A stretch of DNA of 64,000 nucleotides from Mycolicibacterium moriokaense (lineage in GTDB: Bacteria > Actinomycetota > Actinomycetes > Mycobacteriales > Mycobacteriaceae), in contig NZ_AP022560.1 in NCBI RefSeq assembly GCF_010726085.1, forward strand, positions 5,394,001-5,458,000. The letters run 5' to 3'. The notes below the pieces were generated by a model. That model was given only the letters and a program-made list of their open reading frames with translations. It had not been told where the DNA came from and made no database searches. Of the stretch, positions 1 through 64,000 are shown piece after piece; the stretch's first letter is position 1, and each line of letters starts with the position of its first letter. The position numbers were made by a program, and so were the translations under genes.

Positions 1-225
1 CGGCGCCTGGCGAAGGTCGTCGGATTGCCGGGCGCCAATCGCGGTACGCAGAAGATCGTGCGGGCGTTGATGACGGGATATCTGCTGCACATGCTGACCG
101 GCGACAAGGCCTACCGCGACTTCTCCAACCCCGAAATCGCGCTGCCGAAGGCCCCGACGCTCGACCCGTTCGCCGGCGATCCGGTGGATCTCGAGAACAA
201 GGTCGTCGCGTTGTTGAAGCCCTGA
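1..225 (+). CDS. C-terminal end of an unrecognised protein (5' truncated)
   Basis: The frame is open from the left edge to a TGA at 223-225, giving about 74 residues of a protein whose start lies outside the window. The tail is moderately hydrophobic in the middle (ALMTGYLLHML) and then proline- and acid-rich. I cannot assign a family. It runs codirectionally into the LLM oxidoreductase gene, but the palindromic operator and separate -10 box between them argue that the two are not one transcript unit. Confidence 0.6.
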   Translation, partial: RRLAKVVGLPGANRGTQKIVRALMTGYLLHMLTGDKAYRDFSNPEIALPKAPTLDPFAGDPVDLENKVVALLKP

Positions 226-232
226 GCACAAC

Positions 233-250
233 CAACCAACCGGTTGGGTG
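233..250. promoter_or_regulatory. Palindromic operator, TetR-type
   Basis: The sequence CAACCAACCGGTTGGGTG contains a perfect 12-bp palindrome (CCAACCGGTTGG, 236-247) that continues symmetrically to 18 bp with one mismatched pair (235/248). It lies immediately upstream of a -10-like hexamer and 13 bases before the LLM start, so a bound dimer would cover the promoter. ACC/GGT palindromes of this kind are typical TetR-family operators; the regulator is not visible in the window. Confidence 0.5.
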
Positions 251-256
251 TATAAC
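251..256 (+). promoter_or_regulatory. -10 box TATAAC of a probable leaderless promoter
   Basis: TATAAC is followed by six bases and then the ATG at 263. That spacing puts the predicted transcription start on the A of the start codon, so the message is probably leaderless. No Shine-Dalgarno sequence is present. The operator palindrome directly abuts this box. Confidence 0.45.
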
Positions 257-262
257 TCTCAC

Positions 263-1321
263 ATGTCGACAACGCGGTCCATGCGAGCCGGGATCTTCCT
301 CAACTACGCAGGTGGCTTTCTGGAGGCCGTCGAACAGGTCGTCGACATGGAGAAACTCGGCGTCGACATCGCACTGGTCGCCGAGGCCTACTCCTACGAC
401 GCGATCAGCCAGCTGGGCTTCCTGGCGGCCAAGACGTCAAAGATCGAGCTCGGAACGGGCGTCGTCCCGATCTACATCCGCACCCCGACCCTGCTGGCGA
501 TGACGGCGGCCGGCCTGGACTACGTGTCCGACGGCCGGTTCCGGCTCGGCATCGGCACGTCCGGCCCGCAGGTCATGGAGGGCTTTCACGGTGTTCCATT
601 CGACGCGCCGCTCGGACGGACCCGTGAGGTCGTCGACATCTGCAGGCAGGTGTGGCGCCGCGAGCGGGTGACCTACGACGGCAAGTACTACCAGATTCCG
701 CTGCCTGCCGATCAGGGCACCGGCCTCGGCAAGCCGCTGCATTTGATCAATCACCCTGTGCGCGACCGGATTCCGATCACGATTGCGGCGCTCGGACCGA
801 AGAACGTCGAGCTCACCGCGGAGATCGCCGAGGGCTGGCAGCCGGTGTTCTTCTTCCCGGAGAAGGCCGATGACGTGTGGGGTGACTCACTGCGGGCCGG
901 GTACGCCAAGCGCGATCCTTCCCTTGGCCCGCTCGACATCATGGTGAGCGCGCCCCTGGCGATCGGCGATGACGTCGACGACCGATTGGCTTGGGTGAAG
1001 CCACAATTGGCGCTGTACATCGGCGGTATGGGCGCCCGCGGGCAGAACTTCTACCACAAACTCGCGACCCGTTATGGCTTCGGCGAGGTGGCCGATCACA
1101 TCCAGAATCTCTATCTCGACGGCAAGAAGGCCGAGGCAATCGAAGCGGTACCCGACGAGCTGGTGCGGTCCGTCTCGCTGGTGGGTCCGCGCGGGTACGT
1201 CAAGGAGCGGCTGGCGGCGTTCAAAGAGGCGGGTGCCACCACGCTGTTGCTGCAACCGCTTTCAGGCGACCGCGGTGAAACGTCGAAATTCGTCGAGGAA
1301 CTGCTGGACCTGCTGCCGTAG
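263..1321 (+). CDS. LLM-class F420-dependent oxidoreductase
   Basis: A 352-residue luciferase-like monooxygenase fold protein of the mycobacterial F420 type (Rv3520c-like). N-terminal strand RAGIFLNYAG, AEAYSYDA, the GTGVVPIYIRTP segment and the flavin-site stretch DGRFRLGIGTSGP are visible, with a second TIM-barrel half containing VSLVGPRGYVKERL near the C terminus. It probably uses reduced F420 to reduce or oxidise a small substrate, which cannot be predicted. An in-frame GTG exists at 248, but ATG 263 is preferred because it sits at the right distance from the TATAAC box for leaderless expression and 248 lies inside the operator. Confidence 0.85.
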   Translation: MSTTRSMRAGIFLNYAGGFLEAVEQVVDMEKLGVDIALVAEAYSYDAISQLGFLAAKTSKIELGTGVVPIYIRTPTLLAMTAAGLDYVSDGRFRLGIGTSGPQVMEGFHGVPFDAPLGRTREVVDICRQVWRRERVTYDGKYYQIPLPADQGTGLGKPLHLINHPVRDRIPITIAALGPKNVELTAEIAEGWQPVFFFPEKADDVWGDSLRAGYAKRDPSLGPLDIMVSAPLAIGDDVDDRLAWVKPQLALYIGGMGARGQNFYHKLATRYGFGEVADHIQNLYLDGKKAEAIEAVPDELVRSVSLVGPRGYVKERLAAFKEAGATTLLLQPLSGDRGETSKFVEELLDLLP

Positions 1322-1470
1322 CGATTAAGGAAATCGCCGGAACCCCTGTAGACTGAGTACAGCGGCATCGTCTGTTCTGCCTTTTGCCGCTTCTCGATCG
1401 TCAAACCGAGCGCCGCGGGATCACCCGCGCCGGGCAGGACGACCACACTCAAACTTTCGGAGCTTCAATC
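1322..1470 (+). promoter_or_regulatory. Promoter and structured 5' leader of the helicase gene
   Basis: TAGACT at 1349-1354 is a plausible -10, which would give a leader of about 110 nt before the helicase start. The leader holds a G+C-rich hairpin (CGCGGG atca CCCGCG, near 1412-1427) and ends in a good ribosome-binding site, GGAG at 1459-1462, eight bases before the TTG at 1471. DEAD-box helicase genes often carry long leaders for cold-responsive or autogenous control; that role here is inference. Confidence 0.35.
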
Positions 1471-2778
1471 TTGTCTGTTCAAATCCCCGGTGGCTCAACC
1501 ATGCCCACCTTCGCCGAACTCGGCCTGCCACAGGCAGTCGTCGACGTCCTCGCCGACACCGGCATCGATACGCCGTTCCCCATCCAGGCCGCCACGCTGC
1601 CTGATTCGTTGGCGGGCCGTGACGTTCTCGGCCGCGGCCGCACCGGATCCGGCAAGACTTACGCGTTTCTGTTGCCGATGGTGACGCGACTCACAAACAA
1701 CCCCTCCAGGCCTCTCCCCGGCCGGCCCCGGGCGCTCATCCTGGCCCCGACACGCGAGTTGGTGGCTCAGATCCAGGCGTCGCTCGCTCCCCTGGCCGCT
1801 GCCACAAATCTGCGTTCGGTCGTCGTGTTCGGCGGTGTCGGGCACCAACCGCAGATCGACAAGCTGCGCGCGGGTGTCGATATCGTCATCGCCTGCCCCG
1901 GCCGCCTCGAAGACCATGTGCAGGCAGGTCACGCCGACCTGTCGGCGGTCGAGATCACCGTGCTGGATGAGGCCGACCACATGGCCGATCTCGGATTCCT
2001 GCCTCCCGTCAAGCGCCTGCTCGACAGGACACCGCGTGACGGGCAGCGAATGCTGTTCTCCGCCACGCTGGATCGCGGTGTCGACGTGCTGGTCAAGCGC
2101 TATCTGACCAATCCGGTCGAGCACAGCGTCGACTCGGAGCAGTCGCCGGTGACCGCGATGGACCACCACGTCCTGCATGTCGACAAGGCCTCGCGCATCA
2201 ACGTGCTGGCCGACCTCGCCGCTTCGCCGGGCCGGACCATCGTGTTCGCCCGGACCAAGTACGGCGCCAAGAACCTTGCCCGGCAGTTGAATTCGCGCGG
2301 CGTGCCTGCCGTCGAACTGCACGGCAATCTGTCGCAGAACGCGCGCACCCGTAACCTCGCGGCGTTCTCCGATGGCTCGGCGTCGGTTTTGGTTGCGACG
2401 GACATCGCGGCCCGCGGCATTCACGTCGATGAGGTCAGCCTGGTCGTCCACGCGGATCCGCCCGTCGAGCACAAAGCGTATCTGCACCGGTCCGGCCGGA
2501 CGGCACGCGCCGGCAACGACGGCACGGTGGTGACGCTGATGCTCGACGAGCAGGTGTCGGACGTGCGGCAGCTGACCCGCAGGGCAGGGGTGAAGCCCAC
2601 GATCACCCGCTTCAGCGGTCCGTCGCACCCGGTGCTACATGAGATTGCCCCCGGCGAGCGCACCTTCGGGAAGCCGATCGTGCCCGCCACGCCGCCCAGT
2701 CGACCCGCGCCGGCCAAGCCCGCCCAGGCGCGCCGTCGTCGCTCGAACAACCGGCGTAGGCGTCCCGCTAACGCCTAG
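1471..2778 (+). CDS. rhlE: DEAD-box ATP-dependent RNA helicase, RhlE-like
   Basis: A 435-residue DEAD-box helicase with all core motifs: F-x-ELGL and the Q motif GIDTPFPIQ, Walker A GRTGSGKT, Ia PTREL, motif II DEAD (residues 166-169, in LDEADHMADLGF), motif III SAT (about 197), motif V ATDIAARGIH and motif VI HRSGRTARAG (about 339). The C terminus is a short basic tail (RRRRSNNRRRRP) for RNA contact. It unwinds structured RNA, with likely roles in cold adaptation or ribosome assembly. TTG 1471 is preferred over ATG 1501 because of the GGAG at 1459-1462. Its TAG stop overlaps the stop of the convergent membrane-protein gene in the shared bases CTAG. Confidence 0.9.
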   Translation: MSVQIPGGSTMPTFAELGLPQAVVDVLADTGIDTPFPIQAATLPDSLAGRDVLGRGRTGSGKTYAFLLPMVTRLTNNPSRPLPGRPRALILAPTRELVAQIQASLAPLAAATNLRSVVVFGGVGHQPQIDKLRAGVDIVIACPGRLEDHVQAGHADLSAVEITVLDEADHMADLGFLPPVKRLLDRTPRDGQRMLFSATLDRGVDVLVKRYLTNPVEHSVDSEQSPVTAMDHHVLHVDKASRINVLADLAASPGRTIVFARTKYGAKNLARQLNSRGVPAVELHGNLSQNARTRNLAAFSDGSASVLVATDIAARGIHVDEVSLVVHADPPVEHKAYLHRSGRTARAGNDGTVVTLMLDEQVSDVRQLTRRAGVKPTITRFSGPSHPVLHEIAPGERTFGKPIVPATPPSRPAPAKPAQARRRRSNNRRRRPANA

Positions 2779-3359
2779 GTGTTGGGCCGCGCGGACACTT
2801 GGCGTTCGTTGACAGCGATTTCGGCGAGCAACGCGACCACTACGCCGAACGCGAAGTACAACGCGGGCAGCCACGGGGCGACACCGAACAGTCCGTCGGA
2901 ATCCGCATTGTACGCGAACAGGCCGACCTTGGCGAGCACGATCTCGACGATCGGTCCGAAGATCGCGGCCAATACGCCACAAACGATCGACGGCTTGTCC
3001 CCCAGCGCGCACCAGGTGATCACCGCCATCGTGATGACGAGGGTTGTGCTCGGTACTGTCGGCGCGCTGTGCACCAGCGCGGTGGTGACATAGGTGCCGA
3101 TGACCGCGGCGATACCCGCTAGCCCCTGCCGCGCAGTCACTGTGGTGCGCGGTTCGGGGAGATGCAGCCGCAGTTCGGCCAGCGAGACCGTCGCGGCGCC
3201 AACCATTATCGGAAACCAGATCGGGCTGCTCCAGACGAATGGCACCGCCTCAGTGAAGTACTGCGTGGTGCCGGTGACGACGTGGCTGTGGTCGCCGACG
3301 AGCGATGCCACCGCCCCCAGGAGGAACAGAAAAAGAACCTCGGGCACCCGCAGCTTCAC
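2775..3359 (-). CDS. Polytopic membrane protein, unknown function
   Basis: 194 residues with about six predicted membrane segments (roughly residues 8-22, 46-62, 79-96, 105-119, 124-142 and 160-183) and short polar loops. The last third (PWLPALYFAFGVVVALLAEIA) is the most conserved-looking part. Start is GTG at 3359 with no strong ribosome-binding site nearby. I do not recognise a transport or enzymatic motif. It converges on the helicase gene with a stop-stop overlap, so there is no room for a terminator between them. Confidence 0.7.
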   Translation of the reverse strand: MKLRVPEVLFLFLLGAVASLVGDHSHVVTGTTQYFTEAVPFVWSSPIWFPIMVGAATVSLAELRLHLPEPRTTVTARQGLAGIAAVIGTYVTTALVHSAPTVPSTTLVITMAVITWCALGDKPSIVCGVLAAIFGPIVEIVLAKVGLFAYNADSDGLFGVAPWLPALYFAFGVVVALLAEIAVNERQVSARPNT

Positions 3360-3413
3360 GAAGCGGACGTTACTCCCGCCAACACACCGATCGCCAAGCT
3401 GCCAGTCCCTGCC

Positions 3414-4787
3414 TCATTCGCCCACCTGCGGCAGTTCGTCTGCCGCGATTTCACACGGCGTCCCCGCGGGCGCATCCGGCGCCGCCAGGGGCTCTATCGG
3501 CGGAGGCACGACGGTAATAGGTGGTGGCGGCTCGGCCGGCGGTTCGGTCGCGACCGGTGGCGGTGGATCTGCCGCCGGCACTTCTTCGTCGTCGACAGCA
3601 GCGGCTGCGGGATCTGCTTCGGCGGTGTCTGAGCCCTCTTGCGTCTCGTCGTCATCGAGCAGTTCCTCGTCCACGTCGTCGTCGGACTCGTCGGGCTCGT
3701 CTTCGTCGAGTTCCTCTGGATCTTCGGGGACGTCTGGCTCGTCGTTTTCGGGCAGATCCGACAGTGCCTCCTGCGACGCTCCCAGTAGACCGCCCAGCAT
3801 GTCGCCGAGCTGGCCTCCGAACCCGGACAGTCCGCTTCCGATGTCGGGCATTCCCCCGCCGAGCGACGGTACTGAGGGCGGCGCCATCGCCGCAGGCTCC
3901 ACCGGCGGCGCAAGTGGTGGCGGCGGCTGGGGCGGTGGCGCCGGCAGCGGTGACTGTGCCACCGGCGGCGACGCCGACCACCCCGTCGCCATCCCGGTCG
4001 GCGCACCCATCGGTCCGCCGGCGATCGCTCCACCACCGCGCGAGTCCACGCCCGCTGGTGTGGTTCCCACCGCCTCGCCCGATGGACCAGACCACGCCGG
4101 ACCGAAATCGCCGGGCACTTCGAATGCAACGGCCGACTGCGATGTCAGTTCGACCACCGCGGTGTCGTATGCCTCCGTCACGGTGGCCACCGTCGATCGC
4201 ATCGCCGTCAGCCACTCGCCGCGAATGTCATTCTCGACGAACGGCTTTACCTCTTGATCAACGAGCTCGCTCGCCGCCACACGATCACCTGCGCCGGTGG
4301 TGATGGTCTGCACCGCGGCACGCCAATCCGGCCGCGCACCCCGATTCTCCATCGCCACCGTCGCCGCGACCTTCCCATCGATGCTGTGCCACAACCGATC
4401 CCGCAGCGATATCAACGATTCAGCCGCCGCACGAACGGCATTCACCACATCCGCCGAGGCCTCACCATGACGTCGCAGGAACTCCCGCGACGCCGCCGCG
4501 CCCGTACCACGCCACACCACGGGCATGAAGACCAGCTGTGCCTCTTGGCGAGCGAGCACCCCTTCGGCCGCGGTTGCCGCTGCCCGCAATGCCTCGCAAT
4601 CGGCATCGAGCGCACACAAGTCCATGCCGTCCTCGCTGCCGTACCAATCGCGTACCTGCGATGCGTGCAGGGTCAGATCCGGGTCCTTGTAGCCGAGCAG
4701 ATGGCAGGCCCACACGTAGTCCTGCACAGTCTCGGCGGCAGGCCGGCCTTCGGCCAATCGCGAAGCGGCGTCGTATATTTCGGCCAC
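3414..4787 (-). CDS. Ala/Pro-rich acidic protein, Rv3439c-like, probable type VII-associated
   Basis: 457 residues in three parts. Residues 1 to about 235 are helical and alanine-rich, with a conserved MPVVWRGTGAAASREFL stretch that resembles a WXG-family hairpin. A Pro/Gly-rich linker follows, then a very acidic stretch (about residues 345-400, mostly D, E and P), and a proline-rich end with PPPP runs. The gene follows the next one after three bases and both precede glmM, as Rv3439c-Rv3440c do in M. tuberculosis. The architecture suggests a secreted or surface partner of the small upstream protein; function is unknown. Confidence 0.75.
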   Translation of the reverse strand: MAEIYDAASRLAEGRPAAETVQDYVWACHLLGYKDPDLTLHASQVRDWYGSEDGMDLCALDADCEALRAAATAAEGVLARQEAQLVFMPVVWRGTGAAASREFLRRHGEASADVVNAVRAAAESLISLRDRLWHSIDGKVAATVAMENRGARPDWRAAVQTITTGAGDRVAASELVDQEVKPFVENDIRGEWLTAMRSTVATVTEAYDTAVVELTSQSAVAFEVPGDFGPAWSGPSGEAVGTTPAGVDSRGGGAIAGGPMGAPTGMATGWSASPPVAQSPLPAPPPQPPPPLAPPVEPAAMAPPSVPSLGGGMPDIGSGLSGFGGQLGDMLGGLLGASQEALSDLPENDEPDVPEDPEELDEDEPDESDDDVDEELLDDDETQEGSDTAEADPAAAAVDDEEVPAADPPPPVATEPPAEPPPPITVVPPPIEPLAAPDAPAGTPCEIAADELPQVGE

Positions 4788-4790
4788 GCC

Positions 4791-5099
4791 TCAGCCCACC
4801 AGGCGGCGGCTGGCACGCAGGTCGGCCTCATCGTAACGATCCGCGGTGGTACGCAAAGTCGCCGCGATCTCCGCGCACGCCCGCACCCACCCCCGGAGTT
4901 GGTCAGCGAGACCGTCGACCGCGGCACGCACGGCTGCACCGTGCGCGACGTGCATCCTGCCTGCGGAAGCGCTACCGAATTGCAGCCCGGCGAGCCGCGT
5001 GCGGACGACGGCATCGACGGCGTCGGCCGCAGCCTGATACTCGTCGGCGACATGCAGCAGCGCGGCGACATCGACGTGCGCGACGTCTCGTTCTCCCAT
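4791..5099 (-). CDS. ESX secretion-associated small protein, EspC/DUF2580-like (Rv3440c)
   Basis: 102 residues, all-helical, of the type VII secretion target family. Helix one (VAALLHVADEYQAAADAV) and helix two (HGAAVRAAVDGLADQL) would form the hairpin, and the C terminus carries YDEAD, an exact YxxxD type VII export motif. Start ATG 5099. It is followed three bases later by the Rv3439c-like gene. Such pairs are usually cosecreted as a complex through an ESX system, and the ESX-4 locus lies only 4 kb away. Whether ESX-4 carries this pair is inference. Confidence 0.75.
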   Translation of the reverse strand: MGERDVAHVDVAALLHVADEYQAAADAVDAVVRTRLAGLQFGSASAGRMHVAHGAAVRAAVDGLADQLRGWVRACAEIAATLRTTADRYDEADLRASRRLVG

Positions 5100-5143
5100 G
5101 TAGAGCTAGGACGCTATCGACGGCCCACCGGTTCCCACCGGTT

Positions 5144-6481
5144 TCAGGGTTGTTCGCTGACCGATTCCGCTACCCGCGCGGCTAGCCGGCGCGCGGTATC
5201 CTCGTCGGCGGCCTCCACCATGACGCGGACAACCTGTTCAGTTCCGGAGGGACGCAACAGAATTCGACCCGAATCACCCAGCGCGCGTTCGGCCTCGGCC
5301 ACCGCGGTGCGCACCGACGGCGCCTCGGCGACCGTCGCCTTGTCAGCGACCTCGACGTTGATCAGCACTTGCGGCATCGTCTGCATCGGCTCGGCGAGTT
5401 TGGCCAGCGACGATCGCGTCTGCGCCATCCGCGACATCAAGCGCAGACCGGTCAGAATGCCGTCGCCCGTCGTACCGAACGCCGGCATGACAATGTGTCC
5501 CGATTGTTCGCCACCCAACGAGTACTCGCCGGCGCGCAACTCCTCGAGCACATAACGGTCGCCGACGCCGGTGGTGCGTACCTCGATGGCGGCCTCGCGC
5601 ATCGCGAGATGCAGACCGAGGTTGCTCATGACGGTGGTGACCAGCGTGTTGGACGCCAATTCGCCGGCCTCCTGCATCGCGAGCGCCAGGATCACCATGA
5701 TCGCGTCGCCGTCGACCGTCCGGCCGCTCGCATCGACTGCCAGGCAGCGGTCGGCGTCCCCGTCGTGCGCGAGGCCGAGATCCGCGTGGTGGGACACGAC
5801 CGCGGCCTGCAGCGTCTCCATGTGCGTGGAACCGCAGCCGTCGTTGATGTTCAGACCGTTGGGCTCCGCGTTGATGGCGATGACGTTCGCACCCGCGGCG
5901 CGATAGGCGCGGGGTGCAGCCGACGAGGCGGCGCCGTGCGCACAGTCGACGACGACGGTGATTCCGTCGAGGCGGGTCGTCACCGCCTTGCCGACATGAC
6001 GCAGATAGCGGTCCAAGGCATCCTCGGCGTCGACCACTCGGCCGATGCCCGCACCGGTGGGCCGATGACCGGGACCTTGGTGGACGAGCTCCTCGATCCG
6101 GTCCTCGGCCGCGTCGTCGAGCTTGTGGCCACCCGGCCCGAAGATCTTGATGCCGTTATCCGGCATCGGATTGTGCGACGCGCTGATCATCACGCCGAAG
6201 TCGGCGTCATAGGCGCCGGCGAGGTAGGCCACCGCCGGTGTCGGCAGCACCCCGACCCGCAATGCGTCCACGCCCTCACTGGTGATGCCGGCGATCACCG
6301 CCGCTTCGAGCATCTCCCCGCTGGCCCTGGGATCGCGGCCGACCACGGCCACGCGACGCGCATGACCGCCGACGCCGCCAAGCCGTCGAGCCGCCGCCGA
6401 ACCGAGCGCCATGGCCAGCTCAGCGGTCAGATCCTGGTTGGCGACGCCGCGCACCCCATCGGTGCCGAACAGTCGACCCAT
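5144..6481 (-). CDS. glmM: Phosphoglucosamine mutase
   Basis: 445-residue GlmM, which interconverts glucosamine-6-phosphate and glucosamine-1-phosphate for UDP-GlcNAc and peptidoglycan synthesis in the cytosol. Visible features are the N terminus [12 protein letters not shown], the phosphoserine loop ISASHNP with Ser102, the Mg-binding DGDADR, the sugar-binding GGEQSGH and the phosphate-binding [14 protein letters not shown]. The frame extends 27 codons further upstream, but ATG 6481 begins exactly at the family's conserved start and has AGAAG about nine bases before it. It lies downstream of rpsI as in other mycobacteria. Confidence 0.97.
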
Positions 6482-6624
6482 GCCGACAAACTTCTCATAA
6501 ATGGCGCCCAAAGAGCCAACCGCGGACACCGCGCGCCGTGCCGCCACCGAATCGGTACCCAAATGCGACAGGACGCACTCACCGCCCGCATCCGGGGTGG
6601 ATACGGGCGGTGATGTCGCTTTGA

Positions 6625-7101
6625 TTAGCTGCCGTGCTCGGCGGACGGCTGCTGCGGGGTGGCGGGCGCCGTGGTCGGAACCTCGTCCCCGGACGTCTGG
6701 CCAGGGGTGCCCTCGATCTCGCCAGGGGTGCCCTCAACCTGACCAGGCGCGCCCTGAATGTGGCCAGGGGCGCTCTCGGACTGGCCAGGACCGTTCTGCT
6801 GGAGCAGAACCGATCCGAGGCTGTTGACGCACACCGACTGCTCGGTGCCCTCGGTGTCCGTGGCCTCGGCCAGCTTGGTCACCTGGTCAACCTCGAGGTC
6901 GCAGACACCGGCAGCGATCGTCGCGGCGTCGGCGGCCTTCACGTCCTCAAGGACTCCAGCGCTGCCGAGGGTCACGTTGACCAGGCCGTCGGGCGCGGGA
7001 GCGTTGTGGGGCTGCGCGCCAGCGATGCCCAGGCCGGCAGTGAAGAGCAGCGACCCGCCAAGGACGGTGCCTGCTGCGACGTTCTTCATGACGTTCCTCA
7101 T
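6625..7101 (-). CDS. Secreted protein with C-terminal heptapeptide repeats
   Basis: 158 residues. The start ATG 7101 has GGAG six bases upstream; the frame extends further but without a site. A Sec signal peptide ([23 protein letters not shown]) is followed by a small domain with two cysteines (GVCDLEV and QSVCVNSL) that may form a disulfide. The C-terminal third has four degenerate seven-residue units of the form (G/S)xPGxxE ([28 protein letters not shown]), and then a Thr/Pro-rich tail. Probably exported or cell-wall associated. I do not recognise a named family. Confidence 0.7.
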
Positions 7102-7400
7102 CAATTGCTCCTTTTCAGTAGGGGAGGCGACAGTCCGGTCCCCCGATGGCATGACTGCCGTACCGGTGGCCTGTGGGGCCAATCCGCGCATGCGGCATCG
7201 CCACCTCCGAAGACGCTGTATTCACGATCGGGGCGGGATCCAAACGAAAAGCACGCAATTGTGAACTGGTCGACCTTGTATGCAAACCCGCGAACGCAGG
7301 GAAAATTGCGTGTTCACCTGCAGTGGAACGGTCGACAACGTCGCCGCTCGAGACGATGGTTCGCCAGTGCCATGGTCACCTACCAGGGCGCGGCAATAAG
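7102..7400. other. Non-coding region upstream of the secreted repeat protein
   Basis: No credible gene. It should hold the promoter of the leftward secreted-protein gene, though I cannot pick a convincing -10. Two rearranged copies of the same modules occur: ACGCAATT-GTGAAC at 7253-7266, and AATTGCGT-GTTCAC at 7304-7317, whose reverse complement is GTGAAC-ACGCAATT. ACGCAATT/AATTGCGT thus form inverted arms about 43 bases apart. This may be a regulatory site. Confidence 0.35.
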
Positions 7401-7439
7401 CATTCCGCCCGGCGCGCGTGATGCACACCGGGCGGAATG
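7401..7439 (-). terminator. Hairpin terminator after rpsI
   Basis: A perfect 12-bp inverted repeat, CATTCCGCCCGG at 7401-7412 and CCGGGCGGAATG at 7428-7439, with a 15-base loop, begins 11 bases past the rpsI stop. There is no U-run, as is common for mycobacterial terminators. Confidence 0.7.
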
Positions 7440-7449
7440 ACCAAACAGA

Positions 7450-7943
<494 letters not shown>

Positions 7944-7947
<4 letters not shown>

Positions 7948-8387
7948 TGGGCCACCTGCTTGATCTCATACGGAATGGGCTGCTGGGCGGTGTGCGGATG
8001 ATCCGGCCCCGCGTAGACCCGCAGCTTCTTCTGGATCTGATGGCCGAGCTTGGTGTGCGGGATCATGCCGAGGATCGCCCGCTCGACGACCCGGTCGGCG
8101 TGCTTGGCCATCTCGTCACCGAGCGCACGTGCCCGCAGACCGCCGGGATAACCCGAGTGGCGGTAGGCGAACTTCTTCGCGAGCTTGTCGCCACTGATGG
8201 CGACCTTGTCTGCGTTGATGACAATGACGAAATCGCCACCGTCGACATTCGGCGTGAATGTCGGCTTGTGCTTGCCACGCAGCAGATTCGCTGCTGCGAC
8301 GGCGAGCCGGCCGAGCACCACGTCCGTGGCGTCGATGACGTACCACGAACGCGTGGTGTCACCCGCCTTTGGCGTGTACGTAGGCAC
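7944..8387 (-). CDS. rplM: 50S ribosomal protein L13
   Basis: 147 residues, the usual length: [37 protein letters not shown] and [11 protein letters not shown] are diagnostic for L13. GTG 8387 is preferred over the in-frame ATG at 8402 because GAGAGG lies six bases upstream of it and the resulting protein aligns with mycobacterial L13 from its first residue. First gene of the rplM-rpsI operon. Confidence 0.97.
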
Positions 8388-8738
8388 AGCGCTACCTCTC
8401 ATCTATCGGGTTGGATCCCGGAGCGACCCGGGGGCCGGTCAGGTGTGCGGTGGGGAACCCTCGGCGACCGACGTTGACCCGAGGCCCCGGCGTTACCGCA
8501 CGCCAACGGAGCAGCTTACCTGTGCCCGTCCTCGCAGGTCAAAACGCCTTCGGCGGGGTCTGACCTTGGCCTGGAGCGGGGCGCGGCCAGATGCCGCCCA
8601 CGCGGGGCGTCCAAACATGTCCAAAACATAGGGAAACACCTGATTTCTCCGTACACCAACCCGCCGTAGCTTCGTCTGCGTCGGCGAGCGGTGTTAGCCA
8701 GGAACCGATCCAAATATCAAGATCACAACGGAGAACAC
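8388..8738. other. Divergent promoter region between rplM and the Excalibur gene
   Basis: No gene seen. On the minus strand it must hold the rplM-rpsI promoter and a G+C-rich leader that could carry autogenous control, though I see no named leader structure. On the plus strand it holds the promoter of the small secreted protein; TATCAA at about 8716 is one weak -10 candidate, and GGAGA just before 8739 serves as ribosome-binding site. Confidence 0.3.
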
Positions 8739-8933
8739 ATGTTTCGCACTCTCATCGCCGGGGCCTTGGTTGCCGCGGCGGCTGCTGTCGGCGCCGCCTC
8801 GGTCGCGAACGCCGAGACCTACTACAAGAACTGCGCCGCGGCGCGCGAGGCCGGCGTTGCGCCGATCATGCAGGGCGAGGACGGCTACGCGCCGCATCTC
8901 GACCGCGACGGCGACGGCATCGCCTGCGAATAG
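8739..8933 (+). CDS. Small secreted Excalibur calcium-binding-domain protein
   Basis: 64 residues. A Sec signal peptide (LIAGALVAAAAAVGAASVANA) leaves a mature peptide of about 38 residues that is a complete Excalibur domain: YYKNCAAAREAGVAPI and the calcium loop HLDRDGDGIACE, with two cysteines positioned for a disulfide. Extracellular; function is unknown beyond likely calcium binding. CGGAGAAC precedes ATG 8739; an in-frame ATG at 8691 would ruin the signal peptide. It stands alone between rplM and esxT with its own terminator, so it is an independent transcription unit. Confidence 0.85.
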   Translation: MFRTLIAGALVAAAAAVGAASVANAETYYKNCAAAREAGVAPIMQGEDGYAPHLDRDGDGIACE

Positions 8934-8948
8934 CCGCAGCTAAAGCTG

Positions 8949-8998
8949 GGTTTGCGCCACCGTGGCCCACTCCCGCACCACGGTGGCGCAAACCTTTT
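8949..8998 (+). terminator. Strong intrinsic terminator after the Excalibur gene
   Basis: A perfect 17-bp stem (GGTTTGCGCCACCGTGG, 8949-8965, with its complement at 8978-8994), a 12-base loop and TTTT at 8995-8998. This is a textbook Rho-independent terminator for the plus strand. It may also stop leftward transcripts from the esxT side. Confidence 0.9.
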
Positions 8999-9065
8999 CC
9001 TGGCGAATCCCCTGGCTCCCCTCCAAATGGGACCGCGCAGAGTCTGCGGGCTATCGGCTGGCGGG

Positions 9066-9362
9066 CTATCTGCCCCAGGCGTTCGCGGCCATCCGGTCCA
9101 TCGCCGCAACCTCGTCGGAACCGTCGCGGACGGCGTTACCCAACCTGGTCAGAATGTCGTTCAGTGCGGCCGCCGACTGTTCCCAGCGGGCCTGCTCGAT
9201 GCGGTACGCCTCAGCGGCCTGCCGCGTCCAGACTTCCTGTAGCGGCGCGATCTGAGCGCGCAGCTCGTCCAGCGCCGTGTTCAGTCGCGCCGACGCGGTG
9301 TGTATCTCCTGTCGGACGGTGTATTCGATCTCGCCGAAGTTGTACGAGAGCGCGTTTTCCAT
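9066..9362 (-). CDS. esxT: ESX-4 secreted WXG100-like protein EsxT
   Basis: 98 residues, matching EsxT (Rv3444c): LSYNFGEIEYTVRQEIHTAS, then PLQEVWTRQAAEAY at the turn. The turn has Trp but WTR instead of W-x-G. It should form a four-helix heterodimer with EsxU, encoded nine bases upstream, and be exported through ESX-4. The last gene of the leftward eccC4 operon. Confidence 0.93.
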   Translation of the reverse strand: MENALSYNFGEIEYTVRQEIHTASARLNTALDELRAQIAPLQEVWTRQAAEAYRIEQARWEQSAAALNDILTRLGNAVRDGSDEVAAMDRMAANAWGR

Positions 9363-9371
9363 GCGGACTCC

Positions 9372-9695
9372 TCAGAGGTTGGTGGCGACGGCGCCGATCT
9401 GGTGCGAATGGCTCTCCGCGGCTTCGCGAAGTGTCTGTTGGTTCAGGCGGATCGTTTCGGCGATCCGCTGCAGCGAACCGTGCAGCCTCATCGATTCGGT
9501 GTTCCATCGATCCACGACGTCGTGGAAGCGGGACGCGGCCACGCCTCCCCACACCGATGCGGGCACTGCGCCCATGCGCCCGATGAAGGACGACAGCATC
9601 GCCCGGATCTCCTCGTTTCGCGCGTCGGTCTTCGTCGCGATCGCCGTCATCAGGTCGAAGTCGGTGTTGAGTGCGCCACCTGCCGGTGTGGTCAT
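9372..9695 (-). CDS. esxU: ESX-4 secreted WXG100 protein EsxU
   Basis: 107 residues, matching EsxU (Rv3445c): [16 protein letters not shown], the WXG turn [11 protein letters not shown] and a long second helix. Partner of EsxT. ATG 9695 is chosen because GGAAGGA lies five bases upstream; the longer open frame upstream has no site and lies within the next gene. Confidence 0.93.
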
Positions 9696-9774
9696 CGATG
9701 TCCTTCCGTCCGTGTTTCTTATTAAGGTTCGACGCGAGCGCATGCCATTCGGTTCCATCGTTTTTGCGATGGCT

Positions 9775-10935
9775 TCACCGCACCGTGCGCGCCGATCGGA
9801 TCGCACGATCGCAAGCGTCGCGGACGAGATGTTCGCGTCCGGACGTGCTCTCGCAGCCGACGGCGATGCGAACTGGACCGTCGACCACAACCGTCCACTC
9901 GATACGCCGCTCGCGTCGAATCTCTAGATACGTCACCGCCGGCCGGTCCCCACGACGATCGGACGGGTTGAACTCGACGAAGGCGCCAGCACGCTCGTCC
10001 AGCGCAGCGCGCAGCGCATCCGCGGTCTGCGCCAAGGTGGACGGCACCGGGACCACCGACTGCGTAATGTGCAGCGCGATATCGCCGTCAGTCGGTGAAA
10101 GCACCTGTACCCGAGCCGATCCGGGCCCAGACGTGACGCGTTGCGCAGTCCAGGTGGCGGGCACCATCGCTGCGACCCTTCCCTCCACCAGCAGGGTCAT
10201 CGGCAGGTCCTCGGCGCGTGAACGGTTGTCGCGCATCGCCGCGAAACCGCCGACCACGGCCACTGCGCACAACGCGCCTGCCGCTACAGCCATCGCCCGC
10301 CGGCCTCGAAACGTGCCCGACCGCGGCGCGACGAAGTCCGTCGATTGCGTCGTCGCCGCACGCCGAACCCAGCCGTCGCCGACGATCTTGGCCGGCACGC
10401 CGATCGCCCGCAGGCGCGTCACGATCATTGACGCCAGCACGTCAGCACCGAGGACACCCGCCGGTGCGTCCACCACCACGCCGGTAGGGGCACCAGCGGC
10501 CGCCACCACCGCGTCGGCGGTGGCCACGGGTCCCTCGGCTCGCGATATGACAGCGGTGATCGTCCCGAAGGCGGTCACCACGGCGATGTCCGGGGCGATT
10601 TCGACGATGGTGTCTCCGGCCGCGATTTCCTGTCGCAGCAGGGTATTTCGTTCCAAGACGACGATATCCGTCGCCGCAGTGCATGCGGCCTGTCGAACTC
10701 TCTCGATTCTGGTCGATGACCACCAGGCGGGGCAGACGAGGACGACGGTATCGACGTTCGAACCAACGACCGTGCCCATGATGTCGTGCCACACGTCCTG
10801 GACAGCTACCGGACAATCGGCCAGCAAGGCGATGTCGTCGTCGATGTCACTGAGCGCGACCGAAACCAGTTCAGGGTCAGCCGCGTTGGCGGCTCGGATC
10901 GTTCCGGGACCGACCTCCACCACGACTTCAGTCAC
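9775..10935 (-). CDS. Type VII secretion-associated membrane protein, Rv3446c family
   Basis: 386 residues. The N-terminal 250 residues have repeated beta/alpha character ([44 protein letters not shown]) resembling an actin/Hsp70-like nucleotide fold. A single membrane helix ([20 protein letters not shown]) follows, then an exported domain of about 120 residues. Members of this family lie beside eccC in ESX-4 loci. The GTG start at 10935 overlaps the eccC4 stop as GTGA. The frame continues 115 codons upstream within eccC4 and that extension is rejected. Confidence 0.85.
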
Positions 10936-13900
10936 GGCGGATCGGTCCAGGCGACCTGAATGAGCTGGTCCGTGACGCCTCGCGTGATCAGGGTTCCCCG
11001 TCCCGGCGGCAGCGGCGATGACCGGACAGTCCCGAGCAGCACACCGTCGTCGGGGCTGGCGCTCATCATCAACCCGGCGCAGCCGAGTTCGCGCATCCTC
11101 GCCAGTACCGGATCGAACATGGCGCGTGCGGCACCGCCGGAGCGCCGGGCGACGACGGCATGCAGACCGAGATCCTTGGCGTGGGGCAGAAAGTCGGCCA
11201 GCGGTGCCAGCGGGTTGCCGGTCGACCCGGCCGCCAGGTCGTAGTCGTCGATCACCAGATAGATGTCTGGCCCGGACCACCAGGAGCGCGTGCGCAGCTG
11301 CTGCTGGGTGACATCTTCGCCGGGCATCCGAGCTTCGAGACGTTTAATCAGCGCCGGCACTCGCGAGGACAGTGAGGCTGGTGACATGGAGTACCCGCTG
11401 AGGTGGTCGGACTCGACGACGCCGAGCAAGGTTCTGCGGAAGTCGACGATCTCGAGTTGAGCCTCATCGCGGGTATTGGCTCGAATCAGCTCACGACACA
11501 ACAGCCGTAGCAGGGCGGTCTTCCCACAGCCGGTTTCACCGAGCACGAGCAGATGTGACTGCTCCGCGAAATCGATATGCACAGTCCTTAATTCGTGTTC
11601 GCCGATGCCGATCAGGACCGGAGATCGGGGTTCAACGTCAACCTGGAGGTCGTCACGGCCGAGTTCGGTCGGTAGCAACTGGACCTCCGGTGCGGCGCTG
11701 GGTGCCCACCTCTCACGCAGACGTTCGACGTCGGTGGCGATCGCTTCGGCGAGCCCCGTCGCGGTGGCGTTGCCGTCCCACCGCGGCAGCGCAATGGCGA
11801 ACTCCCTGCCGCTGGCGGCGATGCCACGTCCAGGCGGCCGATTGGACAGGTCACGCGCACGCTTGCGGTCCATCTCCGATTCAGCGGGGTCACCGAGCCG
11901 GAGCTCGACGCGCGTGGCGATCTGATCCTTCAGCGCGGGTCGCAATTCGGCCCAGCGCGATGCGGTGACGACGACATGGACTCCGAACGAAAGGCCCTGG
12001 GCGGCAATCGCAGTGATCGTCGCTTCGAGGACGTCGAACTCCTGGCGCAAGGTCGCCCAGCCGTCGATCACGAGGAACACGTCGCCGAACCGATCATCGA
12101 CCGCCTCACCCGCGGCTTTGCGGCGTCGATACTCGGCCATCGAATCGATCCCCAGGCATCGGAACGACGACTCCCGTGCCCGTATCACCGAACTCACCAT
12201 CGCGATGGTGCGACGGCACAATTCGGCGTCCTGACGGCCGGCCATCGACCCCACGTGCGGCAGTTGCCGCAGCGACGACAGGGCTCCTCCGCCGAAGTCG
12301 AGGCAATAGAAGGCGACGTCGGCCGGATCATGACGCTGCGCCAGGGCCAGCAGCAGCGTGCGCACCGCCGTGGACTTACCTGACCTCGGAGCGCCGACGA
12401 TCGCGACATTGCCTGCCGAGCCGTCCAATTCGACGACGAGCTGGTCGCGGCGCTGCTCGTATGGATTGTCGACCACTCCGATCGGGACCACCGGGCCGGG
12501 GCCGCCGCGTGCCGCTGCCACCATGTCGAGGGTCGGCGATGCGGCTAGCGGCGGCAGCCACACCTGATGTGCGAGGGGGCCGCGGCCGGCCAGGCGGTCC
12601 AGCATCGTGTCCAGCACGGTGCGGTCCCCCTGTTGCGCGCGATCGTCGTGGCCGGCCTCAGTGCGCGTTCCCACGGGTGAAGCCGTGAACAGCCGCGGGC
12701 GTTCCAGCCTTGTCGCCACGGGTGCGTCGCGTTGCGGACTGCTCTGACCGGAGACGAAAGCGGTCTGGAACCGCACGAGTTCATCATCCGCGGATCTGAG
12801 GTAGGCCGCGCCGGGTGTGCTCGGTAGGTGGTAGGCGTCGGGGACGCCGAGGACAGCCCGCGACTCACCGGCGGAGAACGTCTTGAGGCAGATCCGGTAG
12901 GACAGGTGTGTCTCCAGCCCCCGCAGTCGGCCTTCGTCCAGTCGCTGGCTGGCGAGCAACAGATGGATGCCCAGCGACCGCCCCAATCGACCGATAGCCA
13001 CGAACAGCTCCGCGAATTCCGGGTGCTGGCTGAGCAGTTCGGAGAATTCGTCCACCAGAATGAACAGCGCGGGCAGGGGCGCCAGGTTCGCATTACCTTC
13101 CCGTGCGCGCCGGTAGTCGCCTAGGTTCGCGCATCCACCGGCCGCCCGTAACAGTTGCTGCCGCCTGTTCATTTCACCGGTCAGTGCATCGTTCATCCGA
13201 GTGACGAGGTGTGCCTCAGCGGCCAGATTCGTGATGACGGCGCCGACGTGGTTGGCCCGCTCCAACCCGAGAAACGTTGCACCGCCCTTGAAGTCCACCA
13301 GGATGAGATTGAGAACATCTGGCGGATGGGATGTGATCATCCCGAGCGCCAGTGTCCGCAGCAGCTCGGATTTCCCGGAGCCCGTGGCGCCGACGCACAG
13401 CCCATGCGGCCCCATCCCTCCTCGCGCCGCCTCGTTGATGTCGAGTGTCACCGGGCTGCCGTCATCAGCGACACCTATTGGTACCGGCGTGATGTGCTGA
13501 CCTTCGGCCCACTGCTTCTCGACATCGAAGCCGTCGATCCCCATCAGCTCCAGCCACTCGAGTGATGTCCTGCGATCGGTGGCTGTGGTGGTCGGGCGGT
13601 ACGGCGCCAGGCGACGGGCGCACGCCGACGCCTGCGCCGTGGTGAGAAGGTCCGGCTTGGCGAGCATCTCATCGCTGTCCGGCGTGCGAACCGTGACGGC
13701 TTCGCCACTGACGTGCAGCCGCAGCACGCGGTCAACAGCCGCCAGCGATGCGCCGATCTCGATGACGGTGACGCCGCTGCTGGTACACACTCGCGCGGAC
13801 TCGCCACCGTCCAGGACCGTCACGACGTGCCGGGAGTCAGCGCCGGAGTCCTCAGTGGCAACTGTCAGGCTTCGGTAGACCAATCGTGCCGAGCCGACCT

Positions 13901-14717
13901 CATCTCCCGCGCGCGAATGCTGATGATGGGGAAGCCATTTCAACCAGTCCCACTCGCCACCAGTCTCGGCGTTGACGACGGCACATATCGTGAGATGATC
14001 TGGGCCGTGCCACAACGCCAGTTGGCAGATCATCGACCGAACCAACGCCCTGGCGGCGTCCACGTCACCGTCAACGGTGAGCCTCGAGAACGATCGCAAC
14101 GGCAACACGATCGGCACATCGGTGACCGTCGAGCGGACGTCGATCAACCTGCGCATCGCAGTCACCGTGACAGGGTCGAGTTCGTTCTCTGCGCCCAGCT
14201 CCGGTGCCGTCAATTCGGTGGACAGTGGTTGGTCGCCGATCCCGATCCGGACGACGCAAAAGTCCGGATCATCGGGGCGTCGCTCCCACATTCGCATGCC
14301 ACCGGCAAGCGCCCAGAGGTTGCGTGGCTCGGGGTGATTCCACGATAACGCCTGCCGCTGGGCGTCGGCCGTCGTCCCGGCCGCCTGATCAAGAGTGTCG
14401 AGGTAGTCGAGGTACTTTCGCCGCGCCGTATTCAGGTCGGCGGGGCGGTTCGCACCTCGGGAGTAGACCAGCGTGCCGAGAACCGACGTCACCATCATCA
14501 CCGGGAAGAACGCAGACATCGGGTTGCGCATCGCCTGTGAGCCCGACTTGAAATACACCGCCATCATCCCGACGGCCGCAACGAGCATGGCGATGGGCAT
14601 GAGGCGGACCAGTGGGTTGGCCGGCGGCGGCGCCGGAATCGGCGATGGTGCCTCGACAGCGATCGCGCCGCGCGCCGCCGTCGGCACCTGCACTCTTGGC
14701 TTGCGGGTGAACTCCAT
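10932..14717 (-). CDS. eccC4: ESX-4 secretion ATPase EccC4
   Basis: 1261-residue FtsK/SpoIIIE-type motor of the ESX-4 membrane complex. Two N-terminal membrane helices (LMPIAMLVAAVGMMAVYF and FFPVMMVTSVLGTLVY) are followed by three ATPase domains with Walker A motifs GATGSGKS at about residue 443, GAPRSGKS at about 775 and GETGCGKT at about 1060. Walker B-like strands are LILVDFKGG, FYCLDFGGG and LEIVDFRRT. It recognises the EsxT/EsxU substrate and drives export. It is transcribed away from eccD4 across a 115-bp divergent promoter. Confidence 0.96.
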   Translation of the reverse strand: MEFTRKPRVQVPTAARGAIAVEAPSPIPAPPPANPLVRLMPIAMLVAAVGMMAVYFKSGSQAMRNPMSAFFPVMMVTSVLGTLVYSRGANRPADLNTARRKYLDYLDTLDQAAGTTADAQRQALSWNHPEPRNLWALAGGMRMWERRPDDPDFCVVRIGIGDQPLSTELTAPELGAENELDPVTVTAMRRLIDVRSTVTDVPIVLPLRSFSRLTVDGDVDAARALVRSMICQLALWHGPDHLTICAVVNAETGGEWDWLKWLPHHQHSRAGDEVGSARLVYRSLTVATEDSGADSRHVVTVLDGGESARVCTSSGVTVIEIGASLAAVDRVLRLHVSGEAVTVRTPDSDEMLAKPDLLTTAQASACARRLAPYRPTTTATDRRTSLEWLELMGIDGFDVEKQWAEGQHITPVPIGVADDGSPVTLDINEAARGGMGPHGLCVGATGSGKSELLRTLALGMITSHPPDVLNLILVDFKGGATFLGLERANHVGAVITNLAAEAHLVTRMNDALTGEMNRRQQLLRAAGGCANLGDYRRAREGNANLAPLPALFILVDEFSELLSQHPEFAELFVAIGRLGRSLGIHLLLASQRLDEGRLRGLETHLSYRICLKTFSAGESRAVLGVPDAYHLPSTPGAAYLRSADDELVRFQTAFVSGQSSPQRDAPVATRLERPRLFTASPVGTRTEAGHDDRAQQGDRTVLDTMLDRLAGRGPLAHQVWLPPLAASPTLDMVAAARGGPGPVVPIGVVDNPYEQRRDQLVVELDGSAGNVAIVGAPRSGKSTAVRTLLLALAQRHDPADVAFYCLDFGGGALSSLRQLPHVGSMAGRQDAELCRRTIAMVSSVIRARESSFRCLGIDSMAEYRRRKAAGEAVDDRFGDVFLVIDGWATLRQEFDVLEATITAIAAQGLSFGVHVVVTASRWAELRPALKDQIATRVELRLGDPAESEMDRKRARDLSNRPPGRGIAASGREFAIALPRWDGNATATGLAEAIATDVERLRERWAPSAAPEVQLLPTELGRDDLQVDVEPRSPVLIGIGEHELRTVHIDFAEQSHLLVLGETGCGKTALLRLLCRELIRANTRDEAQLEIVDFRRTLLGVVESDHLSGYSMSPASLSSRVPALIKRLEARMPGEDVTQQQLRTRSWWSGPDIYLVIDDYDLAAGSTGNPLAPLADFLPHAKDLGLHAVVARRSGGAARAMFDPVLARMRELGCAGLMMSASPDDGVLLGTVRSSPLPPGRGTLITRGVTDQLIQVAWTDPP

Positions 14718-14832
14718 CGAACATTGGACGCCGACATCCCCGATTACGTTCCATCCCCAGCCGGCGAAGTTGCCGCGATTGCCCTGTCCCGAGCGGCGTT
14801 ACGGTTGTTCCGGCAGCGTCGAGGGGGGACTG
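14718..14832. promoter_or_regulatory. Divergent promoter region between eccC4 and eccD4
   Basis: 115 bp separating the two halves of the ESX-4 locus. It must hold both promoters. GAGGGGGG at 14821-14828 is the eccD4 ribosome-binding site. I see no clear operator, so control of ESX-4 is not readable here. Confidence 0.4.
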
Positions 14833-16104
14833 ATGCCAGATTCACTTTGCCGGCTCACGGTGGCTGCCTGCGCCGACGACACGCATCAACTGGTCGATCT
14901 CGCCCTGCCGACCGATATCCACATCGCCCATCTCCTGCCACAGATCGTCGATATCGTGCATCCCGATACCTACGGCCGCGACTGGAGACTGTCGAGACTC
15001 GGCGATCTTCCGTTGGATGATTCTTCGACCTTGTACGACAACGATGTGCACCACGGTGAAGTGTTGCTGCTCACCGCAACTGAGCCGCCCATCGCGAAAC
15101 GCGTCGCCTGCGATCCCTGTCTTGCCGTCGCCTCCGGAGTGCCCAGAGGTGACGCCCCGGTTCTACGTGTTCTGCCAGCCGTCTGCTGCGTAGTGCTGGG
15201 CGGGCTCGGCGCGTTGGTGTTGGCATGGTCGGGCACGAGAAGTCACGTCCTCGTCGGACTGTGTCTGGCGGTCGCCGGCGCGGGAGGGGCGATTGTTCAT
15301 TGGCGGGTCCGCGGTGATCCGCTGATATGTGTGCCACTGAGCCTGGTCGGAATCCTCTACGCGGGCGCCGTCGGATTTCTCAGCGTTCCCTCCGAGACTG
15401 CCGCGCCCAGATTGTTGCTCGCGTCCGCTGCCGTCTTCTTCGTGGCTATTCTCCTGCTGCAGTCAACCAGCAGCACAACCTATTTGACCGCGATAGCAAC
15501 CGTCAGTGCACTGACCACAGCAGTGACCGGCATCGCAGCCACATGGCGACTCGAGTTCACCGCATGCGGTGCCGGTCTGGTCATATTCTCGCTCGCGATA
15601 CTCGGAATGGCGCCCAAGCTGTCGATGATCCTCAGCCGCACGCCCGTCGACTCCGCGGCGCACGTCACCCAGGAATGCCATCTCACATTGACCGGGCTGG
15701 TGGTGGGTTCGGCTGTCGCTGCGGCGCTCGGCGCCGCATCAGTCGCAGTAGGTGAGGGATCTGCGCTGTGCGGTACTACCTTCACCGGAGTAGTCGCGCT
15801 CGTGCTCCTGCTGCGGATGCGCACCCACGTCGATCCGACTCGCCGGGCCTGGCTTGCGGCAGCGGCGATGCTCACTGCCGCTACGGGTTTCGCTGCTACC
15901 GCGTTCTCGGTTCCGGACCACGTCCCTGTCATCAGCGCACTCGCCACGATTTCGGGCGCTGCGACCTTGACCTATCTCGCCGGGCCGACGGTCAGCCCCA
16001 TCGTGGTACGTACCGTGGAGGTCATCGAGTACATCGCCCTCGCGGCGGTCGTTCCATTGGCGTGTTGGGTGGCCGGTGTCTTCGGGCTGGCTGGCGGAAT
16101 ATGA
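14833..16104 (+). CDS. eccD4: ESX-4 integral membrane channel protein EccD4
   Basis: 423 residues. A ubiquitin-like (YukD) N-terminal domain of about 85 residues (CRLTVAACADDTHQLVDLALP to HHGEVLLLTA) is followed by about eleven membrane segments, the EccD architecture that forms the bulk of the ESX membrane complex. ATG 14833 has GAGGGGGG just upstream. Its TGA overlaps the mycP4 ATG as ATGA. Confidence 0.94.
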   Translation: MPDSLCRLTVAACADDTHQLVDLALPTDIHIAHLLPQIVDIVHPDTYGRDWRLSRLGDLPLDDSSTLYDNDVHHGEVLLLTATEPPIAKRVACDPCLAVASGVPRGDAPVLRVLPAVCCVVLGGLGALVLAWSGTRSHVLVGLCLAVAGAGGAIVHWRVRGDPLICVPLSLVGILYAGAVGFLSVPSETAAPRLLLASAAVFFVAILLLQSTSSTTYLTAIATVSALTTAVTGIAATWRLEFTACGAGLVIFSLAILGMAPKLSMILSRTPVDSAAHVTQECHLTLTGLVVGSAVAAALGAASVAVGEGSALCGTTFTGVVALVLLLRMRTHVDPTRRAWLAAAAMLTAATGFAATAFSVPDHVPVISALATISGAATLTYLAGPTVSPIVVRTVEVIEYIALAAVVPLACWVAGVFGLAGGI

Positions 16105-17432
16105 CGACCGCTGCGGCGCGGGTTGCTCGAGTGGCAACGGCGGGCGCGCTCGCGGTCATGCCGCTGTGGATCGCACCTGCCGCAGCGGCGGTCACGCCGC
16201 CGACGATCGACATGTCGATGCTGCCCGCGCCGGAATCACCACATCCGTCGCAACGCACGGAACAGCAGGGCGAGTGCGTCGCCGCCCCCGAGGACGGTGT
16301 CGACGCGAAAGGACCCGATCTGCAGGATGTCTGGCAACTGACGCGTGGCGCGGGCCAGACAGTCGCGGTCATCGACACCGGCGTATCGCGACACCGCCTG
16401 CTCCCCCACCTCGTCCCCGGCGGCGACTACGTGTCAACCGGTGACGGCACCGCGGATTGTGACGGTCACGGCACCGTCGTCGCCGGGATCATCGGCGCGT
16501 CCCCGGATCCCGACCACGGCTTCAGCGGCATCGCCCCCGACGCCACCATCATCGGAATTCGGCAGTCCAGCAATAAGTTCCGCGCTACGGACGAGCCGGC
16601 CGACGCCGGCTTCGGCGATGTGGACACCCTGGCGATGGCCGTGCGTACAGCAGCGGATTTAGGGGCCACCGTGATCAACATATCGACGGTCGCATGCGTT
16701 TCGACCGGTGACGCCTTGGACGACCGCGCGCTGGGGGCCGCGCTGGCCTACGCGGTCGACGTCAAGAACGTCGTCGTAGTGGCCGCCGCGGGCAATGTCG
16801 GGTTGGCCGGCCAGTGCTCCGAACAGAACGACTCTCTGGTGCCCGGTAAGCCCGACTGGTCTGACGTCAGAACGGTGGTGAGCCCCGGCTGGTATGACGA
16901 CTATGTGCTGACCGTGGGATCGGTGGGCCGGGACGGCAGGCCGTCGGCGTTCAGCCTTGCCGGGCCATGGGTCGACGTGGCAGCCGTGGCCGAGGATGTC
17001 GTATCCCTGGACCCCGATGGGGAGGGTCTGATCAACAGGCTCACCACCGACGAGACACCCATCGCCGGAACGAGTTACGCCGCGCCGGTCGTCAGCGGAG
17101 TCGTCGCGCTGGTGCGGTCGCGGTCGCCGGAACTGACCGCACGGCAGGTCATGCAGCGTATCGAGGACACCGCTCGCCGCCCTCCCGCCGGTTGGGATCC
17201 GGTGGTGGGACACGGGACGGTCGACGCTGCGGCGGCGGTAAGCGCCGGTCCCAGGCCCGTAGGAAACGACGTGCACCCGTCGCTGCCCCTTTCGGTCCCC
17301 GCGGACGCGCCGTCCGACGACCGGCCCACCCGATTGGCCGTTCGCGGCGCCGCGGTCTGCGTTGGACTGTCGGCGGCGCTGCTGGGATGGAATCGGCTAC
17401 GGCGTCGGTCCGACGCTGTCCCTGCTGACTGA
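16101..17432 (+). CDS. mycP4: ESX-4 membrane-anchored serine protease, mycosin-4
   Basis: 443-residue subtilase. A signal peptide (about residues 1-29) is followed by the S8 fold with catalytic Asp92 in VIDTGV, His123 in DGHGTVV and Ser325 in GTSYAAP, and ends in a C-terminal membrane helix (AAVCVGLSAALLGW) and basic tail. Mycosins stabilise the ESX complex and process substrates in the periplasm. Coupled to eccD4 by ATGA. Its last 36 bases overlap the end of the convergent eccB4. Confidence 0.95.
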   Translation: MTTAAARVARVATAGALAVMPLWIAPAAAAVTPPTIDMSMLPAPESPHPSQRTEQQGECVAAPEDGVDAKGPDLQDVWQLTRGAGQTVAVIDTGVSRHRLLPHLVPGGDYVSTGDGTADCDGHGTVVAGIIGASPDPDHGFSGIAPDATIIGIRQSSNKFRATDEPADAGFGDVDTLAMAVRTAADLGATVINISTVACVSTGDALDDRALGAALAYAVDVKNVVVVAAAGNVGLAGQCSEQNDSLVPGKPDWSDVRTVVSPGWYDDYVLTVGSVGRDGRPSAFSLAGPWVDVAAVAEDVVSLDPDGEGLINRLTTDETPIAGTSYAAPVVSGVVALVRSRSPELTARQVMQRIEDTARRPPAGWDPVVGHGTVDAAAAVSAGPRPVGNDVHPSLPLSVPADAPSDDRPTRLAVRGAAVCVGLSAALLGWNRLRRRSDAVPAD

Positions 17433-18740
17433 CGCGTCCTCGATGCTGAGTTCGGGGCCGCGTGGCAGTCGAGCCAGCAGCGGCCATGGTGTAGGCACCG
17501 GGTCCGACAGACCCAAACGGCCTGCCGCCTCCTCGTCGCGTATCCCGAACACGACACCGGAATCGTCGACGAGATACAGCGCTCCTGTCGCGGCGCCCTC
17601 ACCGGATAAGCCCATCGCGCGGACGAACCCGCAGCGGCCGGCGGGCATGACGAAGCCGTCGACGTTTGGTCCCGCGCCGTCGGCCTGCGCCAGCACTAGA
17701 TCGCCGTCCGCGGACAATGATTCAGTCACAAGCACGGAGTCAGCTCGAACACAGAGAACCGAACTTTCGACGACACCGCCGCGATCGGGAAAGGTCGCCA
17801 CGGGAAGGTCGTCGACGATCGGCACCTGGCCGAGGAGCCCCGGCGCGATCGTGACGATGTCACGTCGGTGCGCATAGGTGAACCTGATGAGGTCGGCGGC
17901 CACCTCACCGATGCGCTGAACGCCGTCGGCAAGCACCACGTAGTGCTCCACGGAATCGGCGCGAGTCAACCGCACCACCGTGCCGACCGGAAGCCCCGAC
18001 AGCACCGACGGCGCGCCGACACGTGGAATAGCGGGCGTGGCGATTCCGGGAACCTCTGGTAGTGCGTCGAGCAACGCCCGTGAAACGGGGCGAGGCGCAA
18101 CGCCTTCGATTTTCAAGGCACGGACCACGGCCGGGTTGCGCAGGTCGACCCGCGCTCGACGCCCGTCGTGGAGCAGATAGGTGGTCGCCGCGCTCTCACC
18201 ACGCGCGGTAACGAGCACCCTGGCGCTCGAATCCGTCAGGGCGGGAGCAGTTCCGGCCAGCGCCACGGTTCCTCGAGTGTCGTCCTCGCATACGGTCCAG
18301 CTCAGTTCGTCTGCGGCGAGCGGAGTCCCGATCGTGGCCGGGGCGCCCGGAATGCCGACGACAGGTCCTCGCCGAGTCCGGTTCAACGCAGCGGCGTCGA
18401 CGAGAGCCGGCTTTTCCGTCACACCCGTGATCAACCGCGCAGACGCCAGATTCAGTGCGGGATGCATGGTGTCACCGATGCGCACATAGACGGCACCGGA
18501 TTCGCGGACCATGACGATCGCCGCATTGCCGACATCACCTCTGGGTTGCAGGACCGCGAGGACCGCGCACACCGCGACCGCAATGGCCGCCAACACGCAT
18601 CCCGAGATCAACGAAAGCGATTGCGCACGTAACGGATCGTCGAGCATGCGCACGTCGCCGCGCACCAGCGCATGTTCCATTCGCCGCACCAGGAATCGAT
18701 GCGCACTGACCTGGATCCTGGTTGTCGCCCGCCCAGCCAT
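17397..18740 (-). CDS. eccB4: ESX-4 core component EccB4
   Basis: 447 residues: a cytosolic N terminus (QVSAHRFLVRRMEHALVRGD), a single membrane helix (ISGCVLAAIAVAVCAVLAVL, about residues 45-64) and a large periplasmic domain with the EccB repeat pattern, including MVRESGAVYVRIGDTMHPALNLASARLITG and the C-terminal YLVDDSGVVFGI. It anchors the periplasmic part of the ESX-4 complex. The purine run before ATG 18740 abuts the start codon, so the ribosome-binding geometry is unusual. No eccE4 gene is present in this locus, as in M. tuberculosis. Confidence 0.94.
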   Translation of the reverse strand: MAGRATTRIQVSAHRFLVRRMEHALVRGDVRMLDDPLRAQSLSLISGCVLAAIAVAVCAVLAVLQPRGDVGNAAIVMVRESGAVYVRIGDTMHPALNLASARLITGVTEKPALVDAAALNRTRRGPVVGIPGAPATIGTPLAADELSWTVCEDDTRGTVALAGTAPALTDSSARVLVTARGESAATTYLLHDGRRARVDLRNPAVVRALKIEGVAPRPVSRALLDALPEVPGIATPAIPRVGAPSVLSGLPVGTVVRLTRADSVEHYVVLADGVQRIGEVAADLIRFTYAHRRDIVTIAPGLLGQVPIVDDLPVATFPDRGGVVESSVLCVRADSVLVTESLSADGDLVLAQADGAGPNVDGFVMPAGRCGFVRAMGLSGEGAATGALYLVDDSGVVFGIRDEEAAGRLGLSDPVPTPWPLLARLPRGPELSIEDASVSRDSVGPTP

Positions 18741-18793
18741 CCCTCCCCCGCGGCCAGCCTAACGGCCAACCGAAGGTGGCGATGTCACGAATT

Positions 18794-19357
18794 TCAGTCG
18801 GCCCTGGCGCGGCGCTCCCGGTAGGCCGCGACGTGTTGACGATTGCCGCAATTGCCGGTGTCGCAGAACTTTCCGGAACGGTTGCGCGACAGGTCCACCA
18901 ACACCGCATCGCAGTCCGCCGCCGCGCACACCTTGAGCCTGCGCAGCTCGCCGATGCGGATGAGATCGGCCAGTGCCATGGCCATCTCCGCTCCCATCCG
19001 CTGCCACAGCGGGTCGTGCACGGACGCCAAGTGCAGATGCCACTCCGGCATCTCCGGATGGCGGGTCAGCCACGGCGCCGCCTTGGTGTCGCTCAGCAGA
19101 GCGTTGACCTGCCCGACGGCGCGTTCCTCGTCGCCGGCGACGGCCCAGATCTTGCCGAGCCGTTCCCGTAGGCGATGGACCGAGTCCAGCTCGGCGGCGT
19201 CGTGATCGCGCCTGCCGGTCCAGCCGAACCCGTCCAGGTAGGCGTCGAGCGCAGGCAGGTCACCGAGCTGCTCACCGTCCACCCGATCGCTGTTGACCAG
19301 GACACATGCCGCCCGCAAAGTGAGCTCGGTGTCATGACTAAAAAGCATTTGACTCAT
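18794..19357 (-). CDS. CGNR zinc-finger regulator (ABATE domain)
   Basis: 187 residues. An N-terminal ABATE-type helical domain (LFSHDTELTLRAACVLVNS) precedes a C-terminal treble-clef CGNR zinc finger: KVCAAADC, then KFCDTGNCGNRQHVAAYRERR, giving four Cys ligands and the signature CGNR. Probably a DNA-binding regulator. It is divergent to the EamA exporter gene and a palindrome lies between them, so the exporter is its likely target. This pair interrupts the eccB4-cutinase order known from M. tuberculosis. Confidence 0.85.
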   Translation of the reverse strand: MSQMLFSHDTELTLRAACVLVNSDRVDGEQLGDLPALDAYLDGFGWTGRRDHDAAELDSVHRLRERLGKIWAVAGDEERAVGQVNALLSDTKAAPWLTRHPEMPEWHLHLASVHDPLWQRMGAEMAMALADLIRIGELRRLKVCAAADCDAVLVDLSRNRSGKFCDTGNCGNRQHVAAYRERRARAD

Positions 19358-19379
19358 GACCCCCTTTCCCGCTAGCGTC

Positions 19380-19403
19380 ATGAGCAAAGTTCATTTTACT
19401 CAT
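19380..19403. promoter_or_regulatory. Operator-like palindrome in the CGNR/EamA divergent promoter
   Basis: ATGAGCAAA (19380-19388), a 6-base centre, and TTTACTCAT (19395-19403) form 9-bp arms with one mismatch. A related A+T-rich dyad, ATGACTAAA...TTTGACTCAT, overlaps the start of the regulator gene at about 19333-19356. The region is A+T-rich compared with its surroundings. Likely binding site of the CGNR protein. Confidence 0.5.
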
Positions 19404-19423
19404 TACATCTCGGAGGTGTCCTC

Positions 19424-20440
19424 GTGACCGCGAACCAGCTCGACGTGCGCGCGTCCGTCGACCACTTCCGGCTCGGCCTGCTGCTCGCCGTCGGCTCGGC
19501 ATTGTCATTCGGGTCGTCGGGACCGTTCGCCAAAGCTTTGATGGAGGCCGGTTGGAGCCCGACCGCGGCCGTCGTCGCCCGGCTGGCCGGCGGCGCCCTG
19601 GTGATGGCCGTGTTCGCGACGTTCGTGCGGCCCGGCTGGTTTCGCGAGGCGTTGCGCCACGCGAAGACCGTCGCCGTGTACGGAATCGTCCCGATCGCCG
19701 GAGCGCAACTCTTCTACTACTGCGCGGTCTCACACCTGTCCGTCGGCGTCGCACTGTTGCTGGAGTACACCGCGCCCATCCTCGTCGTGGCGTGGGTCTG
19801 GACCACCACGCGGCGTCGGCCCACCAACCTGACGCTGGCGGGCGTGGCCATGGCGGTGGTCGGAATCATGTTGGTGCTCAACGTGTTCAGCGATGCCCAC
19901 ATCAATCTCATCGGTGTCGCCTGGGCACTGGGCGCCGCGGTCTGCGCCGCGTGCTATTTCGTGATGTCGGCCAACGTCGGCAAGCACGCCGCGGACAGCG
20001 ATGGTGTCCACCCCATCACGCTGGCTGCGGGCGGTCTGGTGGTCGGCGCGGCCGCGGTCACGCTTCTCGGTGTCGGCGGCATCATGCCTCTGACCTTCAC
20101 CACCAACGACACCGTTATCGCGGGGTTGACGACGTCGTGGATGGTGCCGGTCGTCGCACTGGGTGTGGTGGCCACCGCAGTCGCCTACACGCTCGGCATC
20201 ATGGGCATCGCGCGACTGCGTCCGCGGTTCGCGTCGCTGGTCGGCCTGTCCGAGGTGATGTTCGCAGTCCTGGCCGCGTGGGTGCTGCTGGGCGAGGCGA
20301 TGACGATGATTCAGGCCGTCGGCGGTGTCATCGTGCTGGCCGGCTTGGCGCTCGCGCGTCAGGGCGACCGCACCGAAGAGTCCGCCGATGTGACGTTGCC
20401 CGAGGGTGTGCCGTCGGAGCCCGCTGACCTCAGTAATTGA
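19424..20440 (+). CDS. EamA/DMT-family transporter
   Basis: 338 residues with ten predicted membrane segments in two EamA halves; FGSSGPFAKALMEAGWSP opens the first and LGVVATAVAYTLGIMGIARL to LLGEAMTMIQAVGGVIVLAG closes the second. Drug/metabolite transporter superfamily, probably an exporter of an amino acid or other small metabolite. GTG 19424 has GGAGG seven bases upstream. Divergent to the CGNR regulator. Confidence 0.88.
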   Translation: MTANQLDVRASVDHFRLGLLLAVGSALSFGSSGPFAKALMEAGWSPTAAVVARLAGGALVMAVFATFVRPGWFREALRHAKTVAVYGIVPIAGAQLFYYCAVSHLSVGVALLLEYTAPILVVAWVWTTTRRRPTNLTLAGVAMAVVGIMLVLNVFSDAHINLIGVAWALGAAVCAACYFVMSANVGKHAADSDGVHPITLAAGGLVVGAAAVTLLGVGGIMPLTFTTNDTVIAGLTTSWMVPVVALGVVATAVAYTLGIMGIARLRPRFASLVGLSEVMFAVLAAWVLLGEAMTMIQAVGGVIVLAGLALARQGDRTEESADVTLPEGVPSEPADLSN

Positions 20441-20501
20441 CGCCGCCGTCGAACAGTAAGCGGTTGGCTGAGGTCCCCTCCGGTGTGGGAAAATGGCCGA
20501 C

Positions 20502-21254
20502 GTGACTTTGCTCCGGATGCCATTACGGCTGGCTACGGTTACTTCGGCCGTTGTCTGCGCCACCATGACACTCGTCGCTGCGCCGCTGGCGGGGGCCCAG
20601 CCTGACCATTCGCCCGGACCTGCGCCCGGGCCTGGTGTCGCTCCGGGGCCTGACCCGTCCGCCTCATCGCCGTCCTCGACATCGACGTCCTCGTCGTGCC
20701 CCGACATCGAGGTGATCTTCGCGAGGGGCACCGACGACACCCCCGGGCTCGGTACGCCGGGCTCGGCGTTCGTCGAGGCGCTGCGCCCGTTGGTCGGCGG
20801 CAGGACCGTCAGCGCCTACCCCGTCAACTACCCCGCCTCGTATGACTTCCTGGCGGCTGCTGACGGCGCCACCGACGCCGAGAACCGCGTCGCGTTGATG
20901 TCGCAGCAGTGCCCGTCGACGAAGCTTGTGCTCGGCGGATATTCGCAGGGCGCGGCCGTCATCGACATGCTCGCCGGTGTCCCACCGCTGGGCAACAAGA
21001 TCGGTTCCATCGGCTCGGCGCCCCCGCTGCCCGCGAGCCTGCAGGACAACATCGCCGCCGTGGCCGTGTTCGGCAACCCCGCAACGAAGTTCAGCAATCC
21101 GCTGACCAGTTCGGTTTTCGGCGGCAGGGCCATCGACCTCTGCAAGGACGGCGATCCCATCTGCTCGCGCGGCAGGAACCCGTTCGCACACAACGATTAC
21201 GTGTCCGCGGGGCTGGTTCAGCAGGCGGCGAGCTTCGTCGCCGGACGGGTCTGA
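20502..21254 (+). CDS. Cutinase-family esterase (first of three)
   Basis: 250 residues. Signal peptide ending at AGAQP, a Pro/Ser-rich linker (about residues 36-66), then a cutinase alpha/beta hydrolase: SCPDIEVIFARGTDDTPG, nucleophile in GGYSQGAAV, catalytic Asp in DGDPICSRG and His in FAHNDYV. Disulfide cysteines are present. Exported lipid or polyester esterase. ATG 20493 is in frame, but GTG 20502 is preferred because it aligns with the second cutinase (MTLLR versus MTLDR) and lies seven bases after GAAAAT, a possible -10 of a leaderless promoter. Confidence 0.9.
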   Translation: MTLLRMPLRLATVTSAVVCATMTLVAAPLAGAQPDHSPGPAPGPGVAPGPDPSASSPSSTSTSSSCPDIEVIFARGTDDTPGLGTPGSAFVEALRPLVGGRTVSAYPVNYPASYDFLAAADGATDAENRVALMSQQCPSTKLVLGGYSQGAAVIDMLAGVPPLGNKIGSIGSAPPLPASLQDNIAAVAVFGNPATKFSNPLTSSVFGGRAIDLCKDGDPICSRGRNPFAHNDYVSAGLVQQAASFVAGRV

Positions 21255-21282
21255 CGGCCACAAGCGCTACCCTGTTGATCTT

Positions 21283-21936
21283 GTGACGTTAGATCGACTC
21301 CGCAACCTGCTGATCGCCACTTTCACCGCCGCGACCGCGGTCGCCGCGCCGGCGCTGATTGGCGGCCGCGGAACCGCCTCAGCCCAAGGATGTCCCGACA
21401 TCGAGGTCGTGTTCGCCCGCGGCACCAACGACGCACCGGGCCTGGGCAATGTCGGCGGCGCCTTCGTCGACGCATTACAGGGCAAGGTCGGCGGCAGGTC
21501 CGTCGGCACGTACGCGGTCAACTACCCCGCGACGTTCGACTTCCTCCAGGCGGCGGCCGGGGCGAACGACGCCAGTGGCCACATCCAGTACATGGTGAAC
21601 ACCTGCCCCAACACCCAGCTGGTGCTCGGCGGCTACTCCCAAGGCGCCGCGGTGATCGATGTGATCAGCGCAGTGCCGGTGCCCGGCCTCGGTTTCGACA
21701 ACCCGTTGCCGCCCAACGTGCCGAACCACGTCGCGGCCATCGCCGTCTTCGGCAATCCTTCCGCGAAGTTGGGTCTGCCACTCACGGTCAGCGGGGTCTA
21801 CGGCGGCAGAGCCATCGACCTGTGCAACCCGGGCGACCCCGTCTGTCAGACCAACGGTGAGGACATCGCCGCGCATCGAGCATATGTGGGTGGGCCCACC
21901 AACCAGGCAGCCGATTTCGTCGCTTCCCGCCTCTGA
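21283..21936 (+). CDS. Cutinase-family esterase (second of three)
   Basis: 217 residues: signal peptide, then GCPDIEVVFARGTNDAPGLGN, nucleophile GGYSQGAAV, Asp in NPGDPVCQ and His in AAHRAYVGG. The full cutinase fold has no long linker, unlike the first paralogue. The GTG start at 21283 lies nine bases after TACCCT and has no ribosome-binding site, so leaderless expression is possible. It starts 28 bases after the first cutinase and is a tandem duplicate of it. Confidence 0.9.
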   Translation: MTLDRLRNLLIATFTAATAVAAPALIGGRGTASAQGCPDIEVVFARGTNDAPGLGNVGGAFVDALQGKVGGRSVGTYAVNYPATFDFLQAAAGANDASGHIQYMVNTCPNTQLVLGGYSQGAAVIDVISAVPVPGLGFDNPLPPNVPNHVAAIAVFGNPSAKLGLPLTVSGVYGGRAIDLCNPGDPVCQTNGEDIAAHRAYVGGPTNQAADFVASRL

Positions 21937-21993
21937 CCTGGCCATATAGCGTTATCTGCGAGCCCGTTAATGCTTTCTATTACCATCCGTGGG

Positions 21994-22662
21994 GTGATCC
22001 GCCGTCACTTGCTCAACGGTCTCATCGTGGCGCTCGTTCTCGGCACTGTGCTCATCACACCTCAGACTGTCGCCTCGCTGACGCCGTCCGCGAATGCCCA
22101 ATCATGTCCTCCGGTCGAGGTGATATTCGCCCGCGGCCGACTGGAATCGCCTGGGGTCGGCAACCTCGGCAATGCGTTCATCAGTGCGCTGCGGCAGAAG
22201 TCGAAAAAGAACATCGGCGTCTATGCGGTGCAGTATCCGGCCGATAACGAGATCGACGTCGGCGCGAACGACATGAGCGGCCACATCCAGTACATGATGA
22301 ACAACTGCCCGAACACCCGCTTGGTGCTCGGCGGCTATTCCCTCGGCGCCGCGGTCACCGACGTGGTGCTGGCGCTGCCGTTCGACTTCTTCGGGTTCAA
22401 GGCCCCACTGCCGCCCGGTGCGGATCAGCACATCGCCGCGGTGGCGCTGTTCGGCAACGGAGTCGCCTGGGTCGGGCCGATCACGAACTTCAATCCGGTT
22501 TACCGCGATCGGACCATCGAGTTGTGCCACGGTGCCGACCCGATCTGCAACCCGGCCGACCCGAACACGTGGGAAGAGAACTGGCCCGCCCACCTCGCGA
22601 GCGCGTACATCAACGCGGGGATGGCGAATCAGGCAGCTGACTTCGTCGCGGCCCGCATCTGA
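21994..22662 (+). CDS. Cutinase-family esterase (third, divergent)
   Basis: 222 residues. Signal peptide (LIVALVLGTVLITPQTVA), SCPPVEVIFARGRLESPG, nucleophile loop GGYSLGAAV (Leu where the others have Gln), Asp in HGADPICNP and a probable His in PAHLASAYINAG. More diverged than the other two and with an insertion before the His. ATG 21970 is also in frame; GTG 21994 lies seven bases after TACCAT and suits a leaderless start. Confidence 0.88.
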   Translation: MIRRHLLNGLIVALVLGTVLITPQTVASLTPSANAQSCPPVEVIFARGRLESPGVGNLGNAFISALRQKSKKNIGVYAVQYPADNEIDVGANDMSGHIQYMMNNCPNTRLVLGGYSLGAAVTDVVLALPFDFFGFKAPLPPGADQHIAAVALFGNGVAWVGPITNFNPVYRDRTIELCHGADPICNPADPNTWEENWPAHLASAYINAGMANQAADFVAARI

Positions 22663-22671
22663 TTTGGCGGC

Positions 22672-22714
22672 TTCGGCGTGCTAAGTCTCGCTGAGCGTGA
22701 CCCAGCACGCCGAA
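22672..22714. terminator. Bidirectional hairpin between the third cutinase and truA
   Basis: TTCGGCGTGCT (22672-22682) and AGCACGCCGAA (22704-22714) form a perfect 11-bp stem with a 21-base loop, midway between convergent genes. The right arm runs on into AAATCA, whose TCA is the truA stop, and the cutinase stop reads TGATTT, so an outer TGATTT/AAATCA pair encloses both stop codons. Confidence 0.7.
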
Positions 22715-22715
22715 A

Positions 22716-23585
22716 TCACAAGACTCGCAAGTCGCGCGTGACCTTTGTCCGCGCCTCGAGCTCATCGTCGGGCGGATAGTCGACGCCCACGAGCGTCAGA
22801 CCCTGCGCCGGCGCCGCCGCGAAGTCGCTCGACCGGCTCGTCTCCTTCAATAGCCTGGCGCACCAACCGGGTTCGCGGCGATGCTCGCCGACCGCCAGCA
22901 GCGCGCCGACCAGCGACCGCACCATGGACCAGCAGAAGGCATCCGCCGTGACGTACGCGGTGACCCGGTCGCCGTCGCGCACCCAGTCGAACCGTTGTAG
23001 ATCGCGGATGGTGGTGGCGCCGTCGCGATGGCGACAGAATGCGGCGAAGTCGTGCAGTCCCACCAGATCCCGTGCCGCCGCTGCCATGACGTCGACATCC
23101 AGCGGACGCGGCCACGGCGTGACGAAGCGCGCGTCCTGCGGTTCGACGCCGTACGGCGCGGTCGACAACCGGTATTCGTAGTGCCGACGGAGCGCGGAGA
23201 ACCGTGCGTCGAAACCCGGTGCCGCGCGGGCGATGTCGAGCACCCGCACATCTCGGGGCAGGAACCGGCCCAGCCGTTGCACCAGCGGACGAAACTCGCT
23301 CCCGCCGGGGCGGGTGGTGCGGGGATAGACGTGGGGCAGGGCATTGACCGGCACATCGACATGGGCGACCTGACCCGTGGCGTGTACGCCGGTGTCGGTG
23401 CGGCCGGCCGCACGCAGTTGCACCGGCGTGCGAAACACCGTCGAGAACGCTTCGTCGAGCACCCCGGCGACGGTGCGCTGACCGGCCTGCACCGCCCAGC
23501 CCGCGAATTCGGTGCCGTCGTAAGCGATGTCGAGGCGAAGACGAACGAGCCCGCCACCGTTGTCGATGGCGGGCTCGTCGCTCAT
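22716..23585 (-). CDS. truA: tRNA pseudouridine(38-40) synthase TruA
   Basis: 289 residues. [15 protein letters not shown] opens the fold, the catalytic Asp is in [12 protein letters not shown], and [16 protein letters not shown] and [15 protein letters not shown] are diagnostic. It converts uridines 38-40 of the anticodon arm. ATG 23585 follows the rplQ stop by four bases; the frame runs 66 codons further into rplQ and that part is not coding for TruA. Confidence 0.97.
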
Positions 23586-23589
23586 GTCA

Positions 23590-24192
23590 CTAGGACTTGT
23601 CGGCATCCTCGTCGGAGTCAGCCTTCTCCTCCGCACTTTCGTCGGCGCTCTCCTCGGCGACCTCAGCCTCGGCTTGCGCCTCCTGGGCCTCCTCGATCCC
23701 GGCGTCCTCGGCCTTGACCTCCTCGACGCTCTCCTCGACGGCCTCAGGCTCGACCGCAGCCTGCGGCGCCGCGGCAGCCGCAACCTTCTGCGAAGAGGCC
23801 GCGCGACGGGCCCGGTTGGCCTCCGAGGTCACGGTCTTCTCCCGCACCAGCTCGATGACGGCCATCGGGGCGTTGTCGCCCTTGCGGTTCTCGACCTTGA
23901 TGATGCGGGTGTAGCCGCCCTCGCGGTCGGCGAAGAACGGACCGATCTCGGCGAACAGCGTGTGCACCACGTCCTTGTCGCGGATCTTCTTCATCACCTC
24001 GCGCCGATTGTGCAGCGTGCCCTTCTTGGCGTGGGTGATGAGCTTCTCCGCATAGGGCCGCAACGCCCTCGCCTTGGGCTCTGTCGTCTTGATCCGGCCG
24101 TGCTCGAAGAGCGACGTGGCCAGGTTGGCCAGCAGCGCCTTCTGGTGTGAGGACGACCCGCCGAGGCGAGGGCCCTTGGTGGGCTTGGGCAT
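23590..24192 (-). CDS. rplQ: 50S ribosomal protein L17 with acidic C-terminal extension
   Basis: 200 residues. The L17 core ([24 protein letters not shown] to [10 protein letters not shown]) occupies the first 117 or so; the rest is an Ala/Glu/Asp-rich tail of about 80 residues typical of mycobacterial L17, though long. Last ribosomal gene of the alpha operon, followed by truA. Confidence 0.97.
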
Positions 24193-24284
24193 TGCGACTA
24201 TCTCCTATGTGGGGCCGACCCCCGTATCAGGTAGGGCCGGGACGGACTCGGGCGGGCGGAGCTGGGGTGGGTAATGAACTCCGC

Positions 24285-25364
<1,080 letters not shown>

Positions 25365-25413
25365 CTATTTGATGCCGCGCAACTCAGCCGTCATCCGGAC
25401 GGCCAAGCAAGTC

Positions 25414-26019
25414 TTACTTCGAGTAGAGCTCGACGATCAGCTGTTCGGTGAGCGGGACGTCGATCTGCGCGCGCTCGGGCAGCTGGTGCACGAGGATGCG
25501 CTGACGCTCGCCGACGACCTGCAGCCAGGCCGGAATGGGGCGCTCGCCCGCTGTTTCCCGCGCGACCTCGAACGGCAGCGTGTTCAGCGACTTCTCCTTG
25601 ATGTCGATGATGTCGTACTGCGACACGCGGTAGCTCGGGATGTCGACCTTGACACCGTTGACCAGGAAGTGGCCGTGGCTGACCAGCTGACGCGCCATCC
25701 GCCGGGTCCGTGCCAGACCGGCGCGGTACACGACGTTGTCGAGCCGGCTTTCCAGGATGCGCAGCAGGTTGTCACCGGTCTTGCCCGGCTGACGAACCGC
25801 CTCGTCGTAGTAGCGACGGAACTGCTTCTCCATCACGCCGTAGGTGAAACGCGCCTTCTGCTTCTCCTGCAGCTGCTGGCGGTACTCGCTCTCCTTGATC
25901 CGCGCGCGGCCGTGCTGACCGGGCGGGTAGGGGCGCTTCTCGAAGGACTGATCTCCGCCGACCAGGTCGACGCCGAGACGGCGTGACTTGCGGGTCGCGG
26001 GTCCGGTGTAACGAGCCAT
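25414..26019 (-). CDS. rpsD: 30S ribosomal protein S4
   Basis: 201 residues, full length. MARYTGPATRKSRRLGVDL, ESRLDNVVYRAGLARTRRMA and the S4 RNA-binding domain QLVSHGHFLVNG are visible. An early 16S rRNA binder. Confidence 0.98.
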   Translation of the reverse strand: MARYTGPATRKSRRLGVDLVGGDQSFEKRPYPPGQHGRARIKESEYRQQLQEKQKARFTYGVMEKQFRRYYDEAVRQPGKTGDNLLRILESRLDNVVYRAGLARTRRMARQLVSHGHFLVNGVKVDIPSYRVSQYDIIDIKEKSLNTLPFEVARETAGERPIPAWLQVVGERQRILVHQLPERAQIDVPLTEQLIVELYSK

Positions 26020-26034
26020 GTGTTCTATACCCTC

Positions 26035-26454
26035 CTAGACCCTGCGACGCTTCGGCGGACGGCAGCCGTTGTGCGGCTGCGGCGTGACGTCGGCGATCGC
26101 GCCGACCTCGAGGCCGGCGGCCTGCAACGAGCGGATGGCGGTCTCGCGGCCCGAGCCCGGGCCCTTCACGAAGACGTCGACCTTCTTCACGCCGTGCTCC
26201 TGCGCCTTGCGGGCGGCGTTCTCCGCAGCCAGCTGCGCGGCGAACGGGGTCGACTTACGCGAACCCTTGAAGCCGACGTGTCCCGAGGACGCCCATGCGA
26301 TGACGTTGCCCTGCGGGTCGGTGATCGACACGATCGTGTTGTTGAACGTGCTCTTGATGTGCGCGGCGCCGTGCGGGACGTTCTTCTTTTCCCGGCGACG
26401 GGTCTTCTGCCCCTTCTTCGGGGACCCAGCAGCGCTTTTCTTTGCGGGTGGCAT
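26035..26454 (-). CDS. rpsK: 30S ribosomal protein S11
   Basis: 139 residues. Basic N terminus ([15 protein letters not shown]), [15 protein letters not shown] and the C-terminal [18 protein letters not shown] of S11. Its ATG overlaps the rpsM stop by one base (TAATG). Confidence 0.98.
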
Positions 26455-26828
26455 TACTTGGCCTTCTTCTTACCGGCGATGGTGCGCTTGGGGCCCTTGC
26501 GGGTGCGCGCATTGGTCTTGGTCCGCTGGCCGCGCACCGGCAGGCCGCGGCGGTGCCGCAGGCCCTGGTAGCAGCCGATCTCGATCTTGCGGCGGATGTC
26601 GGCCTGCACCTCACGGCGCAGATCACCCTCCACCTTGAGGTTGCCCTCGATGTAGTCGCGCAGTTGGGTCACCTGATCATCGGTCAGGTCCTTGGTGCGC
26701 AGGTTCCGGTCGATGCCGGTGGCGTCCAGGATCTCCTGGGAGCGCGTACGGCCGACGCCGTAGATGTAGGTCAGCGCGATCTCCATGCGCTTATCGCGCG
26801 GGAGGTCGACGCCCACTAGACGTGCCAC
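26454..26828 (-). CDS. rpsM: 30S ribosomal protein S13
   Basis: 124 residues. [33 protein letters not shown] and the tail [18 protein letters not shown] are diagnostic. The 155 bp between it and rpmJ hold no gene. Confidence 0.98.
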
Positions 26829-26983
26829 AGTGGTGTGTTCCTTCTCGTTGCGGAGGTCTGCTCCCAGTCCGTTCCCGACGGTGTCGGGGTCCGGCCTCCG
26901 TACCGGACGTGGGCAAGCGGCCTATCCGCTCATTGGTACTGGGATTTCATCATTCAGTTGTGGCAGTAGCTGGCTGGTGAAAC

Positions 26984-27097
26984 TCAGCCCTGGCGCTGCT
27001 TGTGCCGAGGATCGGAGCAGATCACCATGACCCGCCCATGCCGACGGATCACCCTGCATTTATCGCAAATGGGCTTGACGCTCGGGTTCACCTTCAC
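26984..27097 (-). CDS. rpmJ: 50S ribosomal protein L36
   Basis: 37 residues: [16 protein letters not shown], then [15 protein letters not shown]. The zinc ribbon ligands are C-x2-C and C-x4-H. The start is GTG at 27097 with AGAAGGA upstream and the stop is TGA at 26984-26986. This is the zinc-containing (C+) form of L36. Confidence 0.96.
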
Positions 27098-27128
27098 GAC
27101 TGTGTCGATCCTTCTGTGCTTCTAGTTG

Positions 27129-27350
27129 TTACTTGTACCGGTAAACGATGCGGCCCCGAGACAGGTCGTATGGAGACAACTCCACGACGACGCGGTCCTC
27201 GGGCAGGATGCGGATGTAGTGCTGCCGCATCTTGCCGCTGATGTGGGCGAGAACCTTGTGACCGTTCTCCAACTCAATGCGAAACATCGCATTGGGCAGG
27301 GGTTCGACCACGCGACCCTCGACCTCGATGGCACCGTCTTTCTTGGCCAT
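27129..27350 (-). CDS. infA: Translation initiation factor IF-1
   Basis: 73 residues, an S1/OB-fold protein: [39 protein letters not shown] and [14 protein letters not shown]. First gene of the alpha operon here. The upstream in-frame extension is not used. Confidence 0.98.
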
Positions 27351-27654
27351 TATGTTTCGGAGATCCTCCGTGTCCTGCGAATCGTTGGCGCCTTCTGGCG
27401 CAGCTACACTCCGACTACGAAACGTGAGCCTGTAGCCAGAAATTCCAGCAATTCGAGGACAGAGAGCACGCAAGAGCCGGCGCGGAAGCCGCACCGTTGG
27501 TCCATACTACCCGCTTCGGTGCCGGTCCCAAAATCGCTGAACGCCCAGCTCAGCCTCTCCACCACGCATTAGACGGGGGCCAGCTGGTTCCGCTGACCGC
27601 GAACGGGCGCTCGACCCTGATATCCGCTGGACGACGGGCGCATACTTATAACCG
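27351..27654. promoter_or_regulatory. Divergent promoter region of infA operon and response-regulator gene
   Basis: 304 bp with no credible gene. The left part must hold the alpha-operon promoter and the infA leader. At the right end CATACT (27641-27646) lies eight bases before ATG 27655, with no Shine-Dalgarno sequence, so the response-regulator gene may be leaderless. Confidence 0.35.
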
Positions 27655-29358
27655 ATGACCGCCCCCGCCGCGCAGTCCAGAAAACCCGTCATTCTCACTG
27701 TCGACGACGACCCGGCAGTTTCACGCGCCGTCGCTCGTGACCTCCGTCGCCACTATGGCGAGAGATACCGCATCGTGCGCGCCGAATCCGGCGCCGACGC
27801 CATCGACACCCTCAAGGAGCTCAAGCTGCGCGGCGACGCCGTTGCGGTCTTCGTCGCCGACTACCGGATGCCGCAGATGAGCGGCATCGAGTTCCTCGAG
27901 AAGGCGATGGACTTCTTCCCTCTGGCGCGCCGCGTGCTGCTGACGGCGTACGCGGATACCCACGCCGCCATCGACGCTATCAACGTCGTCGACCTCGACC
28001 ATTACCTGCTCAAGCCTTGGGATCCGCCGGAGGAGAAGCTGTATCCGGTGATCGACGGCCTGCTGGAGGGCTGGCGCGCCGTCGGCGACCGGGCCATGCC
28101 CTACACCAAGGTGATCGGCCACCGATACAACGACCGGTCCTGGGAGGTGCGGCAGTTCCTGGCCCGCAACGAGTACTCGTTCCGCTCCATCAACGCCGAC
28201 GAACCCAAGGGCAGGCAGCTGCTGGAAGCCGCGGGGCTCGACGACACGCGGCTCCCGGTCGTCATCACCGAGAAGGGCGAGACGCTGGTCCAGCCCTCGG
28301 ATGTCGAGTTGGCCACCCTGCTCGGCCTGTCCACCAGCCCGCAGCTGGAGATGTACGACCTCGCGGTCATCGGCGGTGGGCCCGCGGGCCTGGCAGCTGC
28401 GGTGTACGGCGCATCGGAGGGCCTCAAGACGGTCCTGATCGAGAAGGCCACCACCGGCGGGCAGGCCGGTCGGAGCTCGAAGATCGAGAACTACCTCGGC
28501 TTCCCCACCGGCATCTCGGGCGCCGAGCTCACCACGTCGGCCCGCAGGCAGGCCGAACGCTTCGGGGCCGAGGTCATCACGACACAGGAAGCCGGCAGGC
28601 TCGAGGTCAACGGTGTCGGCGCGGCCCATACGATCCACCTCAACGACGAGACCACCATCGGCGCCCGGGCCGTCATCCTGGCGATCGGCGTCGACTACCG
28701 CCAACTGCAGATCACCGGATGCTGGGACGATCCCGCGGATCCGAGTTGCAACTACATCGGCCGCGGCGTCTATTACGGGGCCTCGGTCTCGGACAACAGC
28801 GAGTGCGCGGGCGAAGACGTCTACATCGTGGGCGGCGCGAACTCGGCTGGCCAGGCGGCGATGTTCATGTCGCAGACCGCCAAGTCGGTCACGATGCTGA
28901 TCCGCGGCGCCTCCCTGGAGGCCGGGATGTCGCAGTACCTGGTCGACCGCATTCTCAGGACGCCGAACATCACCGTCCGTACCTGCACCGAGGTGGTCGA
29001 CACGGTCGCCGAGGACGGCCACCTGTCCGGGCTGGTGCTACTGGACAAGCGCACCGAACAGACCGAGACCGTCACCTGCGATCGGATGTGCTGTTTCATC
29101 GGCGCAACACCGCGCACTGATTGGCTGGAAGAAGCGGGAATAGCCCGCGACGATCACGGTTTCATCCTGTCGGGACCGGATCTGCGTGACAAGGTCGGGT
29201 GGACGCTCGATCGCCCGCCGCATCATCTGGAAACAAGCGTGCCCGGTGTGTTTGTTGCAGGTGATGTGCGTTCGGAGTCCGCGAAGCGGGTTGCGGCCGC
29301 GGTCGGCGAAGGGTCGATGGCGGTGATGCTGGTGCACAGGTATTTGGCCGAGGCATGA
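27655..29358 (+). CDS. Fused response regulator / thioredoxin-reductase-like flavoprotein
   Basis: 567 residues in three modules. First, a receiver domain (about 12-130) with VDDDP, phosphoacceptor Asp69 in FVADYRMPQMSG, LLTAYAD and LKPWD. Second, a glutaredoxin/thioredoxin-like segment (about 145-225, YTKVIGHRYNDRSWEV to LPVVITEKGETLVQPS) with no CxxC. Third, an FAD/NAD(P)H pyridine nucleotide-disulfide reductase-like domain from residue 236 with GGGPAGLAAAVYGASEG and VPGVFVAGDVRS. The redox CxxC of thioredoxin reductase is absent: the region reads YYGASVSDNSEC (373-384). It is likely a phosphorylation-controlled NAD(P)H-flavin enzyme paired with the kinase downstream. Its substrate is unknown. 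Confidence 0.88.
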   Translation: MTAPAAQSRKPVILTVDDDPAVSRAVARDLRRHYGERYRIVRAESGADAIDTLKELKLRGDAVAVFVADYRMPQMSGIEFLEKAMDFFPLARRVLLTAYADTHAAIDAINVVDLDHYLLKPWDPPEEKLYPVIDGLLEGWRAVGDRAMPYTKVIGHRYNDRSWEVRQFLARNEYSFRSINADEPKGRQLLEAAGLDDTRLPVVITEKGETLVQPSDVELATLLGLSTSPQLEMYDLAVIGGGPAGLAAAVYGASEGLKTVLIEKATTGGQAGRSSKIENYLGFPTGISGAELTTSARRQAERFGAEVITTQEAGRLEVNGVGAAHTIHLNDETTIGARAVILAIGVDYRQLQITGCWDDPADPSCNYIGRGVYYGASVSDNSECAGEDVYIVGGANSAGQAAMFMSQTAKSVTMLIRGASLEAGMSQYLVDRILRTPNITVRTCTEVVDTVAEDGHLSGLVLLDKRTEQTETVTCDRMCCFIGATPRTDWLEEAGIARDDHGFILSGPDLRDKVGWTLDRPPHHLETSVPGVFVAGDVRSESAKRVAAAVGEGSMAVMLVHRYLAEA

Positions 29359-29431
29359 TGCCGGCACCGCCGGCGAGGCATGATGCCGGCAGCGCCGGCG
29401 AGGCATGATGCCGGCACCGCCGGCGAGGCAT
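29350..29431 (+). repeat. 25-bp tandem repeat, three copies plus a partial, between regulator and kinase
   Basis: Units GAGGCATGATGCCGGCACCG-CCGGC start at 29350, 29375 and 29400. Unit 2 differs by one base, and a partial GAGGCAT follows at 29425-29431. Each unit contains GCCGGC-N3-GCCGGC, which can fold as a hairpin. The first unit includes the stop codon of the preceding gene (TGA 29356-29358). MIRU-like arrays at stop/start junctions of two-component operons are known in mycobacteria (senX3-regX3); this resembles one in position but not in sequence. Confidence 0.9.
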
Positions 29432-29473
29432 AAGGCCTGCAAAGGCTGAGAGGCCAGAGGAAGGAAGGCGCCG

Positions 29474-30976
29474 ATGAGCACGCAAGGAGAGGAATGCGTG
29501 CGCGACGAGCTGCGGACGCTCTTCCTGTTCGAGAAGTTGTCCGATGAGCAGCTCGACATTCTCTGCGCCGCCGGCCACATCGAGAACTTCCCCGCGGGAC
29601 CTATAGTTCGCGAGGGCGACCCCGCGACCTGCTTCTACGTGATGATCGACGGCGAGTTGGTCATGTCGAAGCGCTCCGGCGGTGTCGACATCCAGACCAA
29701 CCGCACCTCCCAGCGCGGCGTGTACTTCGGCGCGTGGTCGGCGTACATCCCCGGTGAGGAGCAGACCTACCAAGCCTCGGTGCGGCTGACCAAGCCCGCG
29801 CGCTGCTTCGTACTGGACTCCAACGACTTCGCGGAATTCATGCGGACGCAGTTCCCTATGGCCGTCCACCTGCTCGAAGGCCACCTCGTCGGCGGACACC
29901 GTCAGACCCAGATCATCGGTCAACGCGAAAAGCTACTCGCACTCGGCACGATCACGGCAGGCCTGACCCATCAGCTCAACAACCCCGCCGCCGCGACCGC
30001 CCGCGCGGTCGCCGACCTGCGCGAAAGCGTCGGGCATATGCGGCACAAGCTCGCCATGGTGGCCGAGGCCCAGTTCACCCCGGAGGCGCTGCGCGTCTTG
30101 GTGAACATTCAGGACCAGGTCGCCGAACAGGTAGCCAAGTCCCGCGATCACGAGCTGACCGCCTTGGAGGCATCCGATCGCGAAGACCAGATCGGCGAAT
30201 GGCTGGAGGACCATGGCATCGCCAGCGCCTGGGACTACGCGCCGACGTTCGTCGACGCGGGGCTGGACACCGACTGGCTGGAGCGCGTCTCTGCGTTGGT
30301 CGACGACGTCGATGCCTCAGCGTCGCTGCAGAGCGCGATCGGGTGGTTGAAGTACACGATCGACAACGAAATGCGGATGAACGAGATCGCCGAGGCCAGC
30401 AAGCGCATCTCGGCGCTGCTCGCCGGCGCCAAGCAGTACTCGCAGATGGACCGGGGCGCCTACGGCAGCGCCGACGTCCACGAGTTGCTGCGCAGCACGC
30501 TCATGATGTTCGGCGACAAGATCGGCATGGAGGGCAAGGGTAAGCCCGTCACCCTGATCAAGGACATGGACAAGACGCTGCCCGAATTGCAGTGCTATCC
30601 AGGCGATCTCAATCAGGTGTGGACCAACATCATCGACAACGCCATCCAGGCGATGGACGGGCACGGCACCTTGACCATCCGGACCGCCCGCGAAAACGAC
30701 GAGATGATCCGCGTCGAGATCTGCGACGACGGACCCGGGATCCCCGAGGACATCATCGACCGGATCTTCACGCCCTTCTTCACCACCAAACCGTTCGGCG
30801 AGGGCACCGGCCTCGGACTGGATCTGGCGTGGCGCATCGTCGTCGAGAAGCACGGCGGAAACCTGTCGGTGCAGTCCGAACCGGGCGACACCCGGTTCAT
30901 CGTGTGCCTGCCGTTGGTGGCACCGGCGCCGATCGCGCCGACGCCCGGCGAGCTGTCGGCCGCCGGAACGGAATAG
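29474..30976 (+). CDS. Histidine kinase with N-terminal cyclic-nucleotide-binding domain
   Basis: 500 residues. A CRP-like cNMP domain (about 14-130: FEKLSDEQLDILCAAG, FPAGPIVREGDPATCFYVM) is followed by an H-box with His166 in LTHQLNNPAAA and a C-terminal HATPase with N box NIIDNAIQAMDG, G1 CDDGPGIPEDI, F box FFTTKPFGEG and G2 GTGLGLDL. No membrane helix, so it is a soluble sensor. ATG 29474 has GGAAGGAAGG upstream. It lies 115 bases after the receiver-flavoprotein gene, with the tandem repeat between, and is its probable kinase. Signal unknown, possibly a nucleotide or redox cue. Confidence 0.9.
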   Translation: MSTQGEECVRDELRTLFLFEKLSDEQLDILCAAGHIENFPAGPIVREGDPATCFYVMIDGELVMSKRSGGVDIQTNRTSQRGVYFGAWSAYIPGEEQTYQASVRLTKPARCFVLDSNDFAEFMRTQFPMAVHLLEGHLVGGHRQTQIIGQREKLLALGTITAGLTHQLNNPAAATARAVADLRESVGHMRHKLAMVAEAQFTPEALRVLVNIQDQVAEQVAKSRDHELTALEASDREDQIGEWLEDHGIASAWDYAPTFVDAGLDTDWLERVSALVDDVDASASLQSAIGWLKYTIDNEMRMNEIAEASKRISALLAGAKQYSQMDRGAYGSADVHELLRSTLMMFGDKIGMEGKGKPVTLIKDMDKTLPELQCYPGDLNQVWTNIIDNAIQAMDGHGTLTIRTARENDEMIRVEICDDGPGIPEDIIDRIFTPFFTTKPFGEGTGLGLDLAWRIVVEKHGGNLSVQSEPGDTRFIVCLPLVAPAPIAPTPGELSAAGTE

Positions 30977-30977
30977 T

Positions 30978-31003
30978 TCCGCTCACCGTGCGCCGAGCGG
31001 AAT
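30978..31003 (+). terminator. Hairpin after the cNMP histidine kinase
   Basis: TTCCGCTC (30978-30985) and GAGCGGAA (30996-31003) form an 8-bp stem with a 10-base loop, beginning one base after the kinase stop. No U-run. It would separate the two-component operon from the LLM genes. Confidence 0.5.
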
Positions 31004-31034
31004 AGGTTCACGCGAGTACCAAGTTAGGAAGAGC

Positions 31035-31880
31035 ATGGCGACTCCTGATCTCGGCAAGTACGGCGTCTTCGGTCACTACTCGCAGTGGCAAAAGTTCTCC
31101 CCCCAGCAGCTCAAAGACATCGAGGCGCTCGGCTACGGCGCCATCTGGGCCGGTGGCTCACCGCCCGCTGAGCTTGACTGGGTCGACCCGATTCTCGGAG
31201 CCACCGAGACGCTTCAGCTCGCGACGGGCATCGTCAACATCTGGACCGCCGACGCCGCTCCGGTCGCCGAATCCTTCCACCGCATCGAGAAGGCCTATCC
31301 GGGTCGCTTCCTGCTCGGTATCGGTGTCGGCCATCCCGAGGCCCACCAGGAGTACAAGAAGCCGTACGACGCCCTGGTCGAGTACCTCGACAAGCTCGAT
31401 GAGTACGGCGTGCCGAAGAACCGCCGAGTCGTAGCCGCGCTCGGCCCGCAGGTGCTCAAGCTGTCGGCGCGGCGCTCGGCGGGTGCGCATCCCTACCTGA
31501 CGACGCCGGAGCACACCGCCGCGGCACGCAAGCTCGTCGGACCCGGTGTGTTCATCGCGCCCGAGCACAAGGTCGTGCTCACCACCGACGCGGACAAGGC
31601 ACGCGCCGTCGGCCGCAAATTCCTCGACATCTACCTCAACCTGCAGAACTACCTGAACAACTGGAAGCGGCTGGGCTTCACCGATTCGGATGTGGCCAAA
31701 CCGGGTAGTGATGCCTTGGTCGACGCGGTCGTCGCCTATGGCACCGTCGATTCCATTGCGGCACGGTTGAAGGAACACCTCGACGCGGGCGCTGACCACG
31801 TCCCGGTGCAGGTCCTGACCGGACCGGACAAACTGGTCGACGGGCTGGCCGAACTGGCCGGACCGCTCGGCCTGAGGTGA
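31035..31880 (+). CDS. LLM-class F420-dependent oxidoreductase, Rv3463-like (copy 1)
   Basis: 281 residues, TIM-barrel luciferase-like. PDLGKYGVFGHYSQWQKFSP, LGYGAIWAGGSPPAELDW, ATGIVNIWTADA and the flavin-site stretch GRFLLGIGVGHPEA are visible. The substrate is unknown. GGAAGAG precedes ATG 31035. About 70% similar by eye to the next gene, with which it forms a tandem pair upstream of rmlB. Confidence 0.88.
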   Translation: MATPDLGKYGVFGHYSQWQKFSPQQLKDIEALGYGAIWAGGSPPAELDWVDPILGATETLQLATGIVNIWTADAAPVAESFHRIEKAYPGRFLLGIGVGHPEAHQEYKKPYDALVEYLDKLDEYGVPKNRRVVAALGPQVLKLSARRSAGAHPYLTTPEHTAAARKLVGPGVFIAPEHKVVLTTDADKARAVGRKFLDIYLNLQNYLNNWKRLGFTDSDVAKPGSDALVDAVVAYGTVDSIAARLKEHLDAGADHVPVQVLTGPDKLVDGLAELAGPLGLR

Positions 31881-31890
31881 GGGGTCTTCG

Positions 31891-32733
31891 ATGACTGAGC
31901 TCAAACCCGATCTGGGCCGCTACGGCGTATGGATCTTCGGTGCGCCCACACCCGACGAAGCCGTCGAGATCGAGAAACTCGGTTACGGCGCGGTGTGGAT
32001 CGGCGGGTCACCCGCGGGCGACCTGAACTATGTCGAGCCGATCCTCGAACAGACCGAGGCCCTGCAGGTGGCCACGGGCATCATCAACGTCTGGACGGCG
32101 CCGGCCGAGCAGGTTGCGGAGGCCTATCACCGGATCGAGGACAAGTTTCCGGGCCGCTTCCTGCTCGGCATCGGGATCGGTCATCCGGAGCACACGCAGG
32201 AGTACCGCAAGCCCTACGACGTGCTCGTCGAGTATCTCGACGCGCTCGACAGCGCCAAGGTGCCGACGAGTCGGCGCGTCGTCGCTGCCCTGGGGCCGAA
32301 GGTGCTCAAGCTCGCGGCCCAGCGCAGTGCGGGCGCCCACCCCTACCTGACCACCCCGCAGCACACCGGCGAAGCCCGAAACATCCTGGGGCCGACGGTG
32401 TTCCTGGCCCCCGAACACAAGGTGGTGCTGGCGCGCGACGCGGAGGCCTCACGCAAGATCGGCCGCGAGACCGTCGACTTCTATCTCAACCTGTCGAACT
32501 ATCTGAACAACTGGAAGCGGCTGGGCTTCACCGACGACGACATCGCCAAACCGGGCAGCGACCGCCTGATCGACGCCGTCGTCGCCCACGGCACCCCCGA
32601 GGACATCGCCAAACAGCTCAACGAACACAACGAGGCAGGGGCCGACCACGTGGCGATTCAGGTGTTGGGTGGCCCGGACAAACTGCTGCCGACGCTGGAG
32701 GAACTCGCAGGCCCCCTCGGGCTGAAGCGCTGA
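31891..32733 (+). CDS. LLM-class F420-dependent oxidoreductase, Rv3463-like (copy 2)
   Basis: 280 residues, a paralogue of the preceding gene ten bases downstream. LGYGAVWIGGSPAGDLNY, ATGIINVWTAPAEQVAEAYH, GRFLLGIGIGHPEHTQEYRK and NLSNYLNNWKRLGFTDDDIA align throughout. M. tuberculosis has a single gene (Rv3463) at this place, so this looks like a tandem duplication or a loss elsewhere. Confidence 0.88.
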   Translation: MTELKPDLGRYGVWIFGAPTPDEAVEIEKLGYGAVWIGGSPAGDLNYVEPILEQTEALQVATGIINVWTAPAEQVAEAYHRIEDKFPGRFLLGIGIGHPEHTQEYRKPYDVLVEYLDALDSAKVPTSRRVVAALGPKVLKLAAQRSAGAHPYLTTPQHTGEARNILGPTVFLAPEHKVVLARDAEASRKIGRETVDFYLNLSNYLNNWKRLGFTDDDIAKPGSDRLIDAVVAHGTPEDIAKQLNEHNEAGADHVAIQVLGGPDKLLPTLEELAGPLGLKR

Positions 32734-32796
32734 CACCGACGCGGCGGCACCTGACAGCAAATCCAAGGTGGATGCCGGCCTCAGGCGATCCTCGAC

Positions 32797-34391
<1,595 letters not shown>

Positions 34392-34569
34392 CTTCTTCTA
34401 GTCGAGTCAGCTGAGAGATCGCGGCGGGCGTAACGCCATGGTGCGATCGCGGCCGAATTCCCGCCATGTGGTTACAACCGGCGCTAATCCGATCGTCGAT
34501 GTCGTCGGGCGGAGATAGCGAAGCTGGGGACAGTTTCGGCGAGGAGGCGGGCCGCACTAGCTTTAGAGG

Positions 34570-35292
34570 ATGCTGGCGACCGACATCGATTCCGATGGCA
34601 TCGCGGTCCTGCGACTCGACAACGAGCGGCGACGCAACGCGCTGTCGATCGCGATGCGCGACGCCATCTCCGACACACTCGAGGCGTGGGCGTCCGATGA
34701 GCGCGTGCGCGTCGTCGTCCTCACGGGCACGGGTACGACGTTCTGCGCGGGGTTCGATCTCACGGAGTTCGCGCAGCCCGATCTCGCCCGCACCATCCGC
34801 GACAGTTCACGCCGCTACCACCTCGCAGTGTGGAGTTTCGCCAAGCCGGTGATCGCGGCCGTCAACGGTGCAGCGTTCGGCGGCGGCTTCGACCTCGCCC
34901 TGTTGTGCGACCTGCGCATCGCCGTACCGACGGCGGAGTTCGCGCATCCCGAGATCAAGTTCGGGGCTCCGCCATTGTTCACACCGCTGCAGTGGATCGT
35001 CGGCGCGGGCATCGCGCGGGAACTGTGCCTGACGGGTCGGCGCATCGACAGCGCAGAAGCGCATCGGCTGGGATTGGTCAATCGGATCGCCGACCCCGAT
35101 CGCCTTCTGGACGAAGCCAAAGCCACCGCCCGGGTGATCGCCGAGGCTCCGCAGCCGGCGCTTGAGGCGACCAAGCGGTACCTGGTCTCCAGCGCGGGGG
35201 TCACCTTCGACGAGGCGTTCAAGGTCGAGCACGACCGCGTTTTCGACGAGTTCCTCCTCGGCGCACTCGGCTCCGACCCCAGCAGCGGATGA
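34570..35292 (+). CDS. Enoyl-CoA hydratase/isomerase family protein
   Basis: 240-residue crotonase. LDNERRRNALSIAMRDAI, the oxyanion-hole stretches AGFDLTEFA and AAFGGGFDLALLCDLRIA, and HPEIKFGAPPLFTP are seen. The usual catalytic Glu positions are not both clear, so the exact reaction is open. ATG 34570 follows TAGCTT by six bases and has no spaced ribosome-binding site, so it may be leaderless. The 178 bp upstream hold no gene. It precedes the valine operon and may act in the same catabolism. Confidence 0.85.
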   Translation: MLATDIDSDGIAVLRLDNERRRNALSIAMRDAISDTLEAWASDERVRVVVLTGTGTTFCAGFDLTEFAQPDLARTIRDSSRRYHLAVWSFAKPVIAAVNGAAFGGGFDLALLCDLRIAVPTAEFAHPEIKFGAPPLFTPLQWIVGAGIARELCLTGRRIDSAEAHRLGLVNRIADPDRLLDEAKATARVIAEAPQPALEATKRYLVSSAGVTFDEAFKVEHDRVFDEFLLGALGSDPSSG

Positions 35293-35368
35293 TGGACAAG
35301 AGGCGTCTTGCGCACGCCATCCCGCCATTACTAGGATATCCAAGTATCTATCAGCGAGGGACACGATC

Positions 35369-36886
35369 ATGACCACACAGATTTCGCATTTCATCAACGG
35401 CAAGCGCACGACCGGGGAGTCCGCCCGCACCGGCGACGTGATGAACCCCAGCACCGGTGAGGTGCAGGCCAAGGTGCCGATGGCGTCGCGGGCCGACGTC
35501 GATGCCGCGGTCGCCGGCGCCGCCGAGGCGCAGAAGGAGTGGGCGGCCTTCAACCCGCAGCGCCGCGCGCGGGTGTTGATGAAGTTCATCGAGCTGGTCA
35601 ACGCCAATGTCGACGAACTCGCCGAGACGCTCTCCCTCGAACACGGCAAGACCGTCGCCGACTCCAAGGGCGACATCCAGCGTGGCATCGAGGTCATCGA
35701 GTTCGCGATCGGCATCCCGCATCTGATCAAGGGTGAGTACACCGAGGGCGCGGGCACCGGCATCGACGTCTACTCGATGCGCCAGCCGCTCGGCGTGGTC
35801 GCAGGCATCACCCCGTTCAACTTCCCCGCGATGATCCCGCTGTGGAAGGCCGGTCCCGCGCTGGCGTGCGGCAACGCCTTCGTCCTCAAGCCGTCGGAGC
35901 GCGACCCGTCGGTGCCGGTCCGGTTGGCCGAACTGTTCCTCGAGGCCGGCCTGCCGCCGGGCGTGTTCCAGGTGGTGCACGGCGACAAGGAGGCCGTCGA
36001 CGCCATCCTCGAGCATCCGGACATCAAGGCCGTCGGCTTCGTCGGCAGCTCCGACATCGCGCAGTACATCTACGGCAACGCGGCCGCCAACGGCAAGCGG
36101 GCACAATGCTTCGGCGGTGCGAAGAACCACATGATCGTGATGCCGGACGCCGATCTGGACAACGCGGTCGACGCGCTGATCGGCGCGGGCTACGGCAGCG
36201 CGGGTGAGCGCTGCATGGCGATCAGCGTCGCCGTACCGGTCGGCGAGCAGACCGCAGACAGGTTGCGCGCCAGGCTCGTTGAGCGCGTCAACGGCCTGCG
36301 CGTCGGCCACAGCCTCGACCCGAAGGCCGACTACGGACCGTTGGTGACCGAGGCCGCGCTTGCACGCGTCAAGGACTACATCAACCAGGGCGTCGAGGCA
36401 GGCGCCGAGATCGTCGTGGACGGCCGCGAACGCGCCAGCGACGACCTCCAGTTCGGCGATGCGAATCTCGAGGGCGGCTACTTCATCGGCCCCACGCTGT
36501 TCGACCATGTCACGCCCGACATGTCGATCTACACCGACGAGATCTTCGGCCCGGTGCTGTGCATCGTGCGCGCCAAGGACTACGAAGAGGCGCTGCGACT
36601 GCCCACCGAGCACGAGTACGGCAACGGCGTCGCGATCTTCACACGCGACGGCGACACCGCCCGCGACTTCGTGTCCCGCGTGCAGGTCGGCATGGTCGGC
36701 GTCAACGTGCCGATCCCGGTGCCGGTGTCCTATCACACGTTCGGCGGTTGGAAGCGGTCCGGCTTCGGCGACCTCAACCAGCACGGTCCGCACTCGATCC
36801 TGTTCTACACGAAGACCAAGACGGTGACGCAGCGTTGGCCCGCGGGTAGCCACGGCGCCGAGTTCGTCATCCCCACCATGAAGTAG
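35369..36886 (+). CDS. mmsA: Methylmalonate-semialdehyde dehydrogenase (CoA-acylating)
   Basis: 505-residue aldehyde dehydrogenase that converts methylmalonate semialdehyde, from valine (and thymine) breakdown, to propionyl-CoA. GITPFNFPAMIPLWK, GNAFVLKPSERDPSVP and catalytic Cys282 in GSAGERCMAIS are present, along with the MmsA-specific VPVSYHTFGGWKRSGFGD. ATG 35369 has GAGGGA upstream. First gene of mmsA-fadE9-mmsB, equivalent to Rv0753c-Rv0751c. Confidence 0.96.
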   Translation: MTTQISHFINGKRTTGESARTGDVMNPSTGEVQAKVPMASRADVDAAVAGAAEAQKEWAAFNPQRRARVLMKFIELVNANVDELAETLSLEHGKTVADSKGDIQRGIEVIEFAIGIPHLIKGEYTEGAGTGIDVYSMRQPLGVVAGITPFNFPAMIPLWKAGPALACGNAFVLKPSERDPSVPVRLAELFLEAGLPPGVFQVVHGDKEAVDAILEHPDIKAVGFVGSSDIAQYIYGNAAANGKRAQCFGGAKNHMIVMPDADLDNAVDALIGAGYGSAGERCMAISVAVPVGEQTADRLRARLVERVNGLRVGHSLDPKADYGPLVTEAALARVKDYINQGVEAGAEIVVDGRERASDDLQFGDANLEGGYFIGPTLFDHVTPDMSIYTDEIFGPVLCIVRAKDYEEALRLPTEHEYGNGVAIFTRDGDTARDFVSRVQVGMVGVNVPIPVPVSYHTFGGWKRSGFGDLNQHGPHSILFYTKTKTVTQRWPAGSHGAEFVIPTMK

Positions 36887-36898
36887 AGCTGGGATTCG

Positions 36899-38065
36899 AT
36901 GGACTTGTTCGGGCTCGACGACGACGAACGCGTGATCGCCGAGACGGCGGCCGCGTTCGCCGAAAAGCGGCTCGCGCCATACGCATTGGAGTGGGACGAA
37001 ACCCACCACTTCCCCGTCGACGTATTGCGCGAGGCCGCCGAGCTCGGGATGGCCGCGATCTACTGCCGGGAGGACGTCGGGGGCAGCGAGCTGCGTCGGC
37101 TGGACGCCGTGCGGATCTTCGAGCTGCTGGCGATGGCCGATCCCACGATCGCGTCGTTCCTGTCGATCCATAACATGTGCGCGTGGATGGTCGACACGTA
37201 TGGCACCGAGGAGCAACGCAAGTCATGGTTGCCGCGGCTGGCCTCCATGGAGGCCATCGCGAGTTACTGCCTGACCGAACCGGGCGCCGGATCGGATGCG
37301 GCGGCGTTGCGGACCAAGGCGGTCCGCACCGGGAGCGACTATGTGCTCGACGGCGTCAAACAGTTCATCTCGGGCGCCGGATCGTCCGACGTGTATGTGG
37401 TGATGGCGCGCACCGGTGGCGACGGCCCGCGCGGCATATCGGCGTTCCTCGTCGAAAAGGGCACGCCGGGACTGAGTTTCGGTGCACAGGAAGTGAAGAT
37501 GGGCTGGAACGCCCAGCCCACCGCACAGGTGATCTTCGAGGGTGTACGCGTTCCGGCCGACGCGATGCTGGGCGGCGTCGAGGGTGAGGGCAGCGGTTTC
37601 GGCATCGCGATGAACGGGCTCAACGGCGGCCGCATCAACATCGCCGCGTGCTCGCTGGGCGGCGCACAGGCCGCACACGACAAGGCACGCAGCTACGTGG
37701 CGGACCGGCAGGCCTTCGGCGGTGCACTGCTCGACGAACCGACGATCAGGTTCACGCTCGCGGATATGGCGACGGCGCTGGAAACCTCACGAACGCTGTT
37801 GTGGCGGGCGGCATCCGCGCTCGACGAGAACCATCCGGAGAAGGTCGAGCTGTGCGCGATGGCCAAGCGATACGTCACCGACGCCTGCTTCGACGTGGCG
37901 GACCAGGCGCTGCAGCTGCATGGCGGATACGGCTATCTGCGCGAGTACGGCCTGGAGAAGATCGTCCGGGATCTGCGGGTGCACCGAATACTGGAGGGCA
38001 CCAACGAAATCATGCGTGTGGTCATCGGTCGGGCCGAGGCGGCCCGGGCCCGCGCGTCGGCGTAA
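36899..38065 (+). CDS. fadE9: Acyl-CoA dehydrogenase, probable isobutyryl-CoA dehydrogenase
   Basis: 388 residues. YCLTEPGAGSDAAALRTKA and the FAD-binding KQFISGAGSSDVYVVMART are acyl-CoA dehydrogenase signatures; the C-terminal catalytic-base region is HRILEGTNEIMRVVIG. By position in the operon it should oxidise isobutyryl-CoA in valine breakdown. Starts 12 bases after mmsA. Confidence 0.92.
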   Translation: MDLFGLDDDERVIAETAAAFAEKRLAPYALEWDETHHFPVDVLREAAELGMAAIYCREDVGGSELRRLDAVRIFELLAMADPTIASFLSIHNMCAWMVDTYGTEEQRKSWLPRLASMEAIASYCLTEPGAGSDAAALRTKAVRTGSDYVLDGVKQFISGAGSSDVYVVMARTGGDGPRGISAFLVEKGTPGLSFGAQEVKMGWNAQPTAQVIFEGVRVPADAMLGGVEGEGSGFGIAMNGLNGGRINIAACSLGGAQAAHDKARSYVADRQAFGGALLDEPTIRFTLADMATALETSRTLLWRAASALDENHPEKVELCAMAKRYVTDACFDVADQALQLHGGYGYLREYGLEKIVRDLRVHRILEGTNEIMRVVIGRAEAARARASA

Positions 38066-38075
38066 GGGAGAGTAA

Positions 38076-38951
38076 ATGAGCACGGTCGCGTTCTTGGGGT
38101 TGGGCCACATGGGCGGGCCGATGGCGGCGAACCTCGTCGCGGCGGGCCACACCGTGCGGGGCTTCGACCCCGTCGCCGCACTCAAGGACGCGGCCGCCGA
38201 GAAGGGTGCGCAGGTCTTCGACAGTGGGGCCGAAGCGGTTTCGGGGGCCGAGGTCGTCATCACGTCGCTGCCCAACGGCAACGTCGTGAAGGCGGTGTAC
38301 GCCGAGGCGCTGCCCGCGGCCGCGAAGGGGACGCTGTTCATCGACACCTCCACGATCTCGGTCGACGACGCGCGCGCCATTCACGCCCAGGCACTCGAGC
38401 AGGGCCACGCCCAGCTGGACGCCCCGGTCTCCGGTGGGGTGAAGGGCGCGGTCGCAGGCACGCTGGCGTTCATGGTCGGCGGCGAGGCCGACGCGGTGGA
38501 GCGGGCTCGGCCGATCCTGGAACCGCTGGCGGGCAAGATCATTCACTGCGGCGACTCCGGCACCGGGCAGGCCGCCAAACTGTGCAACAACATGGTGCTG
38601 GCGGTGCAGCAGATCGTCGCTGGCGAGGCCTTTGTGCTGGCCGAGAAACTGGGTCTGTCCGCGCAGTCGCTGTTCGACGTGATCACCGGTGCGACGGGTA
38701 ACTGCTGGGCGATCCACACCAATTGCCCTGTGCCGGGCCCGGTTCCGACGTCACCGGCCAACAACGATTTCAAGCCGGGCTTCGCCACCGCGTTGATGAC
38801 CAAGGACATCAGCCTCGCGATGGACGCCGTGAAATCGACCGGTGCGTCGGCGCCGCTCGGCTCTCATGCCGCGGAGATCTACACGAAGTTCAACGAAGAG
38901 AACGCTGACAAGGACTTCAGCGCGGTCATCGAACTGATCCGCAACGGCTGA
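38076..38951 (+). CDS. mmsB: 3-hydroxyisobutyrate dehydrogenase
   Basis: 291 residues, beta-hydroxyacid dehydrogenase family: VAFLGLGHMGGPMAANLVAAGH, DAPVSGGVKGAVAGTLAFMVGG, catalytic Lys in GTGQAAKLCNNM and FKPGFATALMTKDISLAM. It oxidises 3-hydroxyisobutyrate to methylmalonate semialdehyde, the MmsA substrate. The IS element begins 35 bases after its stop. Confidence 0.96.
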   Translation: MSTVAFLGLGHMGGPMAANLVAAGHTVRGFDPVAALKDAAAEKGAQVFDSGAEAVSGAEVVITSLPNGNVVKAVYAEALPAAAKGTLFIDTSTISVDDARAIHAQALEQGHAQLDAPVSGGVKGAVAGTLAFMVGGEADAVERARPILEPLAGKIIHCGDSGTGQAAKLCNNMVLAVQQIVAGEAFVLAEKLGLSAQSLFDVITGATGNCWAIHTNCPVPGPVPTSPANNDFKPGFATALMTKDISLAMDAVKSTGASAPLGSHAAEIYTKFNEENADKDFSAVIELIRNG

Positions 38952-38980
38952 TCCCCTGCCCCACTGTGCATCTGACGCGG

Positions 38981-38986
38981 GCTAGC
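38981..38986. repeat. Target-site duplication, left copy (GCTAGC)
   Basis: GCTAGC borders the left end of the IS element and is repeated at 40066-40071. It fits the NCTAGN target preference known for IS481. Confidence 0.8.
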
Positions 38987-39008
38987 TGTTCTCGGTCATG
39001 ACGTTGGT
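38987..39008 (+). repeat. IS left terminal inverted repeat
   Basis: 22 bp, identical to the reverse complement of 40044-40065. The transposase stop codon (38996-38998) lies inside it. Confidence 0.9.
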
Positions 39009-39960
39009 TGCAGTCGGCTGATGGGTGGTACCCCGTCGAGTGCGCTGTGGCGGCGTTGAGTGTTGTAGAACTCGACCCAGGGCGCAAGTGCTCGGGCGCG
39101 GTCTGCGTTGGAGGCGAACACCCGGCGATAGGACCATTCGCTTTGCAGGGTGCGGTTATAGCGTTCCACCTTGCCGTTCTGCCATGGGCAGTGCGGCTTG
39201 ATGAACAGGTGTTTGGCGTGCAGTTGGTCGATGACGGCAGCGACGTGGGCCGAGCGCCGATAGCTCAGATGGTTGTCGGTGATCACGCGCTCGATACGCG
39301 AAATGCCCTGCGATTGAAAGTATTGCGCCGCCCGAGCAATGAACCCGGCACACGTCGGACCTTTCTCATCGGCATGGATCTCTGAGTACGCCAGCCGGCT
39401 GTGGTCATCGACCATCGAGTGCACGTAGTCATACCCGATACCGCGCCTGCGGACCTGTTCACTACGCCCGTGAGCGCGCCACCCACCCCCCGTCGGGGAT
39501 ACGACCGAGCTTTTTTGACATCGACATGCACCAGCTCGCCAGGCCGTTGTCGCTCATAGCGTCGTGTCGTGGCCTTCGACGACTTGATCACCGCACCGGT
39601 CATCGGATCGCAGTCACGCAGGTAGGGCACAGCGCGACGGCGCAGAATCCGTCCCACGGTCCGGGGCGCAATGCCCAGTTCAGGACCCAGCCAGTCCTGG
39701 CCCCGACGATGTTTGCGCCGCGCGGCGATCACTTGGCGCTCCACCCGCGCCGAGGTCCGCGAGGGGCTGTGGTGCGGTCGTGAGGACCGGTCATGCAGTC
39801 CGGCCTCACCTTCAGCGGCATAACGGCTGATCCAGGTGTGGACGCATTTGCGGGAGATGCCCATCGCCGCGGCGATATGGGCCTGCGGCCACCCTTGCTG
39901 GTGGCGCTGCACGATCAGCATTCGGCCGTGCAGCGTGGTGCGGGCATTACGGTGGGACAC
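38996..39960 (-). pseudogene. IS481-family transposase, frame disrupted
   Basis: The start GTG 39960 has CCGGAGG upstream. The first frame encodes the helix-turn-helix (WPQAHIAAAMGISRKCVHTW) and the first catalytic Asp region (ELVHVDVKK), then goes out of frame. The downstream frame (from about 39480) continues GGGWRAHGR, HSMVDDHSRLAYSEIHADEK, the second Asp in VITDNHLSYR and the Glu in NGKVERYNRTLQSEW. Two homopolymers are one base longer than the family sequence KKLGRIPDGGGWR would need: A6 (39511-39516) and G6 (39486-39491, minus strand). Removing both gives a 320-residue protein. Decay, a sequencing error or recoding are all possible. Confidence 0.85.
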
Positions 39961-40043
39961 GAGAACCTCCGGGGTGGTGATGGGCCTTCGACAAGCCACA
40001 CCTCACCCGGAGGTTCTCCTCACATCAAGCCAACACGCCTGCT

Positions 40044-40065
40044 ACCAACGTCATGACCGAGAACA
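40044..40065 (-). repeat. IS right terminal inverted repeat
   Basis: 22 bp, the exact reverse complement of 38987-39008. Confidence 0.9.
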
Positions 40066-40071
40066 GCTAGC
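40066..40071. repeat. Target-site duplication, right copy, containing the esterase stop codon
   Basis: GCTAGC. Its central CTA (40067-40069) is the TAG stop codon of the leftward esterase gene, so the duplication kept the esterase intact. Confidence 0.8.
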
Positions 40072-41296
40072 GCTGCGGGTGGCACCCGAGCACGTCGTGG
40101 AACAACGCCTGACGCAACGCGAGCTCTCTGGGGTCGCTGAAGGCGTGGTATCCGAGCTTGTTCATCACGTAGCCGTAGCCGATACCGGTGTTCGGATCGG
40201 CGAACCCGAACGAGCCACCCAGACCCGGCCATCCGTAAGCCCGGTCCGTGGAACCGAATACGAACTTCGATGTGGGCTTGCCGAACCCCAGCGAGAACGA
40301 CGAGTCCAGGTGCATGATCCTGTCGCGTGAGCCGCGCGTGGCCGGCACGGCGGGACCTTCCAAGGCGTCGCGGACGGATTGGCTCAGGCCCAGCTTTGGG
40401 TCGCCGGTGGCCGCGCTCGAGTAGAGCTTGGCGATCGATCTGGCGGTGCCCGTCCCGTTGACCGACGGTATCTCCGGGATCCGCAACTCGTCGCGGTTGA
40501 AGTCGCCCGCCTCCTTGATTCCCTCCGTCACCAGGAACGCGCGGGCGATCAGACTCTTCGGGTTGAACAGCCCCGCCACGAACAACGGGGGCATCGTGTG
40601 GAGATGCAGCAGCATTTCGCGTCGGGTGACGGGCTCCAGGAGTGCCACCCGGGTACGGTCGACCCGCTCCGGTAGCCCGATGTAGAAATCCAGATCGAGC
40701 GGCCCGGCGATCTCGTCGGCGAAGAACCGGCCTACCGTGCGCCCCTGTGGGTCCACCTTGCGGATGAGCGCGGACTGATACCACCCGAGCGTCACCGCGT
40801 GATAGCCGAATCGAGTGCCCGGCTCCCACGCGGGTACCTGCGCCTCGATTCGCCCCGCAAGTTTGTCCGGGTCGGCGATGTCGGCAAGCGACAGGGGCGG
40901 CGCGATCGCGACGAGCCCGGCCTGGTGGCTGAACAGCTGGCGGACGGTGATCGCGCCCTTCCCGCCCTGGGCGAACTCCGGCCAATAGTCGGCCACCTTG
41001 GCGTCGTAATCGAGCAGGCCTCGGGACGCAGCGACCGCAACGGCAATTGACGCAACACCTTTCGTGGTTGAGAACACGTTGACGATGGTGTCCCTCTCCC
41101 ACGGGGTGTGAGTGTGTCCGTTGCGGTACCCGCCCCACAGGTCGATGACCTTGCGGCCGTCGCGGTAGACCGCCAGAGCCGCCCCGATCTCCTGACCGCT
41201 GCTGAAGTTGCGACGGAACACGTCGGCGACCTGACCGTAACCGGCGTCGACCTCCCCTCCGATGAGATCTGTCGGGGTGTGGGGCGGTCGGACCAT
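40067..41296 (-). CDS. Serine esterase / beta-lactamase-family hydrolase (copy 1)
   Basis: 409 residues, class C beta-lactamase fold esterase (EstB, mycobacterial LipL type). The nucleophile and Lys are in VFSTTKGVASIAVAVA (S-x-x-K), the catalytic Tyr is probably in FGYHAVTLGWY, and LFSHQAGL and GLGGSFGFADPNTGIGYGYVMN are further family stretches. Cytosolic, no signal peptide. Probably a lipid or short-chain ester hydrolase. It follows its paralogue by 13 bases; its stop lies in the IS target duplication. Confidence 0.88.
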   Translation of the reverse strand: MVRPPHTPTDLIGGEVDAGYGQVADVFRRNFSSGQEIGAALAVYRDGRKVIDLWGGYRNGHTHTPWERDTIVNVFSTTKGVASIAVAVAASRGLLDYDAKVADYWPEFAQGGKGAITVRQLFSHQAGLVAIAPPLSLADIADPDKLAGRIEAQVPAWEPGTRFGYHAVTLGWYQSALIRKVDPQGRTVGRFFADEIAGPLDLDFYIGLPERVDRTRVALLEPVTRREMLLHLHTMPPLFVAGLFNPKSLIARAFLVTEGIKEAGDFNRDELRIPEIPSVNGTGTARSIAKLYSSAATGDPKLGLSQSVRDALEGPAVPATRGSRDRIMHLDSSFSLGFGKPTSKFVFGSTDRAYGWPGLGGSFGFADPNTGIGYGYVMNKLGYHAFSDPRELALRQALFHDVLGCHPQR

Positions 41297-41309
41297 GGTG
41301 TGGCCTTTC

Positions 41310-42548
41310 TCAGGATTGGGGCCGAGTCCCCAGGATGTCGCGGAACAGTGCCTGGCGCAGGCGCAGTCCTCGGGGATCGCTGATCAGGTGGAATCCGAGC
41401 CTGTTCATCACATAGGCGAAGCCGACGCCGGTGTCGGGATCGGCGAAGCCGACCGAACCGCCCGCGCCGGGCGCTCCGAACGCCCGCTCCGACGATCCGA
41501 TGACGTACTTCGGATTTCTGGGGATGGGCCTGCCGAAACCGAGGGAGAACAACGTGTCCACATGTAAGACCTTGTCGCGCAAGCCTTTCGTCGGGTGCAC
41601 GGGGGGTGCCGTCAACGCATCGAAGACCTGCGGCGTCAACCCGATCTCGGCGCCACCGATGGCGGCAGCACCGTAGAGCCTGGCCACGGACTCGGCGGTG
41701 CCTGTTCCGTTGGCGGCGGGGATCTCGACGACGCGCACGTCTTCGCGATTGAACGTCGAAAGCCCGGTGGCCCCTTCGAACGCGACACCCGCCTGCGCGG
41801 TCAACGTCATCGGAATGAACCAGGCGGCCGCCAGTCGGGGCGGCAGCACGTGCAGATGCAGCAGTGTCGCGAGCTGAGAGGGCACGTGGAGATGCGCCAC
41901 CCGGTCACGGTCGACATCGGCGGGCAATCCGATGTGGAAGTCCAGCCCGAGTGGCCCTGCGATCTCGTCGGCGAAATACCGGCCGAGGGTGCGCCGCTGC
42001 GGGTCGACATGCCGGATGAGTTCGGAGGCGTACCAGCCCAGCGTCACGCCGTGGTACCCGTGCCGGGTGCCCGGCCGCCACGCGGGGACCTGAGCCGCCA
42101 GCCGCTGCGACAGCTTCTCGGGCACGGCGATTTCGCCGAGGGTCACCAGCGGCTTGATCACCGGCAGCCCGGCCTGGTGGCCCAGCAGTTGTCGCACCGT
42201 GACGGCCTCCTTGCCGCCCTGAGCGAACTCCGGCCAGTAGTCGGCCACCCTGGCGTCGTAGTCCAACAGCCCACGCGAGACGGCCAGCGCGACCGTCAGG
42301 GCCGCAACACCTTTCGTCGTCGAGAACGTGTTGACGAGGGTGTCCTTCGTCCACGGGGCTCGGGTGTCGCCGTTGCGGAATCCGCCCCAGAGGTCGACGA
42401 CCTTGCGCCCGTCGCGGTAGACCGCGACCGCGGCGCCCACCTCCGCACCGCTGGAGAGGTTGAGTCGGAATGCGTCGGCGACTTTCCCGTAGCCCTCATC
42501 GACGTCACCGCATACGACCTCGGGCGAGACGCTGATTTTGGAAGCCAT
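41310..42548 (-). CDS. Serine esterase / beta-lactamase-family hydrolase (copy 2)
   Basis: 412 residues, tandem paralogue of the preceding entry with S-x-x-K in TFSTTKGVAALTVALA, Tyr in HGYHGVTLGWY and GAGGSVGFADPDTGVGFAYVMN. The N-terminal CGDVDEGYGKVADAFRLNLSSG aligns with copy 1. First gene of a two-gene leftward operon. Confidence 0.88.
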   Translation of the reverse strand: MASKISVSPEVVCGDVDEGYGKVADAFRLNLSSGAEVGAAVAVYRDGRKVVDLWGGFRNGDTRAPWTKDTLVNTFSTTKGVAALTVALAVSRGLLDYDARVADYWPEFAQGGKEAVTVRQLLGHQAGLPVIKPLVTLGEIAVPEKLSQRLAAQVPAWRPGTRHGYHGVTLGWYASELIRHVDPQRRTLGRYFADEIAGPLGLDFHIGLPADVDRDRVAHLHVPSQLATLLHLHVLPPRLAAAWFIPMTLTAQAGVAFEGATGLSTFNREDVRVVEIPAANGTGTAESVARLYGAAAIGGAEIGLTPQVFDALTAPPVHPTKGLRDKVLHVDTLFSLGFGRPIPRNPKYVIGSSERAFGAPGAGGSVGFADPDTGVGFAYVMNRLGFHLISDPRGLRLRQALFRDILGTRPQS

Positions 42549-42645
42549 GACCTAGTTCACCGCCTGCGCGGCGGACTCAGCCAATGACACACCGCCGTGC
42601 GCGCGAATTTTATCTGCGCAGACGCTGCAAAGGTGGTGATTCCGG

Positions 42646-43449
42646 CTAAGCGGCGGACGGCTTGTGCGTCACCCACCAACGACCGTGCATCCGTTGGCAA
42701 TCGGCGACGTGAAGCGGCGAATCGCCGCCGAAGTCCGGACGCACACTCACCGCCGCCGGGATGTCAGGGGCGCCCTCCCCGGTAATGACGACGGTCGCGA
42801 GGCCCGCCCCGGTGGCCGCCCGCAATCCGCAGGCCGACCCGCTGATCGCGAGCGCGTTCTCCGCGGCGATCCCGAGCTCACCGAGCGCGAGGCGATGAGA
42901 CTCCGGGTTGGGCATCGTCTGCTTGACGTCCTCGACGGTCACCGCAGTCTCGACGATGCCCTCACCGACCAGCTGGCGGACCAGCGGCTCCGCCCAGCTC
43001 CGATGACCACTCGTCACGACGGCCACCTGCAGTCCGGCCGCGAACGCCTCCATCACGAAGTCGGCGAGGCCGGGACGCGGAGCGAGATCGCGCTCAAGGA
43101 TGAGCTCGTCGAACAACATGGTCTTGGTGTTGTAGATGTCGTCGGCGAGCAGCTTCGTCAGCACATCGGACTCGGTCGCCACGCCGCGCTTGCGCAGTTC
43201 GGCGGCGACGCGTTGGCGCTCATCGGTGAGCGCAAGCAGCTGCCGGTAGCGCGTCACGGACCAGCTGAGGTCGAGTCCATGGGCGGCGAACGCCGCGTTG
43301 TACGCCACTCGGTGACCGTCGCATTCGATGTCCGTCAGCGCATCGAGGTCGAAGATCACCGCCCGAAGCGGACATCGGGCTCCGGCGGGCGAGGCGGAAT
43401 CCCACCAGAAGCGGCCGGCGCGCCAAGTCGTCTCTTGCGTTGTCGGCAT
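42646..43449 (-). CDS. HAD-superfamily hydrolase, beta-phosphoglucomutase-like
   Basis: 267 residues. Motif I is VIFDLDALTDIE with the Asp nucleophile and the Asp acid/base but Ala where Gly is usual; motif II is VTSGHRSW, and the later part has CGLRAATGAGLATVVITGEG. The N terminus (TTQETTWRAGRFWWDSASP) is a mycobacterial extension before the HAD core. ATG 43449 begins this extension; the frame runs further but into the divergent promoter. Substrate unknown. Confidence 0.82.
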   Translation of the reverse strand: MPTTQETTWRAGRFWWDSASPAGARCPLRAVIFDLDALTDIECDGHRVAYNAAFAAHGLDLSWSVTRYRQLLALTDERQRVAAELRKRGVATESDVLTKLLADDIYNTKTMLFDELILERDLAPRPGLADFVMEAFAAGLQVAVVTSGHRSWAEPLVRQLVGEGIVETAVTVEDVKQTMPNPESHRLALGELGIAAENALAISGSACGLRAATGAGLATVVITGEGAPDIPAAVSVRPDFGGDSPLHVADCQRMHGRWWVTHKPSAA

Positions 43450-43483
43450 GCAGATAGGGTGGCCCACATCACAGCCCCCTACC

Positions 43484-43499
43484 TCCCCCATTTGGGGGA
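43484..43499. promoter_or_regulatory. Operator-like palindrome TCCCCCATTTGGGGGA
   Basis: Perfect 7-bp arms around a 2-bp centre, in the 116-bp divergent region between the HAD gene and the NarL-type regulator gene. Such a symmetric site suits a dimeric regulator; the adjacent LuxR-type response regulator is the obvious candidate. Confidence 0.5.
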
Positions 43500-43565
43500 T
43501 CGGCGATGCCAACTTCTCCTACCCATGGAAAACACTAGAAAACACCAGGTCATAAGGTGGTGAAC

Positions 43566-44228
43566 ATGACATCCGGCGCTCCGGTGCGGCTTGTCCTGGT
43601 CGACGACCACGAGATGGTCATCGAAGGTCTCAAAGCCATGCTCGCCGCCTTCCGCAACCGCGTGGAGGTGGTCGGGCAGGCGATCGGCGCCGAGCGGGCG
43701 GTCGGCGTCGTCGACGAACTCGATCCCGACATCGTGCTGTCAGACGTGCGGATGCACGGCTCAAGCGGCCTGGACCTGTGCATGGAACTTCGTGAACGCA
43801 ATCCGGAGCGCAAGGTCGTGATGCTGTCGGTGTACGACGACGAGCAGTACCTCTTCCAGGCCCTGCGCGTCGGCGCGTCGGGATACCTCCTGAAGAGCAT
43901 CACCAGCGACGAGCTGGTCCGACAGCTCGAGTTCGTCCATCGCGGGGAAACCGCGATCGACCCGAGCATGGCAGCCAGGGCGGTCGACACCGCTGCGCGG
44001 ATCCAGCGCGACGAGTTCTGGCCCGGTGCGCGGCAGGGGTTGACCCAACGCGAGAGCGAGATCCTGTCGTATGTGGTGAACGGTCTGTCCAACCGGGCCA
44101 TCGCAGGGAAGCTGGTGATCGGCGAGGAGACCGTCAAGACGCACCTGAGCTCCATCTACCGCAAGCTCGGCGTCACCGACCGAACAGGCGCGGTGGCCAC
44201 GGCGCTGCGGGAGGGCATCTACCAATGA
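43566..44228 (+). CDS. NarL/LuxR-family response regulator
   Basis: 220 residues. The receiver domain has VLVDDHEMVIEGL, phosphoacceptor Asp60 in IVLSDVRMHG and Lys in SGYLLKSITS; the C-terminal LuxR helix-turn-helix is LTQRESEILSYVVNGLSNRA, EETVKTHLSSIYRKLGV. A DNA-binding activator or repressor. ATG 43566 has AGGTGG upstream; GTG 43557 is less likely. Its TGA overlaps the kinase start as ATGA. Confidence 0.93.
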   Translation: MTSGAPVRLVLVDDHEMVIEGLKAMLAAFRNRVEVVGQAIGAERAVGVVDELDPDIVLSDVRMHGSSGLDLCMELRERNPERKVVMLSVYDDEQYLFQALRVGASGYLLKSITSDELVRQLEFVHRGETAIDPSMAARAVDTAARIQRDEFWPGARQGLTQRESEILSYVVNGLSNRAIAGKLVIGEETVKTHLSSIYRKLGVTDRTGAVATALREGIYQ

Positions 44229-45457
44229 CATGGCAGCCCCGGCCGCCCAACGCGGTCCACGACCTCGTCGACGCCGACCGCGAACTCGCCCTGCTGCGCG
44301 AGTTGATCCAGGCCGCGTCGTCGGGGCCCGGCGTCGAACCGCTGGCCGCCGCCGCGGCACGAATGATCACCGCCGCCACCGCCAGCGACGTCTGCTTCGT
44401 GCACGTCCTCGACGACAGCGACCGGTCACTGACGCTCGCGGGGGCCACGCCTCCGTTCGACGCCGAGATCGGCAAGATCCGCCTCCCGTTGGGACAGGGC
44501 ATTTCCGGATGGGTCGCCAGCCACCGCGAGCCCGTCATCATCACCGAGGACAAGGAGAGCGATCCCCGCTACATGCCCTTCCAGTCGCTGCGCGGCCGCG
44601 ACTTCACGTCGATGGTGTCGGTGCCTATGGAGACCGACCCGGGCGGCCTGGTGGGCGTGCTGAACATCCACACCGTCGAGCGGCGCGAGTTCACCGCACG
44701 GGACGTCGAACTTCTGTTGGTGATCGGCAGGCTGATCGCAGGCGCGCTGCATCAGGCTCGGCTGCACCGGCAGCTGGTGGCCCGCGAACGGGCACACGAG
44801 AACTTCGTCGAGCAGGTCATCGAGGCCCAGGAGATCGAGCGGCGGCGGCTGGCGGGCGATATTCATGACGGCATCTCGCAGCGGCTGATCACGCTGTCGT
44901 ACCGGCTCGACGCGGCCAGCCGCTCGGTGTCCGACGATCCGACCGCTGCCGCCGAACAGCTGGAGAAGGCGCGCGAACTGGTCGATCTGACGTTGCAGGA
45001 GGCGCGCGCGGCGATCAGCGGGCTGCGGCCCCCGGTGCTCGACGACCTCGGCCTCGCGGGTGGGCTGGCCAGCCTGGCGCGGTCCATCCCGCAGATCGGC
45101 ATCGAGGTCGATCTGGTGGAGGCCCGCGTGCCCGACCACATCGAGCTCGCGTTGTACCGGATCGCGCAGGAGTGCCTGCAGAACGTCGTCAAGCACGCGA
45201 AAGCCAAGTCCGCGCGGCTCACCTTCGCCGTCGACGCGACGGACAACGGCAGTGTCGCGCGCCTCGAAATCATCGACGACGGAGTCGGTTTCGACACCTT
45301 TGAGCATCCGCTGGGCAGCGACGAGATGGGCGGTTACGGCCTGCTGTCGATGGCTGAACGCGCCGAGATCGTCGGCGGCCGGCTCAACATCCGGTCCCGC
45401 CCCGGCTCGGGCACCGCCGTCACGGCGACGATCCCGCTGCCGCCCCAACTCCAGTGA
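44225..45457 (+). CDS. GAF-domain sensor histidine kinase, HisKA_3 type
   Basis: 410 residues. GAF domain (about 35-190; LPLGQGISGWVASHREPVII), then the HisKA_3 dimerisation region with His214 in RRRLAGDIHDGISQRL, and the HATPase with IDDGVGFD and GYGLLSMAERAEIVGG. No membrane segment, so it senses a cytosolic signal. Partner of the NarL-type regulator with which it overlaps by four bases. Confidence 0.92.
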   Translation: MTWQPRPPNAVHDLVDADRELALLRELIQAASSGPGVEPLAAAAARMITAATASDVCFVHVLDDSDRSLTLAGATPPFDAEIGKIRLPLGQGISGWVASHREPVIITEDKESDPRYMPFQSLRGRDFTSMVSVPMETDPGGLVGVLNIHTVERREFTARDVELLLVIGRLIAGALHQARLHRQLVARERAHENFVEQVIEAQEIERRRLAGDIHDGISQRLITLSYRLDAASRSVSDDPTAAAEQLEKARELVDLTLQEARAAISGLRPPVLDDLGLAGGLASLARSIPQIGIEVDLVEARVPDHIELALYRIAQECLQNVVKHAKAKSARLTFAVDATDNGSVARLEIIDDGVGFDTFEHPLGSDEMGGYGLLSMAERAEIVGGRLNIRSRPGSGTAVTATIPLPPQLQ

Positions 45458-45504
45458 TTTGTGTGCATTCAGGAGCGGTGAGCGCTCGCGAACGCACACA
45501 AATC
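45456..45504. repeat. Dispersed palindromic repeat at a convergent junction (copy A)
   Basis: A 49-bp imperfect palindrome with GATTTGTGTGC/GCACACAAATC arms and an asymmetric centre. Its first two bases are in the kinase stop TGA and the MarR stop begins one base after it. It matches the reverse complement of the repeat at 60644-60692 in 45 of 49 positions. It probably works as a bidirectional terminator. Confidence 0.85.
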
Positions 45505-45505
45505 C

Positions 45506-46018
45506 CTAGAAATCGCCGGCGTTGCGGCGCAGCGTCTCGATCGACTCGGCGAGCGCCCTGGACTCGCGCTCGGACATCCCTATGTCGGCGAAGACCTCGT
45601 TGTTGAGCGTGACGGTGGCGTCCTCGACCGTCGACCGGCCGAGTTCGGTGATCCGCACGAGAGTGGTGCGCCCGTCCGTCGGATGCGGGATGCGCTCCAC
45701 CAGGCCGTCGGCCTCCAGTCGCCGAATGGCGTGCGTGACGCTGGTGACGTGGACCTGCAGGCGGTCGGACGCCTTGGTGATCGGTAGCGCCCCGTCGCGG
45801 GTGAACGCCAACAACCGCAGCAACTCGAAGCGGGAAAAACTGAGGTCATAGGGTCGCAGCGCGTTCTCAACCCGGGCCAGCAGAATCTGGTGCGCCCGCA
45901 TCACCGACGTGACCGCGACCATGCCGTCGGCCACATCACCCCAGCCGAAGCGCTCCCAGTTCTCGCGCGCCAACGCGATGGGATCGCGCTTGCGCGGCCA
46001 CGACGGTTGGGAGGGCAC
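45506..46018 (-). CDS. MarR-family transcriptional regulator, Rv0737-like
   Basis: 170 residues, winged helix: SFSRFELLRLLAFTRDGALP, ITKASDRLQVHVTSVTHAIRRLEADGLVERI and the wing HPTDGRTTLVRITELG. Start GTG 46018 with GAAGAGG close by. In M. tuberculosis the equivalent gene is next to rslA; here the four-gene cluster stands between. It may be the cluster's local regulator. Confidence 0.88.
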   Translation of the reverse strand: MPSQPSWPRKRDPIALARENWERFGWGDVADGMVAVTSVMRAHQILLARVENALRPYDLSFSRFELLRLLAFTRDGALPITKASDRLQVHVTSVTHAIRRLEADGLVERIPHPTDGRTTLVRITELGRSTVEDATVTLNNEVFADIGMSERESRALAESIETLRRNAGDF

Positions 46019-46062
46019 GCCTCTTCATACCGCACATGCCCGCCCTCGGGATCCAGTACCGG

Positions 46063-47097
46063 TCAGAGCGCGGCGGCCACCGCGTCCAACACCGCGCGGG
46101 TCGACTGTCGGCTGCCGACCGTGATGCGCACTCCCCCGTCGGCGTAGCCGCGGACTTGCAATTCGGTCCCTTCGAACACCTCCCGCCACTGCCGACCCCA
46201 CGACGGCAGATAGACGAAGTTGGCGTGTGCGTCGGTGCTGTAGACACCCATCGCCCGCAATCGCATGCGCAGGTAGCGACGTTCGGCGGTGATCATCCGG
46301 ATACGTTGCTGCAGCTCGCTTTCCGCATCGTAGGACGCGGCAACCGCGACCAGCCCGGTGATGGCGATGCCGAATGGCAGCTGCATGGTCCACATCCTGC
46401 GGGCCAACTCGGGGGCACAGAAGCCGTAACCGACGCGCAGCCCGGCCAACCCGTAGGCCTTCGAGAAGGTCCGCACCGCCACGACATTCGGATACCGCGC
46501 GATGAGCGCGGGTGTGTCGATCCGGTGGTGCGGCGACAGGAACTCCACATACGCCTCGTCCAGCAGCACGACGGTGTCCGACGGGACGCTGTCGAGGAAC
46601 CGCTCGATATCGGCCGACGACTCGACGGTGCCCGTCGGGTTGTGCGGCCGGCACACCACCACCACTTCGGCGTTCGCGGCGGCGTCGGCCATCGCGTCGA
46701 GGTCGTGGTGCCCGTGCTTGTCGAGAGGTACGGTCACCGACTCCAACCGGGCCATCTGGGCGAAGATCGGATAGCCGTCGAACGTCGGATACGTCATCAC
46801 GATCCGATCGCCCGGGCTCGTGAGGGCGCTCAGCACCTGCATGATGACGCCCGTGGCGCCGACGCCGATGACGACCTGGTCGGCGCTGACCCCGATGTGG
46901 TCGGCGATCAGTGCGCGAAGCCGCTCCGGCAGGAACTCCGGATACCGGTTGCCCGCATCGATCGCGGAGATCAGCGCGGATCGCACGCTGGGCAGCGGTG
47001 CGAACGGATTCTCGTTGAGAGACAGCGCCATTGAGTTCACCGCACTGGGTAGAGCGCTGACCGCGGCTTCCGTCACGGCATGATTCGGGCTGGCCAT
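46063..47097 (-). CDS. PLP aminotransferase, histidinol-phosphate/aromatic type
   Basis: 344-residue fold-type I aminotransferase of the HisC/Pat branch: SLNENPFAPLPSVR, RPHNPTGTVESS, LLDEAYVEF, PLP-Lys in TFSKAYGLAGLRVGYGF and substrate Arg in GGVRITVGSRQ. It is unlikely to be the housekeeping HisC because of its context: its ATG overlaps the KAS III stop by one base within a four-gene cluster. It would introduce or remove an amino group on a keto or amino acid intermediate. Confidence 0.88.
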   Translation of the reverse strand: MASPNHAVTEAAVSALPSAVNSMALSLNENPFAPLPSVRSALISAIDAGNRYPEFLPERLRALIADHIGVSADQVVIGVGATGVIMQVLSALTSPGDRIVMTYPTFDGYPIFAQMARLESVTVPLDKHGHHDLDAMADAAANAEVVVVCRPHNPTGTVESSADIERFLDSVPSDTVVLLDEAYVEFLSPHHRIDTPALIARYPNVVAVRTFSKAYGLAGLRVGYGFCAPELARRMWTMQLPFGIAITGLVAVAASYDAESELQQRIRMITAERRYLRMRLRAMGVYSTDAHANFVYLPSWGRQWREVFEGTELQVRGYADGGVRITVGSRQSTRAVLDAVAAAL

Positions 47098-48107
47098 CAG
47101 CCACGACCTCCCCACCGCACGGCGGCGGCCCCCGCGAAGTCTCCGGCGTGAGCGAAGGCCGACATCATCACGACGTCGCCCTTCTTCAGCTGGCCGTCGG
47201 TGATGGCGCGGTCGAGGTTGACCGGTATCCCCGCGGCGAACATGTTCCCGCACTCGTCGAATGTGTCACGGTGCCGCTCCGGCGGAAGCTCCAACGCCTC
47301 GCGCCAGTTGCGCAGGAACGCCCGGTTCGGCTGGTTGGTGACCAACAGGTCGAGATCCTTTGGCTTCACCCCGATCCGATCGCAGACGGCGTACGACACC
47401 TCGGGCACCTGACGGTTACCCCGGGCCAGCACCTTGGTGATCTTGCTTTCGGTGAATCCGATCGACGCCTCGCCCGTACCGGGTTGCCACCACTTGCGCG
47501 GCGGATCGACCGCAATGGTCATATCGCCGGCGTACTCGCCGTACGTACGGCATTCGATGTCGAGGATCGGTGACTCGTCGGACAGAGTCACCAGCCCCAC
47601 CGCGGCACCGTCGCCGGGCACCGCCGCCTGCGCCTTGCGCCGCACCGTCGGCTGGTTGAACGCCTGCCCGGCCGCGTTCGAAGCGATCGCGATCAGCGCG
47701 GTGTGCCCTTCGCCCGACTCGATCAGGGTGCGTGCCACCTTCAGTCCGAGCACGAACGCCGCGCATCCTCCGTTGTGCAGATCGAGCACCCAATTCGGTT
47801 TCATGCCAAGCCGATGCGCGGTTCCACCGCCGCCACCGTAGAACGGGATGTCAGGCATCTGGGCGTGCGTGATGAGGATGTCGGCACCCGCTATTGCGTC
47901 GTGGCCGTGGCGTTCGATCAAACCGGCCGCCGCGCGCTCGACCATGTCGATGGCCGTCTCGTCCTCGGCGACATGGTGGCGGAACTTCGGCGCCCGGAAC
48001 ATCACGTTGTCCCTCAGGTCATCTGACTCGGCGAACTGCGCGTAGTACTCCGCGCTGATCGGCTCCCCGGGCAGATAAGTCGACACATCTATCAGACTGA
48101 CGGTCAT
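47097..48107 (-). CDS. 3-oxoacyl-ACP synthase III (KAS III)-like condensing or acyltransferase enzyme
   Basis: 336 residues, thiolase fold. Catalytic Cys115 is in LHNGGCAAFVLG and the late Asn is in ECGNMFAAGIP (Asn288). At the FabH His-Gln-Ala-Asn position the sequence is TNQPN (Asn258), so the catalytic His is missing. An enzyme of this kind may acylate a hetero-atom or carry out a non-decarboxylative reaction (compare CerJ/DpsC-type KAS III enzymes). Seven bases after the SRPBCC gene. Confidence 0.85.
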   Translation of the reverse strand: MTVSLIDVSTYLPGEPISAEYYAQFAESDDLRDNVMFRAPKFRHHVAEDETAIDMVERAAAGLIERHGHDAIAGADILITHAQMPDIPFYGGGGGTAHRLGMKPNWVLDLHNGGCAAFVLGLKVARTLIESGEGHTALIAIASNAAGQAFNQPTVRRKAQAAVPGDGAAVGLVTLSDESPILDIECRTYGEYAGDMTIAVDPPRKWWQPGTGEASIGFTESKITKVLARGNRQVPEVSYAVCDRIGVKPKDLDLLVTNQPNRAFLRNWREALELPPERHRDTFDECGNMFAAGIPVNLDRAITDGQLKKGDVVMMSAFAHAGDFAGAAAVRWGGRG

Positions 48108-48114
48108 TGCGTCC

Positions 48115-48786
48115 TCACTTCATCCAGTCCGGGGTGGTGGAAAGCCCGTTGCGGTAGCGGTATTCGGCGATTGCCTTGAGGTTCTTCAGCTCCAGCAGGT
48201 GTCCAGGTCCGAACATGTCCCAGAAGTCACCGACCCAGACCGGTCGCTGCGCCGGGGCGGTCTCCGGGTAGGGGTTGTTGTCGTAGAACGGGTGGTGGCA
48301 GTTCGTCCACAGCACCACGGAACCGGGCTTGTCGAACACCAGCTGGGCGTCGACGATGCGCATCAGATAGATCATCCAGAGGTGCTTGCCCTGATCCCAC
48401 GCGCAGTGGTAGTCCACCGTGCGGGCCTCTTTGTTCGCCACGGTGCGGGTGAATATCGGGCTGCCGGTCTCGCCGCCGAGTTTGTCGTAGGCGACCCACA
48501 GGCCGGGCTCCTCGGTGGGCTCGAAGCCACGGAGGCTGTAGGTCCACTCCTCGAGGCAGCGGGTGTCGGCCATGTAGTCGAACAACTCATCGGGTGGACA
48601 GTCGATGTAATCGTTTACGGTGCAATAGGTTCCGAACACCTCGTCGTGCGGATACACCGATCGCATCATCTCCATGATGATCGGCGTCGCCGTCTCTCTC
48701 GGCGACGTCTCGACGCGGATCACCCCGTCGATCGGATCGGCGGTTCCGCGGTGGACGGTGATGTCCTCAAGTGCGGGCAACGACAT
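48115..48786 (-). CDS. SRPBCC (START-like) domain protein
   Basis: 223 residues. YIDCPPDELFDYMADTRCLEEW is the SRPBCC entry strand and helices, and VDYHCAWDQGKHLWMIYLM and VVLWTNCHHPFYDNN form later strands with unusual His and Asn content. Members bind hydrophobic ligands and include polyketide cyclases and aromatases. ATG 48786 has AAGGAG eight bases upstream and overlaps the end of the ThDP gene by 20 bases. Confidence 0.82.
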   Translation of the reverse strand: MSLPALEDITVHRGTADPIDGVIRVETSPRETATPIIMEMMRSVYPHDEVFGTYCTVNDYIDCPPDELFDYMADTRCLEEWTYSLRGFEPTEEPGLWVAYDKLGGETGSPIFTRTVANKEARTVDYHCAWDQGKHLWMIYLMRIVDAQLVFDKPGSVVLWTNCHHPFYDNNPYPETAPAQRPVWVGDFWDMFGPGHLLELKNLKAIAEYRYRNGLSTTPDWMK

Positions 48787-50497
48787 TGACGTGCTCCTTC
48801 TGTGTGGTGCTTGGTTGACTGACTGCATCGGCAGAGTTGCCGAGAAAGGCTGCGAATGGCGGGACCTCGTCTGGGGAGCACTCGATGCTGATAACCGAGG
48901 GACCATCGACGTCGAGTGCGGCGGCCAGCGCATCGGGCAGCTCGCTGGGGTCGGCAACGTCGAGGGAACGCAGTCCCGGGAACATCGCGGCCAGCCCGGC
49001 GCCCAGCCGGCTCGGCCCGAATCGGTTGTAGCTGTAGTGATCGCCGTAGAACACCTGCTCGCGGGTCACGCACATCGCGTGCGCGTGGTTGTCGAACAGC
49101 AGGAACGTGATCGGGAGCCGGTACTGCACCGCCGTATGGATCTCCATACCGTGCATGTAGAACGAGCCGTCCCCGGCGATGACGACGGTGCGGCCTCCGG
49201 TGTCGGCGGCACGGCCGAACGCCATGCCGATACCGGCACCGAAGCTGTACCCCATTCCACCCATGCCCAGTGCGACGACGAAACGGCCGCCGCGGCGCGC
49301 CGGAAGATGATGTATCGCAGACGCGCCGATGTTGCCGGCGTCGACGACGACGTCGACGGCGTCGGGCAGCATCCGGTCGAGCACCGTCAGCGCATCGCGG
49401 TACCGAATCCCCGGCCCCTCGTGGGCTGGCGGGTGCAGCTCGGAGTGCAGCATCGAATCCGGTACGCGAATGCGGGCCGGGCGGCCATGACCCGTCAACG
49501 CTGCGGTGAGCGACGCCAGCGAACCACGCAGATCCTTGGTGTGCACATGCGTGCACGGCAGATACGGCGTCTCGGCGCCGATCGAGTAGACCTGCGTCGA
49601 CCGCAGCGCGTCGTCCAATCCCGCGCGGGCCGTCACCGACAACCTGGTGCCGACCACAAGGCACAGTGCGCTTTCGGCGATCGCGTCCGCGATACCCGGA
49701 TGCCCCATCACGCCGGTCACGCCGAGTGCCGACGATGAGCCCATCCCCGGTGTGCCCGCAGCGTCCTTCGCGTCGGGAACGCATGCCACGCGCGCCCGTA
49801 ACAGCGACCGCAGTCGCTCGAGTTCCGCGCGGGCGTCGTCACGGACGACTTGTTCACCGGCGATGATCGTCACGGGCCCGTCGACGCGGCGCAGCGCACG
49901 CGCGATCGGATGCGGATTGCCGGTGTAGCGATCGCGATGGTTGGTCGACACGGCAGATCCGTTCACCGCCGTGAGGGTTGCCCGCTGAATATCCTTGGGC
50001 AGCAACAGGACTGCCGGTCCACCCGTGCGTGCCGCGGCAATCGCTTCCGGTAGCGCCGTCAGGATGTCCTCGGGTGCCGTTACCCGCCTGCAGTACACCG
50101 ACACCGCCGAAAACAGCGCGTGGGCGTCCAGTGAACCGTTCAGGCCACTGGTGTCCTGGAACGCACCCCGTCCGTCGAGAGACGTCGGCGCCTGTCCGAT
50201 GAGCGCCAGCACGGGAACTCGGCTCGCGAAGGCCTCACCGAGACCGGGCACGGTGTTGAGGCATCCACCACCCGATGTCGCGGCGATCACACCGAGTCCA
50301 GATCCGCTGCGGCTGTAGCCGTCGGCCATTGTCGCAGCGGAGAACTCGTGCTTTGCCAGTACGGCGGTGATGTCGGCGCGGTAATACGCAGCGTCGTAAA
50401 GGTCTTCGATGTTGGCGCCGTCGACGCCGAATATGTAATCGACGCCGATCCCCGCGAGAGTGCCGACGATGTGGTCGACTACCCGATGCCTGCCCAT
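48767..50497 (-). CDS. Thiamine diphosphate-dependent enzyme, acetolactate synthase-like
   Basis: 576 residues with the three ThDP-enzyme domains. The cofactor-activating Glu51 is in AKHEFSAATMADGY, the central domain has the family pattern, and the Mg/ThDP motif is GDGSFYMHGMEIHTAVQ to FDNHAHAM (442-474) with a single Asn (Asn470) before His. It would decarboxylate or condense a 2-keto acid. It is too diverged for the biosynthetic IlvB and no small subunit is adjacent. First gene of the four-gene cluster, with a SigL-type promoter directly upstream. Confidence 0.88.
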   Translation of the reverse strand: MGRHRVVDHIVGTLAGIGVDYIFGVDGANIEDLYDAAYYRADITAVLAKHEFSAATMADGYSRSGSGLGVIAATSGGGCLNTVPGLGEAFASRVPVLALIGQAPTSLDGRGAFQDTSGLNGSLDAHALFSAVSVYCRRVTAPEDILTALPEAIAAARTGGPAVLLLPKDIQRATLTAVNGSAVSTNHRDRYTGNPHPIARALRRVDGPVTIIAGEQVVRDDARAELERLRSLLRARVACVPDAKDAAGTPGMGSSSALGVTGVMGHPGIADAIAESALCLVVGTRLSVTARAGLDDALRSTQVYSIGAETPYLPCTHVHTKDLRGSLASLTAALTGHGRPARIRVPDSMLHSELHPPAHEGPGIRYRDALTVLDRMLPDAVDVVVDAGNIGASAIHHLPARRGGRFVVALGMGGMGYSFGAGIGMAFGRAADTGGRTVVIAGDGSFYMHGMEIHTAVQYRLPITFLLFDNHAHAMCVTREQVFYGDHYSYNRFGPSRLGAGLAAMFPGLRSLDVADPSELPDALAAALDVDGPSVISIECSPDEVPPFAAFLGNSADAVSQPSTTQKEHVNVVART

Positions 50498-50503
50498 ATA
50501 CAG

Positions 50504-50531
50504 GACACGATTGGCTAGCCGATTCGGTTCA
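50504..50531 (-). promoter_or_regulatory. SigL-type promoter of the four-gene cluster
   Basis: On the minus strand TGAACC (50526-50531), 16 bases, CGTGTC (50504-50509), then six bases to the ATG at 50497. This equals the published M. tuberculosis SigL consensus as I remember it (TGAACC-N16/17-CGTgtc). The distance to the ATG implies a leaderless or nearly leaderless message. Confidence 0.8.
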
Positions 50532-50545
50532 CCCGGTGTCTCGAA

Positions 50546-51274
50546 TCACAGCTTCTTTTCCAGCAGCACTTGTCCGGAATCGGGCGAAACCAGTTGCACA
50601 GCAGCGATTTGATCCATCGGAAGCGGCGTGTTGCCGCTCGGCAACGCCGTCGCGCCTGACAAGCCGAGCCACGTCGCAACCTGACTCTGGCTTCCATCGC
50701 GACCGACGACGACCATGCCGAGGTTCTGCGGCGGTGCGTCGCGTCGGCCCCAATCCCCGTACGTGCATGCCATGTCGATGCGGGTGCCCCAGCCGTAACC
50801 GGTCATGCTGATGGTCGCGTTGATCGGCGTATCGGACACCTTCGTCATTTCCATCGCCGCGGCGGCCGGCTGATCATCGCTCTGCTGCAGCCCGAAACTC
50901 TGCGGTCGGATCCCGACCACCAGCGCGATGGCCACGACGGCGGCCGCGACGGCGAGCGCGGCGGTGGTCATCCAGCGCGAGCGTCTGCGTTGTGCCTGCA
51001 CGCGAGTCAGCAACGAATCCAGCATGTGCGGCGGCGGCTGCGACTGCTCGCCGTCGATCGCCGCGACATCCGCGGTGTCGAGGGTGGCGAGCAGCGGCGG
51101 GATATCACTCAGCTCCGCGACGGCGGCGCGGCAGCGCGCACATGTCGGTAGGTGTGCCTCGTATTCGCGGCGGTCCTCCTCGGTCAAGGAGCCGAGCACG
51201 TAGGCGGCGTCCCAAGTCGCATAGCGGTCGTCGTTCAAGCCTTCACCGCCTTGGGCCAGCCCCAAGCGTGTCAT
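50546..51274 (-). CDS. rslA: Anti-sigma factor RslA (ZAS family)
   Basis: 242 residues. The cytosolic zinc-binding anti-sigma domain carries HLPTCARC (H-x3-C-x2-C), one membrane helix is at about 104-124 (AALAVAAAVVAIALVVG), and an exported domain of about 115 residues follows. It holds SigL inactive until a redox or envelope signal. Its ATG overlaps the sigL stop as ATGA. Confidence 0.94.
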   Translation of the reverse strand: MTRLGLAQGGEGLNDDRYATWDAAYVLGSLTEEDRREYEAHLPTCARCRAAVAELSDIPPLLATLDTADVAAIDGEQSQPPPHMLDSLLTRVQAQRRRSRWMTTAALAVAAAVVAIALVVGIRPQSFGLQQSDDQPAAAAMEMTKVSDTPINATISMTGYGWGTRIDMACTYGDWGRRDAPPQNLGMVVVGRDGSQSQVATWLGLSGATALPSGNTPLPMDQIAAVQLVSPDSGQVLLEKKL

Positions 51275-51795
51275 CGTGTCACCCCCATCTCCTGCAACGT
51301 GAGCCGCAAGGCCCGCATGCCGTAGTGCAGCCGTGACTTCACGGTGCCCTCGGCGATCTGCAGGTCGGCAGCGATCTGGGCGGTGGTGGCGCCCTGGTAG
51401 TACGCGCGGCTGATGACCGCGCGGTGGTCCTCGGACAGCTGGGCCATGGCCTCAGTGAGCAACATGCGGTCCAGCGCCGTCTCCACCTCGTCGGGCCCTG
51501 CGCGGTCCGCCGCTTGTTCCATGTCGGGAGTGCCCGATTCGCTGCGGAACCTCGCGCTTCGTCGGTCGTCGATGACAAGGTTACGCGCCACGGTGAACAA
51601 CCACCCCCGCGCGGATCTCTCGGTGTCGTCAGTCACCTCGGGGTGACGCCACGCACGCAGAAGCGTCTCCTGCACGACATCCTCCGCCCGAGCTGTATCC
51701 CCGGTGAGTCGCACGGCATAGCGCCAAAGCGCAGCGGCGTGCTCCTGATAGAGCACCCGCATGACCTGCCCTTCCGCGGTCGCCGGGTCGTCCAA
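51271..51795 (-). CDS. sigL: ECF RNA polymerase sigma factor SigL
   Basis: 174 residues. Region 2 is LYQEHAAALWRYAVRLTGD, AEDVVQETLLRAWRHP; region 4 is LSEDHRAVISRAYYQGATTAQIAADLQIAEGTVKSRLHYGMRAL. The open frame extends to 51843, but TTG 51795 is chosen because GGAGG (51804-51808) lies eight bases upstream and because the SigL-type promoter occupies 51815-51842, so an ATG at 51843 would be upstream of the transcription start. Confidence 0.94.
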   Translation of the reverse strand: MDDPATAEGQVMRVLYQEHAAALWRYAVRLTGDTARAEDVVQETLLRAWRHPEVTDDTERSARGWLFTVARNLVIDDRRSARFRSESGTPDMEQAADRAGPDEVETALDRMLLTEAMAQLSEDHRAVISRAYYQGATTAQIAADLQIAEGTVKSRLHYGMRALRLTLQEMGVTR

Positions 51796-51814
51796 ATTTT
51801 CAACCTCCGTTGGT

Positions 51815-51842
51815 AATACGAGGTTGCAGCTCATCTGGTTCA
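51815..51842 (-). promoter_or_regulatory. SigL-type autoregulatory promoter of sigL
   Basis: Minus strand: TGAACC (51837-51842), 16 bases, CGTATT (51815-51820). Same -35, same spacing and the same CGT as the promoter at 50504-50531. The start would fall about 13-17 bases before the TTG start, with GGAGG included. Confidence 0.75.
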
Positions 51843-51957
51843 CTCACGGCGGGTGGTGAAGCGACGCGTCGCAGCTCAAGAATGCCCCGAAATAGAGTTC
51901 CGGGTCGTGAAATGACGCTGCTCGCAGCCCGGAATGCTATTTCGCCGGAGCGCGGCC

Positions 51958-52761
51958 CTAGTCAGCGAGGAGGGTCAGGATTCGCGGTCCGTCGTCCGTG
52001 ACGGCCACGGTGTGCTCCCAATGCGCGGCGCGGGAGCCGTCGGCGGTCACGACGGTCCACTGATCCTCGAGAACGACCGTCTTCGTAGTGCCGAGGGTGA
52101 GCATCGGCTCGATGGCCAACACGGAGCCCGGAGCCAGGTGGGGACCGCGTCCCGGCACGCCCTCATTGGGCAGGAAGGGGTCCATGTGCATCTCGCGGCC
52201 GATGCCGTGGCCGCCGTAGCCCGCGACGATTCCGAACCTGCGGTCGTACCGCTTCTCGGCGGCGTGCGTCCCGACCTCGATCGCGTGTGACACATCGGTG
52301 AGCCGGTTGCCGGGCACCATCGCGGCGATGCCGGCCTCCATGGCCTCGCGGGTGGCCGCCGACAGCGCATCGTCGACGGGGATCAGCGCACCGATGCCGA
52401 AGGTGACCGCCGAGTCGCCGTGCCAGCCGTCGAGGATCGCGCCGCAGTCGATGGACACCAGATCGCCGGCCGCCAGGATTTCACTCGCGGAGGGGATCCC
52501 ATGCACCACACGCTCATTGACCGACGAGCAGATGCTGGCCGGGAAGCCGTGGTAGCCGAGGAACGACGGGATGCCGCCGCCGTCGCGGATCACCGACTCC
52601 GCGATCTGGTCCAGCTCGAGCGTGGACACACCGGGAACGGCGGCGTTGCGGACGGCCTGCAGGGCGGACGCGACCAGCGCGCCTGCGGCGGCCATCGCGT
52701 CGAGTTCACCGGGGGTGCGCTGCGGGACGGTCCGGCGGTTCCGCAGCCCTGGCAGGCCCAT
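51958..52761 (-). CDS. map: Methionine aminopeptidase type I
   Basis: 267 residues. Metal ligands are visible in [18 protein letters not shown] (two Asp), [12 protein letters not shown] (His), LAIEPM (Glu) and HWEHTVAV (Glu). Removes N-terminal Met from nascent proteins. Starts three bases after the adk stop; secY-adk-map is the classic order. Confidence 0.97.
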
Positions 52762-52764
52762 CGC

Positions 52765-53313
52765 TTACTTTCCGAGCGCCCGCAGGGCCCGGGCGAAGAC
52801 CTCGTCCAGCGCGCCGACCGCGTCGACGGTCTGCAGGTTGTTGTGGGAGTAGTACTCCAGCAGCGGCTCGGTCTCGTCGCGGTAGACCTGCATCCGGTTG
52901 CGGATCACGTCCTCGGTGTCGTCGGCGCGGCCACGGGCCTTGAGCCGCTTGAACAGCTCCTCCTCCGAGACGGCGAACTCCAGCACGGCGTCGAGCTTGG
53001 TGTTGTGGTTCTTCAGCATCTCGTCGAGCGCCTTCGCCTGCTCGACCGAGCGCGGATAGCCGTCGAGGATGAAGCCGGCGGCCGCGTCCTCCTGCTCGAT
53101 CCGGTCCTCGACGAGCGCATTGGTGAGGCTGCTGGGCACCAGGTCGCCGGCGTCGAGGTAACGCTTGGCCTGGATCCCGAGCTCGGTGCCTTCGCTGATG
53201 TTCTTGCGGAACAGGTCCCCGGTCGAGATCTGCGGGATGCCGAGCTTCTCGGAGAGCTTCTGCGCCTGGGTGCCTTTGCCCGCCCCCGGCGGTCCGAGTA
53301 GAACGACTCTCAC
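52765..53313 (-). CDS. adk: Adenylate kinase
   Basis: 182 residues, the short-lid form found in actinobacteria. P-loop [31 protein letters not shown] and [14 protein letters not shown] are present. Its GTG start overlaps the secY stop as GTGA. Confidence 0.98.
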
Positions 53314-54647
53314 TTCAGGAACCCTTCGTAGTTACGTTGCATCAGCTGGCTCTCGATTTGTTTGACGGTATCCAAGCCGACACCGACCATGATCAGAACC
53401 GCGGTACCGCCGAACGGCAAGTTCTGGACGGACCCGGTGTTACCGATCTGCAGGAACATGTTCGGCAGGACGGCGATGATGCCCAGGTAGATCGAACCCG
53501 GCAGGGTGATCCGGTTGAGCACGTATCGCAGGTAGTCGGCGGTCGGCCTGCCCGGGCGGATGCCGGGGATGAAGCCGCCGAACTTCTTCATCTCGTCGGC
53601 ACGCTCGTCGGGGTTGAACGTGATCGACACATAGAAGTACGTGAAGAAGACGATCAGCGCGAAGTAGATCGCGATGTAGGTCGGGTCCGCCGGGTTCGTC
53701 AGGTACTCGGCGACGAATCGCGCCCACCACCCGTTGGCGGCGTTCGGGTTACCGCTGGTGACGAGCTGGGTGATCAGGTGCGGGATATAGATCAGCGACG
53801 ACGCGAAGATGACGGGGATGACGCCCGCCTGGTTGACCTTCAGCGGCAGGTAGGTCGATGTGCCGCCATACATACGTCGGCCGACCATGCGCTTGGCGTA
53901 CTGCACCGGGATGCGTCGCTGGCCCTGCTCCACGAACACCACGCCGACGACGATGGCCAGGGTGGCTGCGCAGACGGCGGTGAAGACGAGCCCACCGCGG
54001 GCGTCCAGGATGGACTTGCCCTCGCCGGGGATAGCCGATGCGATGCTGGAGAAGATCATCAGCGACATGCCGTTGCCGATGCCCCGCTCGGTGACGAGCT
54101 CGCCCATCCACATCACCAGCGCGGCGCCCGCGGTCATCACCAGCACCATCACCACGAGGGTGAAGATGTTCAGGCCCTCACTCTGACCCTGGATGATGTC
54201 CAGCGTGCAGCCCTGCAGCAGACCGCCGTTGGCCGCCAACGCGATGATGCTGGTGGACTGCAGCAGCGCCAGGGCGATGGCCAGATAGCGCGTGTACTGC
54301 GTCATCTTGGTCTGGCCGGACTGACCCTCCTTGCGCAGCTGCTCGAACCGTGGGATCACGACGGTCAGCAGCTGGATGATGATGCTCGCGGTGATGTAGG
54401 GCATGATGCCGACCGCGAACACCGACAGCTGGAGCAGCGCCCCGCCGGAGAACAGGTTGATCAGTGAATAGACCTGTCCCGAGTCCCCTCCGCTGACCTC
54501 TGCGATGCACTGTTGAACGTTCGGATAGTTGACGCCGGGCGACGGGATCGAGGCACCGACGCGGTAGAGGATGACGATGCCGATGGTGAAGAGGATTTTT
54601 CGCCTCAGGTCCACTGTCCGCAGTGACGAGATGAAAGCCGAAAGCAC
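53310..54647 (-). CDS. secY: Preprotein translocase subunit SecY
   Basis: 445 residues, ten membrane helices. [20 protein letters not shown] opens it; [19 protein letters not shown], the plug region and the cytosolic loop [20 protein letters not shown] are diagnostic. The channel for Sec export. GTG 54647 has GGAGGAAGA upstream. The 271 bp upstream, shared with the divergent methyltransferase, contain no gene. Confidence 0.98.
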
Positions 54648-54918
54648 TCTTCCTCCTGCGCAGCCGACCTGTCTCTAGCGGCATGCAAATGTGGCTGGTC
54701 TGACCAGCGAGTTCTGGTTAAGTCTGGGTGCGGACCGCCGTCAGGCGCACAGCCTGCGAAGTCACGTGTCAAACAGTCTAGAAGACTAACAGTTGCAGCT
54801 CCTTTGCCCTGCATCCAGTGACCTTGACTTGGGCTCACAGTGACTTCTCAGCTCGGGAACATACCGTGGGGTCATCTCGTTATATCCACTAAGTAAATAA
54901 CTCTCGTAGGGGCTGATG

Positions 54919-55851
54919 ATGGCAAGGACTGACAACGACACCTGGGATCTCGCATCGAGCGTCGGTGCGACGGCGACGATGGTCGCCGCGGCCCGCGCGA
55001 TCGCGACCGCGGCAGACGAAGCGCTGATCAACGATCCGTTCGCCGAGCCGCTGGTGCGCGCGGTCGGGGTGGACTTCTTCACCAAGCTGGCTAGCGGGGA
55101 ACTGCGCGTCGAGGATCTCGACGTCGACCATGCATCGGTCGGGATGGCGCGGATGACCGACAACATGGCGGTGCGGACCAAGTTCTTCGACGAGTTCTTC
55201 CAAGATGCGGCTGCGGCGGGGATCCGCCAGGCGGTCATCCTGGCGTCGGGCCTCGATTCCCGCGCCTACCGTCTGGACTGGCCTGCGGGTACGACGGTCT
55301 ACGAAATCGATCAGCCCGAGGTGATCGAGTTCAAGACCAGGACGCTCGCCGAGTTCGGCGCCGAGCCGACCGCTGATCGCAGAACGGTAGCCGTCGACCT
55401 CCGCTACGACTGGCCGTCGGCACTCATCGCCGCCGGCTTCGACCCGAGCCAGCCCACCGCGTGGAGTGCCGAGGGTCTACTCGGCTACCTGCCGCCGGAG
55501 GCGCAGGACAAGCTGCTCGACACCATCACCGAGCTCAGCGCCGTCGGCAGTCGCGTCGCGGTCGAGAGCTCGCCGAGCATCTCCCCCGAGGACAGCGAGA
55601 AGGCGATCGAGCGTATGCAGGAGGCTGCGCAGCAATGGCGCAACCACGGCTTCGAGCTCGACTTCGGTGATCTCATCTACATGGGCGATCGCAACGAGGC
55701 GTCGGCGTATCTGGCCGATCGCGGGTGGCAGATCTCGTCGCAGGGCGTCAAGCAGCTGTTGAGGGATAACGGCCTGTCGGCTATCGAGGATGATGAGGAC
55801 GCCGCGCGCTTCGGCGAGTTGCAGTACGTCACCGGCATACTCGGAAAATGA
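54919..55851 (+). CDS. Class I SAM-dependent methyltransferase, TIGR00027 family (copy 1)
   Basis: 310 residues. N-terminal [19 protein letters not shown], the SAM-binding [33 protein letters not shown], and the [16 protein letters not shown] motif of the mycobacterial family (Rv0725c/Rv0726c/Rv0731c). Substrate unknown, probably a lipid or secondary metabolite O-group. ATG 54916 is adjacent; 54919 aligns with the paralogues. Confidence 0.9.
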
Positions 55852-56759
55852 GCACCGACAGCCGAACCGACGGCGACAGCTGGGATCTGGCGTCCAGCGT
55901 CGGTACCACCGCGACGATGGTCGCGGCGGCGCGCGCCGTTAGCAGTCGAGAGCACAACGCGCTTTTCGATGACCCGTACGCCGCGCCGCTGGTGCGTGCA
56001 GTCGGGCTGGAGTTCTTCACCCGACTCGTCGACGGCGAGGTCGAACTTCCTGACGACGCCGAACCGGGCGGTCCGGCGTTCCTGGCCACGTCCATCGCGG
56101 TGCGCACACGGTTCTTCGACGACTTCTTCAAGGATGCGTGTGCCGCAGGGGTCAGGCAGGCGGTGATCCTGGCATCCGGTCTGGACTCACGTGCGTACCG
56201 GCTGCCGTGGTCCGACGGGACCATCGTGTACGAGATCGATCAGCCGCGAGTGATCGAATTCAAGACCGCGACAATGACGTCGATCGGTGCGCGCCCCGCA
56301 GCCGAGCATCGGACGGTCGGCATCGACCTGCGGGAGGACTGGCCGAAGGCGTTGCGCGACAGCGGTTTCGATGTCAACCAGCCGACGGCGTGGAGCGCCG
56401 AGGGACTGCTGGTGTACCTGCCGCCAGAAGCGCAGGACCGGCTGTTCGACAACATCACCGCGCTCAGCGCGCCGGGCAGTCAGTTGGCCACCGAGTATCA
56501 CCCGGACGCCGCCGCCAGCATCGGCTCGCGGATGAAGGCGATCAAGGCGCAATTGGATGACGCGCCCGACCTGGACATCACACAGCTGTTCTACGACGGC
56601 GAGCGCAACGGCGTCGTCGAGTACCTCACCGAACGCGGCTGGCACGTGTCTGCGCGTCGCCGTCCGGATGTCTTCGCCGGCTACGGGCGAGAGTTTCCCG
56701 ACACCGAAGCCCTTGTACCGCTGCGCGATTCACTCGCGGTGATCGCGACCAGAAAGTAG
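55848..56759 (+). CDS. Class I SAM-dependent methyltransferase, TIGR00027 family (copy 2)
   Basis: 303 residues, tandem paralogue: [56 protein letters not shown]. Its ATG overlaps the stop of copy 1 as ATGA, so the copies are coupled. Confidence 0.9.
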
Positions 56760-56764
56760 GAGAC

Positions 56765-57665
56765 ATGGCACGCACCGACAACGATTCATGGGACTTGGCA
56801 TCCAGCGTCGGGTCGACGGCGACGATGGTCGCCGCCCAGCGGGCGCTGAGCAACCGCGAGGGTCTCATCTTCGACCCGTACGCCGAGCCGCTCGTGCGCG
56901 CCGTCGGCCTCGACTTCTTCGTCAAGGCGCTTGACGGCGAGATCCAGTTCGACGACGTCGATCCCCGCTTCAGTTTGCGCCGTACTGCCGAGGGAATGGC
57001 CGTCCGCACACGCCATTTCGACTCCCTGTTCACCAATGCGACCGCCGCGGGTGTCCGTCAGGCGGTGATACTGGCCGCCGGCCTGGACGCGCGAGCCTAT
57101 CGGCTGGCCTGGCCCGCCGGTACCACGATCTACGAGCTGGACCAGCCCGAGGTCATCGCCTTCAAAACCGAGACCCTTGCCCAGTTGGGCGCCGAACCTG
57201 CGGCGGACCGAAGGGCGATCGCGGTCGATCTTCGTGATGACTGGCCGAAAGCACTGCTGGACAACGGCTTCGACCCCACCCAACCGACAGCCTGGATCGC
57301 CGAGGGCCTGCTGATCTACCTGCCGGGCCGAAGCGCAGGATCTGCTGTTCGACCGTATCGACGAGCTCAGCGCTCCTGGTAGCCGCATCGCCACCGAGCA
57401 CATCCCGGATATCAGCGCGTTCTCCGACGGGCGGTCACGGGTGATCGCCGACCGGCTCAAGAAGTACGGACACGACATCGAAATGTCGGAGCTGATCTAC
57501 CACGAGAAGCGCAACGACGTCGTTGAGTACCTGACGGCGCGCGGGTGGGACGTCACTGCGCAGAACGTGCGGGACGCATACGCCGCCAACGGATTCGAGT
57601 TCCCTGAGGACGGGACGATGGGCTTCTTCACCGATATGAGCTACCTGACGGCGATCAAACGCTAA
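56765..57665 (+). pseudogene. Class I SAM-dependent methyltransferase (copy 3), frameshifted
   Basis: Starts six bases after copy 2 and matches the family to [10 protein letters not shown], then a single inserted base near 57322-57330 (CCGGGCCGAAG where copy 2 has a 10-base CCGCCAGAAG) shifts the frame to a TAG at 57380-57382. In the other frame the protein continues [20 protein letters not shown] to the normal C terminus GFFTDMSYLTAIKR with stop TAA 57663-57665. No other damage is seen, so the lesion is recent or a sequencing error. Confidence 0.85.
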
Positions 57666-58987
57666 TCGTCGCGTTGAGTCAGTTCGCAGAACCTGCCGTA
57701 ACGGTCGTCGACCGCCGCTCGCCAGGCTGGATCGGGCTCGACGACCCTTTCGACCGTTGCCCACCGCGCCGCGTCGGTGACCGACGATTCCAACCCCAGT
57801 GCCACTCGTCCCAGAAACGCCGCACCGAGCGCCGCTCCTTCGGCGACCCCCGACACGCTCACGGGTAGCCCCGTCGCGTCCGCGATGGCCTGCATCCACG
57901 GCGCGACCCGCGTACCGCCCCCGGTGGCAACGACGCGTGACGCCCGCATACCGCTCATCTCGATCAGTTGCCGCACAACGAATCCCGAGGCCTCGAAGGC
58001 TGCCCGCCGCACTGACGCACCGTCGTGGGTGAGGTTCAACCCGTCGAGCACGCCGCGGCGATCCGGATCGTGCAGCGGAACGCGTTCGCCACGCAGATAC
58101 GGTGACCACACCGGCACACGTCCGGGCTCGATCTCACCACCGTCAGCGACGAGGCGGTCGACCCAGCCGAGGAAGAGGCCACCCGCGTTGCTCGGGCCGC
58201 CGATCTGGAACTTGCCGGACCGCGGATGCGGCAGCGTCCACAGGCCGGGAACCTCACGGAACTCGCCGACGGTCACCCACACGATCAGGGTCGTGCCGCA
58301 CATCACGAGTACGTCGCCGTCCTCGTCGGCGCCCGCGACGAGTTGTTCGCACACTGCGTCGACGGCCCCGGCGCCCAGCACCGCCTCGGTGTCGCGGACC
58401 TGGCCCGCCGCGGTGCCCATCGTCTCGACCCGCGGCATGGTCTCCGGTGTCGTGCCGCACTCGGCGCAGACCGATGCACTCCAGCCGTTGCCGTCGAACA
58501 ACGGGTACGCGGTGCTGGCCGTCGAGTTGTCGACGATCGGCGCGCCCGCCAACGCGTGGTTTGCCACCGCCGTCGCAGGCCAGTAGCCGTGCGCATCGGG
58601 CGCCTCCCCCACCGTCCAGCTCAGGAATTCGACGGCCTCGCCGGACAGAAACGACGCGGCCGGACCGTCGGTCGACCGACCTCGGCCGTCGCCGTAGAGC
58701 AGACCGGGTGTCCGCGGACGTCCCTGGTCGTCGACGGCGGTCAGCGACGGCACCATCGCGGTGACCGTCACCGCCTTGGCGTCGGGCCTGCGCAGTTCGG
58801 ATAGCGCAGTCAACGGGCCCTGCCGCCAGGCCTCGTCGGCGTCATGCTCGAGCCGATCCGGTGCGGGCACCCGTAACCGGTGCGGGATTCTCGTCCTGGC
58901 CGCCACCTGGCCGTCCTCGTCGGCAGCGACGGCCTTGACCGCGGTCGTACCGATGTCGATGCCGATTGTCACCGCTTTGGCTGACAC
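57662..58987 (-). CDS. xylB: FGGY-family carbohydrate kinase, XylB-like (Rv0729)
   Basis: 441 residues. GIDIGTTAVKAVAADEDG is the N-terminal ATP/sugar fold signature, CGTTLIVWV and GGTRVAPWMQAIADATGLPV the second half. Shorter than typical xylulokinase (about 490). Substrate is probably a ketopentose or related polyol-derived sugar. GTG 58987 lies seven bases after TACGGT (minus strand), so it may be leaderless. Its stop overlaps the stop of the convergent methyltransferase copy 3. Confidence 0.85.
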   Translation of the reverse strand: MSAKAVTIGIDIGTTAVKAVAADEDGQVAARTRIPHRLRVPAPDRLEHDADEAWRQGPLTALSELRRPDAKAVTVTAMVPSLTAVDDQGRPRTPGLLYGDGRGRSTDGPAASFLSGEAVEFLSWTVGEAPDAHGYWPATAVANHALAGAPIVDNSTASTAYPLFDGNGWSASVCAECGTTPETMPRVETMGTAAGQVRDTEAVLGAGAVDAVCEQLVAGADEDGDVLVMCGTTLIVWVTVGEFREVPGLWTLPHPRSGKFQIGGPSNAGGLFLGWVDRLVADGGEIEPGRVPVWSPYLRGERVPLHDPDRRGVLDGLNLTHDGASVRRAAFEASGFVVRQLIEMSGMRASRVVATGGGTRVAPWMQAIADATGLPVSVSGVAEGAALGAAFLGRVALGLESSVTDAARWATVERVVEPDPAWRAAVDDRYGRFCELTQRDD

Positions 58988-59017
58988 GGGCGTCACCGTA
59001 CGCCAGCATGTGCATAC
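58988..59017. promoter_or_regulatory. 30-bp divergent promoter between the sugar kinase and dehydrogenase genes
   Basis: Only 30 bp separate two divergent GTG start codons. For the kinase, TACGGT on the minus strand (58995-59000) sits at leaderless spacing. For the dehydrogenase, CAGCAT (59005-59010) is a weak candidate. The -35 regions must lie inside the opposite genes, so the promoters overlap. Confidence 0.4.
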
Positions 59018-59992
59018 GTGGACAGACTTCGCGCCCTCGTGACGGCGCCGCTGCGCGGTGCGGGCTTCGACAAGCTGCGTCAGCTGGCCGACGTCGCCTA
59101 CGACCCGTGGATCGAGCAACGCCCGCTGCGGATCTATTCCGCCGAGCAACTGGCCCAGCGTGTATCCGACGAGCACGCGGATATCCTTGTGGTGGAGAGT
59201 GATTCGGTTATAGGCCCGGTGTTCGACCTGCCCTTGCGTGCGATCGCATCCACCCGTGGTGACCCCAACAATGTCGATATCGCCGGAGCGACCGCGGCGG
59301 GAATTCCGGTGCTGTACACGCCCGGCCGCAACGCCGACGCCGTCGCGGAGATGGCGCTCGCGCTGCTGTTCGCGACCACCCGCCACGTGTTGGGCGCCGA
59401 CGCGGATGTCCGTGCCGGGGAGGTTTTCCGCGACGGCACCATTCCCTACCAACGGTTTCGGGCGTGGGAGATCGCGGGGCGGACGGCCGGTTTGGTGGGC
59501 CTCGGCGCGGTGGCGCGCGCACTGCGGTGGCGGCTGGAGGGGCTCGGCGTGACGGTCATCGCCTACGACCCGTACAACGATGAAGCCCACCATAGCCTCG
59601 ACGACCTGCTCGCCGAGGCCGACATCGTCTCGCTGCATGCGCCGGTCACCGACGACACCGTGGGCATGATCGGCGCCGATCAGTTCGCGAGGATGCGTGA
59701 CGGTGCGGTGTTCCTCAATACCGCGCGGTCGCAGCTGCATGACACCGACGCCCTGGTCGACGCTCTGCGCAGCGGCAAGGTCGCAGCCGCCGGACTGGAT
59801 CACTTCGTCGGCGAGATCCTGCCGGCCGACCATCCCCTCACCGGGATGCCCAACGTCGTGCTGACGCCTCACATCGGCGGGGCCACGTGGAACACTGAGG
59901 CACGGCAGGCGCAGCTGGTCGCCGACGGCCTCGAGGCGCTGCTGTGCGGACGCGCGCCCGCACATATCGTCAACCCGGAGGTGCTGACGTGA
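59018..59992 (+). CDS. serA2: D-isomer-specific 2-hydroxyacid dehydrogenase, SerA2-like (Rv0728c)
   Basis: 324 residues. NAD fold GLVGLGAVARALRWRLEG, TRGDPNNVDI, the Arg region FLNTARSQLHDTDALVDAL, and catalytic Glu and His in LPADHPLTGMPNVVLTPHIGG. Lacks an ACT domain, so it is not the serine-pathway enzyme despite the name. It forms a module with the kinase and the aldolase. Confidence 0.86.
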   Translation: MDRLRALVTAPLRGAGFDKLRQLADVAYDPWIEQRPLRIYSAEQLAQRVSDEHADILVVESDSVIGPVFDLPLRAIASTRGDPNNVDIAGATAAGIPVLYTPGRNADAVAEMALALLFATTRHVLGADADVRAGEVFRDGTIPYQRFRAWEIAGRTAGLVGLGAVARALRWRLEGLGVTVIAYDPYNDEAHHSLDDLLAEADIVSLHAPVTDDTVGMIGADQFARMRDGAVFLNTARSQLHDTDALVDALRSGKVAAAGLDHFVGEILPADHPLTGMPNVVLTPHIGGATWNTEARQAQLVADGLEALLCGRAPAHIVNPEVLT

Positions 59993-60645
59993 GATTCGTC
60001 GCCGACCCCGAGAACGCGGTACTGGCCGCAGCCAAGGACATGCTGCGCCGCGGCCTGGTCGAGGGCACGGCGGGCAACATCTCAGCCAGGCGCAAGGACG
60101 GCAACATCGTCATCACCCCGTCGTCGGTGGACTACTCCGCCATGACTCTCGACGACCTCGTTCTCGTCGACCCGGACGGCGGTGTGCTGGCCGCCAAGGA
60201 CGGCCGGAGCCCGTCGACGGAGATGGCGCTGCACCTGGCGTGCTATCGCGCGTTCGACGACATCGGCAGTGTGATCCACAGTCATCCGGTGTGGGCCACC
60301 ATGTTTGCCGTCGCACATCAGCCGATTCCCCCCGCCGTCGACGAGTTCGCCGTCTACTGCGGTGGCGACATCCGGTGTGCGGACTATGCGGCATCGGGAA
60401 CGCCAGAGGTCGGCCACAACGCCGTGAAAGCGTTGGAGGGCAGGGCCGCTGCGCTGATCGCCAATCACGGTTTGGTGGCCGTCGGCCCGCGACCCGACAA
60501 GGTGCTGCACGTCACCGCACTGGTCGAGCGGACAGCCCAGATCGTCTGGGGCGCAAGAGCTCTTGGTGGACCGGTGCCGATCCCCGACGAGGTCAACACG
60601 AACTTCGCCGCCGTGTACGGCTATCTGCGCCAGAATCCCATGTGA
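59989..60645 (+). CDS. fucA: Class II aldolase, L-fuculose-phosphate aldolase-like (Rv0727c)
   Basis: 218 residues. GTAGNISARRKDGNIVITPSS, catalytic Glu in STEMALHL, zinc His in IHSHPVWATM and ANHGLVAVG. Cleaves a phosphorylated ketose to dihydroxyacetone phosphate and an aldehyde. GTG 59989 has GGAGG upstream and overlaps the serA2 stop (GTGA). Its TGA lies in the palindromic repeat. Confidence 0.87.
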   Translation: MRFVADPENAVLAAAKDMLRRGLVEGTAGNISARRKDGNIVITPSSVDYSAMTLDDLVLVDPDGGVLAAKDGRSPSTEMALHLACYRAFDDIGSVIHSHPVWATMFAVAHQPIPPAVDEFAVYCGGDIRCADYAASGTPEVGHNAVKALEGRAAALIANHGLVAVGPRPDKVLHVTALVERTAQIVWGARALGGPVPIPDEVNTNFAAVYGYLRQNPM

Positions 60646-60693
60646 TTTGTGTGCGTTTTCGAGCGCTCACCGCTCCTAAACGCACACAAATCA
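60643..60693. repeat. Dispersed palindromic repeat at a convergent junction (copy B)
   Basis: A 51-bp palindrome opening with TGATTTGTGTGCG and closing with CGCACACAAATCA. The outer TGA is the fucA stop and the outer TCA is the sppA stop, so both genes end inside the element. Its centre GAGCGCTCACCGCTCC also occurs in copy A read in reverse. Probable bidirectional terminator. Confidence 0.88.
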
Positions 60694-62487
60694 GAAGAGA
60701 GAGTCGCCCAGCCAGAGGGCGCTGACGCCACTCATCGACCGCTCCGCCTGGCCGATGACCCCGGCCACGGAGCGGCCCACGAGCACGGCGAGCGCCTCGG
60801 GAAGCGATGCGGCCGTGGGCGCCGACGACGGCTTGGGGTGCAGAAAATCCATGAACGACGAGCCGGGATAGCTCACCAGCCGGACGTCGTCGTCGGGGTC
60901 GAGACCGGCCAGCACCTTGGCGCGCCTGATCGCGGTGCGAAGCCCGCCGAGTTCGTCGACCAGTCCGTGCTCGTGGGCGTCGGCGCCCGTCCACACTCGG
61001 CCGCGCGCGACCGCATCGACCTCTTCGACGGCCATCTTGCGCCCCGCGGCGACCCGCTCGACGAAGTCGGTGTAGAACAGGTCGGCCTCCGCCTCGACGT
61101 GCGCGCGCTGCTCGTCGGTGAACGGCTTGTTGATCGACCAGGCGTCGGCATTGGCGTTGGTGCGCACCGAATCCGAGCGGACGCCGAGCCGGTCCTTGAG
61201 CTCACGGGCGACCAGCTTGCCGGTGACGACGCCGATCGAGCCGGTGATGGTGCCCGGGTTGGCCACAATCGCGTCGGCTGCCATCGCTGCGTAGTAGCCG
61301 CCGGAAGCTGCGACGGCGCCCATCGACGCGACGACGGGCTTTCCGGTGTTCCGGATCCGGACCACCTCGCGCCATATGGTTTCCGAACCGGTGATCGCTC
61401 CGCCGGGGCTGTCCACGCGCAACACGATCGCGGAGACGGAATCGTTGGCTGCGGCCTCGCGCAGTGCTGCTGCGATGGTGTCGCCGCCGGCGCTCGAATT
61501 GCCGAACGGCAGCACCTGCGGGCCCCCGCGGCCGCTGACGATCGGGCCGTGCAGGGTGACGACAGCGATCGTCGGCTTCTTCTTACGGCCGGGCACCGCA
61601 GGGATGGGTGGTGACGGCCGCGAGGCGGTGGCCTTCGCGTACCGCGACAGGTACAGCCGCGGCGGCGCATCCCCGGAATCCGCGTCGCCGGTTTCCGGCG
61701 AGATGCCCGGCGCGCCAACGAGTTCGGCGATGCGGGCATAGGCCTCGTCGCGGAATCCGATTCGGTCGATCAATCGGCCGGTGACGGCGTCGTCGCGCAG
61801 CAGCGGCGCCTTGTCGGCGAGCGCGTCGACCTCCGCCGGGTCGAGGCGGCGGGACTCCGCGACCGCCTGCCAGACCTGGGCGTGCAGGCTTTCGATCAGT
61901 CGGCGATCGGCCTCACGGTGCGAATCGGTGTAGCTGTCCTGTGTGAAAACGTTTGCGAAGGACTTGTATTCGCCGCGCGCGACGAACTGCGCCTCGATAC
62001 CCGCCTTGTCGAGCGCGTCGCGTAGGAACGTCGCGTTGGTCGCGAAGCCGATCAGTCCGACGGTGCCCGAGGACTGCATCCACACTTCGCGAAACGCCGA
62101 CGCGAGGTAGTACGACAGCGTGCCCGGGTAGGTCTCGGCCCAGGCGACCGACGGCTTGACGTCGCTGAACGCGGAGATGGCCGCGCGCAGTTCCTGGACG
62201 GGTCCGGCCGCGGCGGCGGGAAGTTGAACGCGGGCGATCAGGCCCGCCACCCGCGGGTCGTCCGCGGCGCGGTGAATGGCGTCGACGGCCTCGCGCAGCA
62301 CCAACGTCCGGCTGCCGCCGGTGATCATCGCGATCGGGTCGAAGCCACTCGTTTCCTGCGGCGGCGACATCAGGTCGAGTTCGAGCACGCATCCGTCGGG
62401 GACACCGTGATGCCGGGCGGTGTCGACCCGCCTGCCGAGCGCGCGAAGGTCGTCAATGCCCGGGATGCCTGGCAGAAATGCGAACAT
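60691..62487 (-). CDS. sppA: Signal peptide peptidase SppA, 67K type
   Basis: 598 residues, two-domain SppA. The general-base Lys175 is in ARGEYKSFANVF and the nucleophile Ser395 in GAVAASGGYYAAMAADAIVA; VLRVDSPGGAITGSE and NPGTITGSIGVVTGK support it. No clear N-terminal membrane helix is seen, which is unusual. Degrades cleaved signal peptides. Same position next to fucA as in M. tuberculosis (Rv0724). Confidence 0.92.
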   Translation of the reverse strand: MFAFLPGIPGIDDLRALGRRVDTARHHGVPDGCVLELDLMSPPQETSGFDPIAMITGGSRTLVLREAVDAIHRAADDPRVAGLIARVQLPAAAAGPVQELRAAISAFSDVKPSVAWAETYPGTLSYYLASAFREVWMQSSGTVGLIGFATNATFLRDALDKAGIEAQFVARGEYKSFANVFTQDSYTDSHREADRRLIESLHAQVWQAVAESRRLDPAEVDALADKAPLLRDDAVTGRLIDRIGFRDEAYARIAELVGAPGISPETGDADSGDAPPRLYLSRYAKATASRPSPPIPAVPGRKKKPTIAVVTLHGPIVSGRGGPQVLPFGNSSAGGDTIAAALREAAANDSVSAIVLRVDSPGGAITGSETIWREVVRIRNTGKPVVASMGAVAASGGYYAAMAADAIVANPGTITGSIGVVTGKLVARELKDRLGVRSDSVRTNANADAWSINKPFTDEQRAHVEAEADLFYTDFVERVAAGRKMAVEEVDAVARGRVWTGADAHEHGLVDELGGLRTAIRRAKVLAGLDPDDDVRLVSYPGSSFMDFLHPKPSSAPTAASLPEALAVLVGRSVAGVIGQAERSMSGVSALWLGDSLF

Positions 62488-62535
62488 CCTTTGAGCCTAC
62501 CGACGGCCGCCGGCGTCTCAGCTGGCCGGAAGCGA

Positions 62536-62596
62536 GTTGACTCTGCGCTCACGGCGGCGAAATGCAGCCAAACATAGCCGTCAGCGCAGGGTCAAC
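62536..62596. repeat. 20-bp inverted repeat downstream of the DUF732 gene
   Basis: GTTGACTCTGCGCTCACGGC (62536-62555) pairs with 62577-62596 in 18 of 20 positions around a 21-base loop. It lies in the 121-bp gap between the DUF732 stop and the sppA start. Probably a terminator and possibly a dispersed mycobacterial repeat. Confidence 0.7.
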
Positions 62597-62608
62597 GCCA
62601 ATGGACGC

Positions 62609-62953
62609 TCAGCCCGGCATTATCCCCGTGAACTGCGGGCAGTAGACGGCCACCGAAACCCTCATGAAGCCCACTGCCTGCGCACGACTGAGGTTGGCGT
62701 TCTGCAACGACGCGACGAGGTTTCGCACCAGCGGCGCCGGGTTGGGGTTACGCGCCATCTCGACGGCCAGCGTGTTGCACACATTGCGCCCCAGCCCCGC
62801 GAGGTCCGTGTCGTCACCCGCGGTGATGCCGAGCGAGTTGACCGCCTTCTCGAATTGCTCGTCGGAGTCTTGTGCCTGCGCAGTCGCAGCGCCGAACACG
62901 GCGATACCAACGGCGACCATCGCGATGGTGAAGACGCGACGGAGAGTAGTCAT
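62609..62953 (-). CDS. Small secreted DUF732 protein
   Basis: 114 residues. Signal peptide (VFTIAMVAVGIAVFGAATAQA) and a DUF732 domain: FEKAVNSLGITAGDDTDLAGLGRNVCNTLA, ending in FMRVSVAVYCPQFTGIM, with two Cys that may form a disulfide. Function of the family is unknown; it is abundant in mycobacteria. ATG 62953 has GGAGCTGAG upstream. Confidence 0.88.
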   Translation of the reverse strand: MTTLRRVFTIAMVAVGIAVFGAATAQAQDSDEQFEKAVNSLGITAGDDTDLAGLGRNVCNTLAVEMARNPNPAPLVRNLVASLQNANLSRAQAVGFMRVSVAVYCPQFTGIMPG

Positions 62954-63031
62954 CTCAGCTCCTGCAGTCTCGGCCCCCCGCGACATTGATCGCACCGACG
63001 ATTGATCTTGTTACCAGTTTCTATTACACAA

Positions 63032-63058
63032 GAGCCCCCACCGTAATGGCAGGGGCTC
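63032..63058 (-). terminator. Intrinsic terminator after rplO
   Basis: GAGCCCC (63032-63038) and GGGGCTC (63052-63058) form a 7-bp stem with a 13-base loop, followed on the minus strand by TTGTGT. It lies 16 bases past the rplO stop and closes the spc ribosomal operon here. Confidence 0.75.
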
Positions 63059-63074
63059 ATGCGTACAACTGGAG

Positions 63075-63515
63075 CTACAGCTCGGTTGCGGATCCGCCCG
63101 CGGCGGTGATCTTCTCGCGTGCGCTTCCGCTGAACTTGTGCGCGGTGACGTTGACCTTGACGGTCAGCTTGCCGTCGCCGAGCACCTTGACCAACGAATT
63201 CTTGCGCACCGCACCCGATGCCACCAGCTCGTCGACACCCACATCGCCGCCCTTGGGGAACAGCTTGTTGATGTCGCCGACGTTGACGACCTCGTACTCG
63301 GTGCGGAACCGGTTGCGGAAGCCCTTGAGCTTCGGCAGCCGCATGTGGATGGGCATCTGGCCACCCTCGAACATCGCGGGGACGTTCTTGCGTGCCTTGG
63401 TGCCCTTGGTGCCGCGACCGGCGGTCTTGCCCTTGGAGCCCTCACCGCGGCCCACTCGGGTCTTCGCGGTCTTCGACCCCGGCGCCGGGCGCAGGTCGTG
63501 CAGTTTGATAGTCAT
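63075..63515 (-). CDS. rplO: 50S ribosomal protein L15
   Basis: 146 residues. [37 protein letters not shown] and [18 protein letters not shown] are diagnostic. Starts two bases after the rpmD stop. Confidence 0.98.
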
Positions 63516-63517
63516 CC

Positions 63518-63697
63518 TCAGACCTCTTCTACTTCGACGAGGTGGTGGACGGCCTTGATGAGTCCACGGGTCTGCGCGTTGTCCTCACGGACCACCGACT
63601 GCCGGATCTTGCGCAGTCCGAGGGTCCGCAGGCTCTCGCGTTGCTTCCAGCGCGCACCGATCGTGCTGCGCACCTGGGTGATCTTGAGCTCTGCCAT
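63518..63697 (-). CDS. rpmD: 50S ribosomal protein L30
   Basis: 59 residues: [40 protein letters not shown] and HHLVEVEEV, the complete short bacterial L30. Start ATG 63697 lies two bases past the rpsE stop. Confidence 0.96.
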
Positions 63698-63699
63698 GG

Positions 63700-64000
63700 T
63701 TACGCCGTTCCTTCACGCGCAGCCGACGCGGCGAGCGCCTCGGCCTCCCGCCGCGCCCGCAGCATGCCTGCCGGCGCCACATCCTCGATGGACAGCCCAC
63801 GCCGAGCCGCCACCTCTTCCGGACGCTGGAGCAGCTTGAGCGCGGCCACCGTGGCATGCACCACGTTGATCGCGTTGTCGCTGCCCAGCGACTTAGCCAG
63901 GATGTCGTGCACGCCCGCGCATTCCAGCACCGCGCGAGCGGCGCCGCCGGCGATCACACCGGTACCGGGGCTGGCCGGGCGCAGCATCACGACGCCTGCA
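63700..64000 (-). CDS. rpsE: 30S ribosomal protein S5, C-terminal part
   Basis: The gene continues past the right edge. The visible part has the S5 C-terminal domain: [40 protein letters not shown], and an Ala/Glu-rich end. Stop TAA at 63700-63702. Confidence 0.96.

Follow-up and report, generated by a model that had tools for sequence, protein, structure and literature searches.

Downstream of sigL-rslA in Mycolicibacterium moriokaense, a tight cluster of four genes was found on the minus strand (50497-46063 of the window, the stretch of 64,000 nucleotides that was analysed), and we consider it fairly probable that this cluster is a redox-switched operon, transcribed by SigL and building a carbazole-type aromatic. 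The gene content, the homology of the encoded enzymes and the conservation of the promoter were observed, and the co-induction of the genes is known from the literature.

The four-gene cluster and the sigL-rslA locus

The first gene of the cluster, spanning 50497-48767, codes for a ThDP-dependent enzyme resembling CqsB3/NzsH (Pfam and homology). It is overlapped by the gene of an SRPBCC protein (ATG 48786, end 48115), a CqsB2-like cyclase of type II with Asp at Glu105, for which no Pfam or NCBIfam match was obtained at E ≤ 0.001 and whose assignment relies on a PDB match, residues and fold; Pfam confirms the classes of the other three genes. After a gap of 7 bases follows the gene of a KAS III-like enzyme related to CqsB1/NzsJ, with the triad C-N-N (48107-47097; Pfam, trees and residues), and the ATG 47097 of the last gene, which encodes a PLP aminotransferase of the HisC/aromatic (Pat) type and ends at 46063 (Pfam/NCBIfam and PDB match), has one base in common with the KAS stop. 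These coordinates are in agreement with the first-pass annotation, in which the four genes were described as packed with overlaps or gaps under 10 bases. The gene of a MarR regulator (46018-45506, minus strand; Pfam and gene neighbourhood) begins 44 bases past the aminotransferase end, where it occupies the position of Rv0737 and bounds the variable site on its far side. No ACP, dedicated or classical KAS III (FabH) or prenyltransferase gene was found between the MarR gene and rslA. The missing ACP and KAS III functions could come from fatty acid synthesis.

On the other side of the cluster, rslA (51274-50546, minus strand) encodes a zinc-associated anti-sigma factor (zf-HC2) in which the HxxxCxxC motif reads HLPTCARC and in which a hydrophobic stretch was recognised by eye; the redox mechanism and the zinc motif of RslA have been described (PMC2877774). 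The ECF sigma factor gene sigL (51795-51271, minus strand; NF007227, 265.9 bits for a cut-off of 202) has its likely start at TTG 51795, which would give 174 aa and has GGAGG eight bases ahead of it; most homologues align across about 165-190 residues. A site scan placed a SigL-type promoter of sigL itself, TGAACC-N16-CGTATT, at 51842-51815 on the same strand; with GTG 51843 as the start of sigL, this promoter would fall within the gene. The M. tuberculosis SigL-RslA locus harbors no such operon, Rv0737 coming directly after sigL-rslA (PMC13002591), which agrees with what had been stated at first pass. The same study shows binding to the sigL-rslA promoter for the MarR counterparts of M. tuberculosis and of M. 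smegmatis (PMC13002591).

Enzymes of the cluster and their predicted chemistry

By its sequence, the SRPBCC protein is homologous to CqsB2, the carbazole synthase of Streptomyces. CqsB2 matched it at E 4.3e-46 (45% identity over 176 residues) as the sole PDB sequence hit up to E ≤ 10, and was the sole fold match of its model at E ≤ 0.001 (TM 0.57, model pLDDT 62). The related loci were labelled type I or type II from the KAS motif and the gene order. The CqsB2 residues Y144, Y172, H206 and E209 are conserved in 140/140 type II cyclases, whereas Glu105, present in CqsB2 and in 6/6 type I proteins, is replaced by Asp in 140/140 type II proteins. In the KAS III-like enzyme, the catalytic His is Asn in all 139 type II sequences scored (109 read C-N-N and 30 end before the third residue) and the triad is C-H-N in 6/6 type I enzymes; in this comparison the cqs-like loci L236 and L237, whose cyclases are 98% identical to CqsB2, stand in for CqsB1. 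The fragmentary L173 was excluded from the trees and residue counts, and L157 from the KAS count. Trees were built from 25 of the 109 mycobacterial sequences together with 17 other loci; CqsB2 was added to the cyclase tree and two FabH rows to the KAS tree, and type I was set apart. The cluster belongs to a separate "type II" subfamily, sister of the characterised cqs/nzs enzymes and to be set beside, not inside, that pathway. The ThDP enzyme, a carboligase showing 33-34% identity to its type I partners, has BbmA/CsmA as best PDB matches, for which no publication was traced in the literature search. The best PDB sequence match of the aminotransferase is 4r2n, a putative phenylalanine aminotransferase (E 2e-58). 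The window enzyme shows 42-44% identity to the aminotransferases of the type I loci L235-L237 (42-43% for the cqs-like L236 and L237) and 32-34% to those of L162 and L238.

The same four enzyme classes are clustered in the cqs/nzs systems of Streptomyces (CqsB1, B2, B3, B7; NzsJ, I, H, D), where the genes run KAS-cyclase-ThDP instead of ThDP-cyclase-KAS-AT and the KAS triad and Glu105 are unaltered; unlike them, the window operon has a SigL-type promoter and no ACP, FabH or prenyltransferase. In the published order, CqsB7 turns Trp into indole-pyruvate and is followed by CqsB3, CqsB1 and CqsB2 (PMC7466098). The aminotransferase likewise comes first in the nzs and chlCz precedents, and ring closure follows the attachment of an acyl chain by the KAS III-like enzyme (PMC7466098, PMC10100901). 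The aminotransferase of the PMC10100901 pathway is also annotated as a histidinol-phosphate transaminase. Judged from their sequences, the four gene types would form a Trp-to-carbazole-type core rather than an amide or amino-ketone pathway. By analogy, the aminotransferase would act first and likely makes an aryl-pyruvate from an aromatic amino acid, Trp being the best candidate; the ThDP enzyme would couple this aryl-pyruvate with pyruvate, the KAS III-like enzyme would condense the ThDP product with an acyl-CoA or acyl-ACP, and the CqsB2-like cyclase would carry out ring closure and aromatisation to a carbazole-type, catechol/o-quinone-prone aromatic. We infer these substrates and this product, which may be either a carbazole or a different fused aromatic. 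The coupled changes in two active sites imply that either the donor of the acyl group or the final ring step is probably different from that of cqs/nzs, and with Asn in place of the KAS His a CqsB1-like condensation is not assured.

The coupling of these KAS and cyclase changes also argues for a neighbouring possibility, which we regard as rather unlikely: the same class of chemistry without a carbazole, in which phenyl- or hydroxyphenylpyruvate would serve as the aryl-pyruvate, or the acyl donor would differ, and the outcome would be another fused aromatic or a phenolic lipid. The separate position of type I in the trees, the phenylalanine aminotransferase as nearest solved sequence and an AMP ligase located within copy L046 point the same way, but the other four CqsB2 residues are invariant and TrpB-type genes lie close to some relatives (trpB in Nocardia; TrpB-like and indole monooxygenase family genes in Tsukamurella).

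The first-pass annotation had proposed an acyloin, amino-ketone or amide, in which the aminotransferase would work on the product while the SRPBCC protein would do no more than bind a ligand. Acyloin-type carboligation is expected of the ThDP enzyme, so this part of the proposal is supported at the level of an intermediate. An amino-ketone or amide as product is disfavoured because the SRPBCC protein, as a carbazole-synthase homologue, retains four of the five cyclase catalytic residues and because the aminotransferase is placed first by the cqs/nzs/chlCz precedent; as a whole, that proposal is very unlikely. A xenocyloin-like chemistry had been an initial guess and was superseded by the CqsB2 match. 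The xenocyloin-type acyloin pathway uses a ThDP carboligase and KAS III-like partners on aryl-pyruvates and is not known to involve a CqsB2-type cyclase.

The SigL-type promoter and published expression data

In front of the four-gene operon, TGAACC begins at 50531 and is followed by N16 and by CGTGTC ending at 50504, after which CTGTAT leads to the ATG at 50497. Re-reading of the sequence confirmed that this exact TGAACC-N16-CGTGTC ends six bases ahead of the first ATG, as claimed at first pass. Its -35 element corresponds to the SigL consensus, which is supported by the sites ahead of sigL. The site at 50504-50531 is the sole zero-mismatch SigL-type site in the window, where sites with at most 2 mismatches occur at chance level (10 found for 8.9 expected). 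In the whole genome, TGAACC-N16/17-CGTGT gave nine matches and the reversed-pattern control none; since about six exact matches are expected from an equal-base estimate, the motif alone is no proof. Among the nine, the sites L124, L119 and L123 lie shortly upstream of start codons; by eye, the L119 gene is mycolic-acid methyltransferase-like and the L123 gene lipoprotein-like, and the L124 gene resembles Mpt53.

Conservation across loci supports the promoter claim much more strongly than a single exact match would. Of the 110 ThDP loci, among which the window is counted and some genomes appear twice, 105 have an N16 site ahead of the first gene. With the strict pattern TGAAC[CT]-N16-CGT[GA]T, searched from -150 to +20 of the ThDP start, a site was detected in 72 of 80 named loci (more than one locus per genome being possible) and in 0/16000 mononucleotide shuffles, and a chance promoter was rejected; the 72 loci were used for further promoter analysis. 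Upstream of the other genes, the strict site was seen in 1/80 (SRPBCC), 0/79 (KAS), 0/79 (aminotransferase), 0/73 (RslA), 0/71 (MarR), 0/64 (Map) and 0/64 (Adk) loci. It was found upstream of SigL in 12/66, in an analysed slice that excluded most sigL sites; a looser pattern was present ahead of sigL in 51/66, a count that omits L011.

The predicted +1, by the spacing of PMC6372665, would be the A of ATG 50497, giving a leaderless transcript. Compared with the -10 rule of the same study, C-14, G-13, T-12, G-11 and C-9 fit, and positions -8/-7 depart from the revised consensus. The M. tuberculosis SigL-RslA regulon (pks10, Rv1139c, sigL) has the same type of -10 (PMC6372665) and the same anti-sigma zinc motif (PMC2877774). 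Oxidation of RslA would release SigL, and free SigL would transcribe its own gene and, directly from the promoter adjoining ATG 50497, a single mRNA for the four enzymes.

In M. avium paratuberculosis, MAP4208-4211, equated with the cluster by name and order, were up 6.2-7.4-fold with sigL, rslA and SigL targets in a 2009 microarray paper that already placed these genes in the SigL response (PMC2806251). In a furA mutant, expression of these genes fell 6.7-10-fold (PMC4319475); MAP4208 was up under stress and MAP4211 down in macrophages (PMC3416667). A further study names other SigL targets in macrophages, and the terms ilvB, fabH and acetolactate are absent from its main text (PMC9469519). 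This correlational co-induction, the conserved promoter and the sites ahead of sigL together support the SigL control proposed at first pass. The pathway had also been called undescribed; its chemistry is indeed unpublished, and no mycobacterial carbazole pathway was found in the literature search, but the co-regulation has been in print since 2009.

Alternatively, the promoter match could be due to chance or could serve another ECF sigma factor, the operon being a mere neighbour of sigL; this would be compatible with the equal-base estimate and with copies such as L063 and the tandem copies such as L023, which have the site although the stretch fetched for them contains no SigL gene. This is nevertheless highly improbable in view of the strict-site counts, the similar sites preceding sigL and the co-induction; moreover, no SigL gene was seen in the stretch fetched for any of the five copies that have no N16 site (L046, L047, L060, L062 and L066).

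Distribution of the cluster and its relatives

A ThDP match at E ≤ 1e-80, the ThDP enzyme alone being counted, was obtained in 266/396 genus genomes and in none of the other 130. The related-loci set comprised the best 80 of 396 relatives, and one further sample of relatives 20 of 39 listed matches. A CqsB2 homologue adjoins the ThDP gene in 109/110 loci, the exception, L083, ending at a contig edge. P450, FAD oxidase, flavin monooxygenase, O-methyltransferase or AMP-ligase genes neighbour copies L046, L063 and L023. The housekeeping roles (spare acetolactate synthase, FabH and HisC) implied by the automatic M. avium paratuberculosis names 'ilvB, regulator, fabH, pat' (PMC2806251, PMC4319475) are scarcely credible and were set aside. 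In their favour, the aminotransferase scores close to the HisC cut-off (245 vs 276.6 bits); against them, the ThDP and KAS III-like enzymes score far under those of the acetolactate synthase (205.5 vs 538.4 bits) and FabH (100.3 vs 292.1 bits) models, the presence of the cluster is patchy, the cyclase gene accompanies the ThDP gene and tailoring genes flank some copies.

Uncharacterised type II clusters of a Streptomyces-like genus, Rhodococcus, Nocardia and Tsukamurella have the two diagnostic residues in common with the window cluster, and the Streptomyces-like loci also its ThDP-cyclase-KAS order (16/16). Among other Mycobacteriales, a SigL-type site precedes the ThDP gene in 3 of the 13 loci read (L161, L166, L170) and none was seen in L158 and L162-L165; in Nocardia L159 and in L168, the KAS/AT pair is separate from the cyclase/ThDP pair. 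In 20 of the 130 genomes without a ThDP match, the MarR gene was kept in 20/20 and sigL-rslA in 15/20. The tables in PMC2806251 and PMC4319475 give no M. tuberculosis homologue for MAP4209, the cyclase.

With about even confidence, we propose that in some two-thirds of mycobacterial species, the M. avium group among them, a SigL operon makes a redox-active carbazole-type or fused-aromatic lipid or quinone in the thiol-oxidation response, through a His-free KAS and a modified cyclase, and that M. tuberculosis retained the switch (sigL-rslA-MarR) without the product. The SigL-RslA redox switch would thereby gain a plausible dedicated small-molecule output, absent from that locus in M. tuberculosis, and the genes labelled 'ilvB, regulator, fabH, pat' become a single testable pathway. 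A second, widespread subfamily of carbazole-synthase machinery is defined, in which two consecutive enzymes carry changed catalytic residues. The literature search found no report of the predicted metabolite class from mycobacteria; if the proposal is true, stressed mycobacteria may make an unrecognised redox-active small molecule.

Locus layout and SigL-type promoters

On the minus strand of the window, the gene order was map, sigL, rslA, promoter, ThDP enzyme, SRPBCC cyclase, KAS III-like enzyme, aminotransferase and MarR gene. As stated in the first-pass annotation, the four cluster genes (50497-46063) overlapped or lay less than 10 bases from their neighbours, and TGAACC-N16-CGTGTC was found at 50531-50504 (minus strand), six bases ahead of the ATG at 50497. 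A SigL-type site of sigL itself, TGAACC-N16-CGTATT, was located at 51842-51815 (minus strand). The first ten codons of the sigL GTG ORF are overlapped by this promoter (window 51795-51843), and its position suggests the TTG at 51795 (minus strand), preceded eight bases upstream by GGAGG, as the sigL start. The gene was probably mis-started by the longest-ORF rule, this TTG with a good ribosome site lying further downstream. By eye, a response regulator and histidine kinase-like pair (43557-45457) is oriented towards the MarR gene, and tandem genes encode three similar SAM-dependent methyltransferase-like proteins (54916-57382) and two similar beta-lactamase-fold esterase-like proteins (40067-42548).

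Close relatives of the ThDP enzyme were collected from 110 loci (window counted, some genomes twice), and in 105 of these TGAACN-N16-CGT was present upstream of the ThDP gene. Among the 80 named loci (the best 80 of 396 relatives were kept), the strict pattern TGAAC[CT]-N16-CGT[GA]T preceded the ThDP gene in 72, versus 0 of 16000 mononucleotide shuffles; it was found once in 80 upstream of SRPBCC and never upstream of KAS, aminotransferase, MarR, RslA, Map or Adk (0 of 64-79 each). Only 12 of 66 loci showed it upstream of SigL in the first slice, because this slice ended before reaching most sites; once the slice was widened and the pattern loosened, a site was seen in 51/66 (L011 not counted). 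Of the eight loci lacking the strict ThDP site, three (L024, L050 and L087) differ by one -10 base, and the stretches fetched for the remaining five (L046, L047, L060, L062, L066) contain no SigL gene. The converse is not true: the site occurs in L063 and in tandem copies (L023, for example) whose stretches are likewise free of a SigL gene.

The distance from site to start codon was 6-12 bases in 29 of the 72 loci and at least 27 in 43; a simple Shine-Dalgarno pattern was detected in 0/29 and 6/43, respectively, and AGGTG preceded the start in most long leaders among the 20 loci listed. Since a 6-nt spacer is reported to work best for M. tuberculosis SigL (PMC6372665), +1 was placed on the A of ATG 50497 and the cluster mRNA is predicted to be leaderless. 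In 56/72 loci the base at -8 is A, as in the revised SigL consensus; the window site lacks it. Three other exact SigL-type sites of this genome (L119, L123, L124, near base 1500) lie shortly before genes identified by eye as methyltransferase-like, lipoprotein-like and Mpt53-like, respectively.

Published expression and probable control by SigL

In M. avium subsp. paratuberculosis treated with the rhodanine D157070, MAP4208, MAP4209, MAP4210 and MAP4211, equated with the cluster by gene name and order only and not by sequence, were reported up 6.93-, 7.41-, 7.04- and 6.19-fold on day 1, together with sigL (2.60), rslA (2.50), pks10 (2.43), mpt53 (7.43) and the Rv1139c homologue (7.93), and the authors proposed SigL-related control (PMC2806251). 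The MAP order (sigL, rslA, oxidoreductase, hypothetical, methyltransferase, ABC genes, ilvB...) is similar to that of the related locus L045. Deletion of furA lowered MAP4208-4211 by 6.7-10-fold (PMC4319475). Two reports count against simple co-regulation: MAP4208 was up in acid-nitrosative stress and MAP4211 down in macrophages (PMC3416667), and in a macrophage study sigL and other SigL targets rose while ilvB, fabH and acetolactate were absent from its main text (PMC9469519). The window RslA carries the HxxxCxxC motif, and the affinity of RslA for SigL is reported to be reduced on oxidation (PMC2877774). We consider it likely that SigL controls the cluster.

Distribution and variant copies

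A ThDP match (E<=1e-80) was obtained in 266 of the 396 genus genomes. In a sample of 20 genomes devoid of it, the MarR gene was present in all 20; sigL, rslA and MarR were contiguous in 15, and sigL-rslA was also missing there in five. In M. tuberculosis, rslA is directly followed by Rv0737 (PMC13002591), in agreement with the earlier claim that no cluster separates them, and two published tables list no M. tuberculosis homologue of MAP4209 (PMC2806251, PMC4319475). In the class at large, a cyclase match was found in 28/394 genomes and 6/137 genera.

Copies L046, L063 and L023 neighbour P450, FAD_binding_4 oxidase, FMO-like, FAD_binding_3, O-methyltransferase or AMP-ligase genes, a set like that of natural-product clusters; trpB-type genes lie near relatives in Nocardia and Tsukamurella. 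L046, L047, L060 and L062 lack the N16 site and have a gap of ~2 kb between KAS and aminotransferase; copy L046 is flanked by P450 and FAD oxidase genes and has an AMP ligase gene within it. A distant RslA-like gene adjoins the copies L023, L035, L038, L039, L055 and L074, and all six have a TGAACT-N16-CGTGT[T/C] site. Near the cluster in L051, L053, L056, L057 and L070 there is an additional or incomplete SigL or RslA-like match, perhaps a decayed duplicate. Two copies lie ~12 kb apart on an M. nebraskense contig, and M. kyorinense E861 (L076 8267-10773) has its cyclase gene ahead of the ThDP gene. Hemerythrin-domain genes stand beside type II clusters (defined below) in Rhodococcus (L156 6553-7263) and Nocardia (L159 11121-11753). 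ABC transporter genes between rslA and cluster in L166 and L045 (Pfam) and L161 (by eye) are possible exporters of the product.

Enzymes and probable ring formation

The only PDB sequence match of the SRPBCC protein was CqsB2 (E 4.3e-46), also the only fold match of its model (modest, pLDDT 62) at E<=0.001 (TM 0.57). In S. exfoliatus, CqsB2 acts as the carbazole synthase: CqsB7 converts Trp to indole-pyruvate, CqsB3 (ThDP) adds pyruvate, the KAS III-like CqsB1 condenses the product with 3-hydroxybutyryl-ACP, and ring closure by CqsB2 yields a catechol oxidising to the o-quinone (PMC7466098). The chlocarbazomycin cluster is reported to contain the same four enzymes and FAD oxidoreductases, its aminotransferase being annotated as histidinol-phosphate transaminase (PMC10100901). 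The window aminotransferase scored somewhat under the HisC cut-off (245 versus 276.6 bits), and its nearest solved structure is a putative phenylalanine aminotransferase. Among the literature matches listed, no mycobacterial report of the pathway was seen.

Loci were labelled type I (cqs/nzs-like) or type II (the sister subfamily including the mycobacterial cluster) from KAS motif and gene order. The KAS triad was C-H-N in 6/6 type I sequences and had Asn for His in 139/139 type II sequences, 30 of which end before the third triad residue; this split follows from the way the labels were assigned. The cyclases divide independently of the KAS motif: position 105 is Glu in 6/6 type I and Asp in 140/140 type II, with Y144, Y172, H206 and E209 invariant in the 146 cyclases aligned with CqsB2. 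Type I stands apart in trees with several long branches, the base of the KAS tree being unresolved. In the type I loci L236 and L237, the cyclase is 98% identical to CqsB2 and prenyltransferase and FabH relatives lie alongside. The ThDP-cyclase-KAS order was found in all 16 Streptomyces-like type II loci examined, and 36 of 392 genomes of the Streptomyces-like genus contain a cyclase homologue of either type. Ring formation of the carbazole-synthase-like kind is likely; because of the coupled active-site changes, the chance that the product is carbazole proper is put at about even.
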